Shown piece after piece: positions 1 to 47,113 of a stretch of 47,113 nucleotides of DNA (the first letter of the stretch is position 1; each line of letters opens with the position of its first letter). Both the position numbers and the translations under genes were made by a program. The notes beneath the pieces are model-generated. The model did no database searches. It was not told where the DNA came from and worked only from the letters and a program-made list of their open reading frames with translations. Source of the DNA: a virus; the IMG/VR virus record IMGVR_UViG_3300031224_000017, positions 1 to 47,113 of that record; one strand, 5' to 3'.

Positions 1-1026
1 CAAACTTATCTCGGATGCCATCGCTTGAATGGCTTCAGAGAGTTTTGTTTGGCCACTAGATGATGTTGCATCGAGGTACACACTCCTCTGGGAATTAGCA
101 AGCTCTGCCCTCTCTAGGACAGACATCTCTTCAACAGTGCTCGCTAGATGGCTCCAGTGAGCGCCTAACTCAGAGCTAAAACGCCAATCAGTTACTACAG
201 GCTTACTGAGTGCCAGCGACTCTGCTAGGAAGGGGGTCCACCAAGGCTCTGAGGAGCGGTAGGTGGAGATTAAAGTGCCAACAGACCCAGACATGCGGTC
301 CGCAATTTCATCCCTGTTCTCCCACTTGCTGTGCCTCACAGGGGTCATTGGGTGGCGAAGAGTCTTCTCTATAGACGTTGCCCATTTGGTTTTAGGGGCG
401 TCGCAAGTCCAGAAAGTCTGCTCAGGGTGTGTGACTACAGATAGAGGAGCTTCTTGCAGGATTTGATAGTCCAAATTTATCCCGAAGAGTTTAGAGGAGT
501 TAATGTTGGGAAGAGCCGACGTTAGAGAGGCTATGTCTGACCAAGGTAGAGCTGAAAAAATTGTTGTAGGCCACTCTTGCGTGTACAAGTACTCAATAAA
601 GCTGTAGACATCCGCTGAGAACTCTGAATCGGCCAACAACTCGTCATAGTTATTGCGACGGCTGTAGAAATCTTTTTTCAAGTCCGAAACATTTAAGTAG
701 CAAGACTTGATTGAGGCCTGTAGTTTGTACGGCTCAGGTGCGTCAATAAAAATTATTAAGTTGCCAAGCTCTCTGGCTTTATTTGCAATGGCAAACGCTG
801 GATAGATTTTGTTCGCAGAGAGGCTTGTCGGAGGAGCAATACCTACCAAAACAGCGTCGTAAGAAGATAGCTCTTCTTTACCCATTCGCGATGAGGGCTC
901 GATAAAGTCCACAGAAGCGCCAGAGTCCGTAAGGGACTTATACATTAGCGCTGCAAAAGTGGTGAACCTTGCCGCAGTTTTAAAAGAACTCTGCTGAGCA
1001 GTGGAGCCTGTGATTAGAACTTTCAT
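1..1026 (-). CDS. Putative glycosyltransferase-like protein (GT-B type), C-terminus cut by window edge
   Basis: The reverse strand is open from an ATG at 1026 (preceded by AGGGAAG) to the window edge, giving at least 342 residues. The protein begins MKVLITGS and has an alternating alpha/beta N-terminal half with hydrophobic strands (AVLVGIAPP near 56-64, NLIIFIDAPEPY near 88-99). Near 255-285 it has a segment GTLISTYRSSEPWWTPF followed by AESLALSKPVVTDW, which resembles the C-terminal donor-binding part of GT-B glycosyltransferases, where one of many sugars is taken from a nucleotide donor. Its place behind the replication genes is compatible with DNA or virion glycosylation, but no substrate can be read from the sequence. 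An 84-base gap separates it from the SSB-like gene upstream. The glycosyltransferase call rests on fold-like pattern only; a different Rossmann-like enzyme is possible. Confidence 0.45.
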   Translation of the reverse strand, partial: MKVLITGSTAQQSSFKTAARFTTFAALMYKSLTDSGASVDFIEPSSRMGKEELSSYDAVLVGIAPPTSLSANKIYPAFAIANKARELGNLIIFIDAPEPYKLQASIKSCYLNVSDLKKDFYSRRNNYDELLADSEFSADVYSFIEYLYTQEWPTTIFSALPWSDIASLTSALPNINSSKLFGINLDYQILQEAPLSVVTHPEQTFWTCDAPKTKWATSIEKTLRHPMTPVRHSKWENRDEIADRMSGSVGTLISTYRSSEPWWTPFLAESLALSKPVVTDWRFSSELGAHWSHLASTVEEMSVLERAELANSQRSVYLDATSSSGQTKLSEAIQAMASEISL

Positions 1027-1110
1027 TGTGTTACTTCCCTAAAGTTTTCTGATTGGCCCAGAAAGCCGCCCAAGGTACTGAGCGGCAATCTGGATTATCC
1101 AAGTTAGTTC

Positions 1111-1650
1111 TTAGAACGGTGCTGATGGTGCAGAAACAGCGGCAGCTGGCGCAGGGGCAGCAGCTGGCGCTGGGGCTGGAGCTGGTGCAGCAGCAGCTGG
1201 CGCTGGAGATGCTTGCGCAGGAGCAGCCGAAGCGCCTGAGGAGACGTAATAGTTCTTTATCTCATTGCGCTTCTGGCCATTGTAGACACGTGAACCAATC
1301 TGTCCACGGAAGCCGCGGCCAATCATTGCCTGCTCAATTTGAGAGGCGCTTGGCTCACGGTCAAAGAAGCCTTCCTTGTCTAGACCAAGTGCAGACATCT
1401 TGCGGAAAAAGATTCCTAGAGCTGTCGCGTTCTCAGGCGAGATTACCAAGTTGTCCCATACGAGACGGTTGGCGTTTGCTCCACCCTGAACCTGGCACTT
1501 GATTGCGAACATAGTTTTTCCAGACTGGGATGTCTTTGCCTCAGACTCGATTACCTTTAGCTCGTAGTCGCCATCTGGCAGTGCTTCTATGTTTGATGCT
1601 CCTGAGTCAGCAGCATCCTTGATTAGTTCTCCCCAATTAAGTGAACTCAT
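1111..1650 (-). CDS. DUF669-like single-stranded DNA-binding protein
   Basis: A 179-residue protein. The N-terminal ~130 residues (DGDYELKVIESEAKTSQSGKT, then a QVQGGANANRLVWDNLVISPE strand pair and an FRKMSALGL helix) match the general pattern of phage DUF669 proteins, which act as ssDNA-binding proteins in replication and recombination. The last ~45 residues are almost pure Ala/Pro with a few Ser, ending in SAPF. A disordered tail closing with a hydrophobic Phe is typical of SSBs, where the tip docks partner proteins; here the usual acidic residues before the tip are absent. It starts two bases after the ATPase stop, so it is probably co-translated with the recombination genes upstream. The low-complexity tail also produces a spurious opposite-strand reading frame. 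Family assignment is fairly secure; partners are inferred. Confidence 0.72.
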   Translation of the reverse strand: MSSLNWGELIKDAADSGASNIEALPDGDYELKVIESEAKTSQSGKTMFAIKCQVQGGANANRLVWDNLVISPENATALGIFFRKMSALGLDKEGFFDREPSASQIEQAMIGRGFRGQIGSRVYNGQKRNEIKNYYVSSGASAAPAQASPAPAAAAPAPAPAPAAAPAPAAAVSAPSAPF

Positions 1651-1652
1651 GT

Positions 1653-2435
1653 TTATACCTCTTCCTTATTTTTCTTATTGTTATTTGTCTTTTCGGCCTG
1701 TTTAGGTCCGAAGATTGTATCAAGCATCATTTCGATGCTTAGGTTTTGCTGCTCAACGATTGTGCCCAATCGACCCTGAACACGCTCACCTGCTTCGTAG
1801 TCCTTTGTTCGTTCGACGTAAAGCCTACGAACTTTATGCGGAGCACCCATCGGGTCTTGATTAGGTAGCTCCTCAATAGCCAAGGCACCGAGGATGTCGT
1901 AAAAGTACGGTGCCATGATTTTTAGCTGTCCCTGCAGATACGGACGGTGACGTCCATCCTGCGTAACCTGAGACATAGCCGTTAGCACGACTGCCTCAAG
2001 AGGGTTTGTAGCGTGCATTGTCAAGTCACGAAGGTCACGAAGAAGCCCGCCCATGTGGCGAAGTAGTTCGCCCCACTGTTGCATCTTCATTTGCTCGCTA
2101 CCTGCAATGTTGTCAATGCACTTGACCTGAAGCTCCGAGATGGAGTCGATAATCAAGGACTTGAACTGGTGCTTGCCGCTCTGAAGCCATTGGAATGCCT
2201 TCATCACAACATCGTAGTCACGGACTGTGACAACAACTGTGTCCCAAGTTCCATCAGCTACTGGCGGTTCTTCCCTCATTGGGTCCCAGTACTTGGTGAC
2301 AATAGGCAAGAATCTGTGCCCACCCTCAACGTCAAGCATGAGACGTGGATAAGGAGCAGTTACGGCGAAGGAGGATTTACCCACCTTTGATTCACCGTAG
2401 ACCATTACGGTCAAAGACCGTTGTACTTCACTCAT
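1653..2435 (-). CDS. RecA/Sak4-like AAA ATPase, phage recombinase
   Basis: A 260-residue P-loop ATPase. The Walker A motif GESKVGKS lies at residues 14-21 and a Walker B-like strand SLIIDSIS with Asp97. The layout (P-loop very near the N-terminus, MLDVEGG at 33-39, a Q-rich helix region, then a strand VVLTAMSQVTQDG near 149-161) is that of the phage AAA_24/Sak4 group, minimal RecA-like proteins that load onto ssDNA and promote strand annealing, usually stimulated by a phage SSB. It lies between a RecB/Cas4-type nuclease and an SSB-like protein, a classic phage recombination cassette. It begins three bases after the nuclease stop, with a GGAAGTGAG-type ribosome site. The C-terminus is rich in Lys and Asn (TNNNKKNKEE). 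A general DnaB-like ATPase role is less likely given the length. Confidence 0.78.
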   Translation of the reverse strand: MSEVQRSLTVMVYGESKVGKSSFAVTAPYPRLMLDVEGGHRFLPIVTKYWDPMREEPPVADGTWDTVVVTVRDYDVVMKAFQWLQSGKHQFKSLIIDSISELQVKCIDNIAGSEQMKMQQWGELLRHMGGLLRDLRDLTMHATNPLEAVVLTAMSQVTQDGRHRPYLQGQLKIMAPYFYDILGALAIEELPNQDPMGAPHKVRRLYVERTKDYEAGERVQGRLGTIVEQQNLSIEMMLDTIFGPKQAEKTNNNKKNKEEV

Positions 2436-2438
2436 ACG

Positions 2439-3365
2439 TCACTCACTTCCTTTTTTGTCTGTTTCTCCATAGTATGCATATGGGTCTGCTACTTCGTACA
2501 TTGCTTCAATCGCCTGTTCGGCGGCAGAACCGTCGTCCATAAGCGTGCATACAGTGAAGAATTGGCACTTCCACTTGCAATCCCTAGAAGGGCTTGGGTA
2601 AGCGTGGAAGGCGTGGCTTTGTCCGTCGTCTAGAGCAGTGCGAACACGCATCATGTCTGCAACAGTTCCGTGGATACGGTCCCAAAAAGACCTGAGGGTA
2701 AACACGTTGTGACGTACTTCTATTTGGTCATAGAACGGAGGGCGGGCAGCAGCAGTGCGACGAACCTTCTTTAGAAGTGTAAAGATTCCTCCCTCTGAGC
2801 GGTCGTCTCCCTTGTTCTGGTGTTGCTCAAGCAGCATGTACGTCATAATCTGTTCATTCATTGGGGCCAAGTTTGCGAAGTCGCTGAGAGAGCCACCTAC
2901 AGTTTTGAAATCTCTGAACATCCGAACACCGTCTATTTTGCGACGAACACGCATGTCCAGCTTGCCCTGCAGTTCAACTTCTCCGTTGAACATTGGCATC
3001 GTAATCTTTTCTTCTGTAGAAATCATCTCAAGCTCGGAGTCAATTCCATTCTCCTCAACCCACTGGAGGTAGCCCTCAAGCATAATGTGCCCTAGCTCGG
3101 CTTCTTTCTCAAGCTCAGTGACATCACGGAAGTCCGTTAAGAGAGTCTCTTTCTCCATCTCGACCAACTTAGTGTGAGCCTGAATAAGAGGAGCCCCCGT
3201 TGAGTAGTACTGGTCTAGTGCCTCGTGGAGACGAGAGCCTAATGCTAATGCACCTGTCATCTTCTTTTCAGTTGGCTGTAGACGGCGGTAGTACGTAAAC
3301 CACCAGCGTCTTTTGCAATCTTTGAACGTCTGAATTTCGGAGTTGCTGATTCGCATAATCGTCAT
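2439..3365 (-). CDS. Cas4/RecB-type PD-(D/E)XK exonuclease with probable [4Fe-4S] cluster
   Basis: A 308-residue nuclease of the PDDEXK_1 group. Visible motifs are: N-terminal ISNSEIQTFKDCKRRWWFTY with Cys17; LGSRLHEALDQYY with His47; GKLDMRV with Asp137; and FRDFKTVGG with the Asp152-x-Lys154 catalytic pair. Near the C-terminus Cys263, Cys267 and Cys273 form CX3CX5C. One N-terminal and three C-terminal cysteines is the cluster arrangement seen in Cas4 and AddB nucleases, where an iron-sulphur cluster holds the domain closed. The expected activity is exonuclease trimming of DNA ends to make ssDNA for the Sak4-like ATPase encoded next. Its ATG overlaps the helicase stop by four bases (ATGA), indicating translational coupling. 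There is no nearby cas1/cas2 or repeat array, so a CRISPR role is not suggested. Confidence 0.85.
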   Translation of the reverse strand: MTIMRISNSEIQTFKDCKRRWWFTYYRRLQPTEKKMTGALALGSRLHEALDQYYSTGAPLIQAHTKLVEMEKETLLTDFRDVTELEKEAELGHIMLEGYLQWVEENGIDSELEMISTEEKITMPMFNGEVELQGKLDMRVRRKIDGVRMFRDFKTVGGSLSDFANLAPMNEQIMTYMLLEQHQNKGDDRSEGGIFTLLKKVRRTAAARPPFYDQIEVRHNVFTLRSFWDRIHGTVADMMRVRTALDDGQSHAFHAYPSPSRDCKWKCQFFTVCTLMDDGSAAEQAIEAMYEVADPYAYYGETDKKGSE

Positions 3366-5170
3366 TTTTTGGCCTTGTCTTCCTTGAGCATCGAGAGCAG
3401 TTGGTCTTTATCTTTCACTATCTGCTCGAAGTTGTCTGCTTTTTTCTCTAGTACTTGGATAACTCGCTCTTCAATACTGTCTTCTGTGACGTAGTCAGTA
3501 ATAATAATTGAGTCGTGTATTTCAGAACCGATTCTGTGTACGCGGTCCATCGCCTGCTTGTGGTCAACCAAGGACCACGGACGTTGGAGCATGATGAGCC
3601 TGCGAGCTGCTGTCAAGGTAATTCCAACACCACCAGCTTGCGCAGTGAAAAGAATCCACTTAATACGCCCACTCTGGAAGTCGTCTACCGCCTGCTGGCG
3701 CTCGTCTTCGTTCTGCAGTCCAGTAATAAGTCCGTGCTTAATCCCAGCCTTTGTCATGGCAGCACTTAGCAAGTAGATAAGCTGACGAGACACCGCGCAG
3801 ACTGCTACGGAGTCCTCACCAAAGTCTTTAGCCTTTATGTCTGACATCACAGCATCGACTTTACAAGAGGGCTCTGACAAAGTAGCTTTTATCTCTCCTG
3901 TTGACTCGTCCACTGTTAGCTCAGCGTAAGCGTTAGCAAACTGGTTGAGCCTAGTGGTCTGGGTCAAGATACTTGGGGCGGTTAGAGCCTGTCCATCGTC
4001 CAGTTCAGCAATCATAGTGTCGCGCATCTGAGCGTAAGCCTTTTTCTGCTTAGTAGACATTTCTACATCTCGGCGCTCGTTCATAACTTCTGGAAGCCAA
4101 GGAAGAACCTTCTGCTTCAACATGCGACGCATGTGCGGGTTGAGAGTTTTGTAGAACTCTTCTTGCATGTGAGGCTTTACGCCCAAAACCAACATACCTC
4201 CAAAGGCGTTGAGCATAGTATCAATCATTCGCTCAATCCACTTGGTCTTGCTTGGCCACTCACGAGCGTCTAGCCAGTGCAGGATAGGCCAAAGGTCCAC
4301 AACGTCATTAGCAATAGGGGTACCAGTCATTGCAAAGCGTATATCCGCTTCTCCCGTAGCTGACCACAGTGCTCTAGTCTGTTTTGACTTGGGGTCTTTA
4401 GAACGGTGAATCTCGTCGGCAACTACTGCCTTAAACTCGATGTTGTTTAGTTCACGAATGTGCACTTCGCAACGGGTTTCACTAATACTTTCGTCGTGGC
4501 CCCCACACGCTGAGCAACGAGTCAACGCAACGGAGCCATAAGGTGCAAGTCTGCTGTGAGACCGTAGGGACTCCCAGTTAATAATGAAGACATCGATGTT
4601 GCTCTCAACAGAAACGTCAAATTGCTTCTTACGCTGGGCAGCTGAGCCCTTGATAACCTGAGTAGTGACTTCAGGCCACCATCTCTGAAATTCGCGTTGC
4701 CAGTTCTTCTTCAAAGTGTTGGGGCAGACAATCATGGCGGGAAAAACATCCTCGCCTTGCTCTCTAAGAAGCTTTAAGGCACGAATAGCCTGAGCGGTCT
4801 TACCTAAGCCTGGTTCGTCGGCCAAGAGAGCCCTTCTAGCGGTCGCTAGATACGCTACACCAGCTCTTTGGTGCGGGAACAGGTCTTCATCCCCGTCGTG
4901 CTCTTCAAGCTCTCTAAGAGCCATAGAGGGCTCTATACGGGTAGTTATTGTGTGCTGGGCCCAAGCCGAAAGGCCTTCGCCAATCTCTAAGTTGTCCTTA
5001 AATGTTGAACGTAGGGCTAAACAGCTTGACCAGCTAAGCGGTATGCGCCAAACTTGCTCTTTTGTGTTCCAAGAGGAGCCTGGAATGCTTTTACACAGCT
5101 CTTTGTACCGCCAATCAGCGTTTATAAGAATGTGAGTCCCGTTTGGGTCCAATTCTGCCGATACAGCCAC
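3362..5170 (-). CDS. SNF2-family DNA helicase/translocase with HARP-like N-terminus
   Basis: A 602-residue superfamily 2 ATPase. Residues 1-72 resemble the HARP/SMARCAL1-type domain (ILINADWRYKELCKSIPG, WRIPLSW) that binds forked DNA. The motor follows: Q-like motif LFPHQRAGVAYL near 97-108, motif I DEPGLGKT (118-125), motif II DEIH (252-255), motif III MTGTPIAN (281-288), motif V TAQAGGVGITLT (509-520) and motif VI QAMDRVHRIG (539-548). A small insertion with Cys219, Cys222 and Cys234 (CSACGG...C) just before motif II could bind zinc. Such proteins remodel forks or anneal strands in phage replication. The start is GTG at 5170 with AAAGAGG upstream. The stop overlaps the nuclease start by four bases. 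Family assignment is secure; the in vivo role is inferred. Confidence 0.88.
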   Translation of the reverse strand: MAVSAELDPNGTHILINADWRYKELCKSIPGSSWNTKEQVWRIPLSWSSCLALRSTFKDNLEIGEGLSAWAQHTITTRIEPSMALRELEEHDGDEDLFPHQRAGVAYLATARRALLADEPGLGKTAQAIRALKLLREQGEDVFPAMIVCPNTLKKNWQREFQRWWPEVTTQVIKGSAAQRKKQFDVSVESNIDVFIINWESLRSHSRLAPYGSVALTRCSACGGHDESISETRCEVHIRELNNIEFKAVVADEIHRSKDPKSKQTRALWSATGEADIRFAMTGTPIANDVVDLWPILHWLDAREWPSKTKWIERMIDTMLNAFGGMLVLGVKPHMQEEFYKTLNPHMRRMLKQKVLPWLPEVMNERRDVEMSTKQKKAYAQMRDTMIAELDDGQALTAPSILTQTTRLNQFANAYAELTVDESTGEIKATLSEPSCKVDAVMSDIKAKDFGEDSVAVCAVSRQLIYLLSAAMTKAGIKHGLITGLQNEDERQQAVDDFQSGRIKWILFTAQAGGVGITLTAARRLIMLQRPWSLVDHKQAMDRVHRIGSEIHDSIIITDYVTEDSIEERVIQVLEKKADNFEQIVKDKDQLLSMLKEDKAKK

Positions 5171-5200
5171 TGCTACCTCTTTCGTCGTTATGTATAGATA

Positions 5201-5239
5201 CTAACACAGAATAAGACCCCGTGGGGCAAATCGTGTTAG
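5201..5239. repeat. Nested inverted repeat between resolvase stop and helicase start
   Basis: The 69-base gap 5171-5239 holds an outer 7-bp inverted repeat (CTAACAC at 5201-5207, GTGTTAG at 5233-5239) enclosing a tight inner hairpin CCCC-GT-GGGG (5217-5226). On the coding strand the inner hairpin is followed by TCTTATTCT, a weak T-rich run. It starts directly after the resolvase stop codon. It could be a weak terminator or RNA processing site that lowers helicase expression, or a protein-binding palindrome. No promoter could be placed in it. Confidence 0.5.
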
Positions 5240-5722
5240 TTACTTTTCATTATTTAATAATGCCCTAGGAATCCAACTTTGTCTAGCTAAAGCCAGTAGA
5301 GCGTGTCGGATTGCGTCAAGCGCGTGACCTTCGCCACCTTTGTGCCATGTCTCAAGCTTTTTTAGTGCAGGGTTGGGGAACATGTTCTTAGCATCAACTG
5401 GGGCTTGAACTTTCACTTTTTCTAGGTCATATCCAGCTTCTCGACATAACTGCTTAAGAACTCCGATTTGTTCCAAAGAGTAGGGAGCCTGAGAATTACG
5501 CACAGTCTGTTGATTTATAGTAAATCTTTCGTAGACAACTAAAAAGACGTCAAAACCCTCGGCTCCCTGCTTTAAGCCATCTCTAACTCGTTCGGCGTAA
5601 TCATCTGCGTCAACCTCATCGGACCACTCAAGAACAGGATTGACGTCGTGGTCCCCGTTCCAAGTGATAAAAGCGATTCCACTGGCTTTTCCAGGGTCTA
5701 CTGACAAAATACCAATCTTCAT
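5240..5722 (-). CDS. RuvC-like Holliday junction resolvase
   Basis: A 160-residue RNase H-fold nuclease. It opens with MKIGILSVDPGKASGIAF, the first strand with catalytic Asp9 followed by PG, as in RuvC. A middle strand carries a probable second acid (LVVYERF, Glu near 66). The C-terminal helix GHALDAIRHALLAL supplies the last conserved acid and His. These are the standard phage RuvC-type resolvase motifs; the enzyme cuts four-way junctions formed during recombination and clears branched DNA before packaging. The start at 5722 is preferred over a longer in-frame start at 5806: the ATG overlaps the polymerase stop as TGATG, while the extra 28 residues would lie within the polymerase gene and look unlike the family. 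Cofactors and substrate preference are not readable. Confidence 0.82.
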   Translation of the reverse strand: MKIGILSVDPGKASGIAFITWNGDHDVNPVLEWSDEVDADDYAERVRDGLKQGAEGFDVFLVVYERFTINQQTVRNSQAPYSLEQIGVLKQLCREAGYDLEKVKVQAPVDAKNMFPNPALKKLETWHKGGEGHALDAIRHALLALARQSWIPRALLNNEK

Positions 5723-8568
5723 CAGTACTTCGACCCCCAGTTTTCTAAGGGGCCATCCACGTCTGCTGTTAGTGGCACTGACCAGCCTTCTGTTGTAGTC
5801 ATACATTCCTTAACTATTCTTTTAATCTCCTCTGCGTTCTCGCGGGGAGCCTGAAGCACTATTTCATCGTGTACAGGAACAATCAGGTAATCAGTCAAGT
5901 CTGCGGCATCCAACTTTACGAGGTTGGATTTGAATACCTCGGCTGCCCCGCCTTGCACAAGGTAATTAACAAGTGTATAAGTGCGGTCATCATCGCAAGG
6001 TAGGCGTCTGCCAGTCCAAGTGTGAACGTAGCCCTCTCCTTCGTTGCGGTATCTCTGCTGGCCTACGTCGTTAACCTGCTTTTGGAACATAGCCATACCT
6101 GGATAGTTAGCATCGAATGAGTCAGAGACAGCTTGCATATTTTCTTTTGGCACGCCAGCAGTCAAAGCTTGCTTAGCCACTCCTGCTCCGTACAGGCGCC
6201 CGTAGACTGTATTTCCCGTCAAAACTGGGATTTTCTCATCCTGACGCATGGTCCAAGTTCCTAACTCTGTTGTAACGCACCAAACGTAGTCATTGGTGAC
6301 ATACTCTAGCGACGCTCTTTGGTTAGTCATTGTCTCTTTTTGATGCTGGACAACAGTAATGGGGTTTTTCTGCCAATTAGTCGAACCTTCTACAGGTAGG
6401 TATGTATCTTGTTTGGAATACTTCCCCGTTAAGTAGCCCAGCGCCACAACAAGCTCTGTTACAGGGCTATCTGATGCCTGAACAATGGAAACATCAATTT
6501 TTGTTCTGGTTCTTCTTGCTGTCTTATTCTTGCCATCAGCTTCATCTAGCCCTCGAATCATTTTTTGGCGTGCTGTGAGCGTGAGACCAGAAGCAAGGTC
6601 CCAGGGAGTAAAGTTCTTCTTGTCGTGAATACCCGCCCTAGACAAAAGCTCTCTAGCGTAATCTGGGCAGATATTCCAAACATTTTGTTTAGTTTTCTTA
6701 TTTATCCACCGTGTATGCGGAACATTGATAAGCACATTTTTAATTAAAGCAATACCAGTTTTTTTTGTTTGAAAAATCTTAACTTGACACCCGACACGGC
6801 CACCAAAAGACTGCGAGGGACCACCAACATCCTGAGACCGCTTTATTGAGCCGTCTCCAAGAATCCATCCAAGAAGGTACGCCTCTTTATCGCTAATATC
6901 CAAAGAACCGTCCTCTGCTGGAGCAGAGAGAATAATTCTATTCTCACCCGTAAGGAACTCATTTGCGTAGATTATTTTTGGCTCAGCGGCTCTGCTGCCT
7001 CCACGTCCGTTGTCAGCAACCCAGCGGTGGTCCTCTGTGCATAGAAAACTTTTATGTGCGTTCGAAAGTCTGTAAATGTCTGCATCTTCGTAGACGTGGA
7101 CATCGAGAATTTTTGTCCACTTATTTCTGCCAGTGGCAAAGTCGTAGCCGATTGTTTCATCGCTGTCTATAATCTCATTGTGATTTAGCCATCCACGTTT
7201 AGTTAAAACTTGAGAAGATAACGGGACGCATCCCTTAATCAAGTTACGCCGTTTATCGGACTTAATCATTGTTGGGTCTTGATAAACCTGCCGACCAATT
7301 TCAGTAAAAGGGTCAGAGCCTTCCGCGTCTGCGCGGTTGAACAGCTCAATAAGGTTTGGGTCACCAGACATAGAGGCGAACATACGGAACTCGACTTGGT
7401 CAAGGTCCGAGGTAATGATTACGTGATTTTCGTCTTTGGGTATAAATGCACGTCGCACAACGTCGTCGCCTTTAGGTAAAGTCTGTAGCGCGGGCTCAGT
7501 AATAGACATGCGCGAAGTCCTAGCAGCCAAAGTGTTGATAGACGGGTGCAGGAATCCGTTAGAGTTTTTCTCCATAAAGTTGCTGAAGTAGGTGCTGGCA
7601 AGCTTGTCTGCTTTACGTTGCTTGAGCACGACCTCTGCAAGGTTTTTTACCTCTGCGTTGCCCTCGATTGCGAGGCGTTTAATTTCATCTTTGCTCGCGG
7701 ACTTCTGGCCCGACGGGGTAAATGCAGTGAGCTCAGCGCCTAGACCCTCAAAAGTTCGGACCAACTGTTGATTGCTGGTCATTGAAGAGTTGTAGGTGTT
7801 GTAGAACCACAGCCTTGTGCGTTCTGTGTAGTCAACCAGTTCTTCATACTTATCTTTAGAGTACTCAAGGTCAATACGTGCACCATTGACTTCCATACGA
7901 GTGGCAATTTTTCTAACAGCCATCTCAAGTTCATAAGCTTTGTAGTAAGGACCTTCTGGCCCACACTGCTGGTAGAACATTTCCCAAAGTCTGGTTGTTA
8001 GGACCGTGTCTAGAGCGCCGTAGGCCCAGTACGGCTCGTATGTGACTGGAACAGTCCCCCAAGTCCAGCCATTCTTAATCATCCCTATGTCTAAGCCTTC
8101 TTGCAACTGAGCAGAGTGACGGTCAATGAACTGCGCAGACAACGGCTTAAGCCCAGCAGCACCGAGAGGGTTGATAATGCGAGCCATAATCATTGTGTCG
8201 TGGGCACGGTCCCAAGGCATCTCCCACTCAGACTTGACGGCAAACCACTTGGCTTCAAAAGCTATGTTGTGACAAATTACAGGGCCAGAGAACTGCTTCA
8301 TAGCCTGATAAAATACTCCAGCCCAGCTCTCCCAAGGAATCGCCCAGCCCTGCATGCCATCGCCAACCTGAACAAGACGGATTCGACCGTGCCAAGGAGA
8401 GAAAGCGTCCTTCTTTGGATTACCTGGAAGTTCGCCTGTCTCAATGTCAACAGAAATAGCGTTGTGGGGGCGGCGCTCGCTCATCCAACGTAGAAATTCT
8501 TCAGCTTTTTCGACGCTGTCTACTAAATGAAGCTGCACCTGAGATAAGTCAGTTATCTTGTCTGTCAT
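5722..8568 (-). CDS. polA: Family A DNA polymerase (PolA) interrupted by an intein
   Basis: A 948-residue precursor; without the intein the polymerase is 608 residues, normal for actinophage PolA. The N-terminal 3'-5' proofreading domain is present: Exo I SVDIETG (Asp41, Glu43), Exo II region CHNIAFEAKW (99-108) and Exo III YGALD (183-187). Polymerase motif A is SDLDQVEFRMF (Asp388). Motif B is split: KRRNLIKG (439-446), then the intein, then TVYGRLYG (787-794); joined they give the R-x4-K-x3-YG pattern of the fingers helix. Motif C is PVHDEIV (His900, Asp901, Glu902). No 5' nuclease domain is present. The gene starts 37 bases after an unknown gene, with CAGGGAC as ribosome site. It is the phage replicative polymerase, and activity should require protein splicing. 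Confidence 0.93.
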   Translation of the reverse strand: MTDKITDLSQVQLHLVDSVEKAEEFLRWMSERRPHNAISVDIETGELPGNPKKDAFSPWHGRIRLVQVGDGMQGWAIPWESWAGVFYQAMKQFSGPVICHNIAFEAKWFAVKSEWEMPWDRAHDTMIMARIINPLGAAGLKPLSAQFIDRHSAQLQEGLDIGMIKNGWTWGTVPVTYEPYWAYGALDTVLTTRLWEMFYQQCGPEGPYYKAYELEMAVRKIATRMEVNGARIDLEYSKDKYEELVDYTERTRLWFYNTYNSSMTSNQQLVRTFEGLGAELTAFTPSGQKSASKDEIKRLAIEGNAEVKNLAEVVLKQRKADKLASTYFSNFMEKNSNGFLHPSINTLAARTSRMSITEPALQTLPKGDDVVRRAFIPKDENHVIITSDLDQVEFRMFASMSGDPNLIELFNRADAEGSDPFTEIGRQVYQDPTMIKSDKRRNLIKGCVPLSSQVLTKRGWLNHNEIIDSDETIGYDFATGRNKWTKILDVHVYEDADIYRLSNAHKSFLCTEDHRWVADNGRGGSRAAEPKIIYANEFLTGENRIILSAPAEDGSLDISDKEAYLLGWILGDGSIKRSQDVGGPSQSFGGRVGCQVKIFQTKKTGIALIKNVLINVPHTRWINKKTKQNVWNICPDYARELLSRAGIHDKKNFTPWDLASGLTLTARQKMIRGLDEADGKNKTARRTRTKIDVSIVQASDSPVTELVVALGYLTGKYSKQDTYLPVEGSTNWQKNPITVVQHQKETMTNQRASLEYVTNDYVWCVTTELGTWTMRQDEKIPVLTGNTVYGRLYGAGVAKQALTAGVPKENMQAVSDSFDANYPGMAMFQKQVNDVGQQRYRNEGEGYVHTWTGRRLPCDDDRTYTLVNYLVQGGAAEVFKSNLVKLDAADLTDYLIVPVHDEIVLQAPRENAEEIKRIVKECMTTTEGWSVPLTADVDGPLENWGSKY
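6211..7230 (-). other. Intein with LAGLIDADG homing endonuclease inside PolA motif B
   Basis: This segment encodes residues 447-786 of the polymerase precursor (340 aa). It starts with Cys447 (CVPLSSQVLTKRGW, block A), has the block B motif CTEDHRWV (Thr511 and His514), a first endonuclease motif YLLGWILGDGS (Asp572), a second MIRGLDEADG (Asp678), and a block F-like stretch YVWCVTTELGTW near 761-772. It ends PVLTGN, followed by Thr787 of the C-extein. The boundaries are exact because removal restores the family A motif B. The penultimate residue is Gly785, where most inteins have His; inteins without that His are known and often splice more slowly or by altered assistance. The endonuclease would cut intein-free polA genes and spread the element. 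Confidence 0.92.
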
Positions 8569-8605
8569 TTTGTCCCTGTCATTTTGTGTTGCTATTGTAT
8601 CTTAT

Positions 8606-9079
8606 TTAAGGAATCATTTCTACCCTGTATATACGCTCAATTTCTGAGTCCGCATTTGAAGCCTGTTCCAGTAGCCTTTGAGCAACTTTTGTCAGGTAAC
8701 GAGCGCCACCGTCGGGGTCAAATTTATACAAAGCATCCAGTACTGGACCTGGCTCGTCGCTAACCTGAGCCCAAGTTCGGTCTTGTTCTGGGAACAATAA
8801 AGGCATGTTTCTGTCAGGTCTGCACTCTACGCACGGGATTGCGTCATCTGAAAGCTGTTCTGACTTTAGCTCACTAAGGCCGTACCTTTTGACTAGAGAG
8901 CAAGTTGCTGCATGGAATACAAGCGAGATGCCTATTCTAGAAAGTATGTAAGAGCCGTTCTCGGTACGGTAGAGCTTAAACTCAATCCATCTAAAAGAGT
9001 CGTATCTTTTGGAAGATGACTCTCCTAAAAGTTGGCCGCTAAATTGTAAAGTTCTGGACCCGTCTTTTACTTCAAACAT
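8606..9079 (-). CDS. Unknown protein with Cys motif, between tail and replication modules
   Basis: A 157-residue protein not assigned to a named family. The N-terminal half is beta-rich (LQFSGQLLGESSS, RWIEFKLYRTENGSYILSRIG), followed by an HAATC segment and, near residue 95, CVECRPDR, giving three cysteines that might bind a metal. The C-terminal third is helical and acidic. Its general form (a strand-rich start describing a tyrosine- and arginine-rich sheet, then HAxxC and CxxC) resembles conserved proteins of unknown function in other actinophages. The start overlaps the upstream stop as TAATG, so it is co-translated with the 120-residue gene. Its position just before polA and at the end of the tail cluster leaves its role open; no enzymatic motif is visible. 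Confidence 0.6.
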   Translation of the reverse strand: MFEVKDGSRTLQFSGQLLGESSSKRYDSFRWIEFKLYRTENGSYILSRIGISLVFHAATCSLVKRYGLSELKSEQLSDDAIPCVECRPDRNMPLLFPEQDRTWAQVSDEPGPVLDALYKFDPDGGARYLTKVAQRLLEQASNADSEIERIYRVEMIP

Positions 9080-9441
9080 TATGCTGGCTCCTCTTCATCC
9101 TTAAAGTACACGGACTCCCACCAGCGTAAAACTTCATCTTTTGCCCACTCTATCTCTCCCCAACTGCCGTTGAAGTGCCAGCCGTCTGAGGGGGTGTCTT
9201 CGTCTAATGCGATGGGGGATACTCCTTGAGATACATCTTTTATGTATGCTACAAGATTATTTAGATGTACGTAGACCTCTTGATTAGTTAACAACTCTCG
9301 TTCTTCTGTGTTCTCGAAGTTCAGAATTACTCTCTGCTCTACACCGTCAGAGTCTGTGATTGTCTTTACCCAGCGTGGTCTATCAACTGTCGAGGCACCG
9401 CCCGCAGGTATTGCCCCATCATATTCAAAAAGGTAGGTCAT
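9079..9441 (-). CDS. Small acidic protein of unknown function
   Basis: A 120-residue acidic protein, unrecognised. It starts MTYLFEYDGAIPAGG and carries a central stretch EERELLTNQEVYVHLNNLVAYI that could form a helix, then a Trp-rich end (DGWHFNGSWGEIEWAKDEVLRWW). No membrane segment, signal peptide or catalytic motif is visible. Its ATG overlaps the stop of the S74 tail protein by four bases (ATGA), and its own stop overlaps the next start (TAATG), so expression should follow the tail genes. A tail accessory or chaperone role is possible from position alone. Confidence 0.6.
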   Translation of the reverse strand: MTYLFEYDGAIPAGGASTVDRPRWVKTITDSDGVEQRVILNFENTEERELLTNQEVYVHLNNLVAYIKDVSQGVSPIALDEDTPSDGWHFNGSWGEIEWAKDEVLRWWESVYFKDEEEPA

Positions 9442-10832
9442 TTTTTGTCCTTAAGTCTTGTAACTTCTTCTTTAAGAGAGTCTATCTCAGTCTGTTGAAC
9501 CTTTACTAGCTCTAGCACAAGCAGTGACATGAGTCCGTAGTCAAGTTTGTCTGCATCGCCATCCTTGTCGTAGCCCACTGGCTCAGAGAATCCAAGGTCT
9601 ACAAGGTCTTCTACCATGTATCCGTGCATCCACTCTTTGTTGAGCTCCTTGTGGTACCCCCTCTTAGACCTTTTGTACTTAAACTTTTTTGGCTCTAAAT
9701 TTAGTAATTTCTTGATGTCAGAAGGTTCATAAGTTTCTATGTCTTTTTTGACTTTCCGCGTTGAAGCACTGGTTGTCCTACTCTGAGAGGTTAAGCCAGT
9801 TAAACCGTTTCCTTCGGAATCATACCTGTAGTACACGTCAGACACGGTATGTCGGTGATTACCGCGTGCCACATCTTGGGAGCCAGTTCCTCTGCTGACT
9901 CCTAAGAACACGCTGCTGCCTGTCCTTGACATGTACAAAGGAGCAAAAGCTCTCACACTACTGACGAATGACCCGTCTGTCTGGCTAACGCCTACAGCTC
10001 CGTTAGCAATTTTTGCACTAGTGACAGCGCCGTTTTGAATCTTGGCGTTAGTAACAGCTTGGTTAGTTATTTTATTAGTTGTAACAGCGCCATTTCTAAT
10101 GTTTGCGTTAAAAACTGCTCCGCCAGCCAGTTCACTGTTGCCAACTGAGCCATTAACAATGTTGGCTGCGTTTACGGAGTTTGGGGCTATGGCATTATTA
10201 GTTACAGCGTTTGAATCAATCTTCGACGAGGTAACTGCACCGCTGGCAAGTTCGCTGGTTCCAACTTCCCCGTCGGCTATTTTATCGCGAGTAACTGAGT
10301 TGCTGGCAAGTTTAGAATTTTTAACGGCTCCGTCTTTAATTTTCTGGGAAGTAACTGACCCATCCTCTAGCTGGCCAGTGTCCACTGAACCGTCAATTAT
10401 CTGTTCTTTACCTACAGAGTCGGTTTGCATCTCTACTTGACCTACGGAATCACTTTGTAGATTTCTTTGCGCAATGGCGTCGTCAGCAACTGCTCTATTT
10501 TCTACAGCTGCGTCTGCGAGCTTTAAAGGGGCAATAGCAAAGTCGTTGATTTTCCCAGTGGCCACCGAGCTGTCAATAAGTTCAGAAGTTCCAACCGAAT
10601 CGTTTTGCATATTTTCTTGCCTAATTGCGTCGGCTTGAACTTGGTCATTAACAATAGAATTTAGCGCAATTTGGTCTGTAGACACAGCACGAGGTTGAAT
10701 AGTGGTTCTGGTGACGACTTGATTGGCAAGCCTAGTCGGGTTGCCTCGGGCCTGCAGATACTTAACTCTTCTCTGCAGGTCAGTAATGTTTCCCGTAAGT
10801 GAGCTTCTGCTTGCTCTTCTTCTAGTTGCCAC
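9438..10832 (-). CDS. Tail fibre-like protein: 24 decapeptide repeats and S74-type self-cleaving chaperone end
   Basis: A 464-residue tail protein. After a basic N-terminus (residues 1-49, with helix ITDLQRRVKYLQARG), residues 51-290 form 24 consecutive ten-residue repeats of the type T-x-x-K-I-x-N-G-A-V, with Val or Ile at every tenth position from 50 to 280; this regularity predicts a thin beta-solenoid or trimeric fibre. Next comes GTGSQDVARGNHRHTVSDV (315-333). The C-terminus has the intramolecular chaperone (peptidase S74) signature SASTRKVKKDIE at 355-366, with Ser357 the probable cleavage serine, then LLNLEPKKFKYK, a Tyr/Gly-rich stretch and a terminal coiled coil (LKEEVTRLKDKK). S74 domains trimerise fibres and then cut themselves off. 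Likely a receptor-binding or side fibre. Its start overlaps the minor tail gene by 11 bases. Confidence 0.85.
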   Translation of the reverse strand: MATRRRASRSSLTGNITDLQRRVKYLQARGNPTRLANQVVTRTTIQPRAVSTDQIALNSIVNDQVQADAIRQENMQNDSVGTSELIDSSVATGKINDFAIAPLKLADAAVENRAVADDAIAQRNLQSDSVGQVEMQTDSVGKEQIIDGSVDTGQLEDGSVTSQKIKDGAVKNSKLASNSVTRDKIADGEVGTSELASGAVTSSKIDSNAVTNNAIAPNSVNAANIVNGSVGNSELAGGAVFNANIRNGAVTTNKITNQAVTNAKIQNGAVTSAKIANGAVGVSQTDGSFVSSVRAFAPLYMSRTGSSVFLGVSRGTGSQDVARGNHRHTVSDVYYRYDSEGNGLTGLTSQSRTTSASTRKVKKDIETYEPSDIKKLLNLEPKKFKYKRSKRGYHKELNKEWMHGYMVEDLVDLGFSEPVGYDKDGDADKLDYGLMSLLVLELVKVQQTEIDSLKEEVTRLKDKK

Positions 10833-12819
10833 GTTGGTCTACCTTCCAATCTGTTACTAATCTAAGTTGAACTTCTTCAGGAATCGGGACGCCATCGGGT
10901 ATAACTACCGAGTACGAGTCAATCTTGCGAATAAGAATGTCACTTCGAGGCTCTTGGTCGCTTGCTAATCGCTGCCGTACAAACTCATCGTCGACAATAA
11001 TTGAGCACCACTGGCCTGGAAAAAATGTCCCAACCTGTGGATAAAGCGAGCCATTAACAACTACGTTGTACACCCCAACAGGAGGACGAGACTCAAACAA
11101 GTAGTCCCGAGCGTAAGCGTGAAGAGATAGCTCATCTTCAATTTCATCTAACTGTTCTGCTAAGTCAATCAAAGGCCAGCTTCTCCCGTTGGGGTTAGCT
11201 AACATAGTGCGGTCCGCGGCTCCTGCATAGGGTTGGCTAGCGTCATCGCTTAGGTCCTCGATACTTCCAACTACAAAGAACCTAGTAGCGGCGTCCTCTG
11301 CTGACTCAGAAACACTGAAACTGAGAATGTTTCCAGGATACTCGAACACCAGTCTTTCAGCACCGAAAGCAGTGACTGGGTAAATTTCCCCCTCTGGCGG
11401 GGCCTCAGCAAGGCTGATAGGAAATAGCCTGAATGTTCTACTAAAAGTTGCGGTATCGAAATTATAGTCGCAGTCAATGCGATACTCGAACCCACCCTCA
11501 ACTGTGTTGGAGTACTGCTCGAGTATTTCTCCAACAGTCTTCTGCTCAAAGCCTCTCAAGATTTGAGTGTCTTGGTAATAGCCGCTTTTGTCTAAGTTTT
11601 CAAAGTCAATCCCGATATCGGCATTAGCTGTGTAGCTTCCATAGTCCCCGTAAATTACTTTGGACCCAAATAGAGCAATGCCACCTGCAACACCTTCGGG
11701 GCCAACATTTAAGATGCCTCCCGAGCTAAAGCTAAAACTGTTTGGGCTAGGGACATCTATAATTGTGAAACGTCCGTTAAATGTTGTATCTAGTCTCCCA
11801 GTGAAGAAGGCGTCCACGCCTGTAACAATTACTGTCTGCCCAACTGTTGCATTGTGCGCATCGTCAAGGGTGAGGGTTGCTACGTTATCTAAAAGCTGCT
11901 TGCTTTCCACGTTTTGCGTGCGGATACCAGGCACAGACGAAAGAGGAATCGCTGGCCCGTCAAGTAAAAATCTAATAGTTCGATTATTTGGCACCTCTGA
12001 GATTATGTGGAACCCGTCTAACTCTGAATCAATTTGAACTAGTTCTATCTCTTGACCCGCAATTATGCTGTGGTCCTCACCTGTTTGTAGGGTAACTACA
12101 CCAGCTGACCGTACCTTAGATATAACTTCTGCTTGAAGCTCTTTGGCTGGTTTAATTACTTCGTTAGCAAAATTAAAGCCGCTTAGGTCTTTGGAGGTTT
12201 GAAAGATAAGGTCTCTAGCAAAATCGTAGGTGTCAACTAGGCTACGTACCGCTCCGCTTGTACTGGACCCGCTGCCATCTCCAGAAGTTGTTTCAAAGCT
12301 AAAGCTAGTTGTTGAATTAATCTCCGTAATTGTTTGGACACCATCAACAATAGGACTTGTGAAAGACACAGCTATTTTTTGTCCAACGGCAAATCCCTGA
12401 GGAAACTCGGTAACTATAGTCCCTACGCCTGATGCCACGGAAAACGTGGAGACCCCGATAAAGTCAGAACCATACTGAATTGTCTGCCAAATGTTTCTGT
12501 GATAAAAGTAGCTCATAAACTCAGCGCCGTTGACGCTTAGAGTCTGGCTGACCGCGTCGTACGACCGAGACCAAATCATCCCGCCCCAAACACAGACGTC
12601 GTTTCGCATAATGTATATCCCTGTTCGACCAGGCATAGTTGATTCGTAAAGGTTTAGTCCTTTAGTGGACTCAATAAATGGGATGCTTCCACTAAAAGCT
12701 CCAGCTCTGCGGTTTGCTCTTTCGTAGGAAACGCCTTTAAACGGGACCTCAGAAATTACATCATTGCTGAGTAGGTCAGTTAGGAAGTAACGGTATTCAA
12801 CCTGTGTCTCGATAGTCAT
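10822..12819 (-). CDS. Minor tail protein (baseplate hub/tail-associated) with three beta-repeat insertions
   Basis: A 665-residue protein following the distal tail protein. The N-terminus (YRYFLTDLLSNDVISEVPF, ERANRRAGAFSGSIP, GRTGIYIMRNDVCVWGGMIW at ~64-83) has the pattern of actinophage minor tail proteins that form the ring below the tail tube, where a sheet describes a gp27/hub-like domain. The C-terminal half (e.g. GQWCSIIVDDEFVRQRL, PEEVQLRLVTDWKVDQRG) continues that fold. Inserted between are three copies of the beta repeat shared with the distal tail and major tail proteins, roughly residues 124-180, 233-290 and 306-370 (e.g. VATLTLDDAH, VGQTVIVTGVD, FNGRFTIIDVPSPNSFSF). It starts with AAGGAC eight bases upstream of its ATG. 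Exact virion position is inferred from gene order. Confidence 0.78.
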   Translation of the reverse strand: MTIETQVEYRYFLTDLLSNDVISEVPFKGVSYERANRRAGAFSGSIPFIESTKGLNLYESTMPGRTGIYIMRNDVCVWGGMIWSRSYDAVSQTLSVNGAEFMSYFYHRNIWQTIQYGSDFIGVSTFSVASGVGTIVTEFPQGFAVGQKIAVSFTSPIVDGVQTITEINSTTSFSFETTSGDGSGSSTSGAVRSLVDTYDFARDLIFQTSKDLSGFNFANEVIKPAKELQAEVISKVRSAGVVTLQTGEDHSIIAGQEIELVQIDSELDGFHIISEVPNNRTIRFLLDGPAIPLSSVPGIRTQNVESKQLLDNVATLTLDDAHNATVGQTVIVTGVDAFFTGRLDTTFNGRFTIIDVPSPNSFSFSSGGILNVGPEGVAGGIALFGSKVIYGDYGSYTANADIGIDFENLDKSGYYQDTQILRGFEQKTVGEILEQYSNTVEGGFEYRIDCDYNFDTATFSRTFRLFPISLAEAPPEGEIYPVTAFGAERLVFEYPGNILSFSVSESAEDAATRFFVVGSIEDLSDDASQPYAGAADRTMLANPNGRSWPLIDLAEQLDEIEDELSLHAYARDYLFESRPPVGVYNVVVNGSLYPQVGTFFPGQWCSIIVDDEFVRQRLASDQEPRSDILIRKIDSYSVVIPDGVPIPEEVQLRLVTDWKVDQRGN

Positions 12820-12841
12820 TTAATGTCCTTAAAGTATTGTG

Positions 12842-15214
12842 TTAGCCAAGCCATCCAGAGCGGTAATAGACTCGGAGAGATGTCTCACCCTCTGGGTTAC
12901 CTGAGTCAATAAATTCTAACTCATTATCTCCAGGAGCTAGTTTTATGAAATCAGCCAATACATCGACCCTGCCTCTTGCTCCCTCAACTTCTCCGTTGAA
13001 AGCTACCTCGCGGTTTTGGGTATCAATCTCAAGAATGTCTGCTGAAACAATTGCGGTTGCTCCCGATAGTCCAGGAGTGAACTGAACGTTCTGGGTTTTA
13101 ATAATGTTTCCGCCAGTGAATGTCTCTGGGATTGTGCCCGAGACAGTCGCTGTGCCGCCCGTAGCAGTCAAAGGAAGACTTCCACCTACCTCTGCTTGCC
13201 CGTTAGGCGTCACATTCACCAAGGAAATTGTTCCTGAGAGCTCAACAAAGACATCGGCGGTTGCGCCTGTTTCTTCGTCTACTGGGTACGAAATGAGAGC
13301 AACGTTGGCCGCTGTCTTTTGGCACTCCAAAACATTTAGAAAAGGAATAGCGGAGATAGTGTAGGTTCCGTCAAAAGGAGCACCTACCCCCGTAATTGTA
13401 ATTTGTTCGCCAAAAATCGCACCGTGGCTATCTCTGGTAGTTATGGTTATAACGTTTCCAGCTAAAAGAATAGAAGCAATCTTTCGGCTTCCAGCTCTAG
13501 CTGTACCGCCAGTGGGTATGGTCGTTGATACTTGGTTAGACCCGCTGTTGGCATAAGTAAAAGTAGTCGAACTGGGGAGGCTGGTAATTGTGTGAGTTCC
13601 GTTGAAGTCTCCAGTACCACCACCACCAGCACCTTCTACAACAACCTTCTCTCCAACCACAAAACCGTGCGACTGAGACGCAGTTAAGGTTGCAACGTTG
13701 TTAGACCTTGCTTTGGTCACAATTGTTTTTTGAGTAGTTCTGACTCTGCGGTAGCTAAAATCCGTGGGGATGGGGGTATCGCCAATTCTGTAGCCGCCAT
13801 TTAGTGACAAGTCCACGCCTGTCACGTTTACGTTCTCGCCAGCAACAAACCCGTGCGGAGCTGAAGTTGTCAAAAAGACAGTGTCTTGTACCATTTGTTT
13901 TTTGATAATAGTTCGAGCGTTAGTTCTAGTAGAAGCGTAGCTAAAGGAAGTAGGGGACGGAATTGCAGTAACTTCGAATGTTCCGTTGTAGTTAGTCCCA
14001 ACGCCAGTTATTGTGACGGTTTCTCCAAGAATGAACTGATGAACGTCAGAAGTGTTAATTGTTGCAATGTTGGAAATTAACGATGCCGAGATAACGCTCC
14101 TCGGAGGAATACGAGTTTTGGAGAACTGCAAAGAATTAGCAGCAGGAGTAGATGTGATTGTGTGCACGCCGTCAAACACTGAATCCACGCCGTTCACAAC
14201 TATGGAACTACCTGTGACTAGTCCGTGAGGTTCGGTCGTTTTTATAGTAGCAAAACCCGCTGACAAAGACTTGAAAGCTACAGGGATGATAGAAGCAGCG
14301 TCTGCTTCGTAATTGAAAGTTGTGTCAGTAGGCACAGCTGTGATGAGGTTGTCCCCGTCAAAGGGTGCGTCGATTCCTGAGACATAAACGCTATCTCCTA
14401 CAGAGAATCCATGAGCTTCAGTGGTGGTAAGTGTGGCAATGTCTTTTAGCGTAGCTAGGTTGAAAGTGAGCTGCTTGTTAACTACGGTGCGAGAGATTGG
14501 GCCTTTCAGCCCCTGAGTCAAAATGATGAGCTCTTCAGTTGCTCTGTTGAAAATAGTTCCTGGACCAGCAAACGGACCTGACACCTCTAGGAAGCAAGGC
14601 ACCGAGTAGTTTCCAATATTGGTAATCGTTCCTAGCCCACTAACCCCCGTTGCGGAGTTTCTAACTGGAACCTCAGCAAAAGCGTAGCCATCTGGGCTTG
14701 CGTCGTTCCACGCATACTTAATAGGGTCGGCAGCACGAAGCCCAATTTCAAAGTTGGTTCTGCCTCTAAGGTTTTCAGTCTCAATTGAGATGTCGCCATT
14801 TAGCGTTACATACGCTGCTCTGATTGGGTCGCTGCCTGTTTTAAACCAAACACCAGTTCTTGCTAGGTTGGCAGTAGCTGCAATAAGCCTGTCACGAGCA
14901 GCCTCAACGAGAGAAGGTTTTGGGACTAAGAAAGAGCCTCGAATAGAAAAGCTCCGTGAGTTGTAACGCCCTCGTACTTCGTACGAACCATCACCAAAGC
15001 CTCTAGCTATGTCTGGAACATCTGCTCTGGGAGCCTCCCACCATCCTGGAATGTCAGTAACTACCCAAACAACTCCTTCAGAGTCTAGGGTGTTGAGGAT
15101 AAAGTCCCCAAGGACAATGTTTGCGTCAAGCTTTAGGCGGCCAATGTCTGGGCTAAAGAGCTCTTGTAGCCCTCTGTCTACTGAAAAGTTTTCTTGTCCT
15201 TGTGTGTAAACCAT
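12842..15214 (-). CDS. Distal tail protein (Dit-like) with six tandem beta repeats
   Basis: A 790-residue protein. Residues 1-210 have the siphovirus distal-tail pattern: SVDRGLQELFSPDIGRL, GVVWVVTDIPGWWEAP (47-62), SYEVRGRYNSRSFSIRGSF (77-95), RTNFEIGLRAADPIKYAW (152-169) and the GNYSVPCFLEVSGP strand (201-214). The end (~735-790, PGDNELEFIDSGNPEGETSL then YYRSGWLG) is the usual closing sheet with a Trp. Between them residues ~254-640 are six tandem ~60-residue repeats (starts near 254, 317, 378, 441, 502 and 583), making it far larger than the family norm of about 250-300. A small Gly/Thr-rich domain sits at ~655-705. Dit forms the hexameric ring joining tail tube and adsorption apparatus. 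The start overlaps the tape-measure stop (TAATG). Confidence 0.82.
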   Translation of the reverse strand: MVYTQGQENFSVDRGLQELFSPDIGRLKLDANIVLGDFILNTLDSEGVVWVVTDIPGWWEAPRADVPDIARGFGDGSYEVRGRYNSRSFSIRGSFLVPKPSLVEAARDRLIAATANLARTGVWFKTGSDPIRAAYVTLNGDISIETENLRGRTNFEIGLRAADPIKYAWNDASPDGYAFAEVPVRNSATGVSGLGTITNIGNYSVPCFLEVSGPFAGPGTIFNRATEELIILTQGLKGPISRTVVNKQLTFNLATLKDIATLTTTEAHGFSVGDSVYVSGIDAPFDGDNLITAVPTDTTFNYEADAASIIPVAFKSLSAGFATIKTTEPHGLVTGSSIVVNGVDSVFDGVHTITSTPAANSLQFSKTRIPPRSVISASLISNIATINTSDVHQFILGETVTITGVGTNYNGTFEVTAIPSPTSFSYASTRTNARTIIKKQMVQDTVFLTTSAPHGFVAGENVNVTGVDLSLNGGYRIGDTPIPTDFSYRRVRTTQKTIVTKARSNNVATLTASQSHGFVVGEKVVVEGAGGGGTGDFNGTHTITSLPSSTTFTYANSGSNQVSTTIPTGGTARAGSRKIASILLAGNVITITTRDSHGAIFGEQITITGVGAPFDGTYTISAIPFLNVLECQKTAANVALISYPVDEETGATADVFVELSGTISLVNVTPNGQAEVGGSLPLTATGGTATVSGTIPETFTGGNIIKTQNVQFTPGLSGATAIVSADILEIDTQNREVAFNGEVEGARGRVDVLADFIKLAPGDNELEFIDSGNPEGETSLRVYYRSGWLG
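13295..14455 (-). repeat. Six tandem ~60-aa protein repeats within the distal tail gene
   Basis: Codons 254-640 of the distal tail gene encode six diverged copies of one module. Each reads roughly: (N/D)-x-A-T-(L/I)-x-T, three to five residues, H-G-F, four residues, G-x-x-(V/I)-x-(V/I)-x-G-V, F-(D/N)-G-x-x-x-I-T-x-x-P, then T-x-F-x-Y. The consensus suggests a small beta-sandwich or SH3-like barrel. Copies differ at the DNA level, so duplication is old or diversifying. The same module occurs three times in the minor tail protein and once in the major tail protein. Confidence 0.88.
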
Positions 15215-18200
15215 TAGACTGCGCCTCTCCTAAGCTCGAAAGCTAACCTGCGAGAGACAAGCTCGGCAAGCTCGCGCTCGTCCATCCCTGCGGATGGGTA
15301 AACGTTGATTGTAGCGGCACCGCCACTTTGACCAGACAAAAGCCTAATCATTGCTTTGTCACGGGTAGACAGCCCGTCTTTATCAAGAGGCTCTACTCGC
15401 TCTGAACGGCCACCTTCTCCGATGACTGCCATCATCCCGCCTCGCGAAGCAGGAACTATGCCACCAGCAGCCAAACGGGGGATATTAGGAGTGTCAATCG
15501 TAAACCCTTTGCCAGCAATCTTTAGAGCTGTGGTTATAAAGTTCGTCGGAATTCGGACATCTAGCTTAAAGTTATTCCATTTGTCGATTATAAAGTTAAG
15601 AGCATTTTTAAAACTATCCTTGAGCCAATCCCAAAGCCCTGCTGCAGCTGCTCCTATTTTAGCTGGTAGGTCTTTAAAAAACGGGATGAGAGTGTCATTA
15701 AAGTAGTTTTTTACCCCGTTAAAGGCGTCTTTAAACAAGTCACTAAAGAACGCAAAAATGTTTCCAGCCGCGTTTGAGATTAGCTTGCCTAAGCCTTTAA
15801 ACCAGTTGGGGATAGTGGTAGTAAAGAAGCTTAAGAACCCCTGCCAAGCGTCCTTAAAGAAGTTTAAGAACCAATCAAAAGCTGCTTTAGCAGCGTCGCC
15901 TATTGTTTTACCTAGATTAGTAAAGAACGGAATTACAGTTCCAGTCCACCAATCAACCGTGCGGCCCCAAGACTCTTGGAAGATAGTAATAATCGATTCC
16001 CAAAGTTTGGAGAACGTCTCCCCAATATAAGTAAATATCCCCGCAAAAAACTCAACAATTTTGTCCCAGTTTTTAATAATCAACGGAACAGCCGTAATAA
16101 GAATGCTAATTATTAGCCCAATTGGCCCTAGGAATCGTATAACAAAGCCAATAACACGAGTTAAGCCAGCAGCAATTTTGCCTATAAACCCAAGGATTCC
16201 TTGCTTGCCAAAGTATTTAAATGCAAGCCCGCCAAAGAACTTCATTGCGCTGGCAAGCCCGTTTTTAATCAATAAAACGAAACCTGCTGCTGCTTTGAAT
16301 AAAAACTTAAAAACAGCAACAATTCTACCTACTGCTAAAAGAACGCCAAGTAGCGGACCTACAGCTTGTAGAATGGCCTGAGCAAACTCGCTTCCAACAA
16401 TGGTATTAACAATCTTTAGAGTAATAATTAAAGTGTCAAAAAATGCCTTGATAGAGCCGACATCGGTTAAGTTAGCTGTCAAAATAGCGAATTGCTCAAT
16501 TAGCTCGCCAAGCTGTGCAACTGGACCGTCCTTTCCACTGAGCTGTATACCGAGCTCATTGAAAACTGTTACAGCATTATCCAAACTCTTAATAAATTGC
16601 CCCACGCCAGCTTCGGCTCCAAGAGCCAAAATACCGCCACCTAGGTTGGCCAAAAGACTTAAGAGTGCTGTGAAGTTGTTCGTAGAGTCTACGAAGAATT
16701 TGTTTAGACTTCCGTCTTTTGCCCCTTCCGTAACAAAAGTAAGGAAGCTTGCAGAGGCTTCTTCAAAGTAACTGAGCAGAACATCTCCAGCGCCGCCTGG
16801 CTGATTGATAACATCAAAGATTCCACCAAAGGCAGTCTTGTAGTTGCCAAAAATACCTGTAATTCTTTCAATTTTAGTTTGTAGTGTCTCAAACTCTGTG
16901 GCTAGCTCACCGTTTTTTTCTTTGAAAATCTGAGTCTGTTTCCAAGCTTCGCTAGTGTTTACCGCCCAATCTCCAAAGACCTTAACTAGAGGCTCTGCAG
17001 CATTTAGAAGGATTAAAAACCCTTCTAGCAAATTTATTGCTGTTTGACCAAGTTTCCCCAGCAGTTCATTGTTAGTAGACCAAACAGCTTTTAGCTTTTC
17101 AAAGTTTTCGCCTTGGAAGAATGTCTCAGCAAAAGTAACAGCCAAATCCCCAAGAATGCCGCCTGTTTCTTCGAAGAGAGGCTCTAATTCTTTAAACTTC
17201 CCAATGATTATTGTTAGAGACTCTTCAAGCTTCGGGAACAGCGCTCGTCCAGCAGCGTCACGGAGAGAGTCAAACGCTTCTTGTTGCTCAATCAAAAACT
17301 TAACGAAGCTCTGAGCCTCTGGTGAAAGCTTTTCTAGTGCGTTTCGATACTCGTCAATTCCGCCTGAAGCGGCTTTCGCTGCGGCTTTCTGAGCAAGCTC
17401 AACTTGCTCTCTAGCAGTGGCAATTCTTCTGTTTAAGTCACGTTCTACGGTTCCACCAGCGCTAGCGTCAGCTGCTGCCTTAGCAGCTTCCTCTGTAGCT
17501 CTGCTTGCATCTCTGACTGCTCTAGCGGCAGCGATTCCAGAGTCAAGTTCTGCCTGCTGGGCTTGTGCGATGTTTTCTTTAGCCTCAACGACTTGTTTAG
17601 AGCCCTCAACACCAGCTCTGGTAGAGGCTTCTGATTCTTTTTTGAGGTCTGAGTTGTTGTCAATAGCCTTGCGGAGGTTTAGCTCGGCTTCTGCAAAAGC
17701 AAGCTCTGCTTCTTGACGTGCTCTGGAGTTCGGTGGAAGGTCCTGAACTCTCTGCAAGGAGTCGCGAGACTTTTCAAAGGCAAGGCGGGCCTTTTTCTCT
17801 GAGATAGCGCCACCCTCAACCTCAAAACGAAGTTGCTGTATCTTCTCTCTGGCGTCATCACGAGCCTCGTTGAGGTCCTCGAGGGCATTGAGAGAGTTCT
17901 TTTGTGCTTGATTATAAGTTCTAGTGGCTCTTTCGGTCCCGAGCAATGCGTCAGCAGCCGCTTCTTCGGCTCTGACAGCCCTCTCACGTGCTGCTGCAAG
18001 GGCTTCAGGCTTTTCTTCTTCTAGTAGTCTCTTAAGAGATAATCTGGCGTCACGGAGGCGCCTAGCGGCTGCCGCTTGTGCATCACTGTTGTCTGCCGCT
18101 GCTTCTTGCGCCTTCAAGCCAGCTGAAAGGGCATCGCTTACGCCTCTAAAGGCCACTTTAGCTACAATTGCGCCCTGAACTAGACCGCCCAGAGCAGACG

Positions 18201-18552
18201 CAAACACAATTGAGCCTCTGGCAGCATTGCCCAAAACTCCAACAAGAACTACAAGACCGCTACCTAGAGCTCCTATTGAGCCCAAGAGAGCAGGGATACC
18301 TGCTACAAGAAAATTCTGAGCTACGCTTAGGTTACGAAATTTGACCCGAGCACGCTCTGCCTCAGCTTCAAACTGAGGGGTTGAGATTTTTAGTCCGCCG
18401 CCCCTTCTAGAGCCGCGGTTAAGGCCCTCGCTCAGCTCTTTCCCAGCTTTGTCTCCAACACTGCCAATACCGTTTAGGTCGCGTTCGACTTGCTTTTTGA
18501 ATCCAGAAGTGAGAGCGCGGACTACGACATATGCGTCACCTACTACTGCCAT
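15214..18552 (-). CDS. Tape measure protein
   Basis: At 1112 residues it is the longest tail gene and lies between the chaperone frames and the distal tail gene, the fixed siphovirus order. It begins MAVVGDAYVVVRALTSGFKK, like many tape measures. Hydrophobic segments occur near 80-130 and again near 720-825 (GPLLGVLLAVGRIVAVF; FLGPIGLIISILITAVPLII). The stretch ~145-400 is a long Ala/Glu/Arg-rich coiled coil. Repeated Trp/Phe motifs (FFTNLGKTIGDAAKAAFDWF, FKGLGKLISNAAGNIFAFF) occupy ~830-990. At about 0.15 nm per residue the tail tube would be roughly 165 nm, by the usual rule. The protein sets tail length and is ejected with DNA, its hydrophobic parts probably crossing the membrane. No lytic domain is evident. 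Ribosome site AAGGGGG lies 12 bases upstream. Confidence 0.93.
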   Translation of the reverse strand: MAVVGDAYVVVRALTSGFKKQVERDLNGIGSVGDKAGKELSEGLNRGSRRGGGLKISTPQFEAEAERARVKFRNLSVAQNFLVAGIPALLGSIGALGSGLVVLVGVLGNAARGSIVFASALGGLVQGAIVAKVAFRGVSDALSAGLKAQEAAADNSDAQAAAARRLRDARLSLKRLLEEEKPEALAAARERAVRAEEAAADALLGTERATRTYNQAQKNSLNALEDLNEARDDAREKIQQLRFEVEGGAISEKKARLAFEKSRDSLQRVQDLPPNSRARQEAELAFAEAELNLRKAIDNNSDLKKESEASTRAGVEGSKQVVEAKENIAQAQQAELDSGIAAARAVRDASRATEEAAKAAADASAGGTVERDLNRRIATAREQVELAQKAAAKAASGGIDEYRNALEKLSPEAQSFVKFLIEQQEAFDSLRDAAGRALFPKLEESLTIIIGKFKELEPLFEETGGILGDLAVTFAETFFQGENFEKLKAVWSTNNELLGKLGQTAINLLEGFLILLNAAEPLVKVFGDWAVNTSEAWKQTQIFKEKNGELATEFETLQTKIERITGIFGNYKTAFGGIFDVINQPGGAGDVLLSYFEEASASFLTFVTEGAKDGSLNKFFVDSTNNFTALLSLLANLGGGILALGAEAGVGQFIKSLDNAVTVFNELGIQLSGKDGPVAQLGELIEQFAILTANLTDVGSIKAFFDTLIITLKIVNTIVGSEFAQAILQAVGPLLGVLLAVGRIVAVFKFLFKAAAGFVLLIKNGLASAMKFFGGLAFKYFGKQGILGFIGKIAAGLTRVIGFVIRFLGPIGLIISILITAVPLIIKNWDKIVEFFAGIFTYIGETFSKLWESIITIFQESWGRTVDWWTGTVIPFFTNLGKTIGDAAKAAFDWFLNFFKDAWQGFLSFFTTTIPNWFKGLGKLISNAAGNIFAFFSDLFKDAFNGVKNYFNDTLIPFFKDLPAKIGAAAAGLWDWLKDSFKNALNFIIDKWNNFKLDVRIPTNFITTALKIAGKGFTIDTPNIPRLAAGGIVPASRGGMMAVIGEGGRSERVEPLDKDGLSTRDKAMIRLLSGQSGGAATINVYPSAGMDERELAELVSRRLAFELRRGAV

Positions 18553-18571
18553 ACGCTCTCACCCCCTTCTT

Positions 18572-19036
18572 CTAACGACTTTCAGGCTGGTCTAGGACCC
18601 GCCCAAATGGAAGCGGACTATCCGCATCAAAGTCTGTTGTCGGTGTATACGCCCTTGTGGGACGCTTTTGCTGCATTGGGTCGGGAATCACTTCGTCGGT
18701 GCTCCCCATCAACCCATCCGAAGGAAGGGTGTCGTTACTGATATTATAGCTTTGTCCTGTATTGTTGTCTCCGTACTTATACGTAGTCCCATACAGGTCC
18801 CTATACATAACGGAACGTATTTGTGTTTTGGCTTCGGCTTCTTCAGAGGAGCTGACCACTAAATCTTCTTCGAAGAAGTAGTGAATAACATCTAACATGT
18901 CTGACAGTTCCATTTCTTTAAGGTTTATGCCTTGCACAAGGGCTTTTCCGTTTATATAAGGCCAGAGGTCAATTGCCCACTCTACAAGTCCTCTGGCCCC
19001 GCCGTAGGGCGGCTTGAATACTCCTCTACGAGCCAT
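18572..19036 (-). CDS. Tail assembly chaperone, downstream (T-like) frame
   Basis: A 154-residue reading frame in the position of lambda gpT, directly before the tape measure. It overlaps the end of the upstream chaperone gene in the -1 frame (18982-19036). The conserved-looking core is GLVEWAIDLWPYINGKALV and LKEMELSDMLDVIHYFFEED, a helical stretch like that found after the frameshift in other actinophage chaperones; the end is Pro-rich and probably disordered. It may be made only as a -1 frameshift fusion of about 248 residues with the upstream product. It also has its own ATG at 19036 with a weak GGTGA nine bases upstream, so independent translation cannot be excluded. Confidence 0.72.
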   Translation of the reverse strand: MARRGVFKPPYGGARGLVEWAIDLWPYINGKALVQGINLKEMELSDMLDVIHYFFEEDLVVSSSEEAEAKTQIRSVMYRDLYGTTYKYGDNNTGQSYNISNDTLPSDGLMGSTDEVIPDPMQQKRPTRAYTPTTDFDADSPLPFGRVLDQPESR

Positions 19037-19320
19037 GAGGTGATTTCACCAAGCGTCTCAACTGAGACAATGCGGGTAGGGTCCCTCAATAGGATGTCGA
19101 AACGGGCATAGCTCTCCTCTACGAGGACAGCCTTGAAAAACGAGTCAATAGTTTTGGCTATTGCAGCTCCGTCGTTTTCGTCTGAGTTAGCCACTAAGTC
19201 GAGGAGCATCTTACCCTGCAAAGCTGGGTAACACTCGAAATCTTCTCCGTGGAGCTTAAACGAAACAGGCGTATCTGTGACAGCTGAGCCAGCACCGAAG
19301 TCCTTAAATCTATTCGTCAT
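18982..19320 (-). CDS. Tail assembly chaperone, upstream (G-like) frame
   Basis: A 112-residue acidic protein upstream of the tape measure, in the place of lambda gpG. Typical features are an N-terminal sheet (SFKLHGEDFECYPALQGKML, with the YPALQGK motif often seen in phage chaperones), a helix with acidic residues, then ARFDILLRDPTRIVSVETL and TSWLVEEYSSRP. Such proteins coat the tape measure and recruit tail tube subunits. Its last 18 codons overlap the downstream frame, where ribosomes could shift to -1. The start at 19320 follows AAGGAAGAAGT. A 6-bp inverted repeat lies just upstream. Confidence 0.78.
   Translation of the reverse strand: MTNRFKDFGAGSAVTDTPVSFKLHGEDFECYPALQGKMLLDLVANSDENDGAAIAKTIDSFFKAVLVEESYARFDILLRDPTRIVSVETLGEITSWLVEEYSSRPTAGPEDL
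18990..19010 (-). promoter_or_regulatory. Possible -1 ribosomal frameshift site in the chaperone overlap
   Basis: The overlap of the two chaperone frames contains GGCGGGGCC on the coding strand (centre near 18999), the most homopolymeric stretch there. A shift after the GGG codon would join PTAG to ARGLVEW of the downstream frame. It is not a canonical X-XXY-YYZ heptamer: only the P-site pairing would be perfect, so the call is weak and based mainly on gene arrangement. Confidence 0.35.
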
Positions 19321-19344
19321 ACTTCTTCCTTGTCTATGTCATTT

Positions 19345-19366
19345 ACGCACAACTAATGCAGTGCGT
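19345..19366. repeat. Short inverted repeat upstream of the chaperone gene
   Basis: ACGCAC (19345-19350) and GTGCGT (19361-19366) form a perfect 6-bp stem with a 10-base loop in the 58-base gap between the gp10-like stop and the chaperone start. It lacks a T-tract on either side, so it is not a convincing terminator; a leader hairpin that tunes chaperone translation is possible. Confidence 0.35.
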
Positions 19367-19378
19367 CCTTACTACTAT

Positions 19379-19771
19379 CTATCTTATCAACTTTAGATTG
19401 TCTGATAAATAGCGATTTGGCTTTGTTCCAGGATGCCTTACTAGAGGGGCAAAAACAATTACTCCCTTACTAAAGAATCTCAAGTGGGTATTCGGCCCTT
19501 TGGGGAGGATTAAATGGGGCTTAGTGCCCTCGTGATGCATGTAGGCATACTTTACAGAAGAGCCAATTTTTAGATACTGACCTCGGGAATCTCGCATGTG
19601 GCGCATGTGAATTGATGAACGCAACTGCCCCGTTTTTACCCCCACTTGGGCCCTAGCAGCAGTCGTAACCTTAGTTCCTTGCTTTTTAAGGTATCGTCCA
19701 ACTTGTCCACCTGGAGAATTTAAGTACTTATCAAGTACTGGATTTCTCCAAACTATGTTTACGTTTCCCAT
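19379..19771 (-). CDS. HK97 gp10-like head-tail/tail completion protein
   Basis: A 130-residue basic protein. The pattern ARAQVGVKTGQLRSSIHMRH (~38-57), then LKIGSSVKYAYMHHEGTKPH and a final PLVRHPGTKPNRYL is that of the HK97 gp10/neck family: the TGxLRxSI turn, the YAxxxHEGT strand and the HPGTKP motif. These proteins form a ring between connector and tail or complete the tail during joining. The start overlaps the stop of the tail terminator gene (TAATG), and the position between the terminator and chaperones agrees with the family. The family assignment is strong; the precise ring is inferred. Confidence 0.86.
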   Translation of the reverse strand: MGNVNIVWRNPVLDKYLNSPGGQVGRYLKKQGTKVTTAARAQVGVKTGQLRSSIHMRHMRDSRGQYLKIGSSVKYAYMHHEGTKPHLILPKGPNTHLRFFSKGVIVFAPLVRHPGTKPNRYLSDNLKLIR

Positions 19772-20283
19772 TATGGAACAGCCATTGTGATGGTCAAACG
19801 GGTCGTCTGGAATCCGCCTTCGGGGGAATCAACGTCTACAGTTGCGATTACGCCGAGGCCTAACCCACTGGGCAAGCCGCTCCAGCTTGAGTCAAAATCT
19901 CTAACGCTTTCCATAAGAATCCAAGCGTCTAAAGCTGAAACTTCAGTAGCGTCTTGGATGTTTACAGAGTTTGGCGGGTTCCCGTTAGCCTGAGCTACAG
20001 GCACTGCTCGAGATACAGAGACAAGAAGAGTCACACTTCGTGGGTCGTTACAGCGCCTAGGCTCGTTGGCTTCGTCGCCAGGAGTTCCAATGTACATCTG
20101 GATAAGAGACACAACTAGCTGCTCACAGTCAACCGCGGGGGCTCCAAAAGTGTAGTACTTGCGGGTCGGGACAGGCATGTTGTAGGAGTCGTACACAGTC
20201 ACAACTTTGGAGAGAACTTCTCCAAGAAAGGTTGCTAAGTTCCTAGCGTCGTCATTTACGCCACTGATGTCTGCTATTGCCAT
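19771..20283 (-). CDS. Tail terminator-like protein
   Basis: A 170-residue protein beginning MAIADISGVNDDARNLATFL. It has a helix-sheet pattern (VLSKVVTVYDSYNMPVPTRKYY; CEQLVVSLIQMYIGTPG; RSVTLLVSVSRAVPV; a helix ALDAWILMESVRDF; GVIATVDVDSPEGGFQTTRL then ITMAVP) similar to tail terminator or tail completion proteins, which cap the tube with a hexameric ring and join it to the head. Location between the adaptor and the gp10-like gene fits. No motif is diagnostic on its own, so the call rests on pattern and synteny. It begins 20 bases after the adaptor stop with AAGAAATG-type spacing. Confidence 0.65.
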   Translation of the reverse strand: MAIADISGVNDDARNLATFLGEVLSKVVTVYDSYNMPVPTRKYYTFGAPAVDCEQLVVSLIQMYIGTPGDEANEPRRCNDPRSVTLLVSVSRAVPVAQANGNPPNSVNIQDATEVSALDAWILMESVRDFDSSWSGLPSGLGLGVIATVDVDSPEGGFQTTRLTITMAVP

Positions 20284-20302
20284 GTCATTTCTTTCTTATG
20301 TA

Positions 20303-21442
20303 TTATGCAATTGCTATTGGTGTTGTGCGGCCACCTAGCTGATAGATAATGTTACCCGTTACTAGGTTGATTATCTCGTTGACCTCAGGGTTTCCTAAAC
20401 TTGGTCGGCTTGCATATATATCAATTAGTCCAGGATTACGAGGACCTAATATCCCAAGCAACGCTGGGTAGCCCAGAGCGATTCTAATGGTACCGTCTAC
20501 TCTATCTAACTGGGCTTCGTTTGAGAAGTCAGTAGTCGCAGAGTTGTTGTAATTAGATATAGTCGCGTACACGTTCCATGCACTGTCATCAGTGAGGAAC
20601 TCTCCACCGAACTCGTTTATGTAGTACACCTGCGTACCACCCTGAGAGTTAAAGTACAAGTCATACGAACTGAGCTCAAAAGCAGGGGACTTGCCAATAA
20701 TTCGACGAGCGCGAGGCTGGTCTGGGGAAAACACACGAGAACGGGCACGGGCCTTGTCTGGGTTAACAGAGCGCAGGAAAAGGTCAACTGCGTAGATACC
20801 AGTCTTGAGCTCGTCAATAAAGTCTTGATTGTCAAGTACTGTGTACGAGACTCCCTGACGAGCGACAGAAGTCACACGTTGAGGAAGGGCGCAGGTGTCG
20901 TCTCCTGAATAAAGCTTTACTAATTCTGTGGCTAAAAGTCTCGCAGCGGCTCGCCCTGAGGGGGGAGGAGGAGTTCCGTATGTGTAAGTCACTTCAACGT
21001 TTGTCGCGGTCCACGAAGCATTTGGTGTTCCGTAAATTACTGAGTGGTCTGCTAAGTAGTAAGTGTCTGGGTCAATGAGTTCACCCTGCATATCTCGCAT
21101 GTTGTGAATCTCAACAACTTTGCGTCCTCGCAGTCTTACGCGGGTAAGAGCGTTGGTGCCGTCTCCAAGAAAGTCATGGTTTGAATAACGACCGTTTCCG
21201 CCATTGACAACGTTCTCTACTTTTCCATTAATTAGCTGAGGAGCATGGGACATGCTAGAAGTCCCAGTGCGAAGATATGGGTCATAGGCAGAAACGTACC
21301 GCTCAGTGACGGTGGTGCTACCAGAAAATTTACGCCCTGACATACTCCAGAGCAAGTGAGAAGCGGTCTTAATTGCATCATATGCGTAATCAGAGTCTGC
21401 GTATTCGCCAAGCTCTTCTACATCTACCCACAAGTTACTCAT
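20303..21442 (-). CDS. Head-tail adaptor/connector protein with C-terminal extension
   Basis: A 379-residue protein. The N-terminal ~45 residues (LWVDVEELGEYADSDYAYDA, then IKTASHLLWSMSGRKFSG) are the typical helical start of phage head-tail adaptors that dock on the portal, and VEVTYTYGTPPPPSGRAAAR matches the later YG-x-PP-x-x-A-x-A-A-x-x-L-A connector motif. Residues after ~240 (beta-rich, e.g. TQVYYINEFGGEFLTDDSAW) form an additional domain not usual for the family. The start chosen is the ATG at 21442, five bases after AAGGAG; a TTG one codon upstream is less well spaced. It lies right after the terminator that closes the capsid/tail-tube unit, so either read-through or an unseen promoter supplies its mRNA. 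Confidence 0.72.
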   Translation of the reverse strand: MSNLWVDVEELGEYADSDYAYDAIKTASHLLWSMSGRKFSGSTTVTERYVSAYDPYLRTGTSSMSHAPQLINGKVENVVNGGNGRYSNHDFLGDGTNALTRVRLRGRKVVEIHNMRDMQGELIDPDTYYLADHSVIYGTPNASWTATNVEVTYTYGTPPPPSGRAAARLLATELVKLYSGDDTCALPQRVTSVARQGVSYTVLDNQDFIDELKTGIYAVDLFLRSVNPDKARARSRVFSPDQPRARRIIGKSPAFELSSYDLYFNSQGGTQVYYINEFGGEFLTDDSAWNVYATISNYNNSATTDFSNEAQLDRVDGTIRIALGYPALLGILGPRNPGLIDIYASRPSLGNPEVNEIINLVTGNIIYQLGGRTTPIAIA

Positions 21443-21460
21443 CAAGGCTCCTTAGATTAG

Positions 21461-21503
21461 AAAAAGCGGGCAGTTGACGACAGTGTCGTCGTTAACTACC
21501 CGC
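21461..21503 (-). terminator. Strong intrinsic terminator after the major tail gene
   Basis: On the minus strand GCGGGTAGTTAACGACGACA (21503-21484) pairs with TGTCGTCAACTGCCCGC (to 21466) through an almost complete long stem with a three-base loop region and a few mismatches or bulges. It is followed directly by TTTTTC (21465-21460). This is a textbook rho-independent terminator, 12 bases past the major tail protein stop, and it is the clearest terminator in the window. It should cut expression between the highly expressed capsid/tube genes and the connector and tail genes. Confidence 0.9.
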
Positions 21504-21515
21504 CTCATAACTAAA

Positions 21516-22562
21516 TTATACTGTTGGGTCCTCAGTTGACGCAATGATGAAGTCAATTGGGAGGTCAGGGTTGTAGTACTCGCCGCCAGGTACGTTGTAC
21601 GTGGTGGTTGAGCCTTGGCTATCAAAGTCTTGGACTGTGATGTAGCCACGCTGACGGATAGCTGTTCCAGCAGGTGACACTGGAGTCGAAGCAACATCCG
21701 CTGATGTCTTAGCAAAGCGGAAGGTTGTTGCTGTAGGAACAGCTGTGATTAGGTGCGTACCGTTAAACTCTGAGCCAGACTCAGCCACAACTACTGTCTG
21801 ACCAATTCCGAAACCGTGAGCTGTTCCAGTAGTCAAAGTAGCAACGTTAGAGGTCAAGCTCTTGTTGCTAATAGTGTTTGTGGACTCGTTGTGCCAAGTG
21901 TAGAAGCCACGAAGACCTTCAGGTGCCCAGTCGCCACGTGCGTAGCTGTATGGGCGCTCTGTAGCAACTGGGAACTCCCAGCGGCCGTCAAGACCACTAC
22001 CGAATGCAACGTTTCCAAGGCCGTAGCCCTCGAAGGTGTTGGCAAGTAGGCCGTTCTCAATTACGCGGTCACCAGACTGGCGAAGCTTTGCGTATGGGAA
22101 GACCCAGTAGAAGTAAGGAAGAGTTGATGCACGCTTGCCGTCCTTAACAGCGAAGGACCAAACCTCGATAGTAACACCGTTACCAGCAGGGTCGTCTCCA
22201 ACGCCAGGTGCCGACCAACCAATGCTCTGGTTGCTAGGCGAGGCGAAGGTGCCAAAGTTCTTGCGAAGAAGAAGACCACCAGACATAAGAGCAGTAAGCT
22301 CTGGGTCTGGCTCGCAGATAGCGATTTCCATGGTGATTCTCTTCAGTGTGTCAGGAGCCTTGTAGGAGACACAGATTGTGCCGTCTGCAGACTTCTCTGT
22401 TATTTCATCGCCCTCTTCGTACTCAGGAGTAAACGATGCACGCAAAAATGCGGTAGTCGTGTAGCTGTCTCCTGCTCCGTTGAGCATGTTTCCAGCGCCG
22501 TCCAGTCGAGTGACTCGGAGCGCCACGCCTTGGACGCTAGCCGCGTAGTCCTGTGTAGCCAT
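21516..22562 (-). CDS. Major tail (tube) protein with one C-terminal beta repeat
   Basis: A 348-residue protein. It opens MATQDYAASVQGVALRVTRL and runs through PEYEEGDEITEKSADGTICV and LKRITMEIAICEPDPEL into ALMSGGLLL (93-99), the pattern of actinophage tube proteins. Further on are YFYWVFPYAKLRQSGDRVIEN and GWEFPVATE-like strands (RWEFPVATERPY, 194-205). Residues ~232-300 are one copy of the beta repeat seen in the distal tail and minor tail proteins (NVATLTTGTAHGFGIGQTVV, FNGTHLITAVPTATTFRF). A final tail of ~45 residues follows. As the tube subunit it would be present in hundreds of copies, so the repeat should project in rings from the tail. AAGGAG precedes the ATG by nine bases, and a strong terminator follows. 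Confidence 0.85.
   Translation of the reverse strand: MATQDYAASVQGVALRVTRLDGAGNMLNGAGDSYTTTAFLRASFTPEYEEGDEITEKSADGTICVSYKAPDTLKRITMEIAICEPDPELTALMSGGLLLRKNFGTFASPSNQSIGWSAPGVGDDPAGNGVTIEVWSFAVKDGKRASTLPYFYWVFPYAKLRQSGDRVIENGLLANTFEGYGLGNVAFGSGLDGRWEFPVATERPYSYARGDWAPEGLRGFYTWHNESTNTISNKSLTSNVATLTTGTAHGFGIGQTVVVAESGSEFNGTHLITAVPTATTFRFAKTSADVASTPVSPAGTAIRQRGYITVQDFDSQGSTTTYNVPGGEYYNPDLPIDFIIASTEDPTV
21663..21869 (-). repeat. Single copy of the tail beta repeat in the major tail gene
   Basis: Codons ~232-300 encode one unit of the same module found six times in the distal tail protein. Matching landmarks are N-x-A-T-L-T-T, A-H-G-F, G-Q-T-V-V-V, F-N-G-T-H-L-I-T-A-V-P and T-T-F-R-F. It is followed by a Ser/Pro linker (STPVSPAGTA) similar to the linker of repeat 5 in the distal tail protein (TIPTGGTARAG). 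Confidence 0.85.
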
Positions 22563-22601
22563 TCTAGTTCTCCTTATAAGTTGTTGGTTTTGGCTTAGTC
22601 A

Positions 22602-23516
22602 TTAGGTAGTAGGGATTGTCACTCGCATTGCAAAATGCATTGAGGGGTCAGAGTAAGCCGCCGCAGGGCGATATGCTTTGATTCTCATGTTATTTATTGT
22701 AGCATCTACGCCCTGACCCAAGTCTTCGTTTACAACCTCAACCTTGCCAAGGTGGACGTCAACAACACCAGTTGCGTACATCCATTTGTTAGTGACAGAA
22801 GCAGCAGCCCCTGTCGCACCTATTGGGCCATTACCTGAGTAACCAGAGCCAATAACTACTTGTGTTCCAAGACGTGTCATAGCACTTCCTGGATGCTCGT
22901 CATCACCTTTTCTGTAGATGAGACGAGAGCCTAAGTTTGAGGCGATGTCGCGTGTCATGTGGATAACACCGTTTTCGCCTACTGGTGATTCTGAGATTGC
23001 TTGCTCAAGATACATGAGGGCAATGTGTGGAGCAAATGCTCCTGCAACTGGAACTGTAGAGTCTCCAGTCTTACTCAGGTACATGTTGCCTGAGCCAACT
23101 TCTTCTACGTCTGGGCCAGTGCTGACTAACGCACGAGCTGCTGGGCCATCCCAGAACTCGAGCTCTACGGCCTTCTGAGTAACAGCATCAAGCTCTTGCT
23201 TTACGCGGTCAAACCTGTCTTGGCCTAAAATGCCAAAGGTCGAAGCAAAATCTTCTACATCAATAAAGAACGGAACATAGTTTAAGTAGCGGGCTTCAGA
23301 CTGATTGTCTGTGAGCTCGCCACCTGGTACTACAGCGTCGTTTACGGTTAGAAGACGCACGTATGACGGCATGGTGTTGAATTCTTTGTCGAAGCCACGA
23401 ATCCAACGCTCGTCATACTCACGCCCAGTGTGGGACGTGGTGTTTGCAACGCTCAGAAGCCCGCAGGGAGCGGGAATTAACTTTGTAGCGGGGAAGACCC
23501 CTCTAAATATAGCCAT
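22602..23516 (-). CDS. Second capsid protein (possible vertex/pentamer subunit)
   Basis: A 304-residue protein directly after the major capsid gene. It begins MAIFRGVFPATKLIPAPCG and has an encapsulin/HK97-like course: FIDVEDFASTFGILGQDRFD (85-105), a long helix RVKQELDAVTQKAVELEFWDG, APHIALMYLEQAISESPVG, then a central helix-strand unit HMTRDIASNLGSRLIYRKG and GTQVVIGSGYSGNGPIG. The end YATGVVDVHLGKVEVVNE and SDPSMHFAMRVTIPTT is a typical terminal sheet of capsid proteins, where the antigen sits near a probable sixfold or fivefold vertex. Some actinophages carry paired hexamer and pentamer capsid proteins in this order, which is the reason for this call. It could instead be a decoration protein, though its length argues against that. 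AAGGAAAAATG gives a good ribosome site. Confidence 0.62.
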   Translation of the reverse strand: MAIFRGVFPATKLIPAPCGLLSVANTTSHTGREYDERWIRGFDKEFNTMPSYVRLLTVNDAVVPGGELTDNQSEARYLNYVPFFIDVEDFASTFGILGQDRFDRVKQELDAVTQKAVELEFWDGPAARALVSTGPDVEEVGSGNMYLSKTGDSTVPVAGAFAPHIALMYLEQAISESPVGENGVIHMTRDIASNLGSRLIYRKGDDEHPGSAMTRLGTQVVIGSGYSGNGPIGATGAAASVTNKWMYATGVVDVHLGKVEVVNEDLGQGVDATINNMRIKAYRPAAAYSDPSMHFAMRVTIPTT

Positions 23517-23583
23517 TTTTCCTTATTCTCCTCTGCGGGTTCTGAACATTGCTTTTACTTATTACTTATTGCGTGAATCGGGC

Positions 23584-25740
23584 TTATAGCTCAATTGTGG
23601 ATGATGCTACTCCACCAAGAGTGTCGCGAAGTGCAGCAGCTGCACCGTTGACGTTGATGGTTGAAGTAACAGCAAGAGCTTCGACGCCAACCATAGCAAT
23701 ACCTTCGAAGGTCTCAACGAACATCTTGTAATCGTTGGTTCCAACTAGGGTGCTGTCACGGATGATTCCGAGGTCCAGGGTGCCTCCGTCTAGGAACAAG
23801 AATGTTCCTTCGGCGAATAGGTACCAAGTGAACGAGTCAGCAAACTCAACAAGTGCAGTTGCACCCTGAGCACCGAATACGTTCTGGTCCAATGAGTAGC
23901 TCACGATTACGCCGCGGCTTGCGATGTAGGCATCAATCTCAGCGTAAGCGTTGAGAGTGTTGTCTCCAGGCATGGCCAAAGCAAGGTCAGCAGCCATGGC
24001 GTCTTTTACCCAGGTTGGGATAATAATACGCAATGGAGCGTCAGCCTCTAGGCGGTTACGTGAACGGTAAGCAGACGCGGCGCGTCCAATCTGGACCAAG
24101 AAGTCGCGACCAAAACCGATTAGGTTTGTGGTGGTAACTGCGGTCGAGGCGGAAGCAATCTTGGCTAGCAAGTTCTGCTCTGCTTCACGTGAGTGCTGAA
24201 TTAGACCAAGCTCGTTGTGACGAGAAATCAACTCAGGGTAAGCGCGTGTTGCAAGGTTACCAAACTGTAGCTGTAGGGTTACAGCGTCAGTTGCTACAGT
24301 GTTCTCTGCAGCAGCTTCAACAGTTAAGCTCAGCTTGGAAGATGGGCTTGGGGTCTCAGCTGCATCGTTAGCAGCAGTCCAAACACCAACAGCGTCAGCA
24401 TAGCTTGATAGCTTAGGTGGGGTAACATAACGGATACCACCACGGTCAGCCTGGAAGCGAGGAAGAGCGTCACGCACTGGGCGAGCGGTCGAACCGTTTC
24501 CAAAAACGTCGTAGCGGGCTTCGAAAGGAGCAACGTGTCCACCAGCCGCAACGATAGCCTCAGGTGATACAAGATTACTAATCTTGAGCCTGTTGCTTTC
24601 AGCGTCTGAGGTCAAGGTGCGGCTCTCAGGGTAGGACTGAGTGACTGATGCAACAATGTGCTGCTCACCGTCCCCACCGTTCACGCGACGAAGCGCGTGT
24701 AGGCGTTTTGCCATTGCCTCAGCAACGGTACTCATGTCATCTAGCGTACTGCCAGCTGTATATCCAGGGATATCTGCACCTGCCGTGATTGCCACGGGAG
24801 AAGCGGTCTCCTTGGATGCCAAACGGCGGTCCGCTGGTACCTCTAGGTCGAGGTTGTCTGCATTTTCGGCAGAAGCGGTCACAGGTGCCTCCATAGTTTC
24901 TTGAGCTGATAGTTCAGCTGCGTTTGATGTGGTTTCTTCGTTTGTTGCGGCTTCGGCTGAAACTTCTACTTCAGTTGCAGCTTCTACTTCGGAGTCAACG
25001 GAAGCTTCTGCTTCTGCACCCTCTTTAATGGAAGCAACCTCTTCAGTTGACACTTCTACTTCGGCGGTCTCTACTGCAGCTTCAGCTTCAACAACTGTCT
25101 CCACAGAAGCCTCTTCGGCCTCTACTTCAACAACTGTCTCTTCTTCGGCAGCAGCAGTGATTGTCTCTTCGGCGGATGCCTCTGAAACAGTTTCGTTTTC
25201 AATTGAGAGTTCGGTAGTCTCACTCAGTTCAGTTGATGCTTCAGACATTGTCTTCTTCTTTTCCATTTCGTCCTCTTCCATTTCGGAATCGGATTCGGTT
25301 GGAGTTTCAGATTCGGCTACTGGAGCCTCGTCTTTCATCTCCTCGGATGCTGGCATTGCAGGAACGTCAGGCTCGGGAACTACCTTCTCTTTTTCAGAGT
25401 CCATAGCGGCCTCTGAGTCAGATGAGGTCATCTCCTCGTCTTTCATTTCTTCTTTGCCTTTAGAAGCAGTCATATCTTCTTTAGCGTCATCGCCATATAC
25501 GCGGCTAGCTGCCTCAGCAGCCCGCTGGGCGAGCTCCTGAACTGCGGCCTCGCGCTGCTTGACCTCGCCGCGAACGGCCTCAAGCATGTCGGCAAGCGAC
25601 GTCATCGCGTCAACTGTCTGTGAGGAAGGTTCCTCGTTCTCAACCGCTTCGAATTCGGCGACAATCTGCTCTTGTAGTTCGGTAACCTGGTCGGCACCTA
25701 ACTCAGCGAGCTGATTCATCATCTCTTTAATACGGTCCAC
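23584..25740 (-). CDS. Major capsid protein with long acidic (scaffold-like) N-terminal extension
   Basis: A 718-residue protein. Residues 1-80 are helical (IKEMMNQLAELGADQVTELQ; MLEAVRGEVKQREAAVQELA), ~85-300 are very rich in Glu, Ser, Thr, Val and Ala, and ~305-718 form the HK97-type capsid domain: GVRYVTPP-like RGGIRYVTPPKLSSYADAVG, ATRAYPELISRHNELGL, a long helix with SAYRSRNRLEADAPLRIIIP, WVKDAMAADLALAMPGD and FVETFEGIAMVGVEALAVTS. In HK97 relatives the N-terminal delta domain is a built-in scaffold that the prohead protease removes; the extension here, with its coiled coil, is a large version. The start is GTG at 25740 with an excellent AAGGAGG six bases upstream, unlike the ATG of its neighbours, and a 161-base leader precedes it. 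The final shell subunit is probably about 410 residues. Confidence 0.85.
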   Translation of the reverse strand: MDRIKEMMNQLAELGADQVTELQEQIVAEFEAVENEEPSSQTVDAMTSLADMLEAVRGEVKQREAAVQELAQRAAEAASRVYGDDAKEDMTASKGKEEMKDEEMTSSDSEAAMDSEKEKVVPEPDVPAMPASEEMKDEAPVAESETPTESDSEMEEDEMEKKKTMSEASTELSETTELSIENETVSEASAEETITAAAEEETVVEVEAEEASVETVVEAEAAVETAEVEVSTEEVASIKEGAEAEASVDSEVEAATEVEVSAEAATNEETTSNAAELSAQETMEAPVTASAENADNLDLEVPADRRLASKETASPVAITAGADIPGYTAGSTLDDMSTVAEAMAKRLHALRRVNGGDGEQHIVASVTQSYPESRTLTSDAESNRLKISNLVSPEAIVAAGGHVAPFEARYDVFGNGSTARPVRDALPRFQADRGGIRYVTPPKLSSYADAVGVWTAANDAAETPSPSSKLSLTVEAAAENTVATDAVTLQLQFGNLATRAYPELISRHNELGLIQHSREAEQNLLAKIASASTAVTTTNLIGFGRDFLVQIGRAASAYRSRNRLEADAPLRIIIPTWVKDAMAADLALAMPGDNTLNAYAEIDAYIASRGVIVSYSLDQNVFGAQGATALVEFADSFTWYLFAEGTFLFLDGGTLDLGIIRDSTLVGTNDYKMFVETFEGIAMVGVEALAVTSTINVNGAAAALRDTLGGVASSTIEL

Positions 25741-25901
25741 TGTCCCTCCTTAGGGCAGTTACATAGGACGGATGTCCTACTTGCTTATAGTCGAGGCCAA
25801 GGGACTCCGATACGCACAGGGCGTGGAGGCACTCCACCTACATATAATGTTACATAGGTTGAAAAGTAGTGATTGTACGAATAGTCGATTAGATGTGGTT
25901 A
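25741..25901 (-). promoter_or_regulatory. Structured leader of the capsid/tail-tube unit
   Basis: This is the longest gap inside the structural gene block (161 bases). On the minus strand it holds the ten-base direct repeat CCTATGTAAC twice (25858-25849 and 25767-25758), a perfect hairpin GTGGAG-TGC-CTCCAC (around 25838-25824) and a perfect hairpin TAGGAC-ATCC-GTCCTA (around 25780-25765), followed by the AAGGAGG ribosome site of the capsid gene. An AT-rich CATTATATG lies near 25845. No convincing -35/-10 pair could be placed, so a promoter for a host sigma factor is not shown; a phage-specific late promoter or an mRNA-stabilising leader are the options. Confidence 0.5.
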
Positions 25902-28900
25902 TTAGGTAAGTAGCCTCAAGAGCTTTGCCATCTCGGAAGAAATCTCACTTTGGTTGAAATAGTCCCCGCCAGACATAAATCTCTTTAGGTCAGCAGTAGC
26001 TATGTCCGCGTCTTCGTCGCCAATTTTGGCTTCAACGCGGTCAATCATCTCTTCCATAAGCTGCTGCAGAGGGGCGGGCACATCGCTGTACCTAATCTTT
26101 TGGGCCTCTTCGCCGAACTCAAAGGGGAGGTTAGCAATTACCTCGCCTAGCTTCCCAGAACTCTCACGAACGTTCTCTAAAGCTTCAGGATTAAGTGCTT
26201 TTGCGTCCAATCGGTCAATAATCCCGATTAATTTCTGAGCAGACTCGGTTGCTTGGTCGGCATCCCCCGCCTCATCGAAGTTCTCAATCTCTTCAGCTTT
26301 CTCAGCTGCGTCATTAAGACCAGCAATGCCTAGGTCTGTTTTTAGTCGAGCTAGGACTTTACGAAACTTGCCAGAAGTATCACGAGGTTGAGTGTCAGGA
26401 GTGAACTTAGGAGTTGCGTCTTCGTTTTCGCGAGAAGTTTTTTCTACTTTTAAAGCTTCAATCTCTTCAGGCGCTATTCCTTTTAAATCTTCTTCATCTC
26501 CTGCTGCTGCAGTAAAACCCTTTTCAGTAAAAAGTGCTTCTAAATTTTCGGAATCAGGACTTTTTTTTAGACTCAGGGCTTCAGAGATGACAAGGGTCCG
26601 CTCGTGTAGCGAAAGCTCTTCACCATCTGCGCTGTACTGGGTGCTCCACTTTGGTGGAAGCAGGTCAATGCGGTTTAGGCCGCGGGCGCGAACCATAATG
26701 TGCTTACGTACCGCACCTTTAGCTCCAGCTTTTGCTCTTCCGTATGCACGGACTGCATTGCGTAGGTCAGAAATGTTTCTGATTGGGAACGACCCATCGG
26801 GCATAGCCTTACCTTCTCTGGCAAGACGGCGACGAACGCGACGAGGAACAACAGCAAGTTCATTCTCTGGGTCATCGTCCATCATTTGAATCATGTACTC
26901 AATGGACTCATCGTCTTCTTTTTTAGCTCCCTTAACACGGTCAGACAATTCGGTCATGCGCTTAAGGTTCTCAGAGCGAATTTCTTCACGAGCCTGAGCA
27001 AAACGAGTACGCGCATCTACAAGCTGAGGCTCAGACTGAGCAACTGCAAGAGCATCAATCCTTGCGTTTAGCTCAGCAAGTGGGTCGCTCTTTAGTTGAG
27101 CAAGCATGCTTGCACCAGCAGCAACCAAAGCCATAACTTGCCCTGAAGCAACTCTTGCTCGGGCGATTGGGAATCCAGGCACGTTTACCTGACAAACAGC
27201 AACTAGTTCTAGGCTGCCTTTGATAGGCCTCCAGTCACCAGAAGGTGCTGAAGCACGAGCTGCACGAATCTGTTCTGGAGAAGTTCCAGAGCGTAGTGAC
27301 CCAGCAACCCAAATACCGTAAGAGTCTTCTCCAGCATGAACGTCAGCAAAAGCTGACCCTGTGTCGTCGTAGTGCTTTGCAGCCTGCTGAGCAGATGCCT
27401 CAAGACCAGCGTGACCGCCAGCAAGAGTTAGCTGACCAACTGGTACGTCCGAACCGTCATCGGTGCGAACTACCCCAGTGTGGAAGTACGAATACTTGCT
27501 GCGAGAGCGAGGAGGCTTTGTCCCAAAGGCCATTCCGATGTGGTCAACGTGCCATGCAGCAATGTGACCAAACACGCGTCCATCGTCTCCGATAGTTAGT
27601 GGAGTGGCTTTTTTAAGCTTTGGGTCGTCGAACCAGCTAATTGGAGGCTCGTTCGGGATTGCGCCAGCGACCATTCCGCAGGCAACTAGCGCAGAAGCGT
27701 CTAGAGGGTTCACGTTATCTACGTAAATACCGTCTGGTTGCATTGTCTCCTCCTCGGAGTTGGTACGTTCGTCAACAATCTGTATGAAGCATTCCTGAAA
27801 AGCTGGCTTAGGCACAATAGTCACAGCCATTACACGAGCGCTTGTTATATTTATTCTACCTGAGCTGATGTCCTTTGAGTCGTCTCCAGTATCCTCTGGA
27901 GCTTCTTCATCAGCTTCAAACTTATCCATGTCGGCAGACACTCCGCGGATGAAACCGTAGCGAACTAGCCTCTCTGCTTCTTGGCCAAATTCTCCAGAAT
28001 CAAAGACACCTATAGCGTTTCCGATGCCCTCGTCGGTTCGCTCCATGTAAGTTATCTGCCCCACAACTACAGAACCGTCGTGACCGTTGCCCGTTTTAAT
28101 CTGCCACAAAAGTGGTAACGGAAGGTCTCTCATAGAAATAGAGCCCTTTTGGAAGATACGTCCGTCGCCAGTCTCGGTGCCCTCGGGGATTACTAGAGGA
28201 ATCGAGAACTTTGCACCGTGCTCTGTAGGGGTAGCGGCAATTCGCCCTGCCATTCTGGACTTAGCCGAGGTTGCACGGGCACGTAAGGTTGCCATCTCAA
28301 TAATGGCAGCTTCTGTTTTTAGGCCAAGTAGCTCGGTGGTCTGCTTCTCTGCAGAAGCTTTAAGGGCTTTACCCTTTTTCTTCCCAACATTGTTCTTGTC
28401 TCCAGGCCATACGCCAGTCATCTCCTTGTGACGAAGAGCACAGTAGCCCTTTGCACGTGGGCCCATGTACTTCTTAAGCTGACGATTACATCGGGTCCAG
28501 TCGCCAGGAGTGTTCCAGCGAATCTTAAGTCCGCCTTTTCCTACAGTCCAGTAACGGCGCAGGGCTCCAGCGTTGCCTTTGTTGCGGTCAGCACCGCCAG
28601 CAGCCATAAGTGCAGAAATTATTGAATTGTTGGTCAAAGCAAAATGTGACCGTGCGGTTATACTCGCCGTGACTGACTCTCCGTCAATCTGTTCCGTAAC
28701 AACTGCCAAGTTCTCTGTGTCTAACACAATTACAGGAGGGGGGGTAGGGCTGTTTAAATCGGCAAGAATCTGCGCATCTTTCACCCATTTGCCAGGCTTC
28801 CTAATAAAGGTAACTGGAGTTATTGTCTTAGTGGTTGCTGGGATTAGGCAAACTAGGTTCATTACCGCTTGAGGGTCGTCATCGGCGACAATAGCCAAGT

Positions 28901-30809
28901 ACAAAGGCTTAACATCAGTGCTTTCTGGGGTTAGCTCACGGGCTTTGCCGTCTGCAGCTGCGGTGAGTCCTTCGACAGAGAGTCGAGTTGGGTCAAACTT
29001 TTTAGCCAAATCACTTCGGTTTTTAGACCCAACTACTTCGTTACGAGACTTTTTATCATCTACGTCTATGCCAGAGTAAGTCTTAGGTGTGTACCAGCTT
29101 GAGTAAGTTTGTCCAGAGCCTTTGCCAGACCTATCACCGTAAACGGAATCTAACCAGTCACGAAGAAGTGGCTCGTTGTAGACGTTTTCTGTTGTAGCAG
29201 GGCTCCATCCAGGCTTAGCGGTACCATCTGGGTTAAAAGAGCCCTTGTGGTAGCGTCCCAGCGCAGTGTTGATGTCTGGCACAGCTTTAGGAACAAACGG
29301 AGGAATTGGGTCACCGCTGTACTCAGGGGCTAACCTTTGGTCTCCAGCCCAAGAATTGTAGTCTCCAACTAATGTACTCACATTAGAAGCAGATAGAGGC
29401 GGAAGTGTTCCAGGAAGCTGGGCATTTGGCTGGTCAATAGGGGTTCTTGGCTGACCAAGGATTCCACTAAAATCTAGGCTGCTAGAAGGAAAGTCAGACG
29501 TAGCCACTGACTTAAAAGTATCTATCTGTTGAGTCACACCACCAGCAACTGTTACGGACTCCCCATTAGCAAGCTCAACGGTTACAGTCTCGTTTTTTGC
29601 GTCTTGCGCAGTTATTACACCTTTATAGTTAGCGTCTCCGCCAATAATTACTGTAGAGCCGTTCTTTGAGAAGCGGCCCAGCATGTCACGAACCTGTGTC
29701 TCGGCTCGCTCTGACCTTTCTTCTGGAGTGTCTACTCCTGGACTTGTGTCAATGGAAGGCTGCTCAGCGAACATTGCTACGCCTGAGGCCATAAGACCGT
29801 CGTCGAACTCGTCTTCTTCTTCTAGGAAGTCGGGGGTCTCGTCACTAAACTGGTCTAGCAATTCAAAGTCAAGCTCTGGCATTGCTGCTTCGAACATTTC
29901 TGTCTCGTCAAAGTTAATCTGCTTTAGAAACACTGGCTCCATAGGAGCGTTATCTAGCATTGCAGAGCAAGCAATAGCAGTGTCTCGGTCAACAGGAATA
30001 TAGGTTTTTTGGCTTCTGTCGTACGGACCGTCTAGGGCTTTGTCGTAAGTTTCAAAATCGTTCTCAACGTTGCCCATATCTTCCCAAGAGCAGTTGTCCC
30101 AAACCTTGCAAGTTCCGTCTTCGTCTACCTTGTATAAGCGGTCAATGCCGCCAGTGGTTAGATTTATGCGAATGTAGAAGTCAGGCTCTACTCCAGTAGC
30201 AGCATAGGAGCCGTAGTCAAGCTTTTCTTGGGCATAGTATTCGTCATACCCGCCAGCAGCTAAAGCTCCTTGGGCATTCTCACGCTCAACAATGGCAGAG
30301 GCCCAGCGCTGTGCAGCGTCTCCACCCCAAAGAGCCCAAGCAATACGACCGTTAGATGGGTAGTTTTTTTCTCCAGGCTTGTAGCCTTTTGCCTTCTTGT
30401 CAACTTCGTGACGAGGGAAATATTTAGCAATGTGCCGTACTTTTTGAATACCAACTTGGCCGCCTGCAAGTAGGGTCCTCGCATTATTCAGACCAACAGG
30501 AGTGCCGCCGCGCTTTTCTTCTTTTCTCCAAGCTAGGCCTCTTTTTGCTTCTGAGATAACTGACTTAGGAATTGTGTACATACGGTCATTAGCAGATAAA
30601 ACTTTAATGTCTAGTTCGGTGATAGCGGCTCTAGCTAGCTCTGCTGAGGGGCCTTCGGGCTCGGCAACTGAGGCATCCCACTGCGCTGAGGCAATAAGAG
30701 TCTCGGACTCGTCAATGGAAACAACCGTGTTGGATAAGGTGTCAACAATGACAGCTCGTTCGTTGTCTGTGTACAGGAGTCGGGTTTCGTGCTTGCCGTG
30801 GAATTCCAT
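25902..30809 (-). CDS. Giant capsid maturation protease fusion protein
   Basis: A 1635-residue protein upstream of the capsid gene, several times longer than normal proteases of this place. Residues ~95-180 hold a conserved phage block (ARTLLAGGQVGIQKVRHIAK, KYFPRHEVDKKAKGY, NGRIAWALWGGDAAQRWA) of unknown role. An acidic region ~300-345 and a small barrel ~385-430 follow. At ~750-805 is RRYWTVGKGGLKIRW with CNRQLKKYM and CALRHKEMTGVWPG. Residues ~860-1015 look like the HK97-type serine protease: KFSIPLVIPEGTETGDGRIF, GNGHDGSVVVGQI (His910), FIRGVSADMDKF (Ser958) and ARVMAVTIVPKPAFQE. A further domain at ~1055-1235 (HIAAWHVDHIGMAFG, SAPSGDWRPIKGSLELVAVC, NVPGFPIARA) is common in actinophage proteases. 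Near 1335-1385 is MPDGSFPIRNISDLRNAV. The end is acidic and helical. It should cut the capsid extension. Confidence 0.75.
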   Translation of the reverse strand: MEFHGKHETRLLYTDNERAVIVDTLSNTVVSIDESETLIASAQWDASVAEPEGPSAELARAAITELDIKVLSANDRMYTIPKSVISEAKRGLAWRKEEKRGGTPVGLNNARTLLAGGQVGIQKVRHIAKYFPRHEVDKKAKGYKPGEKNYPSNGRIAWALWGGDAAQRWASAIVERENAQGALAAGGYDEYYAQEKLDYGSYAATGVEPDFYIRINLTTGGIDRLYKVDEDGTCKVWDNCSWEDMGNVENDFETYDKALDGPYDRSQKTYIPVDRDTAIACSAMLDNAPMEPVFLKQINFDETEMFEAAMPELDFELLDQFSDETPDFLEEEDEFDDGLMASGVAMFAEQPSIDTSPGVDTPEERSERAETQVRDMLGRFSKNGSTVIIGGDANYKGVITAQDAKNETVTVELANGESVTVAGGVTQQIDTFKSVATSDFPSSSLDFSGILGQPRTPIDQPNAQLPGTLPPLSASNVSTLVGDYNSWAGDQRLAPEYSGDPIPPFVPKAVPDINTALGRYHKGSFNPDGTAKPGWSPATTENVYNEPLLRDWLDSVYGDRSGKGSGQTYSSWYTPKTYSGIDVDDKKSRNEVVGSKNRSDLAKKFDPTRLSVEGLTAAADGKARELTPESTDVKPLYLAIVADDDPQAVMNLVCLIPATTKTITPVTFIRKPGKWVKDAQILADLNSPTPPPVIVLDTENLAVVTEQIDGESVTASITARSHFALTNNSIISALMAAGGADRNKGNAGALRRYWTVGKGGLKIRWNTPGDWTRCNRQLKKYMGPRAKGYCALRHKEMTGVWPGDKNNVGKKKGKALKASAEKQTTELLGLKTEAAIIEMATLRARATSAKSRMAGRIAATPTEHGAKFSIPLVIPEGTETGDGRIFQKGSISMRDLPLPLLWQIKTGNGHDGSVVVGQITYMERTDEGIGNAIGVFDSGEFGQEAERLVRYGFIRGVSADMDKFEADEEAPEDTGDDSKDISSGRINITSARVMAVTIVPKPAFQECFIQIVDERTNSEEETMQPDGIYVDNVNPLDASALVACGMVAGAIPNEPPISWFDDPKLKKATPLTIGDDGRVFGHIAAWHVDHIGMAFGTKPPRSRSKYSYFHTGVVRTDDGSDVPVGQLTLAGGHAGLEASAQQAAKHYDDTGSAFADVHAGEDSYGIWVAGSLRSGTSPEQIRAARASAPSGDWRPIKGSLELVAVCQVNVPGFPIARARVASGQVMALVAAGASMLAQLKSDPLAELNARIDALAVAQSEPQLVDARTRFAQAREEIRSENLKRMTELSDRVKGAKKEDDESIEYMIQMMDDDPENELAVVPRRVRRRLAREGKAMPDGSFPIRNISDLRNAVRAYGRAKAGAKGAVRKHIMVRARGLNRIDLLPPKWSTQYSADGEELSLHERTLVISEALSLKKSPDSENLEALFTEKGFTAAAGDEEDLKGIAPEEIEALKVEKTSRENEDATPKFTPDTQPRDTSGKFRKVLARLKTDLGIAGLNDAAEKAEEIENFDEAGDADQATESAQKLIGIIDRLDAKALNPEALENVRESSGKLGEVIANLPFEFGEEAQKIRYSDVPAPLQQLMEEMIDRVEAKIGDEDADIATADLKRFMSGGDYFNQSEISSEMAKLLRLLT

Positions 30810-30812
30810 GTG

Positions 30813-31094
30813 TTATTCGCTTCTCTCGTAGTCAGCCAAGTCTTTGGAGGTAATTAGCTCGTTGTCATCAAAACGTGCTACAAGTTCCACAGATTTGTCA
30901 TAGTCAAGTTCTGTAATCTCAGTGTCATCAAACTCGGCAGCAATCTCGGGGGTGCCCAGTCTCCACCTGCCATCAATTCTGAAAAAGGTTCCCAGGTTCT
31001 CAACATCGTAGACAATAGTGACTACCTGGTCTATGCTGGTATCGACCAAAGCCTCCACAGACTGCATTATCTCAGTGCCCTGAGTTTCTGCCAT
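30813..31094 (-). CDS. Small acidic protein of unknown function (93 aa)
   Basis: A 93-residue acidic protein, unrecognised. It has a short helix (EIMQSVEALVDTSID) and then strands VVTIVYDVENLGTFFRIDG and WRLGTPEIAAEFDDTEITEL, suggesting a compact alpha+beta fold. Its start overlaps the stop of the 102-residue gene (TAATG) and three bases separate its stop from the protease fusion start, so the two small proteins and the fusion should be made together. A chaperone or anti-activity partner of the giant proteins on either side is conceivable but is only an inference from position. Confidence 0.6.
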   Translation of the reverse strand: MAETQGTEIMQSVEALVDTSIDQVVTIVYDVENLGTFFRIDGRWRLGTPEIAAEFDDTEITELDYDKSVELVARFDDNELITSKDLADYERSE

Positions 31095-31402
31095 TAGGCT
31101 TCCTCACTGTCTTCTAATTCTGGATTAAGATTTCGTAAGTCATCTGCTTCTGACACCTTACGAATAACGTATTGAGCATCGAAAGCTTCAAAAGTAATTA
31201 TACCGTCTGAATCAATATTGACATCCTCGCTATCAACCAAGAAGTCGTATCCGTAGTCGCTCATGTCTACAGTAATATAGTCGTCTGGGCTGCCTGTTGA
31301 AGAGGTAAGAGTGGCCCCAAAAATGTACCGTTTGAAGACCCCCTCGCTAGAAGTTTTCTCAAGAATACCTTCGCCTTTAAAAATTGGTCTAACGTCTATC
31401 AT
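31094..31402 (-). CDS. Small acidic protein of unknown function (102 aa)
   Basis: A 102-residue acidic, mostly beta protein: GVFKRYIFGATLTSSTG, YITVDMSDYGYDFLVDSED and GIITFEAFDAQYVIRKVSEA. No family was recognised. The start overlaps the stop of the 3501-residue giant (TAATG), which couples their translation closely. The giant carries a possible toxin domain at its C-terminus; a small acidic protein made immediately after it has the genetic position of an immunity or chaperone protein, but nothing in the sequence proves that. The C-terminus is Glu-rich (NPELEDSEEA). Confidence 0.6.
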   Translation of the reverse strand: MIDVRPIFKGEGILEKTSSEGVFKRYIFGATLTSSTGSPDDYITVDMSDYGYDFLVDSEDVNIDSDGIITFEAFDAQYVIRKVSEADDLRNLNPELEDSEEA

Positions 31403-32000
31403 TACTTAACTCCAAACATTTCTTCTACGGGTTTTCCAGAAATCTCGGTGATTCCTTCTGCTGTTAGCCGCTCTAATAAAAACTTCCTAGCAGATGAGTC
31501 CAAGGCTATCCCAGAAAGGTCTGCCCAGCTGAGATTATCCTTGAACAGTACTTCTGATAGTTCTGTCTTCTTTAGAAGCTCTATATAGTCAGTATCGGCT
31601 ACTTTTTTACCCCATGCGTCATAGCTAGAACCGTAAAACTCGGGGCGGCGAATAAGTTGGACTCCGTCAAAGAAGAACTGTAGCCTTTTGAAGGCAGACT
31701 TGTTCAGGTCCATAAAAGAAACTTTTGAAGTAAAAATGTACCCTGCTCCAACTCCCGCAAGGTCGGAGGAGCTTGACTGGCCCTCAGTGTTTATCCCTTC
31801 GCTCCAACGAGTAACTGTGGAATACAATCCGCCACCCTTTTTGAATAGCAAATCGTAGACAAAGTCTGCACGTTCTTTGTCATCATCAGGTAAATTTTTG
31901 CTAGCAAAGTTGTGCTTAAAGAACTCAACTCCATATGTTGCCGCTAGCTGCTCTGCAACTTGTTCTGGAAGAAGATACTGGATAATACCCTTTTGCTGCT
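31400..32000 (-). other. ADP-ribosyltransferase-like C-terminal domain of the giant protein
   Basis: The last ~200 residues contain GLYSTVTRWSEGI with Arg3367, followed by EGQSSSSDLAGVGAGYIFTS (Ser3378-3381) and, near the end, LSEVLFKDNLSW with Glu3452. Order and spacing fit the R-S-E triad of arginine-type ADP-ribosyltransferases, and the Gly-x-Ser-Ser-x-x-Asp, Gly-x-Gly/Ala-x-Tyr-x-Phe-Thr stretch resembles ART domains reported in other actinophage head-module proteins. Preceding residues (~3200-3340; SVSLHNRVELLLPEDATPED, ILDEVEKNYSFTADNMEVRV) are conserved-looking accessory strands. Substrate is unknown. Confidence 0.62.
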
Positions 32001-35000
32001 CGTCTACACGGACTTCCATGTTGTCGGCAGTAAAGCTGTAGTTTTTCTCTACTTCATCAAGAATCTGCTTACGAAGCTCTCCCTCGTAGTTTTTTGCTCC
32101 GTTGCCTTTTTGACCAAAGAGGCTAATAATTTTGTTTTCCGCTACTCCCTTAAAGTCTGACTTCATAGCGGGGCGTATTTCTTGGATAGCATTCAATTCT
32201 TTTAGGGCAGCTGCAATGTCCTCGGGGGTAGCATCTTCTGGTAAGAGAAGCTCTACTCTGTTGTGAAGAGATACCGAGCCATTGTTGGAGCCACCTTTAT
32301 TGAAGAAATCGGGAGTGTTTGCACTTCGGTTAGCTCTAATAAATTGGAACTTACCTTTGCCATCAGTAAGGTCTCCTCTGTATGTACGGCCCTTATTGTG
32401 CGCATCGACTTTATTGGAGTTCCACTCTTCTTCAAAAACAAGAGAACCGTCTGGGTTGACCTTGTAGTTATCTAGCCTGGATTTATCTTGAACATCAGAT
32501 AACTGCTGCTTAGCTAGTTTTTTGGTGAAAGCGTTACCCGCCCAGTTGGTCAATTTAAAGGAAAGACGGATTTGCTTTGCGCCGTCTTTTTCTACTTTTT
32601 GAATACGAACTTTTAAGTCTTCTATGTCCGCGCTGTCAAGCATAATCTGAGCGCCGTTGGTGGCGTCTAGAGGGTCACCAGAGTTTACTTTGTCAAGAGC
32701 ACTCTTAAGGCTAGGAACTTGCGCAAGCGGAGTCGAGCTCCAGTCTGCGTCGCCCTCTAGAGTTTCTACAGCAAACCCAGGGCCCTCAACTGTGAACTTA
32801 TCCGCTAAGTCTTGCTTGGCTTTCTCGATTACGGCTTTTTTAGCAGCTTCTTCTTTTTGCTTCTTTTCTTGTGCTGCTTGAGCAACGGCTTGCTTTTTTG
32901 CCTCTTCAGCTTTGGCACCCTGAGCCTTTATAGCTTCAGTACGAATTGAGTCGTCTACTTCAATCCCCAGCTCTTTGGACTGCTCGTTAGTTAGAAACTT
33001 CTCGCGGCTCCATACGTTTTTTTGTTCTAGCTTTTGGGTAGTGCCTTTCATTGGCCCGTCGAAGTACGTAACCTCTACGGCAGGCTCACTTGGGAAAGTC
33101 TTTGTTACGACACCGTGGCTTGCAAGTTCTGGGTTTGGCGCGTCTGGGTCTTGGTTAGAAGCAATAATTCCAGGGAGCATATTCTGACCAGTGGATGTTG
33201 CGTCTTTTACCAAGTACTTTTTAACAAGGTCTTTGTATTCGCTCTTATTTGAAGCACCAAAGTAAGAAGTATGCATTGCAGAGTTTTTATCTACAGCTAC
33301 AGATTCAACTTCAGACAGGCTACTTTCTGGGGTAAGACCGCTTGGGGCCACTGCTTCAGCTGGTTGTACCTCTTCTGGCTCGGGTGTAGGTGCTTCAGGC
33401 GCTGGTGTCTCGGGAGTAGTTGGTGGGGTTGGTGTTCCGCCGCCGCCGTCTCCTTCTTGTCCAGAGTCTTGGTCAGGTCCGTCCTCAGGGGATTGAGAGC
33501 CTTCAGGCATTAAGAAGGTGGAAGCTTTCCAGTTTGCTTTAGCTTCTCCTTCAAACTTTACCTTTGCAACGTCTGTGTAGGTGTAGACCTTGCCGCCAGC
33601 TTTAACAACATACTGGTCTTTTAGAGAAGTTACAATACCTTTTTTGCCTGTCTTAGTGTTAATAACAGTCATGCCAACCTTGACAACAGTTTTGCCGTCA
33701 GCAGATACATAAGACCCTGATTGCTTAGGAGGCATAGAAGGCTGAAGCGTTGTTACTCCTTCTTTTTTAGACACTGAAGCAATTTTGTTTGGGAAGTTCT
33801 GGCTCTTGTAAATCTCATTAGAAATTCGGCTATCTAGTGCCGTGAAAGAGTGCCAACGACCCTTCATTTCTTTAACTCTAGTCTGCCCCGTCTCCTCGTC
33901 TGTTACGCGGTGATAGATGCTGAAGGTGTTATCGGAGTTGCGCTTAACAAGCACATCTAGACGTTTGCTACCAAAATTGAGAGAAGACACGACAACGTGG
34001 CCGTTATTCAAAACGCTGCCTTCATAATCCTCAATAACCTTTGCCCAAATTAAGTCAGGGTCTGTAGGATTGGCCAATTCTTGGGAAAGCTCGCCGAGGT
34101 CAATTTTGGAGACTTCAGCTGCAGGGATGTCTTCGTCACCGTCAATTGGGACGAGAGACTGTTTTATGTCGGCATCAGCTTTTTCTATAGGGGTTTCTAT
34201 AGGTACAAGCGCAGGCGCAGGGCTATTCAGGTCGTCAAGGATAGACTGAACAAGTTCTGGGTCTTCTACCTCGTTATCTAAAAATCCTTGAAGAATCTGC
34301 TTAACTTTTTCGGGGTCTTTTGTGCCGAACAAAGCCTCAGCAATGTTTTCAACTTTTTCAAGAAGTTTTTGCTTTTGGTCTTGAGGCACTTCAGTTGGCT
34401 TTTGTGCTTCGACAGGCTCAATCTCCGTGTCAACAGTTATAAGGCTTGGCGTCTCTGGAGTGGCTAGGTCGGGGGCAGTTGCCTCGGAGGGGGTGGCATT
34501 CGCCTGTTCCATCTTTGACAGGCTGTATGCGTAGAACTTCCCATTAGGAAGTGTTCCACCAACAGCGACGTTCCCAGCTTTGGAAGTTTTTACTTCTGCT
34601 GGGGAAAGGTCTACTGCTTTGCCGTTGTACGTGAAGACAATGTTGATTCCAGTAGCAATTGCATCCTGAATTTGAGCATCAAGGTCGTCAATTAGGTCTT
34701 CTGGGTCTGTGTCGTCAAATGAGAGAACTAGCTTCTCTGGGCCACCCTCTGCGGCAGCAGGAGCTTCAATAGGCGCATCGTCAAGTCCATATATTTCAAT
34801 AAGCTCGTTACGACGACGCTTTAGGTTTTCCTTAAGCTTGTCTGCAATAGATTGGCTGTCAATGCCTTCAACACCGCCGCCAAAGGCTGCGTCTACAAGT
34901 TCATCTATTTTGGCTTCGTCAATATTTGCAACGAGCTTTGCTGACTCAGCAATCTCGGCGTCGGTCATGTCTCCGAATACGCTTGCTGCCTGAGAGTTAA

Positions 35001-38000
35001 CATTTGAATCGCGAAGTGAGCTAATCTGCTCTGCGACATTTGTATCCAGCTCTTTGGCCTTGTCAGCTCCCTGAGCACGGAAGAGCAGTGCACCACCAGC
35101 GTCAATACGGAAAGGCTTGGCGTTGGCAACAACAATGTTGTCCTTCTCAAGGCCGATGACATCGTAGTTGTTCATCCACGCGTCAACTGCAAAGCCCTTT
35201 TTGATTTCGTCAGTAATGTTTTGGTTAGGTGCAATCTGACCGAGAGTTCCGTCGGTTCCATCAATGAAAGGAGAGACTATAAGCATTTTCCCAGCTTTGT
35301 TCTTACCAATGTAAGAACGACCAACGTCTAGACCAGCCTCTTCGTACAGCGCGGAGGCAAGAACTTCGTTAGCTGCGTGGGACTCACTCTGTGGGGTTTT
35401 AACGTAGTACTGTTGCCCGCTGTCTGGGTCAACATAGAACGCACCTCGGTTTGACCCAGTTTGCCCTGAAACTTTTTTCCAGTTAGAGGTGTCAAAGACT
35501 TGACCCAATGAGCCGCTCTGTACCTCAGGGATAACAATTTCATCAGGCTCAGCTGTCGTAGGCTCGTCGAGCGCAAGGCCCAAGAGAACATCTGCGGTGT
35601 CTGCAAAGTTGTCCTGAAGAGTGCCTTGAGAGGCCATCTTGCTAATTTGGTCAGCAGTGAACCAGCCAACCTCAGAGCTTTCTCCATCTTTCGGTGACAA
35701 GTCGTTTAGCTGGCCTGGTCCCACCTCGAAGACGTGAGTGTTGTATGTCCAACCAGGAGCAACTTCATTAGCAAACTGACCGACTGGGAAAACGGAGTCT
35801 GGCCCTAAGTCGCCGCCAACTTCTTCTTCGAATTCGTTGATTGCAGTGATGATGCCGTTATTTTCTTCGGAGTCACTCTTATCCTTGTGGGCACCCCCTG
35901 GGTATCCCCACTTTCCGCCGCCCTGCGAAAGTCCAGAGGAGCGCTTTGCTAGGAAGTACTCAAAGACGCCCTCGTTGTTCTTACGGCGAACTAGAGCGCC
36001 AGCAGCGCCAAACTTGCCCCAGAAACGCATTCCATTTGTAGCAAAGAAGTAGCCATCACCTTGGTCGGGCTTATTGCCGCCACCTATCGGAGCAAAGAAC
36101 GGCAACTGAGGGGGAGTCATCACGCCGCTTCGTAGCTTCTGAACATCAGAGCTAGAGATTCCGTCAGCATAGTAAACACCGTCAGCATCTTGCTTAATGT
36201 CGTAGCTCTGCCACTTCTCAATGGTAGTTTCCGTGTCGACATTAGGAGCTGCTTCTTCAATAACAGGAGCGTCAACTTCACCGTTGCGGCGTCGAATCTC
36301 GTAAGCCTGGAACTTTACCCAAGACTTGTTCATACCGTACTCTTTGCCATTTATAAGCAAACGACGTCTTACAAACACCTTGCCTGAGCTAGCTGGGTCC
36401 TCAACAACCTCAAGGACTTCAAACCAGTCACCTGATTTAGCGCGAAAGAAGTCTCCTGCCTGCCACTGCTCAATAGGGACTTTGCCAAGCGATGTAGTGT
36501 TCTCGTTGTCATTTACCCAGTTATTTGAGATGGAGTCGCCTAGTACGGATTGAGTTTCTAGGTCGCCGTCCCCTAAATCAACCTTAGCCGCGGCTGTAGC
36601 AGAAGTAGCCTCATCAGAAGTTGGACGAACCTTAGGCATTGTCTTTACAATTTCGTCAACTGTAGAGACCTTAGCGTCGCCACCAAAAGTATCTTTAACG
36701 ATTTTAGAGACAGGAAGGCTTGTGTCAGCGAGGTCTTTTTTAGCCTGGGCTGCTTTGAACTTTACAAGTTCCTCTTCATACTTTTGCATGTTGGCGTCAA
36801 CGTTAAGAGCTGAGAGTCCTTGCTTTGTCTTAGACATCTCTTCTAAAAGATTTTTTAAGATTGGAGGAAGTACATCACTATCAGTTACCGCGTCGTGCCA
36901 GCTGCCGTTAGGTACAATTCCGTAGCGGCTTGCAACGTTTTGAAGCGTGTGCGCTTTGTAGCCTCCGTTAATAACAAGACGAGCTAGGGATAGGGTGTCT
37001 ATCTCCCCGCCTGGATTGTACTGAAGGTTGAACTTTTGGGCGAAGCGCTTCATAATGCCACCATCAAACGGCACGTTGTGAGCTAGAACAATTGTGTCAG
37101 GGCCAATCTTTTCAAGAAGCTTTGTCATCTGCTCTTGGATAGAAGGCTGCTCTGCCAAGAACTCATTAGAGACTGGCTTACCAGAAGGGTCTTTTAGGGT
37201 CTCGTCTGGGTCGGCGTTCTTGTAGAAGTCTGAAAGTGGCACTTCTGGGTTCATCCAGTAAGCTCCGACGCCAGTTGATAAACCATCTTTGATTTTGGTC
37301 CATGCAACTTGAATAGGTGTCTGGCTGTCAAATGCACCGTCAGCTGCAGTCTCGAAGTCGAGATAGATTATCTCTTCTTTTTCTAGAAGCTCTAGGAACT
37401 TTGTAGGGTCGCCAGCTGCTTCAATTTCAATCTGCTTGAGCCTATCCCCAGAGAATGCTGGATAGGCAGGAGGCTTTGGCTTAGAAGGAGTCTTTTTCTT
37501 AGGCTTGTCGGTGGCTCCTGTTTGAGCAGTTGAAACGGAGTCTGGGTCGATTGGAGGAGTAAAGCCTTCTGCGGAGAGCTTCTTTGCTTCCTTGAATGCG
37601 GCTTTCTTCTCTACTAAATCTGGGTCAGTCTTGTCTGGGCGTGAAAGCGCTGGCTTTTCTCCAGGAGCTGGCAAGTTAGAGGCACCGCGCATTACCGTAA
37701 TCTCAGTGGTGGCGTTCCACTCTTTTGTTTGCGAAACGTGCCCTGGGTAGTACCCCTGAACAACGGCCTTTCCGTCTACTTCTTCTACGCCTTCAATAAT
37801 GAAGTACTCGTAAAAATCAGAACCCCACTCTTTTTTGAAAGTGACGTCTCCAGCTTTCACTTCTGTAGCCTTAACCGTGGTTATACCAACGGGTGTTGCT
37901 GGGCTAAACGGTAAGGCAACTTCCTCGGTCTGCCACACAGCAAGAGTCTGGATGTCAGGTTTGGTCCATAGCCCCTGAGCTTGCGCTAGGTTTTTGTTGT

Positions 38001-41000
38001 ACTCGTCTAAAGCATCAAGAAATTTGCTACGAGCTTCTGCGTCCTTAGGAACAAAAACCCCTAAGTTCTTGTCCTTAAAAATCTTACCTTCGGGGTCAAA
38101 TTCTTTTGGCTTTGGCTTAGATAGAACTGGGAGGTCTCCCTTTGCAGGAGCTTCTACATTGCGGTAAACTTTAATCTGAACATTCTTGCCCCAGAGCTTT
38201 GTCTTCTGAGTCTGGTGTCCAGGGTAGTATCCCTCAATCCAAACGCTTCCTGGCTTTTGTGCCTCTGAGTCAGCGTCGGAGAATACATTTTCAATTACAA
38301 AGTTGTCAGAGAACGTAACATCCCCTGCTTTAAGGTTCTCGGCACTGGCGCTTAGTAGAGCTGGTCCGTCTGGTTCTCCTGTTGAGATTTCTGGCGTAGA
38401 TGTGGCTGTGTCAGCGGCGGCTACTGGTTCGTCTGCAGCTGGAAGTTCTGCTACTGGGGTTTCTTCGGGGGTAGCTTCGACTTCTTCAACATCCTCGCCG
38501 TCAATAGCGTCTTGGATTTGAGCATTAGTAGGCTCGTCAAAGTTTTGCCCTTTTAAGCCCTCTGCGTAGATAGCATCTATAAGTTCATTAGTATCCACGC
38601 CTTGTAGCTGAAGTGCGTCACGAATGGCCTCAACTGGGACGTTTAGTTGAAAGACTTCTCCTTCAGGGGTTTCCATTGCCAAGATTCCGTAACCTGGAGT
38701 TGAGTTGCCTGGCTCTAGAGCACGGCGAAGTTCTGCAATAAGATTTTCATTGCTGTAGTCATTGGCAATGTCCACTGGGTTGATAGAGAACCCCTCAGGA
38801 GCATTCTCTGGGACATCCCCCTCTATCTCATTAAATGGTACTTCTTCAATCTCTGAATAGCCTTCTGGGACTTCGCCCTCTCCGTAGACTTTGTTCTCTG
38901 GAAGATAAGGCTTGTAGTCGCCTGACTCTATCAAGGCCTGCTGCTCTTCGTCACTTAAGCCCTCAAGAAGTGGGGGTAATACTCTATCTGTGGGCTCAGC
39001 AAGTGCTGGCTCAGGTAGCTCCTCTCCTAGGGCAATTTCTGTAGCCTTAGGTATTTGAGCACCCAAGTTGCCATTACCACTTTTGTAGATGTCGTCGAGA
39101 ACAGCTTTAGCGTTTACGCCCTTCTCATCGAGAGCCGCATATATGGCCTCAACTGGGACAGCTTCGTCTCCCTCTGAGAACGGTAGGTAGCCAAATCCAG
39201 TAGCAGAGTTTTCATCGGAACCAAGAACGCCCTCATTAAGGGCATTAACCAAATCTTTAACTGAAAACTTCTCTGAGAGCTCAGCGGGGTCATCCGTAAA
39301 GTCGTCAGACTCTTGTCCATCAACGGCTCCCTGAGGCTGGTAGGGGGCGTCTGTGTTTATTTCGTAGTAATTGGCTGGAGTAGGGGCAACCTCAGGCTCT
39401 ACAGGTGCCTCAGGGGCTGCGGGAGCTTCTACAGGCTGTGCCTCTTCTGCCTCGACTGGGGCGGGGGTTGCTGCTGGTTCTGCCTCTGGGGCATCTTCTT
39501 CTATGAGGTCAGAAGGGTTGTCTTCTTTCCACATTTCAACTTTGCCGTCATTTCCGAAGCGCGGAGGCATGCCACTTTGAATATCCGTGACTCGGTCGCC
39601 GTCTTTGTTGAGGGATAGTTCTCCATCAGCATCAACAAGTTCTCCCCAAATCCTGTGGTTTGTAGGCTTTTTAGCTCCCTTTGCTCCCTTTTCAGTAACT
39701 AGTCCTTGGCTGTCAAGAAGGTCCTTACGCCAGACACGCCAAAGGTCCCCGTCTTCGTCCCTATAAAAGTCCCCAATGTCGAACTCACGGACTGACTTGC
39801 GTCCATTATTGAAGATTCGCTTGCCACCAATGTTAATGGCTTCTTGTTCAAAGGCTTCTTCTGATATGTTGAAATCGTCAGGGTTTGGAGCTTCTCGATT
39901 GCTTCGAACAGAGAGTCCAAGCTTTTCTACACGCTTTGTGGCTTCATTAAAAGACAACCCATCGCGCTTCATTATCTGAGCAAGGGTCTCGCCGCTGATT
40001 ACATTTTTGCCCTGAGCCTGTGCTTCCCTGACAACCCGCTGCATCGCGGTTTCTCGATTACGTATTTCTGAAAGTTTTTTGAAAAGCTTTAGAAGACGCT
40101 TTGGCTTTTTTGGTGCTTCCTCTTCTTGCCCGTCAAAAATAAGCTTTGGTTCTTCACGAGGAGGCATCGGCTTAACGCCTCCACCTGGAAATCTAGGTGG
40201 TTCTGGCCGAAAGCCGCCATCTCGGTTGGTAGGGAGTTCTGGAAAAACAACATCAATATTTGGACTAGGGGTTGATGGCTGTGCAGGCCGTCGAGGCTGT
40301 CTAGGCTGTCTAGGCTGCTCTTCAGCTTGTGGAGCAGGAGTCTCTACTTCTTGGTCGGGGATAATCGCAACTGGTGGCTTTTTCCAAGCGTCTGGGTCTG
40401 AGAAGCCCTTGCTATCACGAACAACAATGCCTGTTGCAGAATCTATAATTGTGCCGTCGTCAAGAATGAAGTGCTCGCGGCGTGGGTCTATTGGGAACTC
40501 TAGGCCCTGCTCTTTGTAGCGCTCAAGCATCCTGAGGTAAGCGTTAACTTTAAATCTGTTGGCATTAGGTTTGCCCTTGATACGAGCGCCTTTGCCTCTT
40601 ACATCCTCAGGGTTTACCTTGTTTCCAACTCTTAGCTTACTAAGAATGGCTTTACCAATACTCTTTGGGCGTTTTGGGTTTGGGGCTTCGCTTTTCTTGT
40701 AGTTAGGCTCGTCGGCCTCTACTAGCTCTCCAACGTCTCTCCATGATTGAACTGCTGCGAAGTCTTTCTCGTTCTCGTCTTTCCTACGAAGAAGGTAGAC
40801 AGGAAGGTCTTCGTCGAGAGTTCCATCCTCGCCTTTTCCGAAAGCAACTGCACCCTCGTCTTTGTTTTCTCTTGCCTGAACAGCGTTGAACTTAGCCGTA
40901 GCTGCTTCGTTGGGCTCTTTAAACTTCTTAACTTCGTAGTTCCCGCCAGCATTTGCGTAAACGGCACCTAAGTCTTCGTCTTCGTCGTAAAAATCTTTTT

Positions 41001-41907
41001 CTTCTTGAGGTACCTCGTAGGCAGTATCTAGGTCCCAGCCGTCAGGAGACTCTACAAATTCAAGGTCTTCTTCGTTTACTACTTCATCACTTGCACTTAC
41101 AGATACAGGGTTTTCGCTGTAGCCGTCAGAGCTCTTATTTGAAGGCAGAATTGCCTTAGCAGGGATAGCATTAGCGGAGGGAATTCTTGCAAGCTTGCCG
41201 TCTGGTAGCTCGGAGATTATTGTTGAGTCGTTAGGATTGGTAGACACTATTTGACCAGCGAGGTTATAAACTCCGCCAGTGAGTTTGCGAATGAGGGCCA
41301 TAATTGCGCCGCCCATAAACGCAAAGCGTCCCTTGATACGAAGCTGCCTGCGCCAGAAGCCATCATTGGCTCCGTCGTTGTAGGCAGCAACCAAAGCAAC
41401 CAAAGGCACTTGGCTTGGTCCCATAGCGTCGAGGCGAGCAAGAGCGTATAGCTGCTCATCGCTGTTTAGGGTTGAAGTGAAAGCCGTGGCAAGAAGTGGG
41501 GCCACTAACGGGTTTGTTACCCGAGGGTCGTCAGCGAACCAACGAGACTGCGCCTTACGAAGCTCTTTCCACTCTACGTTGTGCTCCTTAGTAGAGCTAG
41601 GGTGCGAAATGGAAAGCAAGTCTGTGTGTGAGGCCTCTGTTAGGCCTTTGTCACGCTGCACAAGAAGCGCAAACTCCGAAAGCGCTAGTAGTGCTCGGTA
41701 ACGACGGACCGAGTAAGTCTCGTTGGAGTTGGCTTTGATAGAGCGAAGAACTACTTTTTTCGCTGAGCCAGCTGTGACGCGGCGTGTAATTCCGAAGGAA
41801 CCATTCAACTCTACAAGGGAGGCAACAGCTTCGCTAGAAATGTTTACGTTCTGCTCTTCATAAGAGACCGAATGTGTTGCTGGCTTAATTGGGTATTCGT
41901 TACTCAT
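31402..41907 (-). CDS. 3501-aa giant polyvalent protein: exonuclease, Nudix-like, kinase-like and ADP-ribosyltransferase-like domains
   Basis: One uninterrupted frame encodes 3501 residues in the head module. Visible parts in order: N-terminal helical region with GRFAFMGGAIMALIRKLTGG (~192-211); Pro/Arg/Glu linkers; two copies of an ~70-residue unit (~877-945, ~1049-1117); two copies of a GYYPGH unit (~1192-1262, ~1347-1409); DnaQ-type exonuclease (~1505-1700); barrel with AGDFFRAKSGDWFEVLEVV (~1812-1876); Nudix-like domain (~1960-2095); kinase-like domain (~2135-2380); small barrel resembling WYL domains (INIVFTYNGKAVDL, ~2415-2460); a KOW-like strand pair (VGMTVINTKTGKKGIVTSL); a Lys/Ala/Glu helix; and a C-terminal ART-like domain. 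This is the layout of polyvalent proteins, which phages inject with DNA to counter host functions. Its ATG overlaps the previous stop by eight bases. Injection is inferred; the domains are read directly. Confidence 0.82.
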   Translation of the reverse strand: MSNEYPIKPATHSVSYEEQNVNISSEAVASLVELNGSFGITRRVTAGSAKKVVLRSIKANSNETYSVRRYRALLALSEFALLVQRDKGLTEASHTDLLSISHPSSTKEHNVEWKELRKAQSRWFADDPRVTNPLVAPLLATAFTSTLNSDEQLYALARLDAMGPSQVPLVALVAAYNDGANDGFWRRQLRIKGRFAFMGGAIMALIRKLTGGVYNLAGQIVSTNPNDSTIISELPDGKLARIPSANAIPAKAILPSNKSSDGYSENPVSVSASDEVVNEEDLEFVESPDGWDLDTAYEVPQEEKDFYDEDEDLGAVYANAGGNYEVKKFKEPNEAATAKFNAVQARENKDEGAVAFGKGEDGTLDEDLPVYLLRRKDENEKDFAAVQSWRDVGELVEADEPNYKKSEAPNPKRPKSIGKAILSKLRVGNKVNPEDVRGKGARIKGKPNANRFKVNAYLRMLERYKEQGLEFPIDPRREHFILDDGTIIDSATGIVVRDSKGFSDPDAWKKPPVAIIPDQEVETPAPQAEEQPRQPRQPRRPAQPSTPSPNIDVVFPELPTNRDGGFRPEPPRFPGGGVKPMPPREEPKLIFDGQEEEAPKKPKRLLKLFKKLSEIRNRETAMQRVVREAQAQGKNVISGETLAQIMKRDGLSFNEATKRVEKLGLSVRSNREAPNPDDFNISEEAFEQEAINIGGKRIFNNGRKSVREFDIGDFYRDEDGDLWRVWRKDLLDSQGLVTEKGAKGAKKPTNHRIWGELVDADGELSLNKDGDRVTDIQSGMPPRFGNDGKVEMWKEDNPSDLIEEDAPEAEPAATPAPVEAEEAQPVEAPAAPEAPVEPEVAPTPANYYEINTDAPYQPQGAVDGQESDDFTDDPAELSEKFSVKDLVNALNEGVLGSDENSATGFGYLPFSEGDEAVPVEAIYAALDEKGVNAKAVLDDIYKSGNGNLGAQIPKATEIALGEELPEPALAEPTDRVLPPLLEGLSDEEQQALIESGDYKPYLPENKVYGEGEVPEGYSEIEEVPFNEIEGDVPENAPEGFSINPVDIANDYSNENLIAELRRALEPGNSTPGYGILAMETPEGEVFQLNVPVEAIRDALQLQGVDTNELIDAIYAEGLKGQNFDEPTNAQIQDAIDGEDVEEVEATPEETPVAELPAADEPVAAADTATSTPEISTGEPDGPALLSASAENLKAGDVTFSDNFVIENVFSDADSEAQKPGSVWIEGYYPGHQTQKTKLWGKNVQIKVYRNVEAPAKGDLPVLSKPKPKEFDPEGKIFKDKNLGVFVPKDAEARSKFLDALDEYNKNLAQAQGLWTKPDIQTLAVWQTEEVALPFSPATPVGITTVKATEVKAGDVTFKKEWGSDFYEYFIIEGVEEVDGKAVVQGYYPGHVSQTKEWNATTEITVMRGASNLPAPGEKPALSRPDKTDPDLVEKKAAFKEAKKLSAEGFTPPIDPDSVSTAQTGATDKPKKKTPSKPKPPAYPAFSGDRLKQIEIEAAGDPTKFLELLEKEEIIYLDFETAADGAFDSQTPIQVAWTKIKDGLSTGVGAYWMNPEVPLSDFYKNADPDETLKDPSGKPVSNEFLAEQPSIQEQMTKLLEKIGPDTIVLAHNVPFDGGIMKRFAQKFNLQYNPGGEIDTLSLARLVINGGYKAHTLQNVASRYGIVPNGSWHDAVTDSDVLPPILKNLLEEMSKTKQGLSALNVDANMQKYEEELVKFKAAQAKKDLADTSLPVSKIVKDTFGGDAKVSTVDEIVKTMPKVRPTSDEATSATAAAKVDLGDGDLETQSVLGDSISNNWVNDNENTTSLGKVPIEQWQAGDFFRAKSGDWFEVLEVVEDPASSGKVFVRRRLLINGKEYGMNKSWVKFQAYEIRRRNGEVDAPVIEEAAPNVDTETTIEKWQSYDIKQDADGVYYADGISSSDVQKLRSGVMTPPQLPFFAPIGGGNKPDQGDGYFFATNGMRFWGKFGAAGALVRRKNNEGVFEYFLAKRSSGLSQGGGKWGYPGGAHKDKSDSEENNGIITAINEFEEEVGGDLGPDSVFPVGQFANEVAPGWTYNTHVFEVGPGQLNDLSPKDGESSEVGWFTADQISKMASQGTLQDNFADTADVLLGLALDEPTTAEPDEIVIPEVQSGSLGQVFDTSNWKKVSGQTGSNRGAFYVDPDSGQQYYVKTPQSESHAANEVLASALYEEAGLDVGRSYIGKNKAGKMLIVSPFIDGTDGTLGQIAPNQNITDEIKKGFAVDAWMNNYDVIGLEKDNIVVANAKPFRIDAGGALLFRAQGADKAKELDTNVAEQISSLRDSNVNSQAASVFGDMTDAEIAESAKLVANIDEAKIDELVDAAFGGGVEGIDSQSIADKLKENLKRRRNELIEIYGLDDAPIEAPAAAEGGPEKLVLSFDDTDPEDLIDDLDAQIQDAIATGINIVFTYNGKAVDLSPAEVKTSKAGNVAVGGTLPNGKFYAYSLSKMEQANATPSEATAPDLATPETPSLITVDTEIEPVEAQKPTEVPQDQKQKLLEKVENIAEALFGTKDPEKVKQILQGFLDNEVEDPELVQSILDDLNSPAPALVPIETPIEKADADIKQSLVPIDGDEDIPAAEVSKIDLGELSQELANPTDPDLIWAKVIEDYEGSVLNNGHVVVSSLNFGSKRLDVLVKRNSDNTFSIYHRVTDEETGQTRVKEMKGRWHSFTALDSRISNEIYKSQNFPNKIASVSKKEGVTTLQPSMPPKQSGSYVSADGKTVVKVGMTVINTKTGKKGIVTSLKDQYVVKAGGKVYTYTDVAKVKFEGEAKANWKASTFLMPEGSQSPEDGPDQDSGQEGDGGGGTPTPPTTPETPAPEAPTPEPEEVQPAEAVAPSGLTPESSLSEVESVAVDKNSAMHTSYFGASNKSEYKDLVKKYLVKDATSTGQNMLPGIIASNQDPDAPNPELASHGVVTKTFPSEPAVEVTYFDGPMKGTTQKLEQKNVWSREKFLTNEQSKELGIEVDDSIRTEAIKAQGAKAEEAKKQAVAQAAQEKKQKEEAAKKAVIEKAKQDLADKFTVEGPGFAVETLEGDADWSSTPLAQVPSLKSALDKVNSGDPLDATNGAQIMLDSADIEDLKVRIQKVEKDGAKQIRLSFKLTNWAGNAFTKKLAKQQLSDVQDKSRLDNYKVNPDGSLVFEEEWNSNKVDAHNKGRTYRGDLTDGKGKFQFIRANRSANTPDFFNKGGSNNGSVSLHNRVELLLPEDATPEDIAAALKELNAIQEIRPAMKSDFKGVAENKIISLFGQKGNGAKNYEGELRKQILDEVEKNYSFTADNMEVRVDEQQKGIIQYLLPEQVAEQLAATYGVEFFKHNFASKNLPDDDKERADFVYDLLFKKGGGLYSTVTRWSEGINTEGQSSSSDLAGVGAGYIFTSKVSFMDLNKSAFKRLQFFFDGVQLIRRPEFYGSSYDAWGKKVADTDYIELLKKTELSEVLFKDNLSWADLSGIALDSSARKFLLERLTAEGITEISGKPVEEMFGVK
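34770..35505 (-). other. Kinase-like domain of the giant protein
   Basis: Residues ~2135-2380. SGQTGSNRGAFYVDPDSGQQ then YYVKTP has the Gly-rich strand-turn-strand and Lys of a protein-kinase-like N lobe. ANEVLASALYEEAGLDV is the following helix, MLIVSPFIDGTDG the hinge. DAWMNNYDVIGLEKDNIVV and FRIDAGGALLFRAQG resemble the catalytic and metal-binding loops (Asn/Asp, then Asp-x-Gly) in HipA or PI3/4-kinase-like folds. The helical end ELIEIYGLDD closes it. Kinase activity is inferred from pattern. Confidence 0.55.
35620..36030 (-). other. Nudix-like domain of the giant protein
   Basis: Residues ~1960-2095. The Nudix course is AAGALVRRKNNEGVFEYFLA (first strands), SQGGGKWGYPGGAHKDKSDS, then ITAINEFEEEVGGDL. 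This corresponds to the Nudix box G-x5-E-x7-R-E-x2-E-E-x-G with a few extra residues after the first glycines and Asn in place of the Arg; the E-x-E-E-V-G helix is intact. The end EVGWFTADQISKM is the typical W-F closing motif. Such domains cut nucleoside diphosphate linkages, e.g. in NAD(H) or ADP-ribose. Confidence 0.72.
36800..37395 (-). other. DnaQ-type DEDDh 3'-5' exonuclease domain of the giant protein
   Basis: Residues ~1505-1700. All three exonuclease motifs are present and in order: IIYLDFETAADG (Asp-x-Glu), LAHNVPFDGGIM (His-Asn-x-x-Phe-Asp) and GSWHDAVTDSDVL (His-Asp-Ala-x-x-Asp). The HTLQNVASRYGI stretch before the last motif is also typical of this family. The domain should remove nucleotides from 3' ends of DNA or RNA with two metal ions. 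It is separate from the proofreading domain of the phage polymerase. Confidence 0.88.
37680..38340 (-). repeat. Duplicated GYYPGH unit in the giant protein
   Basis: Two copies (~38120-38340 and ~37680-37865) encode KAGDVTF, a strand ending FVIENVF or YFIIEGVEE, then GYYPGHQTQKTKLWG or GYYPGHVSQTKEWN, a strand, then PAKGDLPVLSKP or APGEKPALSRP. Length is ~65-70 residues each with a spacer of ~85 residues. The unit looks like a small all-beta (SH3/KOW-like) domain. Confidence 0.75.
38560..39275 (-). repeat. Duplicated ~70-aa acidic unit in the giant protein
   Basis: Copy 1 (~39075-39275) and copy 2 (~38560-38760) encode FSVKDLVNALNEGVLGSDEN or YSNENLIAELRRALEPGNST, next GFGYLPF or GYGILAM, then VPVEAIYAALDEKGVNAKAV or VPVEAIRDALQLQGVDTNEL and DDIYKSG or DAIYAEG. 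The alignment shows a helix, a short strand pair and two helices. Function is unknown. Confidence 0.75.
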
Positions 41908-43078
41908 TTTCAGAGCCCTCTCTTGGGAGTAAATCCGCGTCTAGACTATCGTGTGTCAAAGTTGACAGAAGCTTCGCTCTTACGTAAGGGTCTTCCCCGT
42001 TCCGTACTGCACGAAGCCAGCTTGCCTTGATAGCTTCTTCTGCCTCGTAGCCAAAATCTGAAAACTCGGTTAGAGCAAGAATTGCTTCCTGTGCTGTTTT
42101 AAAAGTGTTCTCTGCGGGCAGCTCGATTTCGAGTTCAGCTTCTGCGTAAGCAGAGGCCGTTATAAGTTCTAGCTCGGAGTGGTCCTGAGCGTCAGCGGTC
42201 AAGGGCTCGGTAGAAGAGTCTTTCTTGGTGGACCTTGGGTGTGAAGCAGGAAGTAGGTCGTTGTCCTGTACGTAAGCAGCCTTAGAGGGCTTACCTGAGG
42301 AAAGCAAACGCAGGAACGCGTTAACGCGAGCAAGTGCCCAAGAGTTTCGGTTCTGTCCAGGTCGGTAGCTTGTGGAGAAGGCCCCAGCTCCGCGGCGGTA
42401 GACAGCCTTTAGCATCCCAAGAGTTGCGCGGCGTCCCTTAGATGCTTTTTTGTTGTGGGTCTCAACCTTGTTGGAAAGAGCTTTTTCTACGGCCTTTGAG
42501 AAGGTAATTTTCTTACTGCCAGAAGCCGAGCCCTTTTTGTTCTTTGAAGAGCCTTTTATTTGGTCTTTCTTGGGAGCAGGAGTCTGTGCAGCAGTGCGCT
42601 TCTTTTTAGCTGCAGCTTCTTCGTCGTGCCCAGAGTCCAACATAAGATTTCCGTCTGGCATGTAGTGATAACCTTCGGGAGCTTCTGGTCTTGGGGCATT
42701 CTCGTCGTGTGCCGAGTCTGGCATTAGTGCGCCGTCTGGCATGTAGTGGAATCCCTCGGGGGCAGCAGGTCTGTTCTCAGCGGCAAACGTTGCAGCTTCG
42801 GCGATAGCTGAAGTAGTGGCAGGAACGCAGTTGGGAACTTGATTACCGTTTTTGCCCTTCTTCATTCCTATTTGGACGTAGCCGTCCCAGCAGGGGCTAT
42901 TGGAAAGCTCCTCGGATGCAAACTCTTGTCTTATGCTCTTGCGAAGTTCGTGAACTTCATTTTCTAGAGTGGACAGAGTACGGATGAGGCTGTTCTTATC
43001 AGAAACGGTAATTGACGAAGTTGGTTGAGGCATAGGCACGTTGCTTTGCCCCTTAGCTGGCTGGTCCCCTTTTTCCAT
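41900..43078 (-). CDS. Conserved head-module protein of unknown function with tandem repeat and YRRGAGAF motif
   Basis: A 392-residue protein between portal and giant gene. Residues 60-88 read CWDGYVQIGMKKGKNG...NCVP, a Cys-x20-Cys motif known from several phage structural or polyvalent proteins. Two tandem copies of a ~22-residue repeat follow (APEGFHYMPDGALMPDSAHD at ~106-125 and APEGYHYMPDGNLMLDSGHD at ~133-152). Residues ~195-290 form a basic helical domain (LSNKVETHNKKASKGRRATL; KAVYRRGAGAFSTSYRPGQN; ARVNAFLRLLSSGKP; DNDLLPASHPRSTK). The last ~100 residues are acidic. The YRRGAGAF domain also turns up near portals in other phages, but no function is established to my knowledge. Three bases separate its start from the portal stop, and its stop overlaps the giant start by eight bases. 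It may help load the giant into the head. Confidence 0.65.
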   Translation of the reverse strand: MEKGDQPAKGQSNVPMPQPTSSITVSDKNSLIRTLSTLENEVHELRKSIRQEFASEELSNSPCWDGYVQIGMKKGKNGNQVPNCVPATTSAIAEAATFAAENRPAAPEGFHYMPDGALMPDSAHDENAPRPEAPEGYHYMPDGNLMLDSGHDEEAAAKKKRTAAQTPAPKKDQIKGSSKNKKGSASGSKKITFSKAVEKALSNKVETHNKKASKGRRATLGMLKAVYRRGAGAFSTSYRPGQNRNSWALARVNAFLRLLSSGKPSKAAYVQDNDLLPASHPRSTKKDSSTEPLTADAQDHSELELITASAYAEAELEIELPAENTFKTAQEAILALTEFSDFGYEAEEAIKASWLRAVRNGEDPYVRAKLLSTLTHDSLDADLLPREGSENE

Positions 43079-43080
43079 AA

Positions 43081-44787
43081 TTAGTTAGCTTCTTCTTCAG
43101 GGGCAGGCTCGCCCGCGGCTGCTCTTTTCAAAACCTCTTCAACTTCAGTTGGCAACGGGGCAACGGACTGGCCTTGCTGTGCTGCACGAACTGCATTCAT
43201 AATCTCTGGGGAAACAGCGCCAAGCATCGCTTCGGTAAGTTCTGGAGTTAGCGAGCCCTTTTCCTGAAGCATGCGTATTGCAAGCTCTGTAGGAGTGGGG
43301 GCATCTTGGTCCGAGAAGCCGTGCGCACGTCTCCATGTGTCGTAGGACACTGCTCCGCGGTCAAAGCCTGCGTCAGCATCGGTTGCCCTGTCGTTACGTG
43401 TAGAAACGGCTGAAGGGTCATACCAAACGGTGATGCGAGAAACTTCTGACTCTGAGTAGCCGTTGGCAATTAGGTACGGACGCAAGTAGACAACTGTTAG
43501 GGCGTCAACAATAAGGAGCATCAAGGGCTCGATGTGGGCTTTGTAAAGAGCTTCGTCTATCTGGAGCGCATTGGAGTACTTAACGTTGGCAAGCCCCGTA
43601 ACGACGTCCTTAGGAACATCTAGGCCCTGCAAGATACGCTCTAGTACACGGTCGGAGCGCTCAGCTAGTGATGGGTCGAACGAACGCTCGAACTTGAACT
43701 GCTTGATAGCATCGCCAAGCTCAGCGGGTCCACGGATAATCAGGGGCACAACTGCAGATGCGGACTCTTCGTCACGAATCGGCGTGGTCATCGCGTCCAT
43801 CAACTGCTCTTCAAACTCGTCTTCTGCTTCCTCAGCTGTGAAGCCAGCGCCAATTCCATCTTCAGAATCGTAAGGGTAGTTTGCAGGGTCGCCCTGTGCA
43901 GCTACGGAAAGACCGTCTGGCAAGTAGAGAGCGCCAGCGTTTAGGCGTGAGCGAGCGGTTGCACGGAAAGTTCTGTTCAACAAAAGCAATTCTGCGCAAA
44001 GGTCTAATAGACCGCGCAGGCTCGAGTCGGACTCGTCTGAGTAGCGAGGGTGTGAGCGCCAGATACGGCCAACGAAAGCATTCTTGCCTAAGTTAACAAC
44101 TCCTGAGTTCTTTCCGCCACCCTGCCCTGCGCCTTGTTCGCGGCGACCAATAACGTTTAAGTTTCCGCTACCGTCAGCTACAACTTCATCAACGGAACGG
44201 ATGTCCCAAGACTCGGGCTCTCCAGTTCCTCTACGGGCTGGCATCTGAACTAGGTAGCATTCGCCAGTAACTGAAAGATTGAGGGCAGCATCTTTCAAAA
44301 GACCTGGCTGTCCACCATAGGCGGAGTTGAGGCGGGAAAGTGCGCGTTCTGCGGCTGAGGCAAGGTTCTGGTCGATTGAGCTGGACTCGCTCGCTGCAAC
44401 AGGAGACTGGCTTGGGTCGTCAATTGCAGCCGCAAAGATGCGGATACGTGAGACAACGGATGCAACTAAGTTGAAGGCGTATTTAATTTCGCCAATTGCG
44501 TCGTAGTACTCCCAAGCTTCTGACTGCCAAGCGGATGAAGAAGCGGAGCGACGTGCTTTAAACTGCTCGAACTCGGCCTTGTCATTCATTTTTACTTGCG
44601 AGGCAGCAGCCGTAAGGGCGCGGGGAGAGTTAAAGGGAACGGGAGTTGGGGCGTTGAAGAAGAAAGATGCACCAGCTGGCTGTGGAAGTCTTGAGCTCCC
44701 GAAAGGCTTGCTTTTGCTAGATTTTTTAGCGCTAGCTTTTGGAGCTACTGGCTCCTGTGCTGGCTCTTCTCTTTTAAATACACCCAT
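43081..44787 (-). CDS. Portal protein
   Basis: A 568-residue protein at the head of the capsid module. The N-terminus is basic and Pro/Ala-rich. The portal core follows: SEAWEYYDAIGEIKYAFNLV (with the conserved helix before VASVVSRIRIFAAAI, ~90-115), KDAALNLSVTGECYLVQMP (~165-183), IRSVDEVVADGSGNLNVIG, FVGRIWRSHPRYSDESDSSL (~237-256), then a stem helix region and RILQGLDVPKDVVTGLANVK, YSNALQIDEALYKAHIEPLM, and TVWYDPSAVSTRNDRATDA. These are the landmarks of actinophage portals, which form the 12-fold ring for DNA entry and exit. The C-terminus is helical and ends in an acidic tail. The start is ATG with GAGGAGA eight bases upstream. The large terminase usually found before it is not in this window. 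Confidence 0.86.
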   Translation of the reverse strand: MGVFKREEPAQEPVAPKASAKKSSKSKPFGSSRLPQPAGASFFFNAPTPVPFNSPRALTAAASQVKMNDKAEFEQFKARRSASSSAWQSEAWEYYDAIGEIKYAFNLVASVVSRIRIFAAAIDDPSQSPVAASESSSIDQNLASAAERALSRLNSAYGGQPGLLKDAALNLSVTGECYLVQMPARRGTGEPESWDIRSVDEVVADGSGNLNVIGRREQGAGQGGGKNSGVVNLGKNAFVGRIWRSHPRYSDESDSSLRGLLDLCAELLLLNRTFRATARSRLNAGALYLPDGLSVAAQGDPANYPYDSEDGIGAGFTAEEAEDEFEEQLMDAMTTPIRDEESASAVVPLIIRGPAELGDAIKQFKFERSFDPSLAERSDRVLERILQGLDVPKDVVTGLANVKYSNALQIDEALYKAHIEPLMLLIVDALTVVYLRPYLIANGYSESEVSRITVWYDPSAVSTRNDRATDADAGFDRGAVSYDTWRRAHGFSDQDAPTPTELAIRMLQEKGSLTPELTEAMLGAVSPEIMNAVRAAQQGQSVAPLPTEVEEVLKRAAAGEPAPEEEAN

Positions 44788-44824
44788 TGGGCGGTCTCCT
44801 CGTCAATTAGTTGCGGAATACAAG

Positions 44825-45109
44825 TTATTTTTGCTCGTACGCGGTCAACAGGCCTGCTATTGCCGACGCCGCAAAAACGGCGTAGACGTAAACAAGTACT
44901 GGGATAATGATAACGGATGGTACAACTAGTGATGCGACCCAAATAGAGGTGCACCAGTCGCAAGTTATTAGATAGCCAAGCTTGCTGCTCTGCGGTGGGT
45001 GTTTTTTCCAGAAGCGATTTCTCAGGGGCTCGAAGATAACGTCGGTTGTGATGAGCCTACTGAGTCGGAATACTGCTAGTCCGATGATTACAAATTCAAA
45101 TAGTGTCAT
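44825..45109 (-). CDS. DUF1360-like small membrane protein
   Basis: A 94-residue protein with two hydrophobic segments: FEFVIIGLAVFRLSRLI near the N-terminus and a long one, IWVASLVVPSVIIIPVLVYV to AASAIAGLL. Between them LGYLITCDWCTSIW holds a CxxC pair in the setting typical of DUF1360 proteins, small membrane proteins found in phages and bacteria with no settled function. The ATG at 45109 is chosen over one 15 codons upstream because it overlaps the previous stop (ATGA) and begins at the first hydrophobic segment. A holin-like role has been considered for such proteins, but the sequence does not show it. It lies 37 bases before the portal start. Confidence 0.7.
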   Translation of the reverse strand: MTLFEFVIIGLAVFRLSRLITTDVIFEPLRNRFWKKHPPQSSKLGYLITCDWCTSIWVASLVVPSVIIIPVLVYVYAVFAASAIAGLLTAYEQK

Positions 45110-45474
45110 TCGGGGTCCTGACTGGAAGCTATGAAAGCGCCGTACGGGTTCCAACCACGAAGGCGAGTGCCACAGCCGCAGTTGTTATCCTTAGCAACAG
45201 CCACTATCTTACCTGACTCGGTCAAAATGTAGTGAATCTTGTCCAGCTTCTCTAATTGCGTGATTTTCTCCTTGAAAACGATTTGGGTGCCCTCTGGAGA
45301 ATCAACGCCGATGATTAGCGTGTCCTGAATAACCACAGCTCTGGCGGTATCAACTCTTCTGGTCCCCTGTGGAACGTCACCAATGATGTTTAGCTCAGTT
45401 ATGTTGGAAAGGGAACCTGGAGGAGCCAACCTGATGATTGCTGGGAAAACGTCCATTGTTTTTACTATTGCCAT
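45106..45474 (-). CDS. Unknown protein with C-terminal CGCG motif
   Basis: A 122-residue protein, unrecognised. The start at 45474 is chosen because the ATG overlaps the previous stop (TAATG). The N-terminal two thirds are strands (VFPAIIRLAPPGSL, RVDTARAVVIQDTLIIGVDS, GTQIVFKEKITQLEKL), and the end is short and Gly-rich: KDNNCGCGTRLRGWNPYG. Two adjacent Cys-Gly pairs could hold a metal or a disulphide. It resembles small conserved proteins before the portal in other phages in length and position only. No catalytic motif is seen. Confidence 0.62.
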   Translation of the reverse strand: MAIVKTMDVFPAIIRLAPPGSLSNITELNIIGDVPQGTRRVDTARAVVIQDTLIIGVDSPEGTQIVFKEKITQLEKLDKIHYILTESGKIVAVAKDNNCGCGTRLRGWNPYGAFIASSQDPE

Positions 45475-45803
45475 TACTTGGTGTACTCCGATGGGATATA
45501 GAAGTCCTCCCAACCTAAAGCCTCTTTGGCAATAGGAAGCGGAACTATCAACGGTCGAGTGCGCTCGCTAGAGCGGATGAATTCGAATACTTCGTCTCTG
45601 GTGCGAATAAGAGTGGCATTCTGCCAATCGCGGTTCTTTATAAGCGTCTTGAGCGGAAAGGCCATGGGAAAACGTGAATTTTCAGCGGTCATGGTCTCAA
45701 GAAAGCGGGACTGGGCTGAAGTCTTAGTTTTGGGGTTCATCCAAATAACAACAGCTAGCTCAGCTTCTGTGTAGGTGCCGCTCTGGGTAGTGTAAGTTCT
45801 CAC
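45474..45803 (-). CDS. Unknown small basic protein
   Basis: A 109-residue protein starting MRTYTTQSGTYTEAELAVVI. The middle has WMNPKTKTSAQSRFLETM and LIKNRDWQNATLIRTRDEV, with Arg and Thr prominent, and the end is IAKEALGWEDFYIPSEYTK. No family is recognised, nor any membrane segment or cofactor motif. The ATG overlaps the stop of the HTH gene (ATGA) and its stop overlaps the next ATG, so it belongs to the same mRNA. A small DNA- or protein-binding role is plausible from charge but unproven. Confidence 0.58.
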   Translation of the reverse strand: MRTYTTQSGTYTEAELAVVIWMNPKTKTSAQSRFLETMTAENSRFPMAFPLKTLIKNRDWQNATLIRTRDEVFEFIRSSERTRPLIVPLPIAKEALGWEDFYIPSEYTK

Positions 45804-46297
45804 TTGCTCAGTCTTCTGGCCATAGCGCGGTATGAAACCCCAGCGGCTGTAGCAATCTTTGCTGTGGGGACGCCCATGCTTCTGAGAGCCACAGCCATTG
45901 CGGTGAGGTCTCGGTTGGCTTTAGCAAAGGGAGAGTCTGAAGTCGTGCGGGCGCGGTAACGCTTCGCAAGCTTGGCTAGCTCCTTTAGGCGCGGTTTCAT
46001 GTCTGGCGGAACGTTGGGGGAAACTGAGCGCAGTCGGGGAGCTTTTTTAGTGGGAGTCGCAGTGGTAAGGCTGCGGGGCGGAGGCGTGGGTATCTCACGG
46101 AACTGCTTTATTGCTTCTGCTTTTTTTACCCAAAAATGAATCGTAGTCTTGGGTCGTTTGGGCTCGAGCGACTCTCCAAGAATGGAAAGAGACCAGCCAG
46201 CATCCCAGAGAGCTTTAAGACGCGCCTCAGCTTCGGGGCGGGAAAGGGAACTGATGAAGTTCACTTCGTCCTGAGGAAGCAATGTCTTTGGGCTCAT
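45800..46297 (-). CDS. Double helix-turn-helix DNA-binding protein
   Basis: A 165-residue basic protein with a likely HTH at each end. The first is RLKALWDAGWSLSILGESL followed by TTIHFWVKKAEAI (~25-65). The second is at the C-terminus: ALRSMGVPTAKIATAAGVSY then RAMARRLSK, a clear HTH of the resolvase/Cro type. Between them lies a Pro/Thr/Arg linker and a basic helix (RLKELAKLAKRYRART). It is the first gene of the leftward block, next to the control region. It could be a transcription regulator, or a small-terminase-like packaging recogniser because it lies just before the head genes. The start is ATG at 46297; a 94-codon upstream extension is open but has no gene-like sequence. There is no clear Shine-Dalgarno site. 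Confidence 0.66.
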   Translation of the reverse strand: MSPKTLLPQDEVNFISSLSRPEAEARLKALWDAGWSLSILGESLEPKRPKTTIHFWVKKAEAIKQFREIPTPPPRSLTTATPTKKAPRLRSVSPNVPPDMKPRLKELAKLAKRYRARTTSDSPFAKANRDLTAMAVALRSMGVPTAKIATAAGVSYRAMARRLSK

Positions 46298-46657
46298 TGT
46301 TCTATGGTACAGGGTTTTGAGAAAGCGTACAGGGGCGAGAGTCCGAAGAATGTTGAACGGCAGAGTCGAAAGAATGAACCTTATCTTTTTTTGAATTTTA
46401 GCTGCGAGTGGGCTGTCGTTATATTTCAAGATTTTTTGAATCGTTTCCTGATTTTTTCCGCAAGGTCGGGCGCTTCCTGGCGCAGGAATCTGAAGAAGCA
46501 AAGGGTCATCTTTATTGTCTGTCGCTTCTGCTGCTGTAGCGCCTAGCGGGGGGTTTATTTTTAGCAAGCAAAGAAACATTTATTTACAAACTATTTTTTA
46601 TAAAGTGTTTGGGCTAGAGCTAGGTGTCTCACAAAGAAATAGTTTTGCTATCTAGGA

Positions 46658-46688
46658 CTAATAGTTGTTTGAATCTACAAACTATTAG
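46658..46688. repeat. 9-bp inverted repeat, operator-like
   Basis: CTAATAGTT (46658-46666) and AACTATTAG (46680-46688) are perfect inverted copies with a 13-base spacer. The two centres lie about two helical turns apart, a spacing used by dimeric repressors. It lies in the divergent control region, within a group of other repeats. Confidence 0.6.
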
Positions 46689-46712
46689 TGCTTGACATCT
46701 CAAGCTACGAAT

Positions 46713-46742
46713 CTCACAACCTAGCAAAGCTCACAACCTAGC
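46713..46742. repeat. Tandem 13-bp direct repeat, iteron-like
   Basis: CTCACAACCTAGC occurs at 46713-46725 and again at 46730-46742, a period of 17 bases. A diverged match with the same order of short words (ATCTCACGAAC then AAAGCTCAC) appears at 46968-46990 just after the promoter. Direct repeats of this kind bind initiators or regulators; the low copy number leaves both possible. Confidence 0.55.
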
Positions 46743-46778
46743 TAGGAAATCTCTGGAAGCTTTCTCTAGGGGCTAAGC

Positions 46779-46792
46779 CTAGGAATTCCTAG
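46779..46792. repeat. Perfect 14-bp palindrome
   Basis: CTAGGAATTCCTAG is fully self-complementary with no spacer and contains an EcoRI-type GAATTC core. It sits among other CTAG-rich motifs in the control region and could be a repressor operator. A nearby imperfect hairpin (GGTTCT at 46831-46836 and AGAACC at 46846-46851) adds to the symmetry of the region. Confidence 0.6.
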
Positions 46793-46935
46793 ATAAGTGT
46801 CTATGCCTTTTTGCAGAGCTATAGGGCCTAGGTTCTGAGAATCTAAGAACCCCTTCACTAAATCAGACAACACGCATAGCTATCTGTGGCGTTGATGTTC
46901 TTAATTTTCAATAGGCAACCCCCTACAAAATAAAT

Positions 46936-46965
46936 TTGGCGAACAGCAGGAAGATACACTATTAT
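46936..46965 (+). promoter_or_regulatory. Probable sigma70-type promoter for the rightward gene
   Basis: TTGGCG (46936-46941) and TATTAT (46960-46965) are separated by 18 bases. They match -35 and -10 hexamers acceptably, and the start of transcription would fall near 46972, about 44 bases before the ATG at 47016. It is the best promoter candidate in the window; matching was by eye. Confidence 0.55.
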
Positions 46966-47015
46966 AAATCTCACGAACGAAAAAGCTCACCGTACCCGCA
47001 AGGGGGAAGGACAAA

Positions 47016-47113
47016 ATGAAAACAGCAGGACTACACATAACAACGGCAAACGAAATCAACTCTATGGAACTAGTGACCTATGACAGCTTGGTTCAAGCTG
47101 TTGGGGGCTATCT
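47016..47113 (+). CDS. DUF3846-like protein, C-terminus cut by window edge
   Basis: The only gene found on the plus strand. An ATG at 47016 follows the strong site AGGGGGAAGGAC. The 32 whole codons in the window read MKTAGLHITTANEI, then a strand region and YDSLVQAVGGY. The pattern tyrosine-x-x-leucine-x-x-x-valine-G-G-tyrosine at this distance from the start is typical of DUF3846 proteins, short phage and actinobacterial proteins of unknown function. The gene begins a rightward transcript opposite to the large leftward block, and so probably belongs to the early region. Only the start can be judged. Confidence 0.6.
   Translation, partial: MKTAGLHITTANEINSMELVTYDSLVQAVGGY

Follow-up and report, generated by a model that had tools for sequence, protein, structure and literature searches.

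What might a dense cluster of CTAG words do in the gap between two divergent transcripts of a phage genome? The window analysed here (the whole stretch of DNA under study, 47,113 bases) is a fragment of an uncultured phage and consists almost entirely of one leftward run of structural and replication genes. The long structural operon opens with a gene on the minus strand (45803–46297; listed from 45800) that encodes a 165-residue protein with two helix-turn-helix domains and a disordered linker, hereafter HTH1; the gene starts at 46297, and the open frame itself begins at 46579. On the other side of the gap, a rightward early gene (47016–47113, plus strand) starts with the ATG at 47016 and is cut by the record end (open frame 47016–47111); its 32 residues gave zero family matches. 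The original prediction placed the cluster between divergent genes beside an HTH gene, a layout that is indeed there and is kept in most relatives, and suggested that it may be the main control or replication origin region.

The window contains exactly ten CTAG words that start between 46614 and 46828 (array 46614–46831), in agreement with the roughly ten per 250 bases first reported. The accompanying estimate of about one CTAG by chance holds for base composition (0.98 expected in mononucleotide shuffles of 46600–46860) but not for dinucleotide shuffles of the same segment, which yield 3.6 (sd 1.6; P 0.0004 for the ten observed, 5000 shuffles). The perfect 14-bp palindrome CTAGGAATTCCTAG (46779–46792) was also found, as were the 9-bp inverted repeat (TATCTAGGA at 46649–46657, TCCTAGATA at 46787–46795), the 13-mer CTCACAACCTAGC (starts 46713 and 46730) and the GGTTCT/AGAACC hairpin (46831–46851, GGTTCTGAGA / TCTAAGAACC, starts 46831 and 46846). 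Taken alone, the palindrome is unremarkable because the window holds nine perfect palindromes of at least 12 bp, two others of which also reach 14 bp. The 13-mer is part of a 16-bp direct repeat (AATCTCACAACCTAGC / AAGCTCACAACCTAGC, 46710–46742, 94% identical, 17-bp spacing). The strongest hairpin of the region, which was absent from the earlier list, is an inverted repeat (46651–46695) with 16-nt arms at 46651–46666 and 46680–46695 that are 88% complementary around a loop of 13 (core ACTAATAGTT / AACTATTAGT). The folding of 46600–46860 is only mildly unusual (z -1.8; 8 of 200 shuffles folded equally well). A scan of the region against Rfam returned zero families at the gathering threshold, and its DNA similarity to isolated phages was limited to 28-base chance matches to Streptococcus phages.

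We gathered relatives by HTH1 and portal searches and defined clades by clustering on upstream DNA. Ninety-four sequences carried HTH1 (93 loci and the window); after removal of three loci with a wrong slice (L013, L053 and L084) and of eight with less than 600 bp upstream, 83 remained and fell into 29 clades. CTAG was counted 240–640 bp upstream of HTH1, where the 29 clades hold 172 words, compared with 71.8 in shuffles; 25 clades lie clearly above expectation, one equals it and three fall below (L057, L064 and L090). CTAG is the top enriched 4-mer upstream of HTH1 in this set, and the leading longer words are CTAGTCA/TGACTAG (37 compared with 2.3 expected, in 16 clades) and the AAGTTACT/GTTACTAG types. 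Many clades contain longer palindromes such as TGACTAGTCA and GTTACTAGTAAC; the window's own clade has a plainer array, with CCTAGG-like flanks and without CTAGTCA. Equally dense CTAG in other places, which had been named as an observation that would speak against a special region, was found neither elsewhere in the window (at most 4 in the densest 250 bp) nor in the rest of the relatives' records. Relative to those records, the array is 4.7-fold denser in CTAG, 61-fold in CTAGTCA and 77-fold in GTTACTAG, and it is the record's CTAG peak in 16 of 29 clades, with ties in 5.

The enrichment recurred outside the discovery set. A second search brought 81 loci, 71 of them with sufficient upstream DNA; 59 belonged to the old clades and 12 formed new ones, in which CTAG occurs 88 times compared with 31.9 expected (the highest of 200 shuffles gave 43), CTAGTCA 21 times compared with 1.0 and GTTACTAG 12 times compared with 0.4. 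Among the other 4-base palindromes counted in these 12 clades, CATG and GATC showed no enrichment, and TTAA, GTAC, ACGT and AGCT fell below expectation. The array sequence turns over fast between clades while the number of CTAG words stays high. The array is thus a real, conserved and specific element. Its variation, together with the fact that the window's own copy lacks full extended palindromes, would be compatible with compositional drift that piles up CTAG in a functionless non-coding gap; this we regard as highly improbable, given the enrichment in clades that played no part in the discovery, the lack of enrichment of the other 4-base palindromes, and a one-sided peak at a set distance from a conserved block in two phage groups, as described below.

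HTH1 recurs in all 41 relative clades. Outward from it, the order in the relatives is a strongly conserved block of about 110 bp, an AT-rich trough, the array, a promoter-like motif and a divergent small gene. In the window, the block occupies 46341–46453 (minus strand; match E 5.8e-20), and the AT-rich stretch that separates it from the array lies at 46551–46610 (22% G+C); the trough is also visible in the mean profile of 29 clades (mean G+C 0.29–0.34). A putative early promoter-like site on the plus strand (46936–46965) consists of TTGGCG and TATTAT, 18 nt apart, with CAGGAAGAT between them, and its counterpart in the relatives reads TTGACA ... GTGCAGGAAGGT. Words like GTGCAGGAAGRT (at most one mismatch) number 5, 8 and 9 in G001, G008 and G009, with one each in G003 and G012. 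The TTGACA-N-GTGCAGGAAGGT motif recurs in early-gene regions of relatives (for example L100–L106 of G009 and L118–L123 of G008), and plain sigma-70 promoters do not usually have such a conserved spacer.

The block is what connects the metagenomic phages to phages with deposited genome ends. It is present in all 41 clades (27 of which trained the profile described below), with one copy per record, and is conserved together with the packaging and portal module, as is expected of a packaging terminus. Isolated relatives carry homologues of HTH1 and of the portal; the isolates with HTH1 that were compared leave out Racecar, Talia1610, a second Pumpernickel record and one more isolate. In the deposited linear genomes of the Microbacterium phages Cece, Zooman, Pumpernickel and A3Wally, the direct terminal repeats are exact and measure 18,079, 17,079, 19,963 and 15,503 bp, respectively; that of Big4 is 17,669 bp as deposited and was checked over the last 3,364 bases. 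The right repeat boundaries of the first four align with the metagenomic block; in A3Wally, for instance, the boundary reads ...AATATAAGGAT / TTTCCTCTCAGCGGCCAAACG...TAAGGTTCA...GTACA, the slash marking its position.

As a blind test, we built a nucleotide profile exclusively from 27 metagenomic clades (L057 and L079 were excluded). Its top match fell on the repeat boundary in the genomes of Pumpernickel (E 0.0019), A3Wally (E 0.0038) and Cece (E 0.037); at the Big4 boundary E was 0.35 (first 26 kb searched), and the Zooman boundary was the second match in its genome (E 6.8). These matches are weak one by one, and the evidence is their agreement in place. Two further matches lie just upstream of HTH1: one in phage DSL-LC01 (E 0.01), the other in a contig that was binned with an Aquiluna genome and whose HTH1 is 34% identical (E 2e-5). 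In Mimi (19,868-bp terminal repeat), the profile search found no block at the genome end, and the CTAG peak is absent there too. By homology to the deposited isolates, the block would mark where the virion DNA physically ends. Contig ends were also considered as evidence for such an end and set aside, since those that begin about 20 nt ahead of the predicted cut number just two (L177 and L043).

Alignment to the deposited repeat ends of Cece, Zooman, Pumpernickel and A3Wally puts the predicted terminus, or terminase cut, of the window's phage between 46414 and 46415, with the terminal-repeat side from 46415 up and the late-gene side from 46414 down. The window's array would hence lie 200–416 bp from the terminus. 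When the 41 clades are aligned on the predicted cut, CTAG peaks at about 150–500 bp on the repeat side, with none within 400 bp on the other side. The mean of the five Microbacterium phages likewise has a one-sided CTAG peak, at about 150–600 bp on the repeat side (for Big4, whose end was deposited 10 bp earlier than the aligned boundary, the geometry uses the aligned boundary, 17,679, and not the deposited 17,669). Repeated sites thus stand at a set distance from the cut both across the 41 clades and in the five-phage mean. Taken singly, the CTAG excess over shuffles is significant in Zooman (P 0.005), A3Wally (P 0.001) and Big4 (P 0.0035); the terminal cluster of Cece is not significant against dinucleotide shuffles (P 0.20), and the Pumpernickel terminus has no CTAG excess (3 compared with 3.0 expected). 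Over the whole genome, CTAG reaches its maximum at the terminal cluster in Cece, Zooman and A3Wally; in Pumpernickel it does not. A natural test is offered by L079, in which a gene separates the block from HTH1 by 1,266 bp; it is a weak one, with just 3 CTAG words on the array side.

The Microbacterium phages resemble the window in their homologous boundary block, portal and HTH1, and four of the five have an inner-side CTAG cluster at the same distance (significant in three). Unlike in the window, their HTH1 gene lies about 7–11 kb from the terminus, beside terL, and the last gene of the repeat points toward the array. Homologues of gene 1, which stands at the left end of the Microbacterium repeats, occur in G003, G008, G009 and G012, 21–26 kb from the block and on the same side of it, and in DSL-LC01, about 26 kb from its block; in the metagenomic phages, a left repeat end beside gene 1 was sought, and none was recognisable. 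DSL-LC01 has the block beside HTH1, but with a CAC-rich repeat region in place of CTAG. Its CAC/CGC-rich repeats (L137 around 7900–8750, corresponding to 45,955–46,800 of DSL-LC01) lie between terL and HTH1, at the array's expected place, and a gene annotated within them may be spurious.

The adjoining HTH gene, the early promoter-like site beyond the array, the palindromic words in many clades and the divergent genes on both sides in most would all suit an operator array, in which the CTAG palindromes would be the target of a phage regulator, perhaps HTH1, that controls the divergent early and late promoters and so the early–late switch. We consider this unlikely. The distances between CTAG words and the promoter vary from less than 10 to more than 300 bp, with no phasing at 10, 10.5 or 11 bp, and in six full records clusters resembling the consensus occur only at the array region (G009 and G003) and not at other early-type promoters. 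Moreover, the array exists where the flanking genes are not divergent: in the Microbacterium phages the gene before the array points at it and the next genes point back, and in the Aquiluna contig HTH1 shares its orientation with the gene before the array. Across the sequences compared, what consistently accompanies the array is the block and not a promoter, which favours a packaging terminus.

An origin would consist of repeated sites by an AT-rich stretch at which an initiator melts the DNA; an AT-rich trough does adjoin the array, and there is one such region per record. It is nevertheless a very unlikely explanation, since no initiator gene was recognised beside the region and DnaA-box-like words are fewer than in shuffles (24 compared with a mean of 44.7). 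The GC-skew analysis put forward as a check for an origin gave no switch at the region in the long records. Of the original prediction, the conserved cis-acting region therefore stands, the comparison with relatives having upheld its conservation (172 compared with 71.8 in 29 clades and 88 compared with 31.9 in the 12 further ones), but a better reading exists than an origin or an operator of the HTH gene, because the array follows a block that is the terminal-repeat boundary in isolates and because it is also found without a flanking divergent promoter.

We conclude, with a probability of about 0.6, that a large actinobacterial phage has its packaging terminus in this region, the array probably serving as docking sites for the terminase; judged from the sequence comparisons, a packaging role of the array is more likely than one in replication initiation or in ordinary gene switching. 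The terminase would most likely cut replicated DNA inside the block, at the position predicted from the isolates, so that the late operon would adjoin the resulting end. The array, inside that end on the early-gene, terminal-repeat side, would then provide repeated docking sites for a DNA-binding packaging protein, for which HTH1 is the first candidate, and repeated binding may position the large subunit at the cut, as the cosB sites do for lambda. Several of the results above speak against this reading: the missing or weak CTAG excess in Pumpernickel, Cece, DSL-LC01 and Mimi, the three clades below expectation, the weakness of the single profile matches in the isolates, the lack of a recognisable left end in the metagenomic phages, and, for HTH1, its distance from the terminus in the Microbacterium phages and its lack of a structural match to known small terminases.

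Known packaging sites offer partial parallels. SPP1 and SF6 package by a circularly permuted headful mechanism. In P1, the pac hexamers form an array of short words around the packaging cut, with TGATCR sites under the control of Dam methylation; an array of short words at a packaging cut is what we propose here as well, the words being CTAG instead of TGATCR. In SPP1/SF6 pac, direct repeats surround the cut and span promoters and the start of the small-terminase gene (PMC4737164); the repeat sequences differ from those described here, and the window's HTH1 is only a candidate small terminase. The isolated SF6 small-terminase domain is reported to have little preference for the pac repeats (PMC4737164), which argues against the proposed packaging terminus. 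In lambda, the cosB sites R1–R3 are repeated small-subunit sites beside cosN whose spacing positions the nuclease (PMC4669245); the three lie within about 120 bp, and the lambda ends are cohesive. Unlike in lambda cos, up to 19 CTAG words are found here, 150–560 bp from the predicted cut, and the isolates have long terminal repeats. Searches of one literature library found no description of CTAG arrays at phage genome ends.

A serious rival is a signal that stops DNA injection, as in T5, in which repeats close to the inner end of the left terminal repeat would hold up DNA entry once the early genes are inside. In T5, the injection stop signal lies near the inner end of the long terminal repeat; in the isolates, the array has a comparable position, close to the inner end of a long repeat that carries early-type genes. 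Repeats, inverted repeats, palindromes and DnaA boxes are reported to make up the T5 signal (PMC13250531); repeats and palindromes are found here as well, but DnaA-box-like words, as noted above, are not enriched. This lack of enrichment and the set distance to the cut site, which points to packaging, make an injection stop quite unlikely in our view. If a role in DNA entry were true, it would extend a T5-like process to actinobacterial hosts.

The assignment of HTH1 within the packaging terminus that we favour was approached through its structure and gene neighbourhood. The AlphaFold2 model (mean pLDDT 86) has two helical domains. HTH1 matched no Pfam family above the cut-off and no PHROG, and small terminase was absent among the PDB matches listed by a structure search. 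In the window, terL was not identified next to HTH1; in Cece, Pumpernickel, Zooman and A3Wally, the HTH1 homologue directly follows terL. HTH1 is accordingly a candidate for a small terminase subunit or a regulator: we did not file it as a small terminase because it lacks a family or small-terminase match, and it is the first candidate for binding the array because of its place beside terL in the Microbacterium phages. A second two-HTH protein paralogous to HTH1, HTH2, is encoded near the array in G003 (7933–8367), Cece (gene 45, the last gene of the terminal repeat) and L226 (8026–8613). The presence of HTH1, HTH2 and a CTAG array on L226, the contig binned with the Aquiluna genome, hints at hosts among the Microbacteriaceae.

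A bolder and rather unlikely reading is that large actinobacterial phages share an undescribed genome-end element, made of a conserved cut block and a much faster-evolving array (CTAG in most, CAC-type in DSL-LC01) that would either dock a two-HTH packaging protein unlike known small terminases or bring about a T5-like pause in DNA entry. The predicted terminus would give a sequence handle on genome ends in common uncultured freshwater actinobacterial phages, by which contigs can be oriented and termini predicted. Among the isolates, Zooman, A3Wally and Big4 would offer a fast-evolving recognition array by a conserved cut, which bears on how a terminase chooses its own DNA.

Two further features of these genomes were observed. 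The contig G005 (L037 and L054; 160,704 bases) carries two different HTH1–portal modules about 136 kb apart and is either a chimera or two joined phages. In the window, a single open frame of 3,501 residues (31402–41907, minus strand) lies between the portal and maturation genes and the capsid genes, and DSL-LC01 has a very long gene (52800–62669) just after its portal gene.
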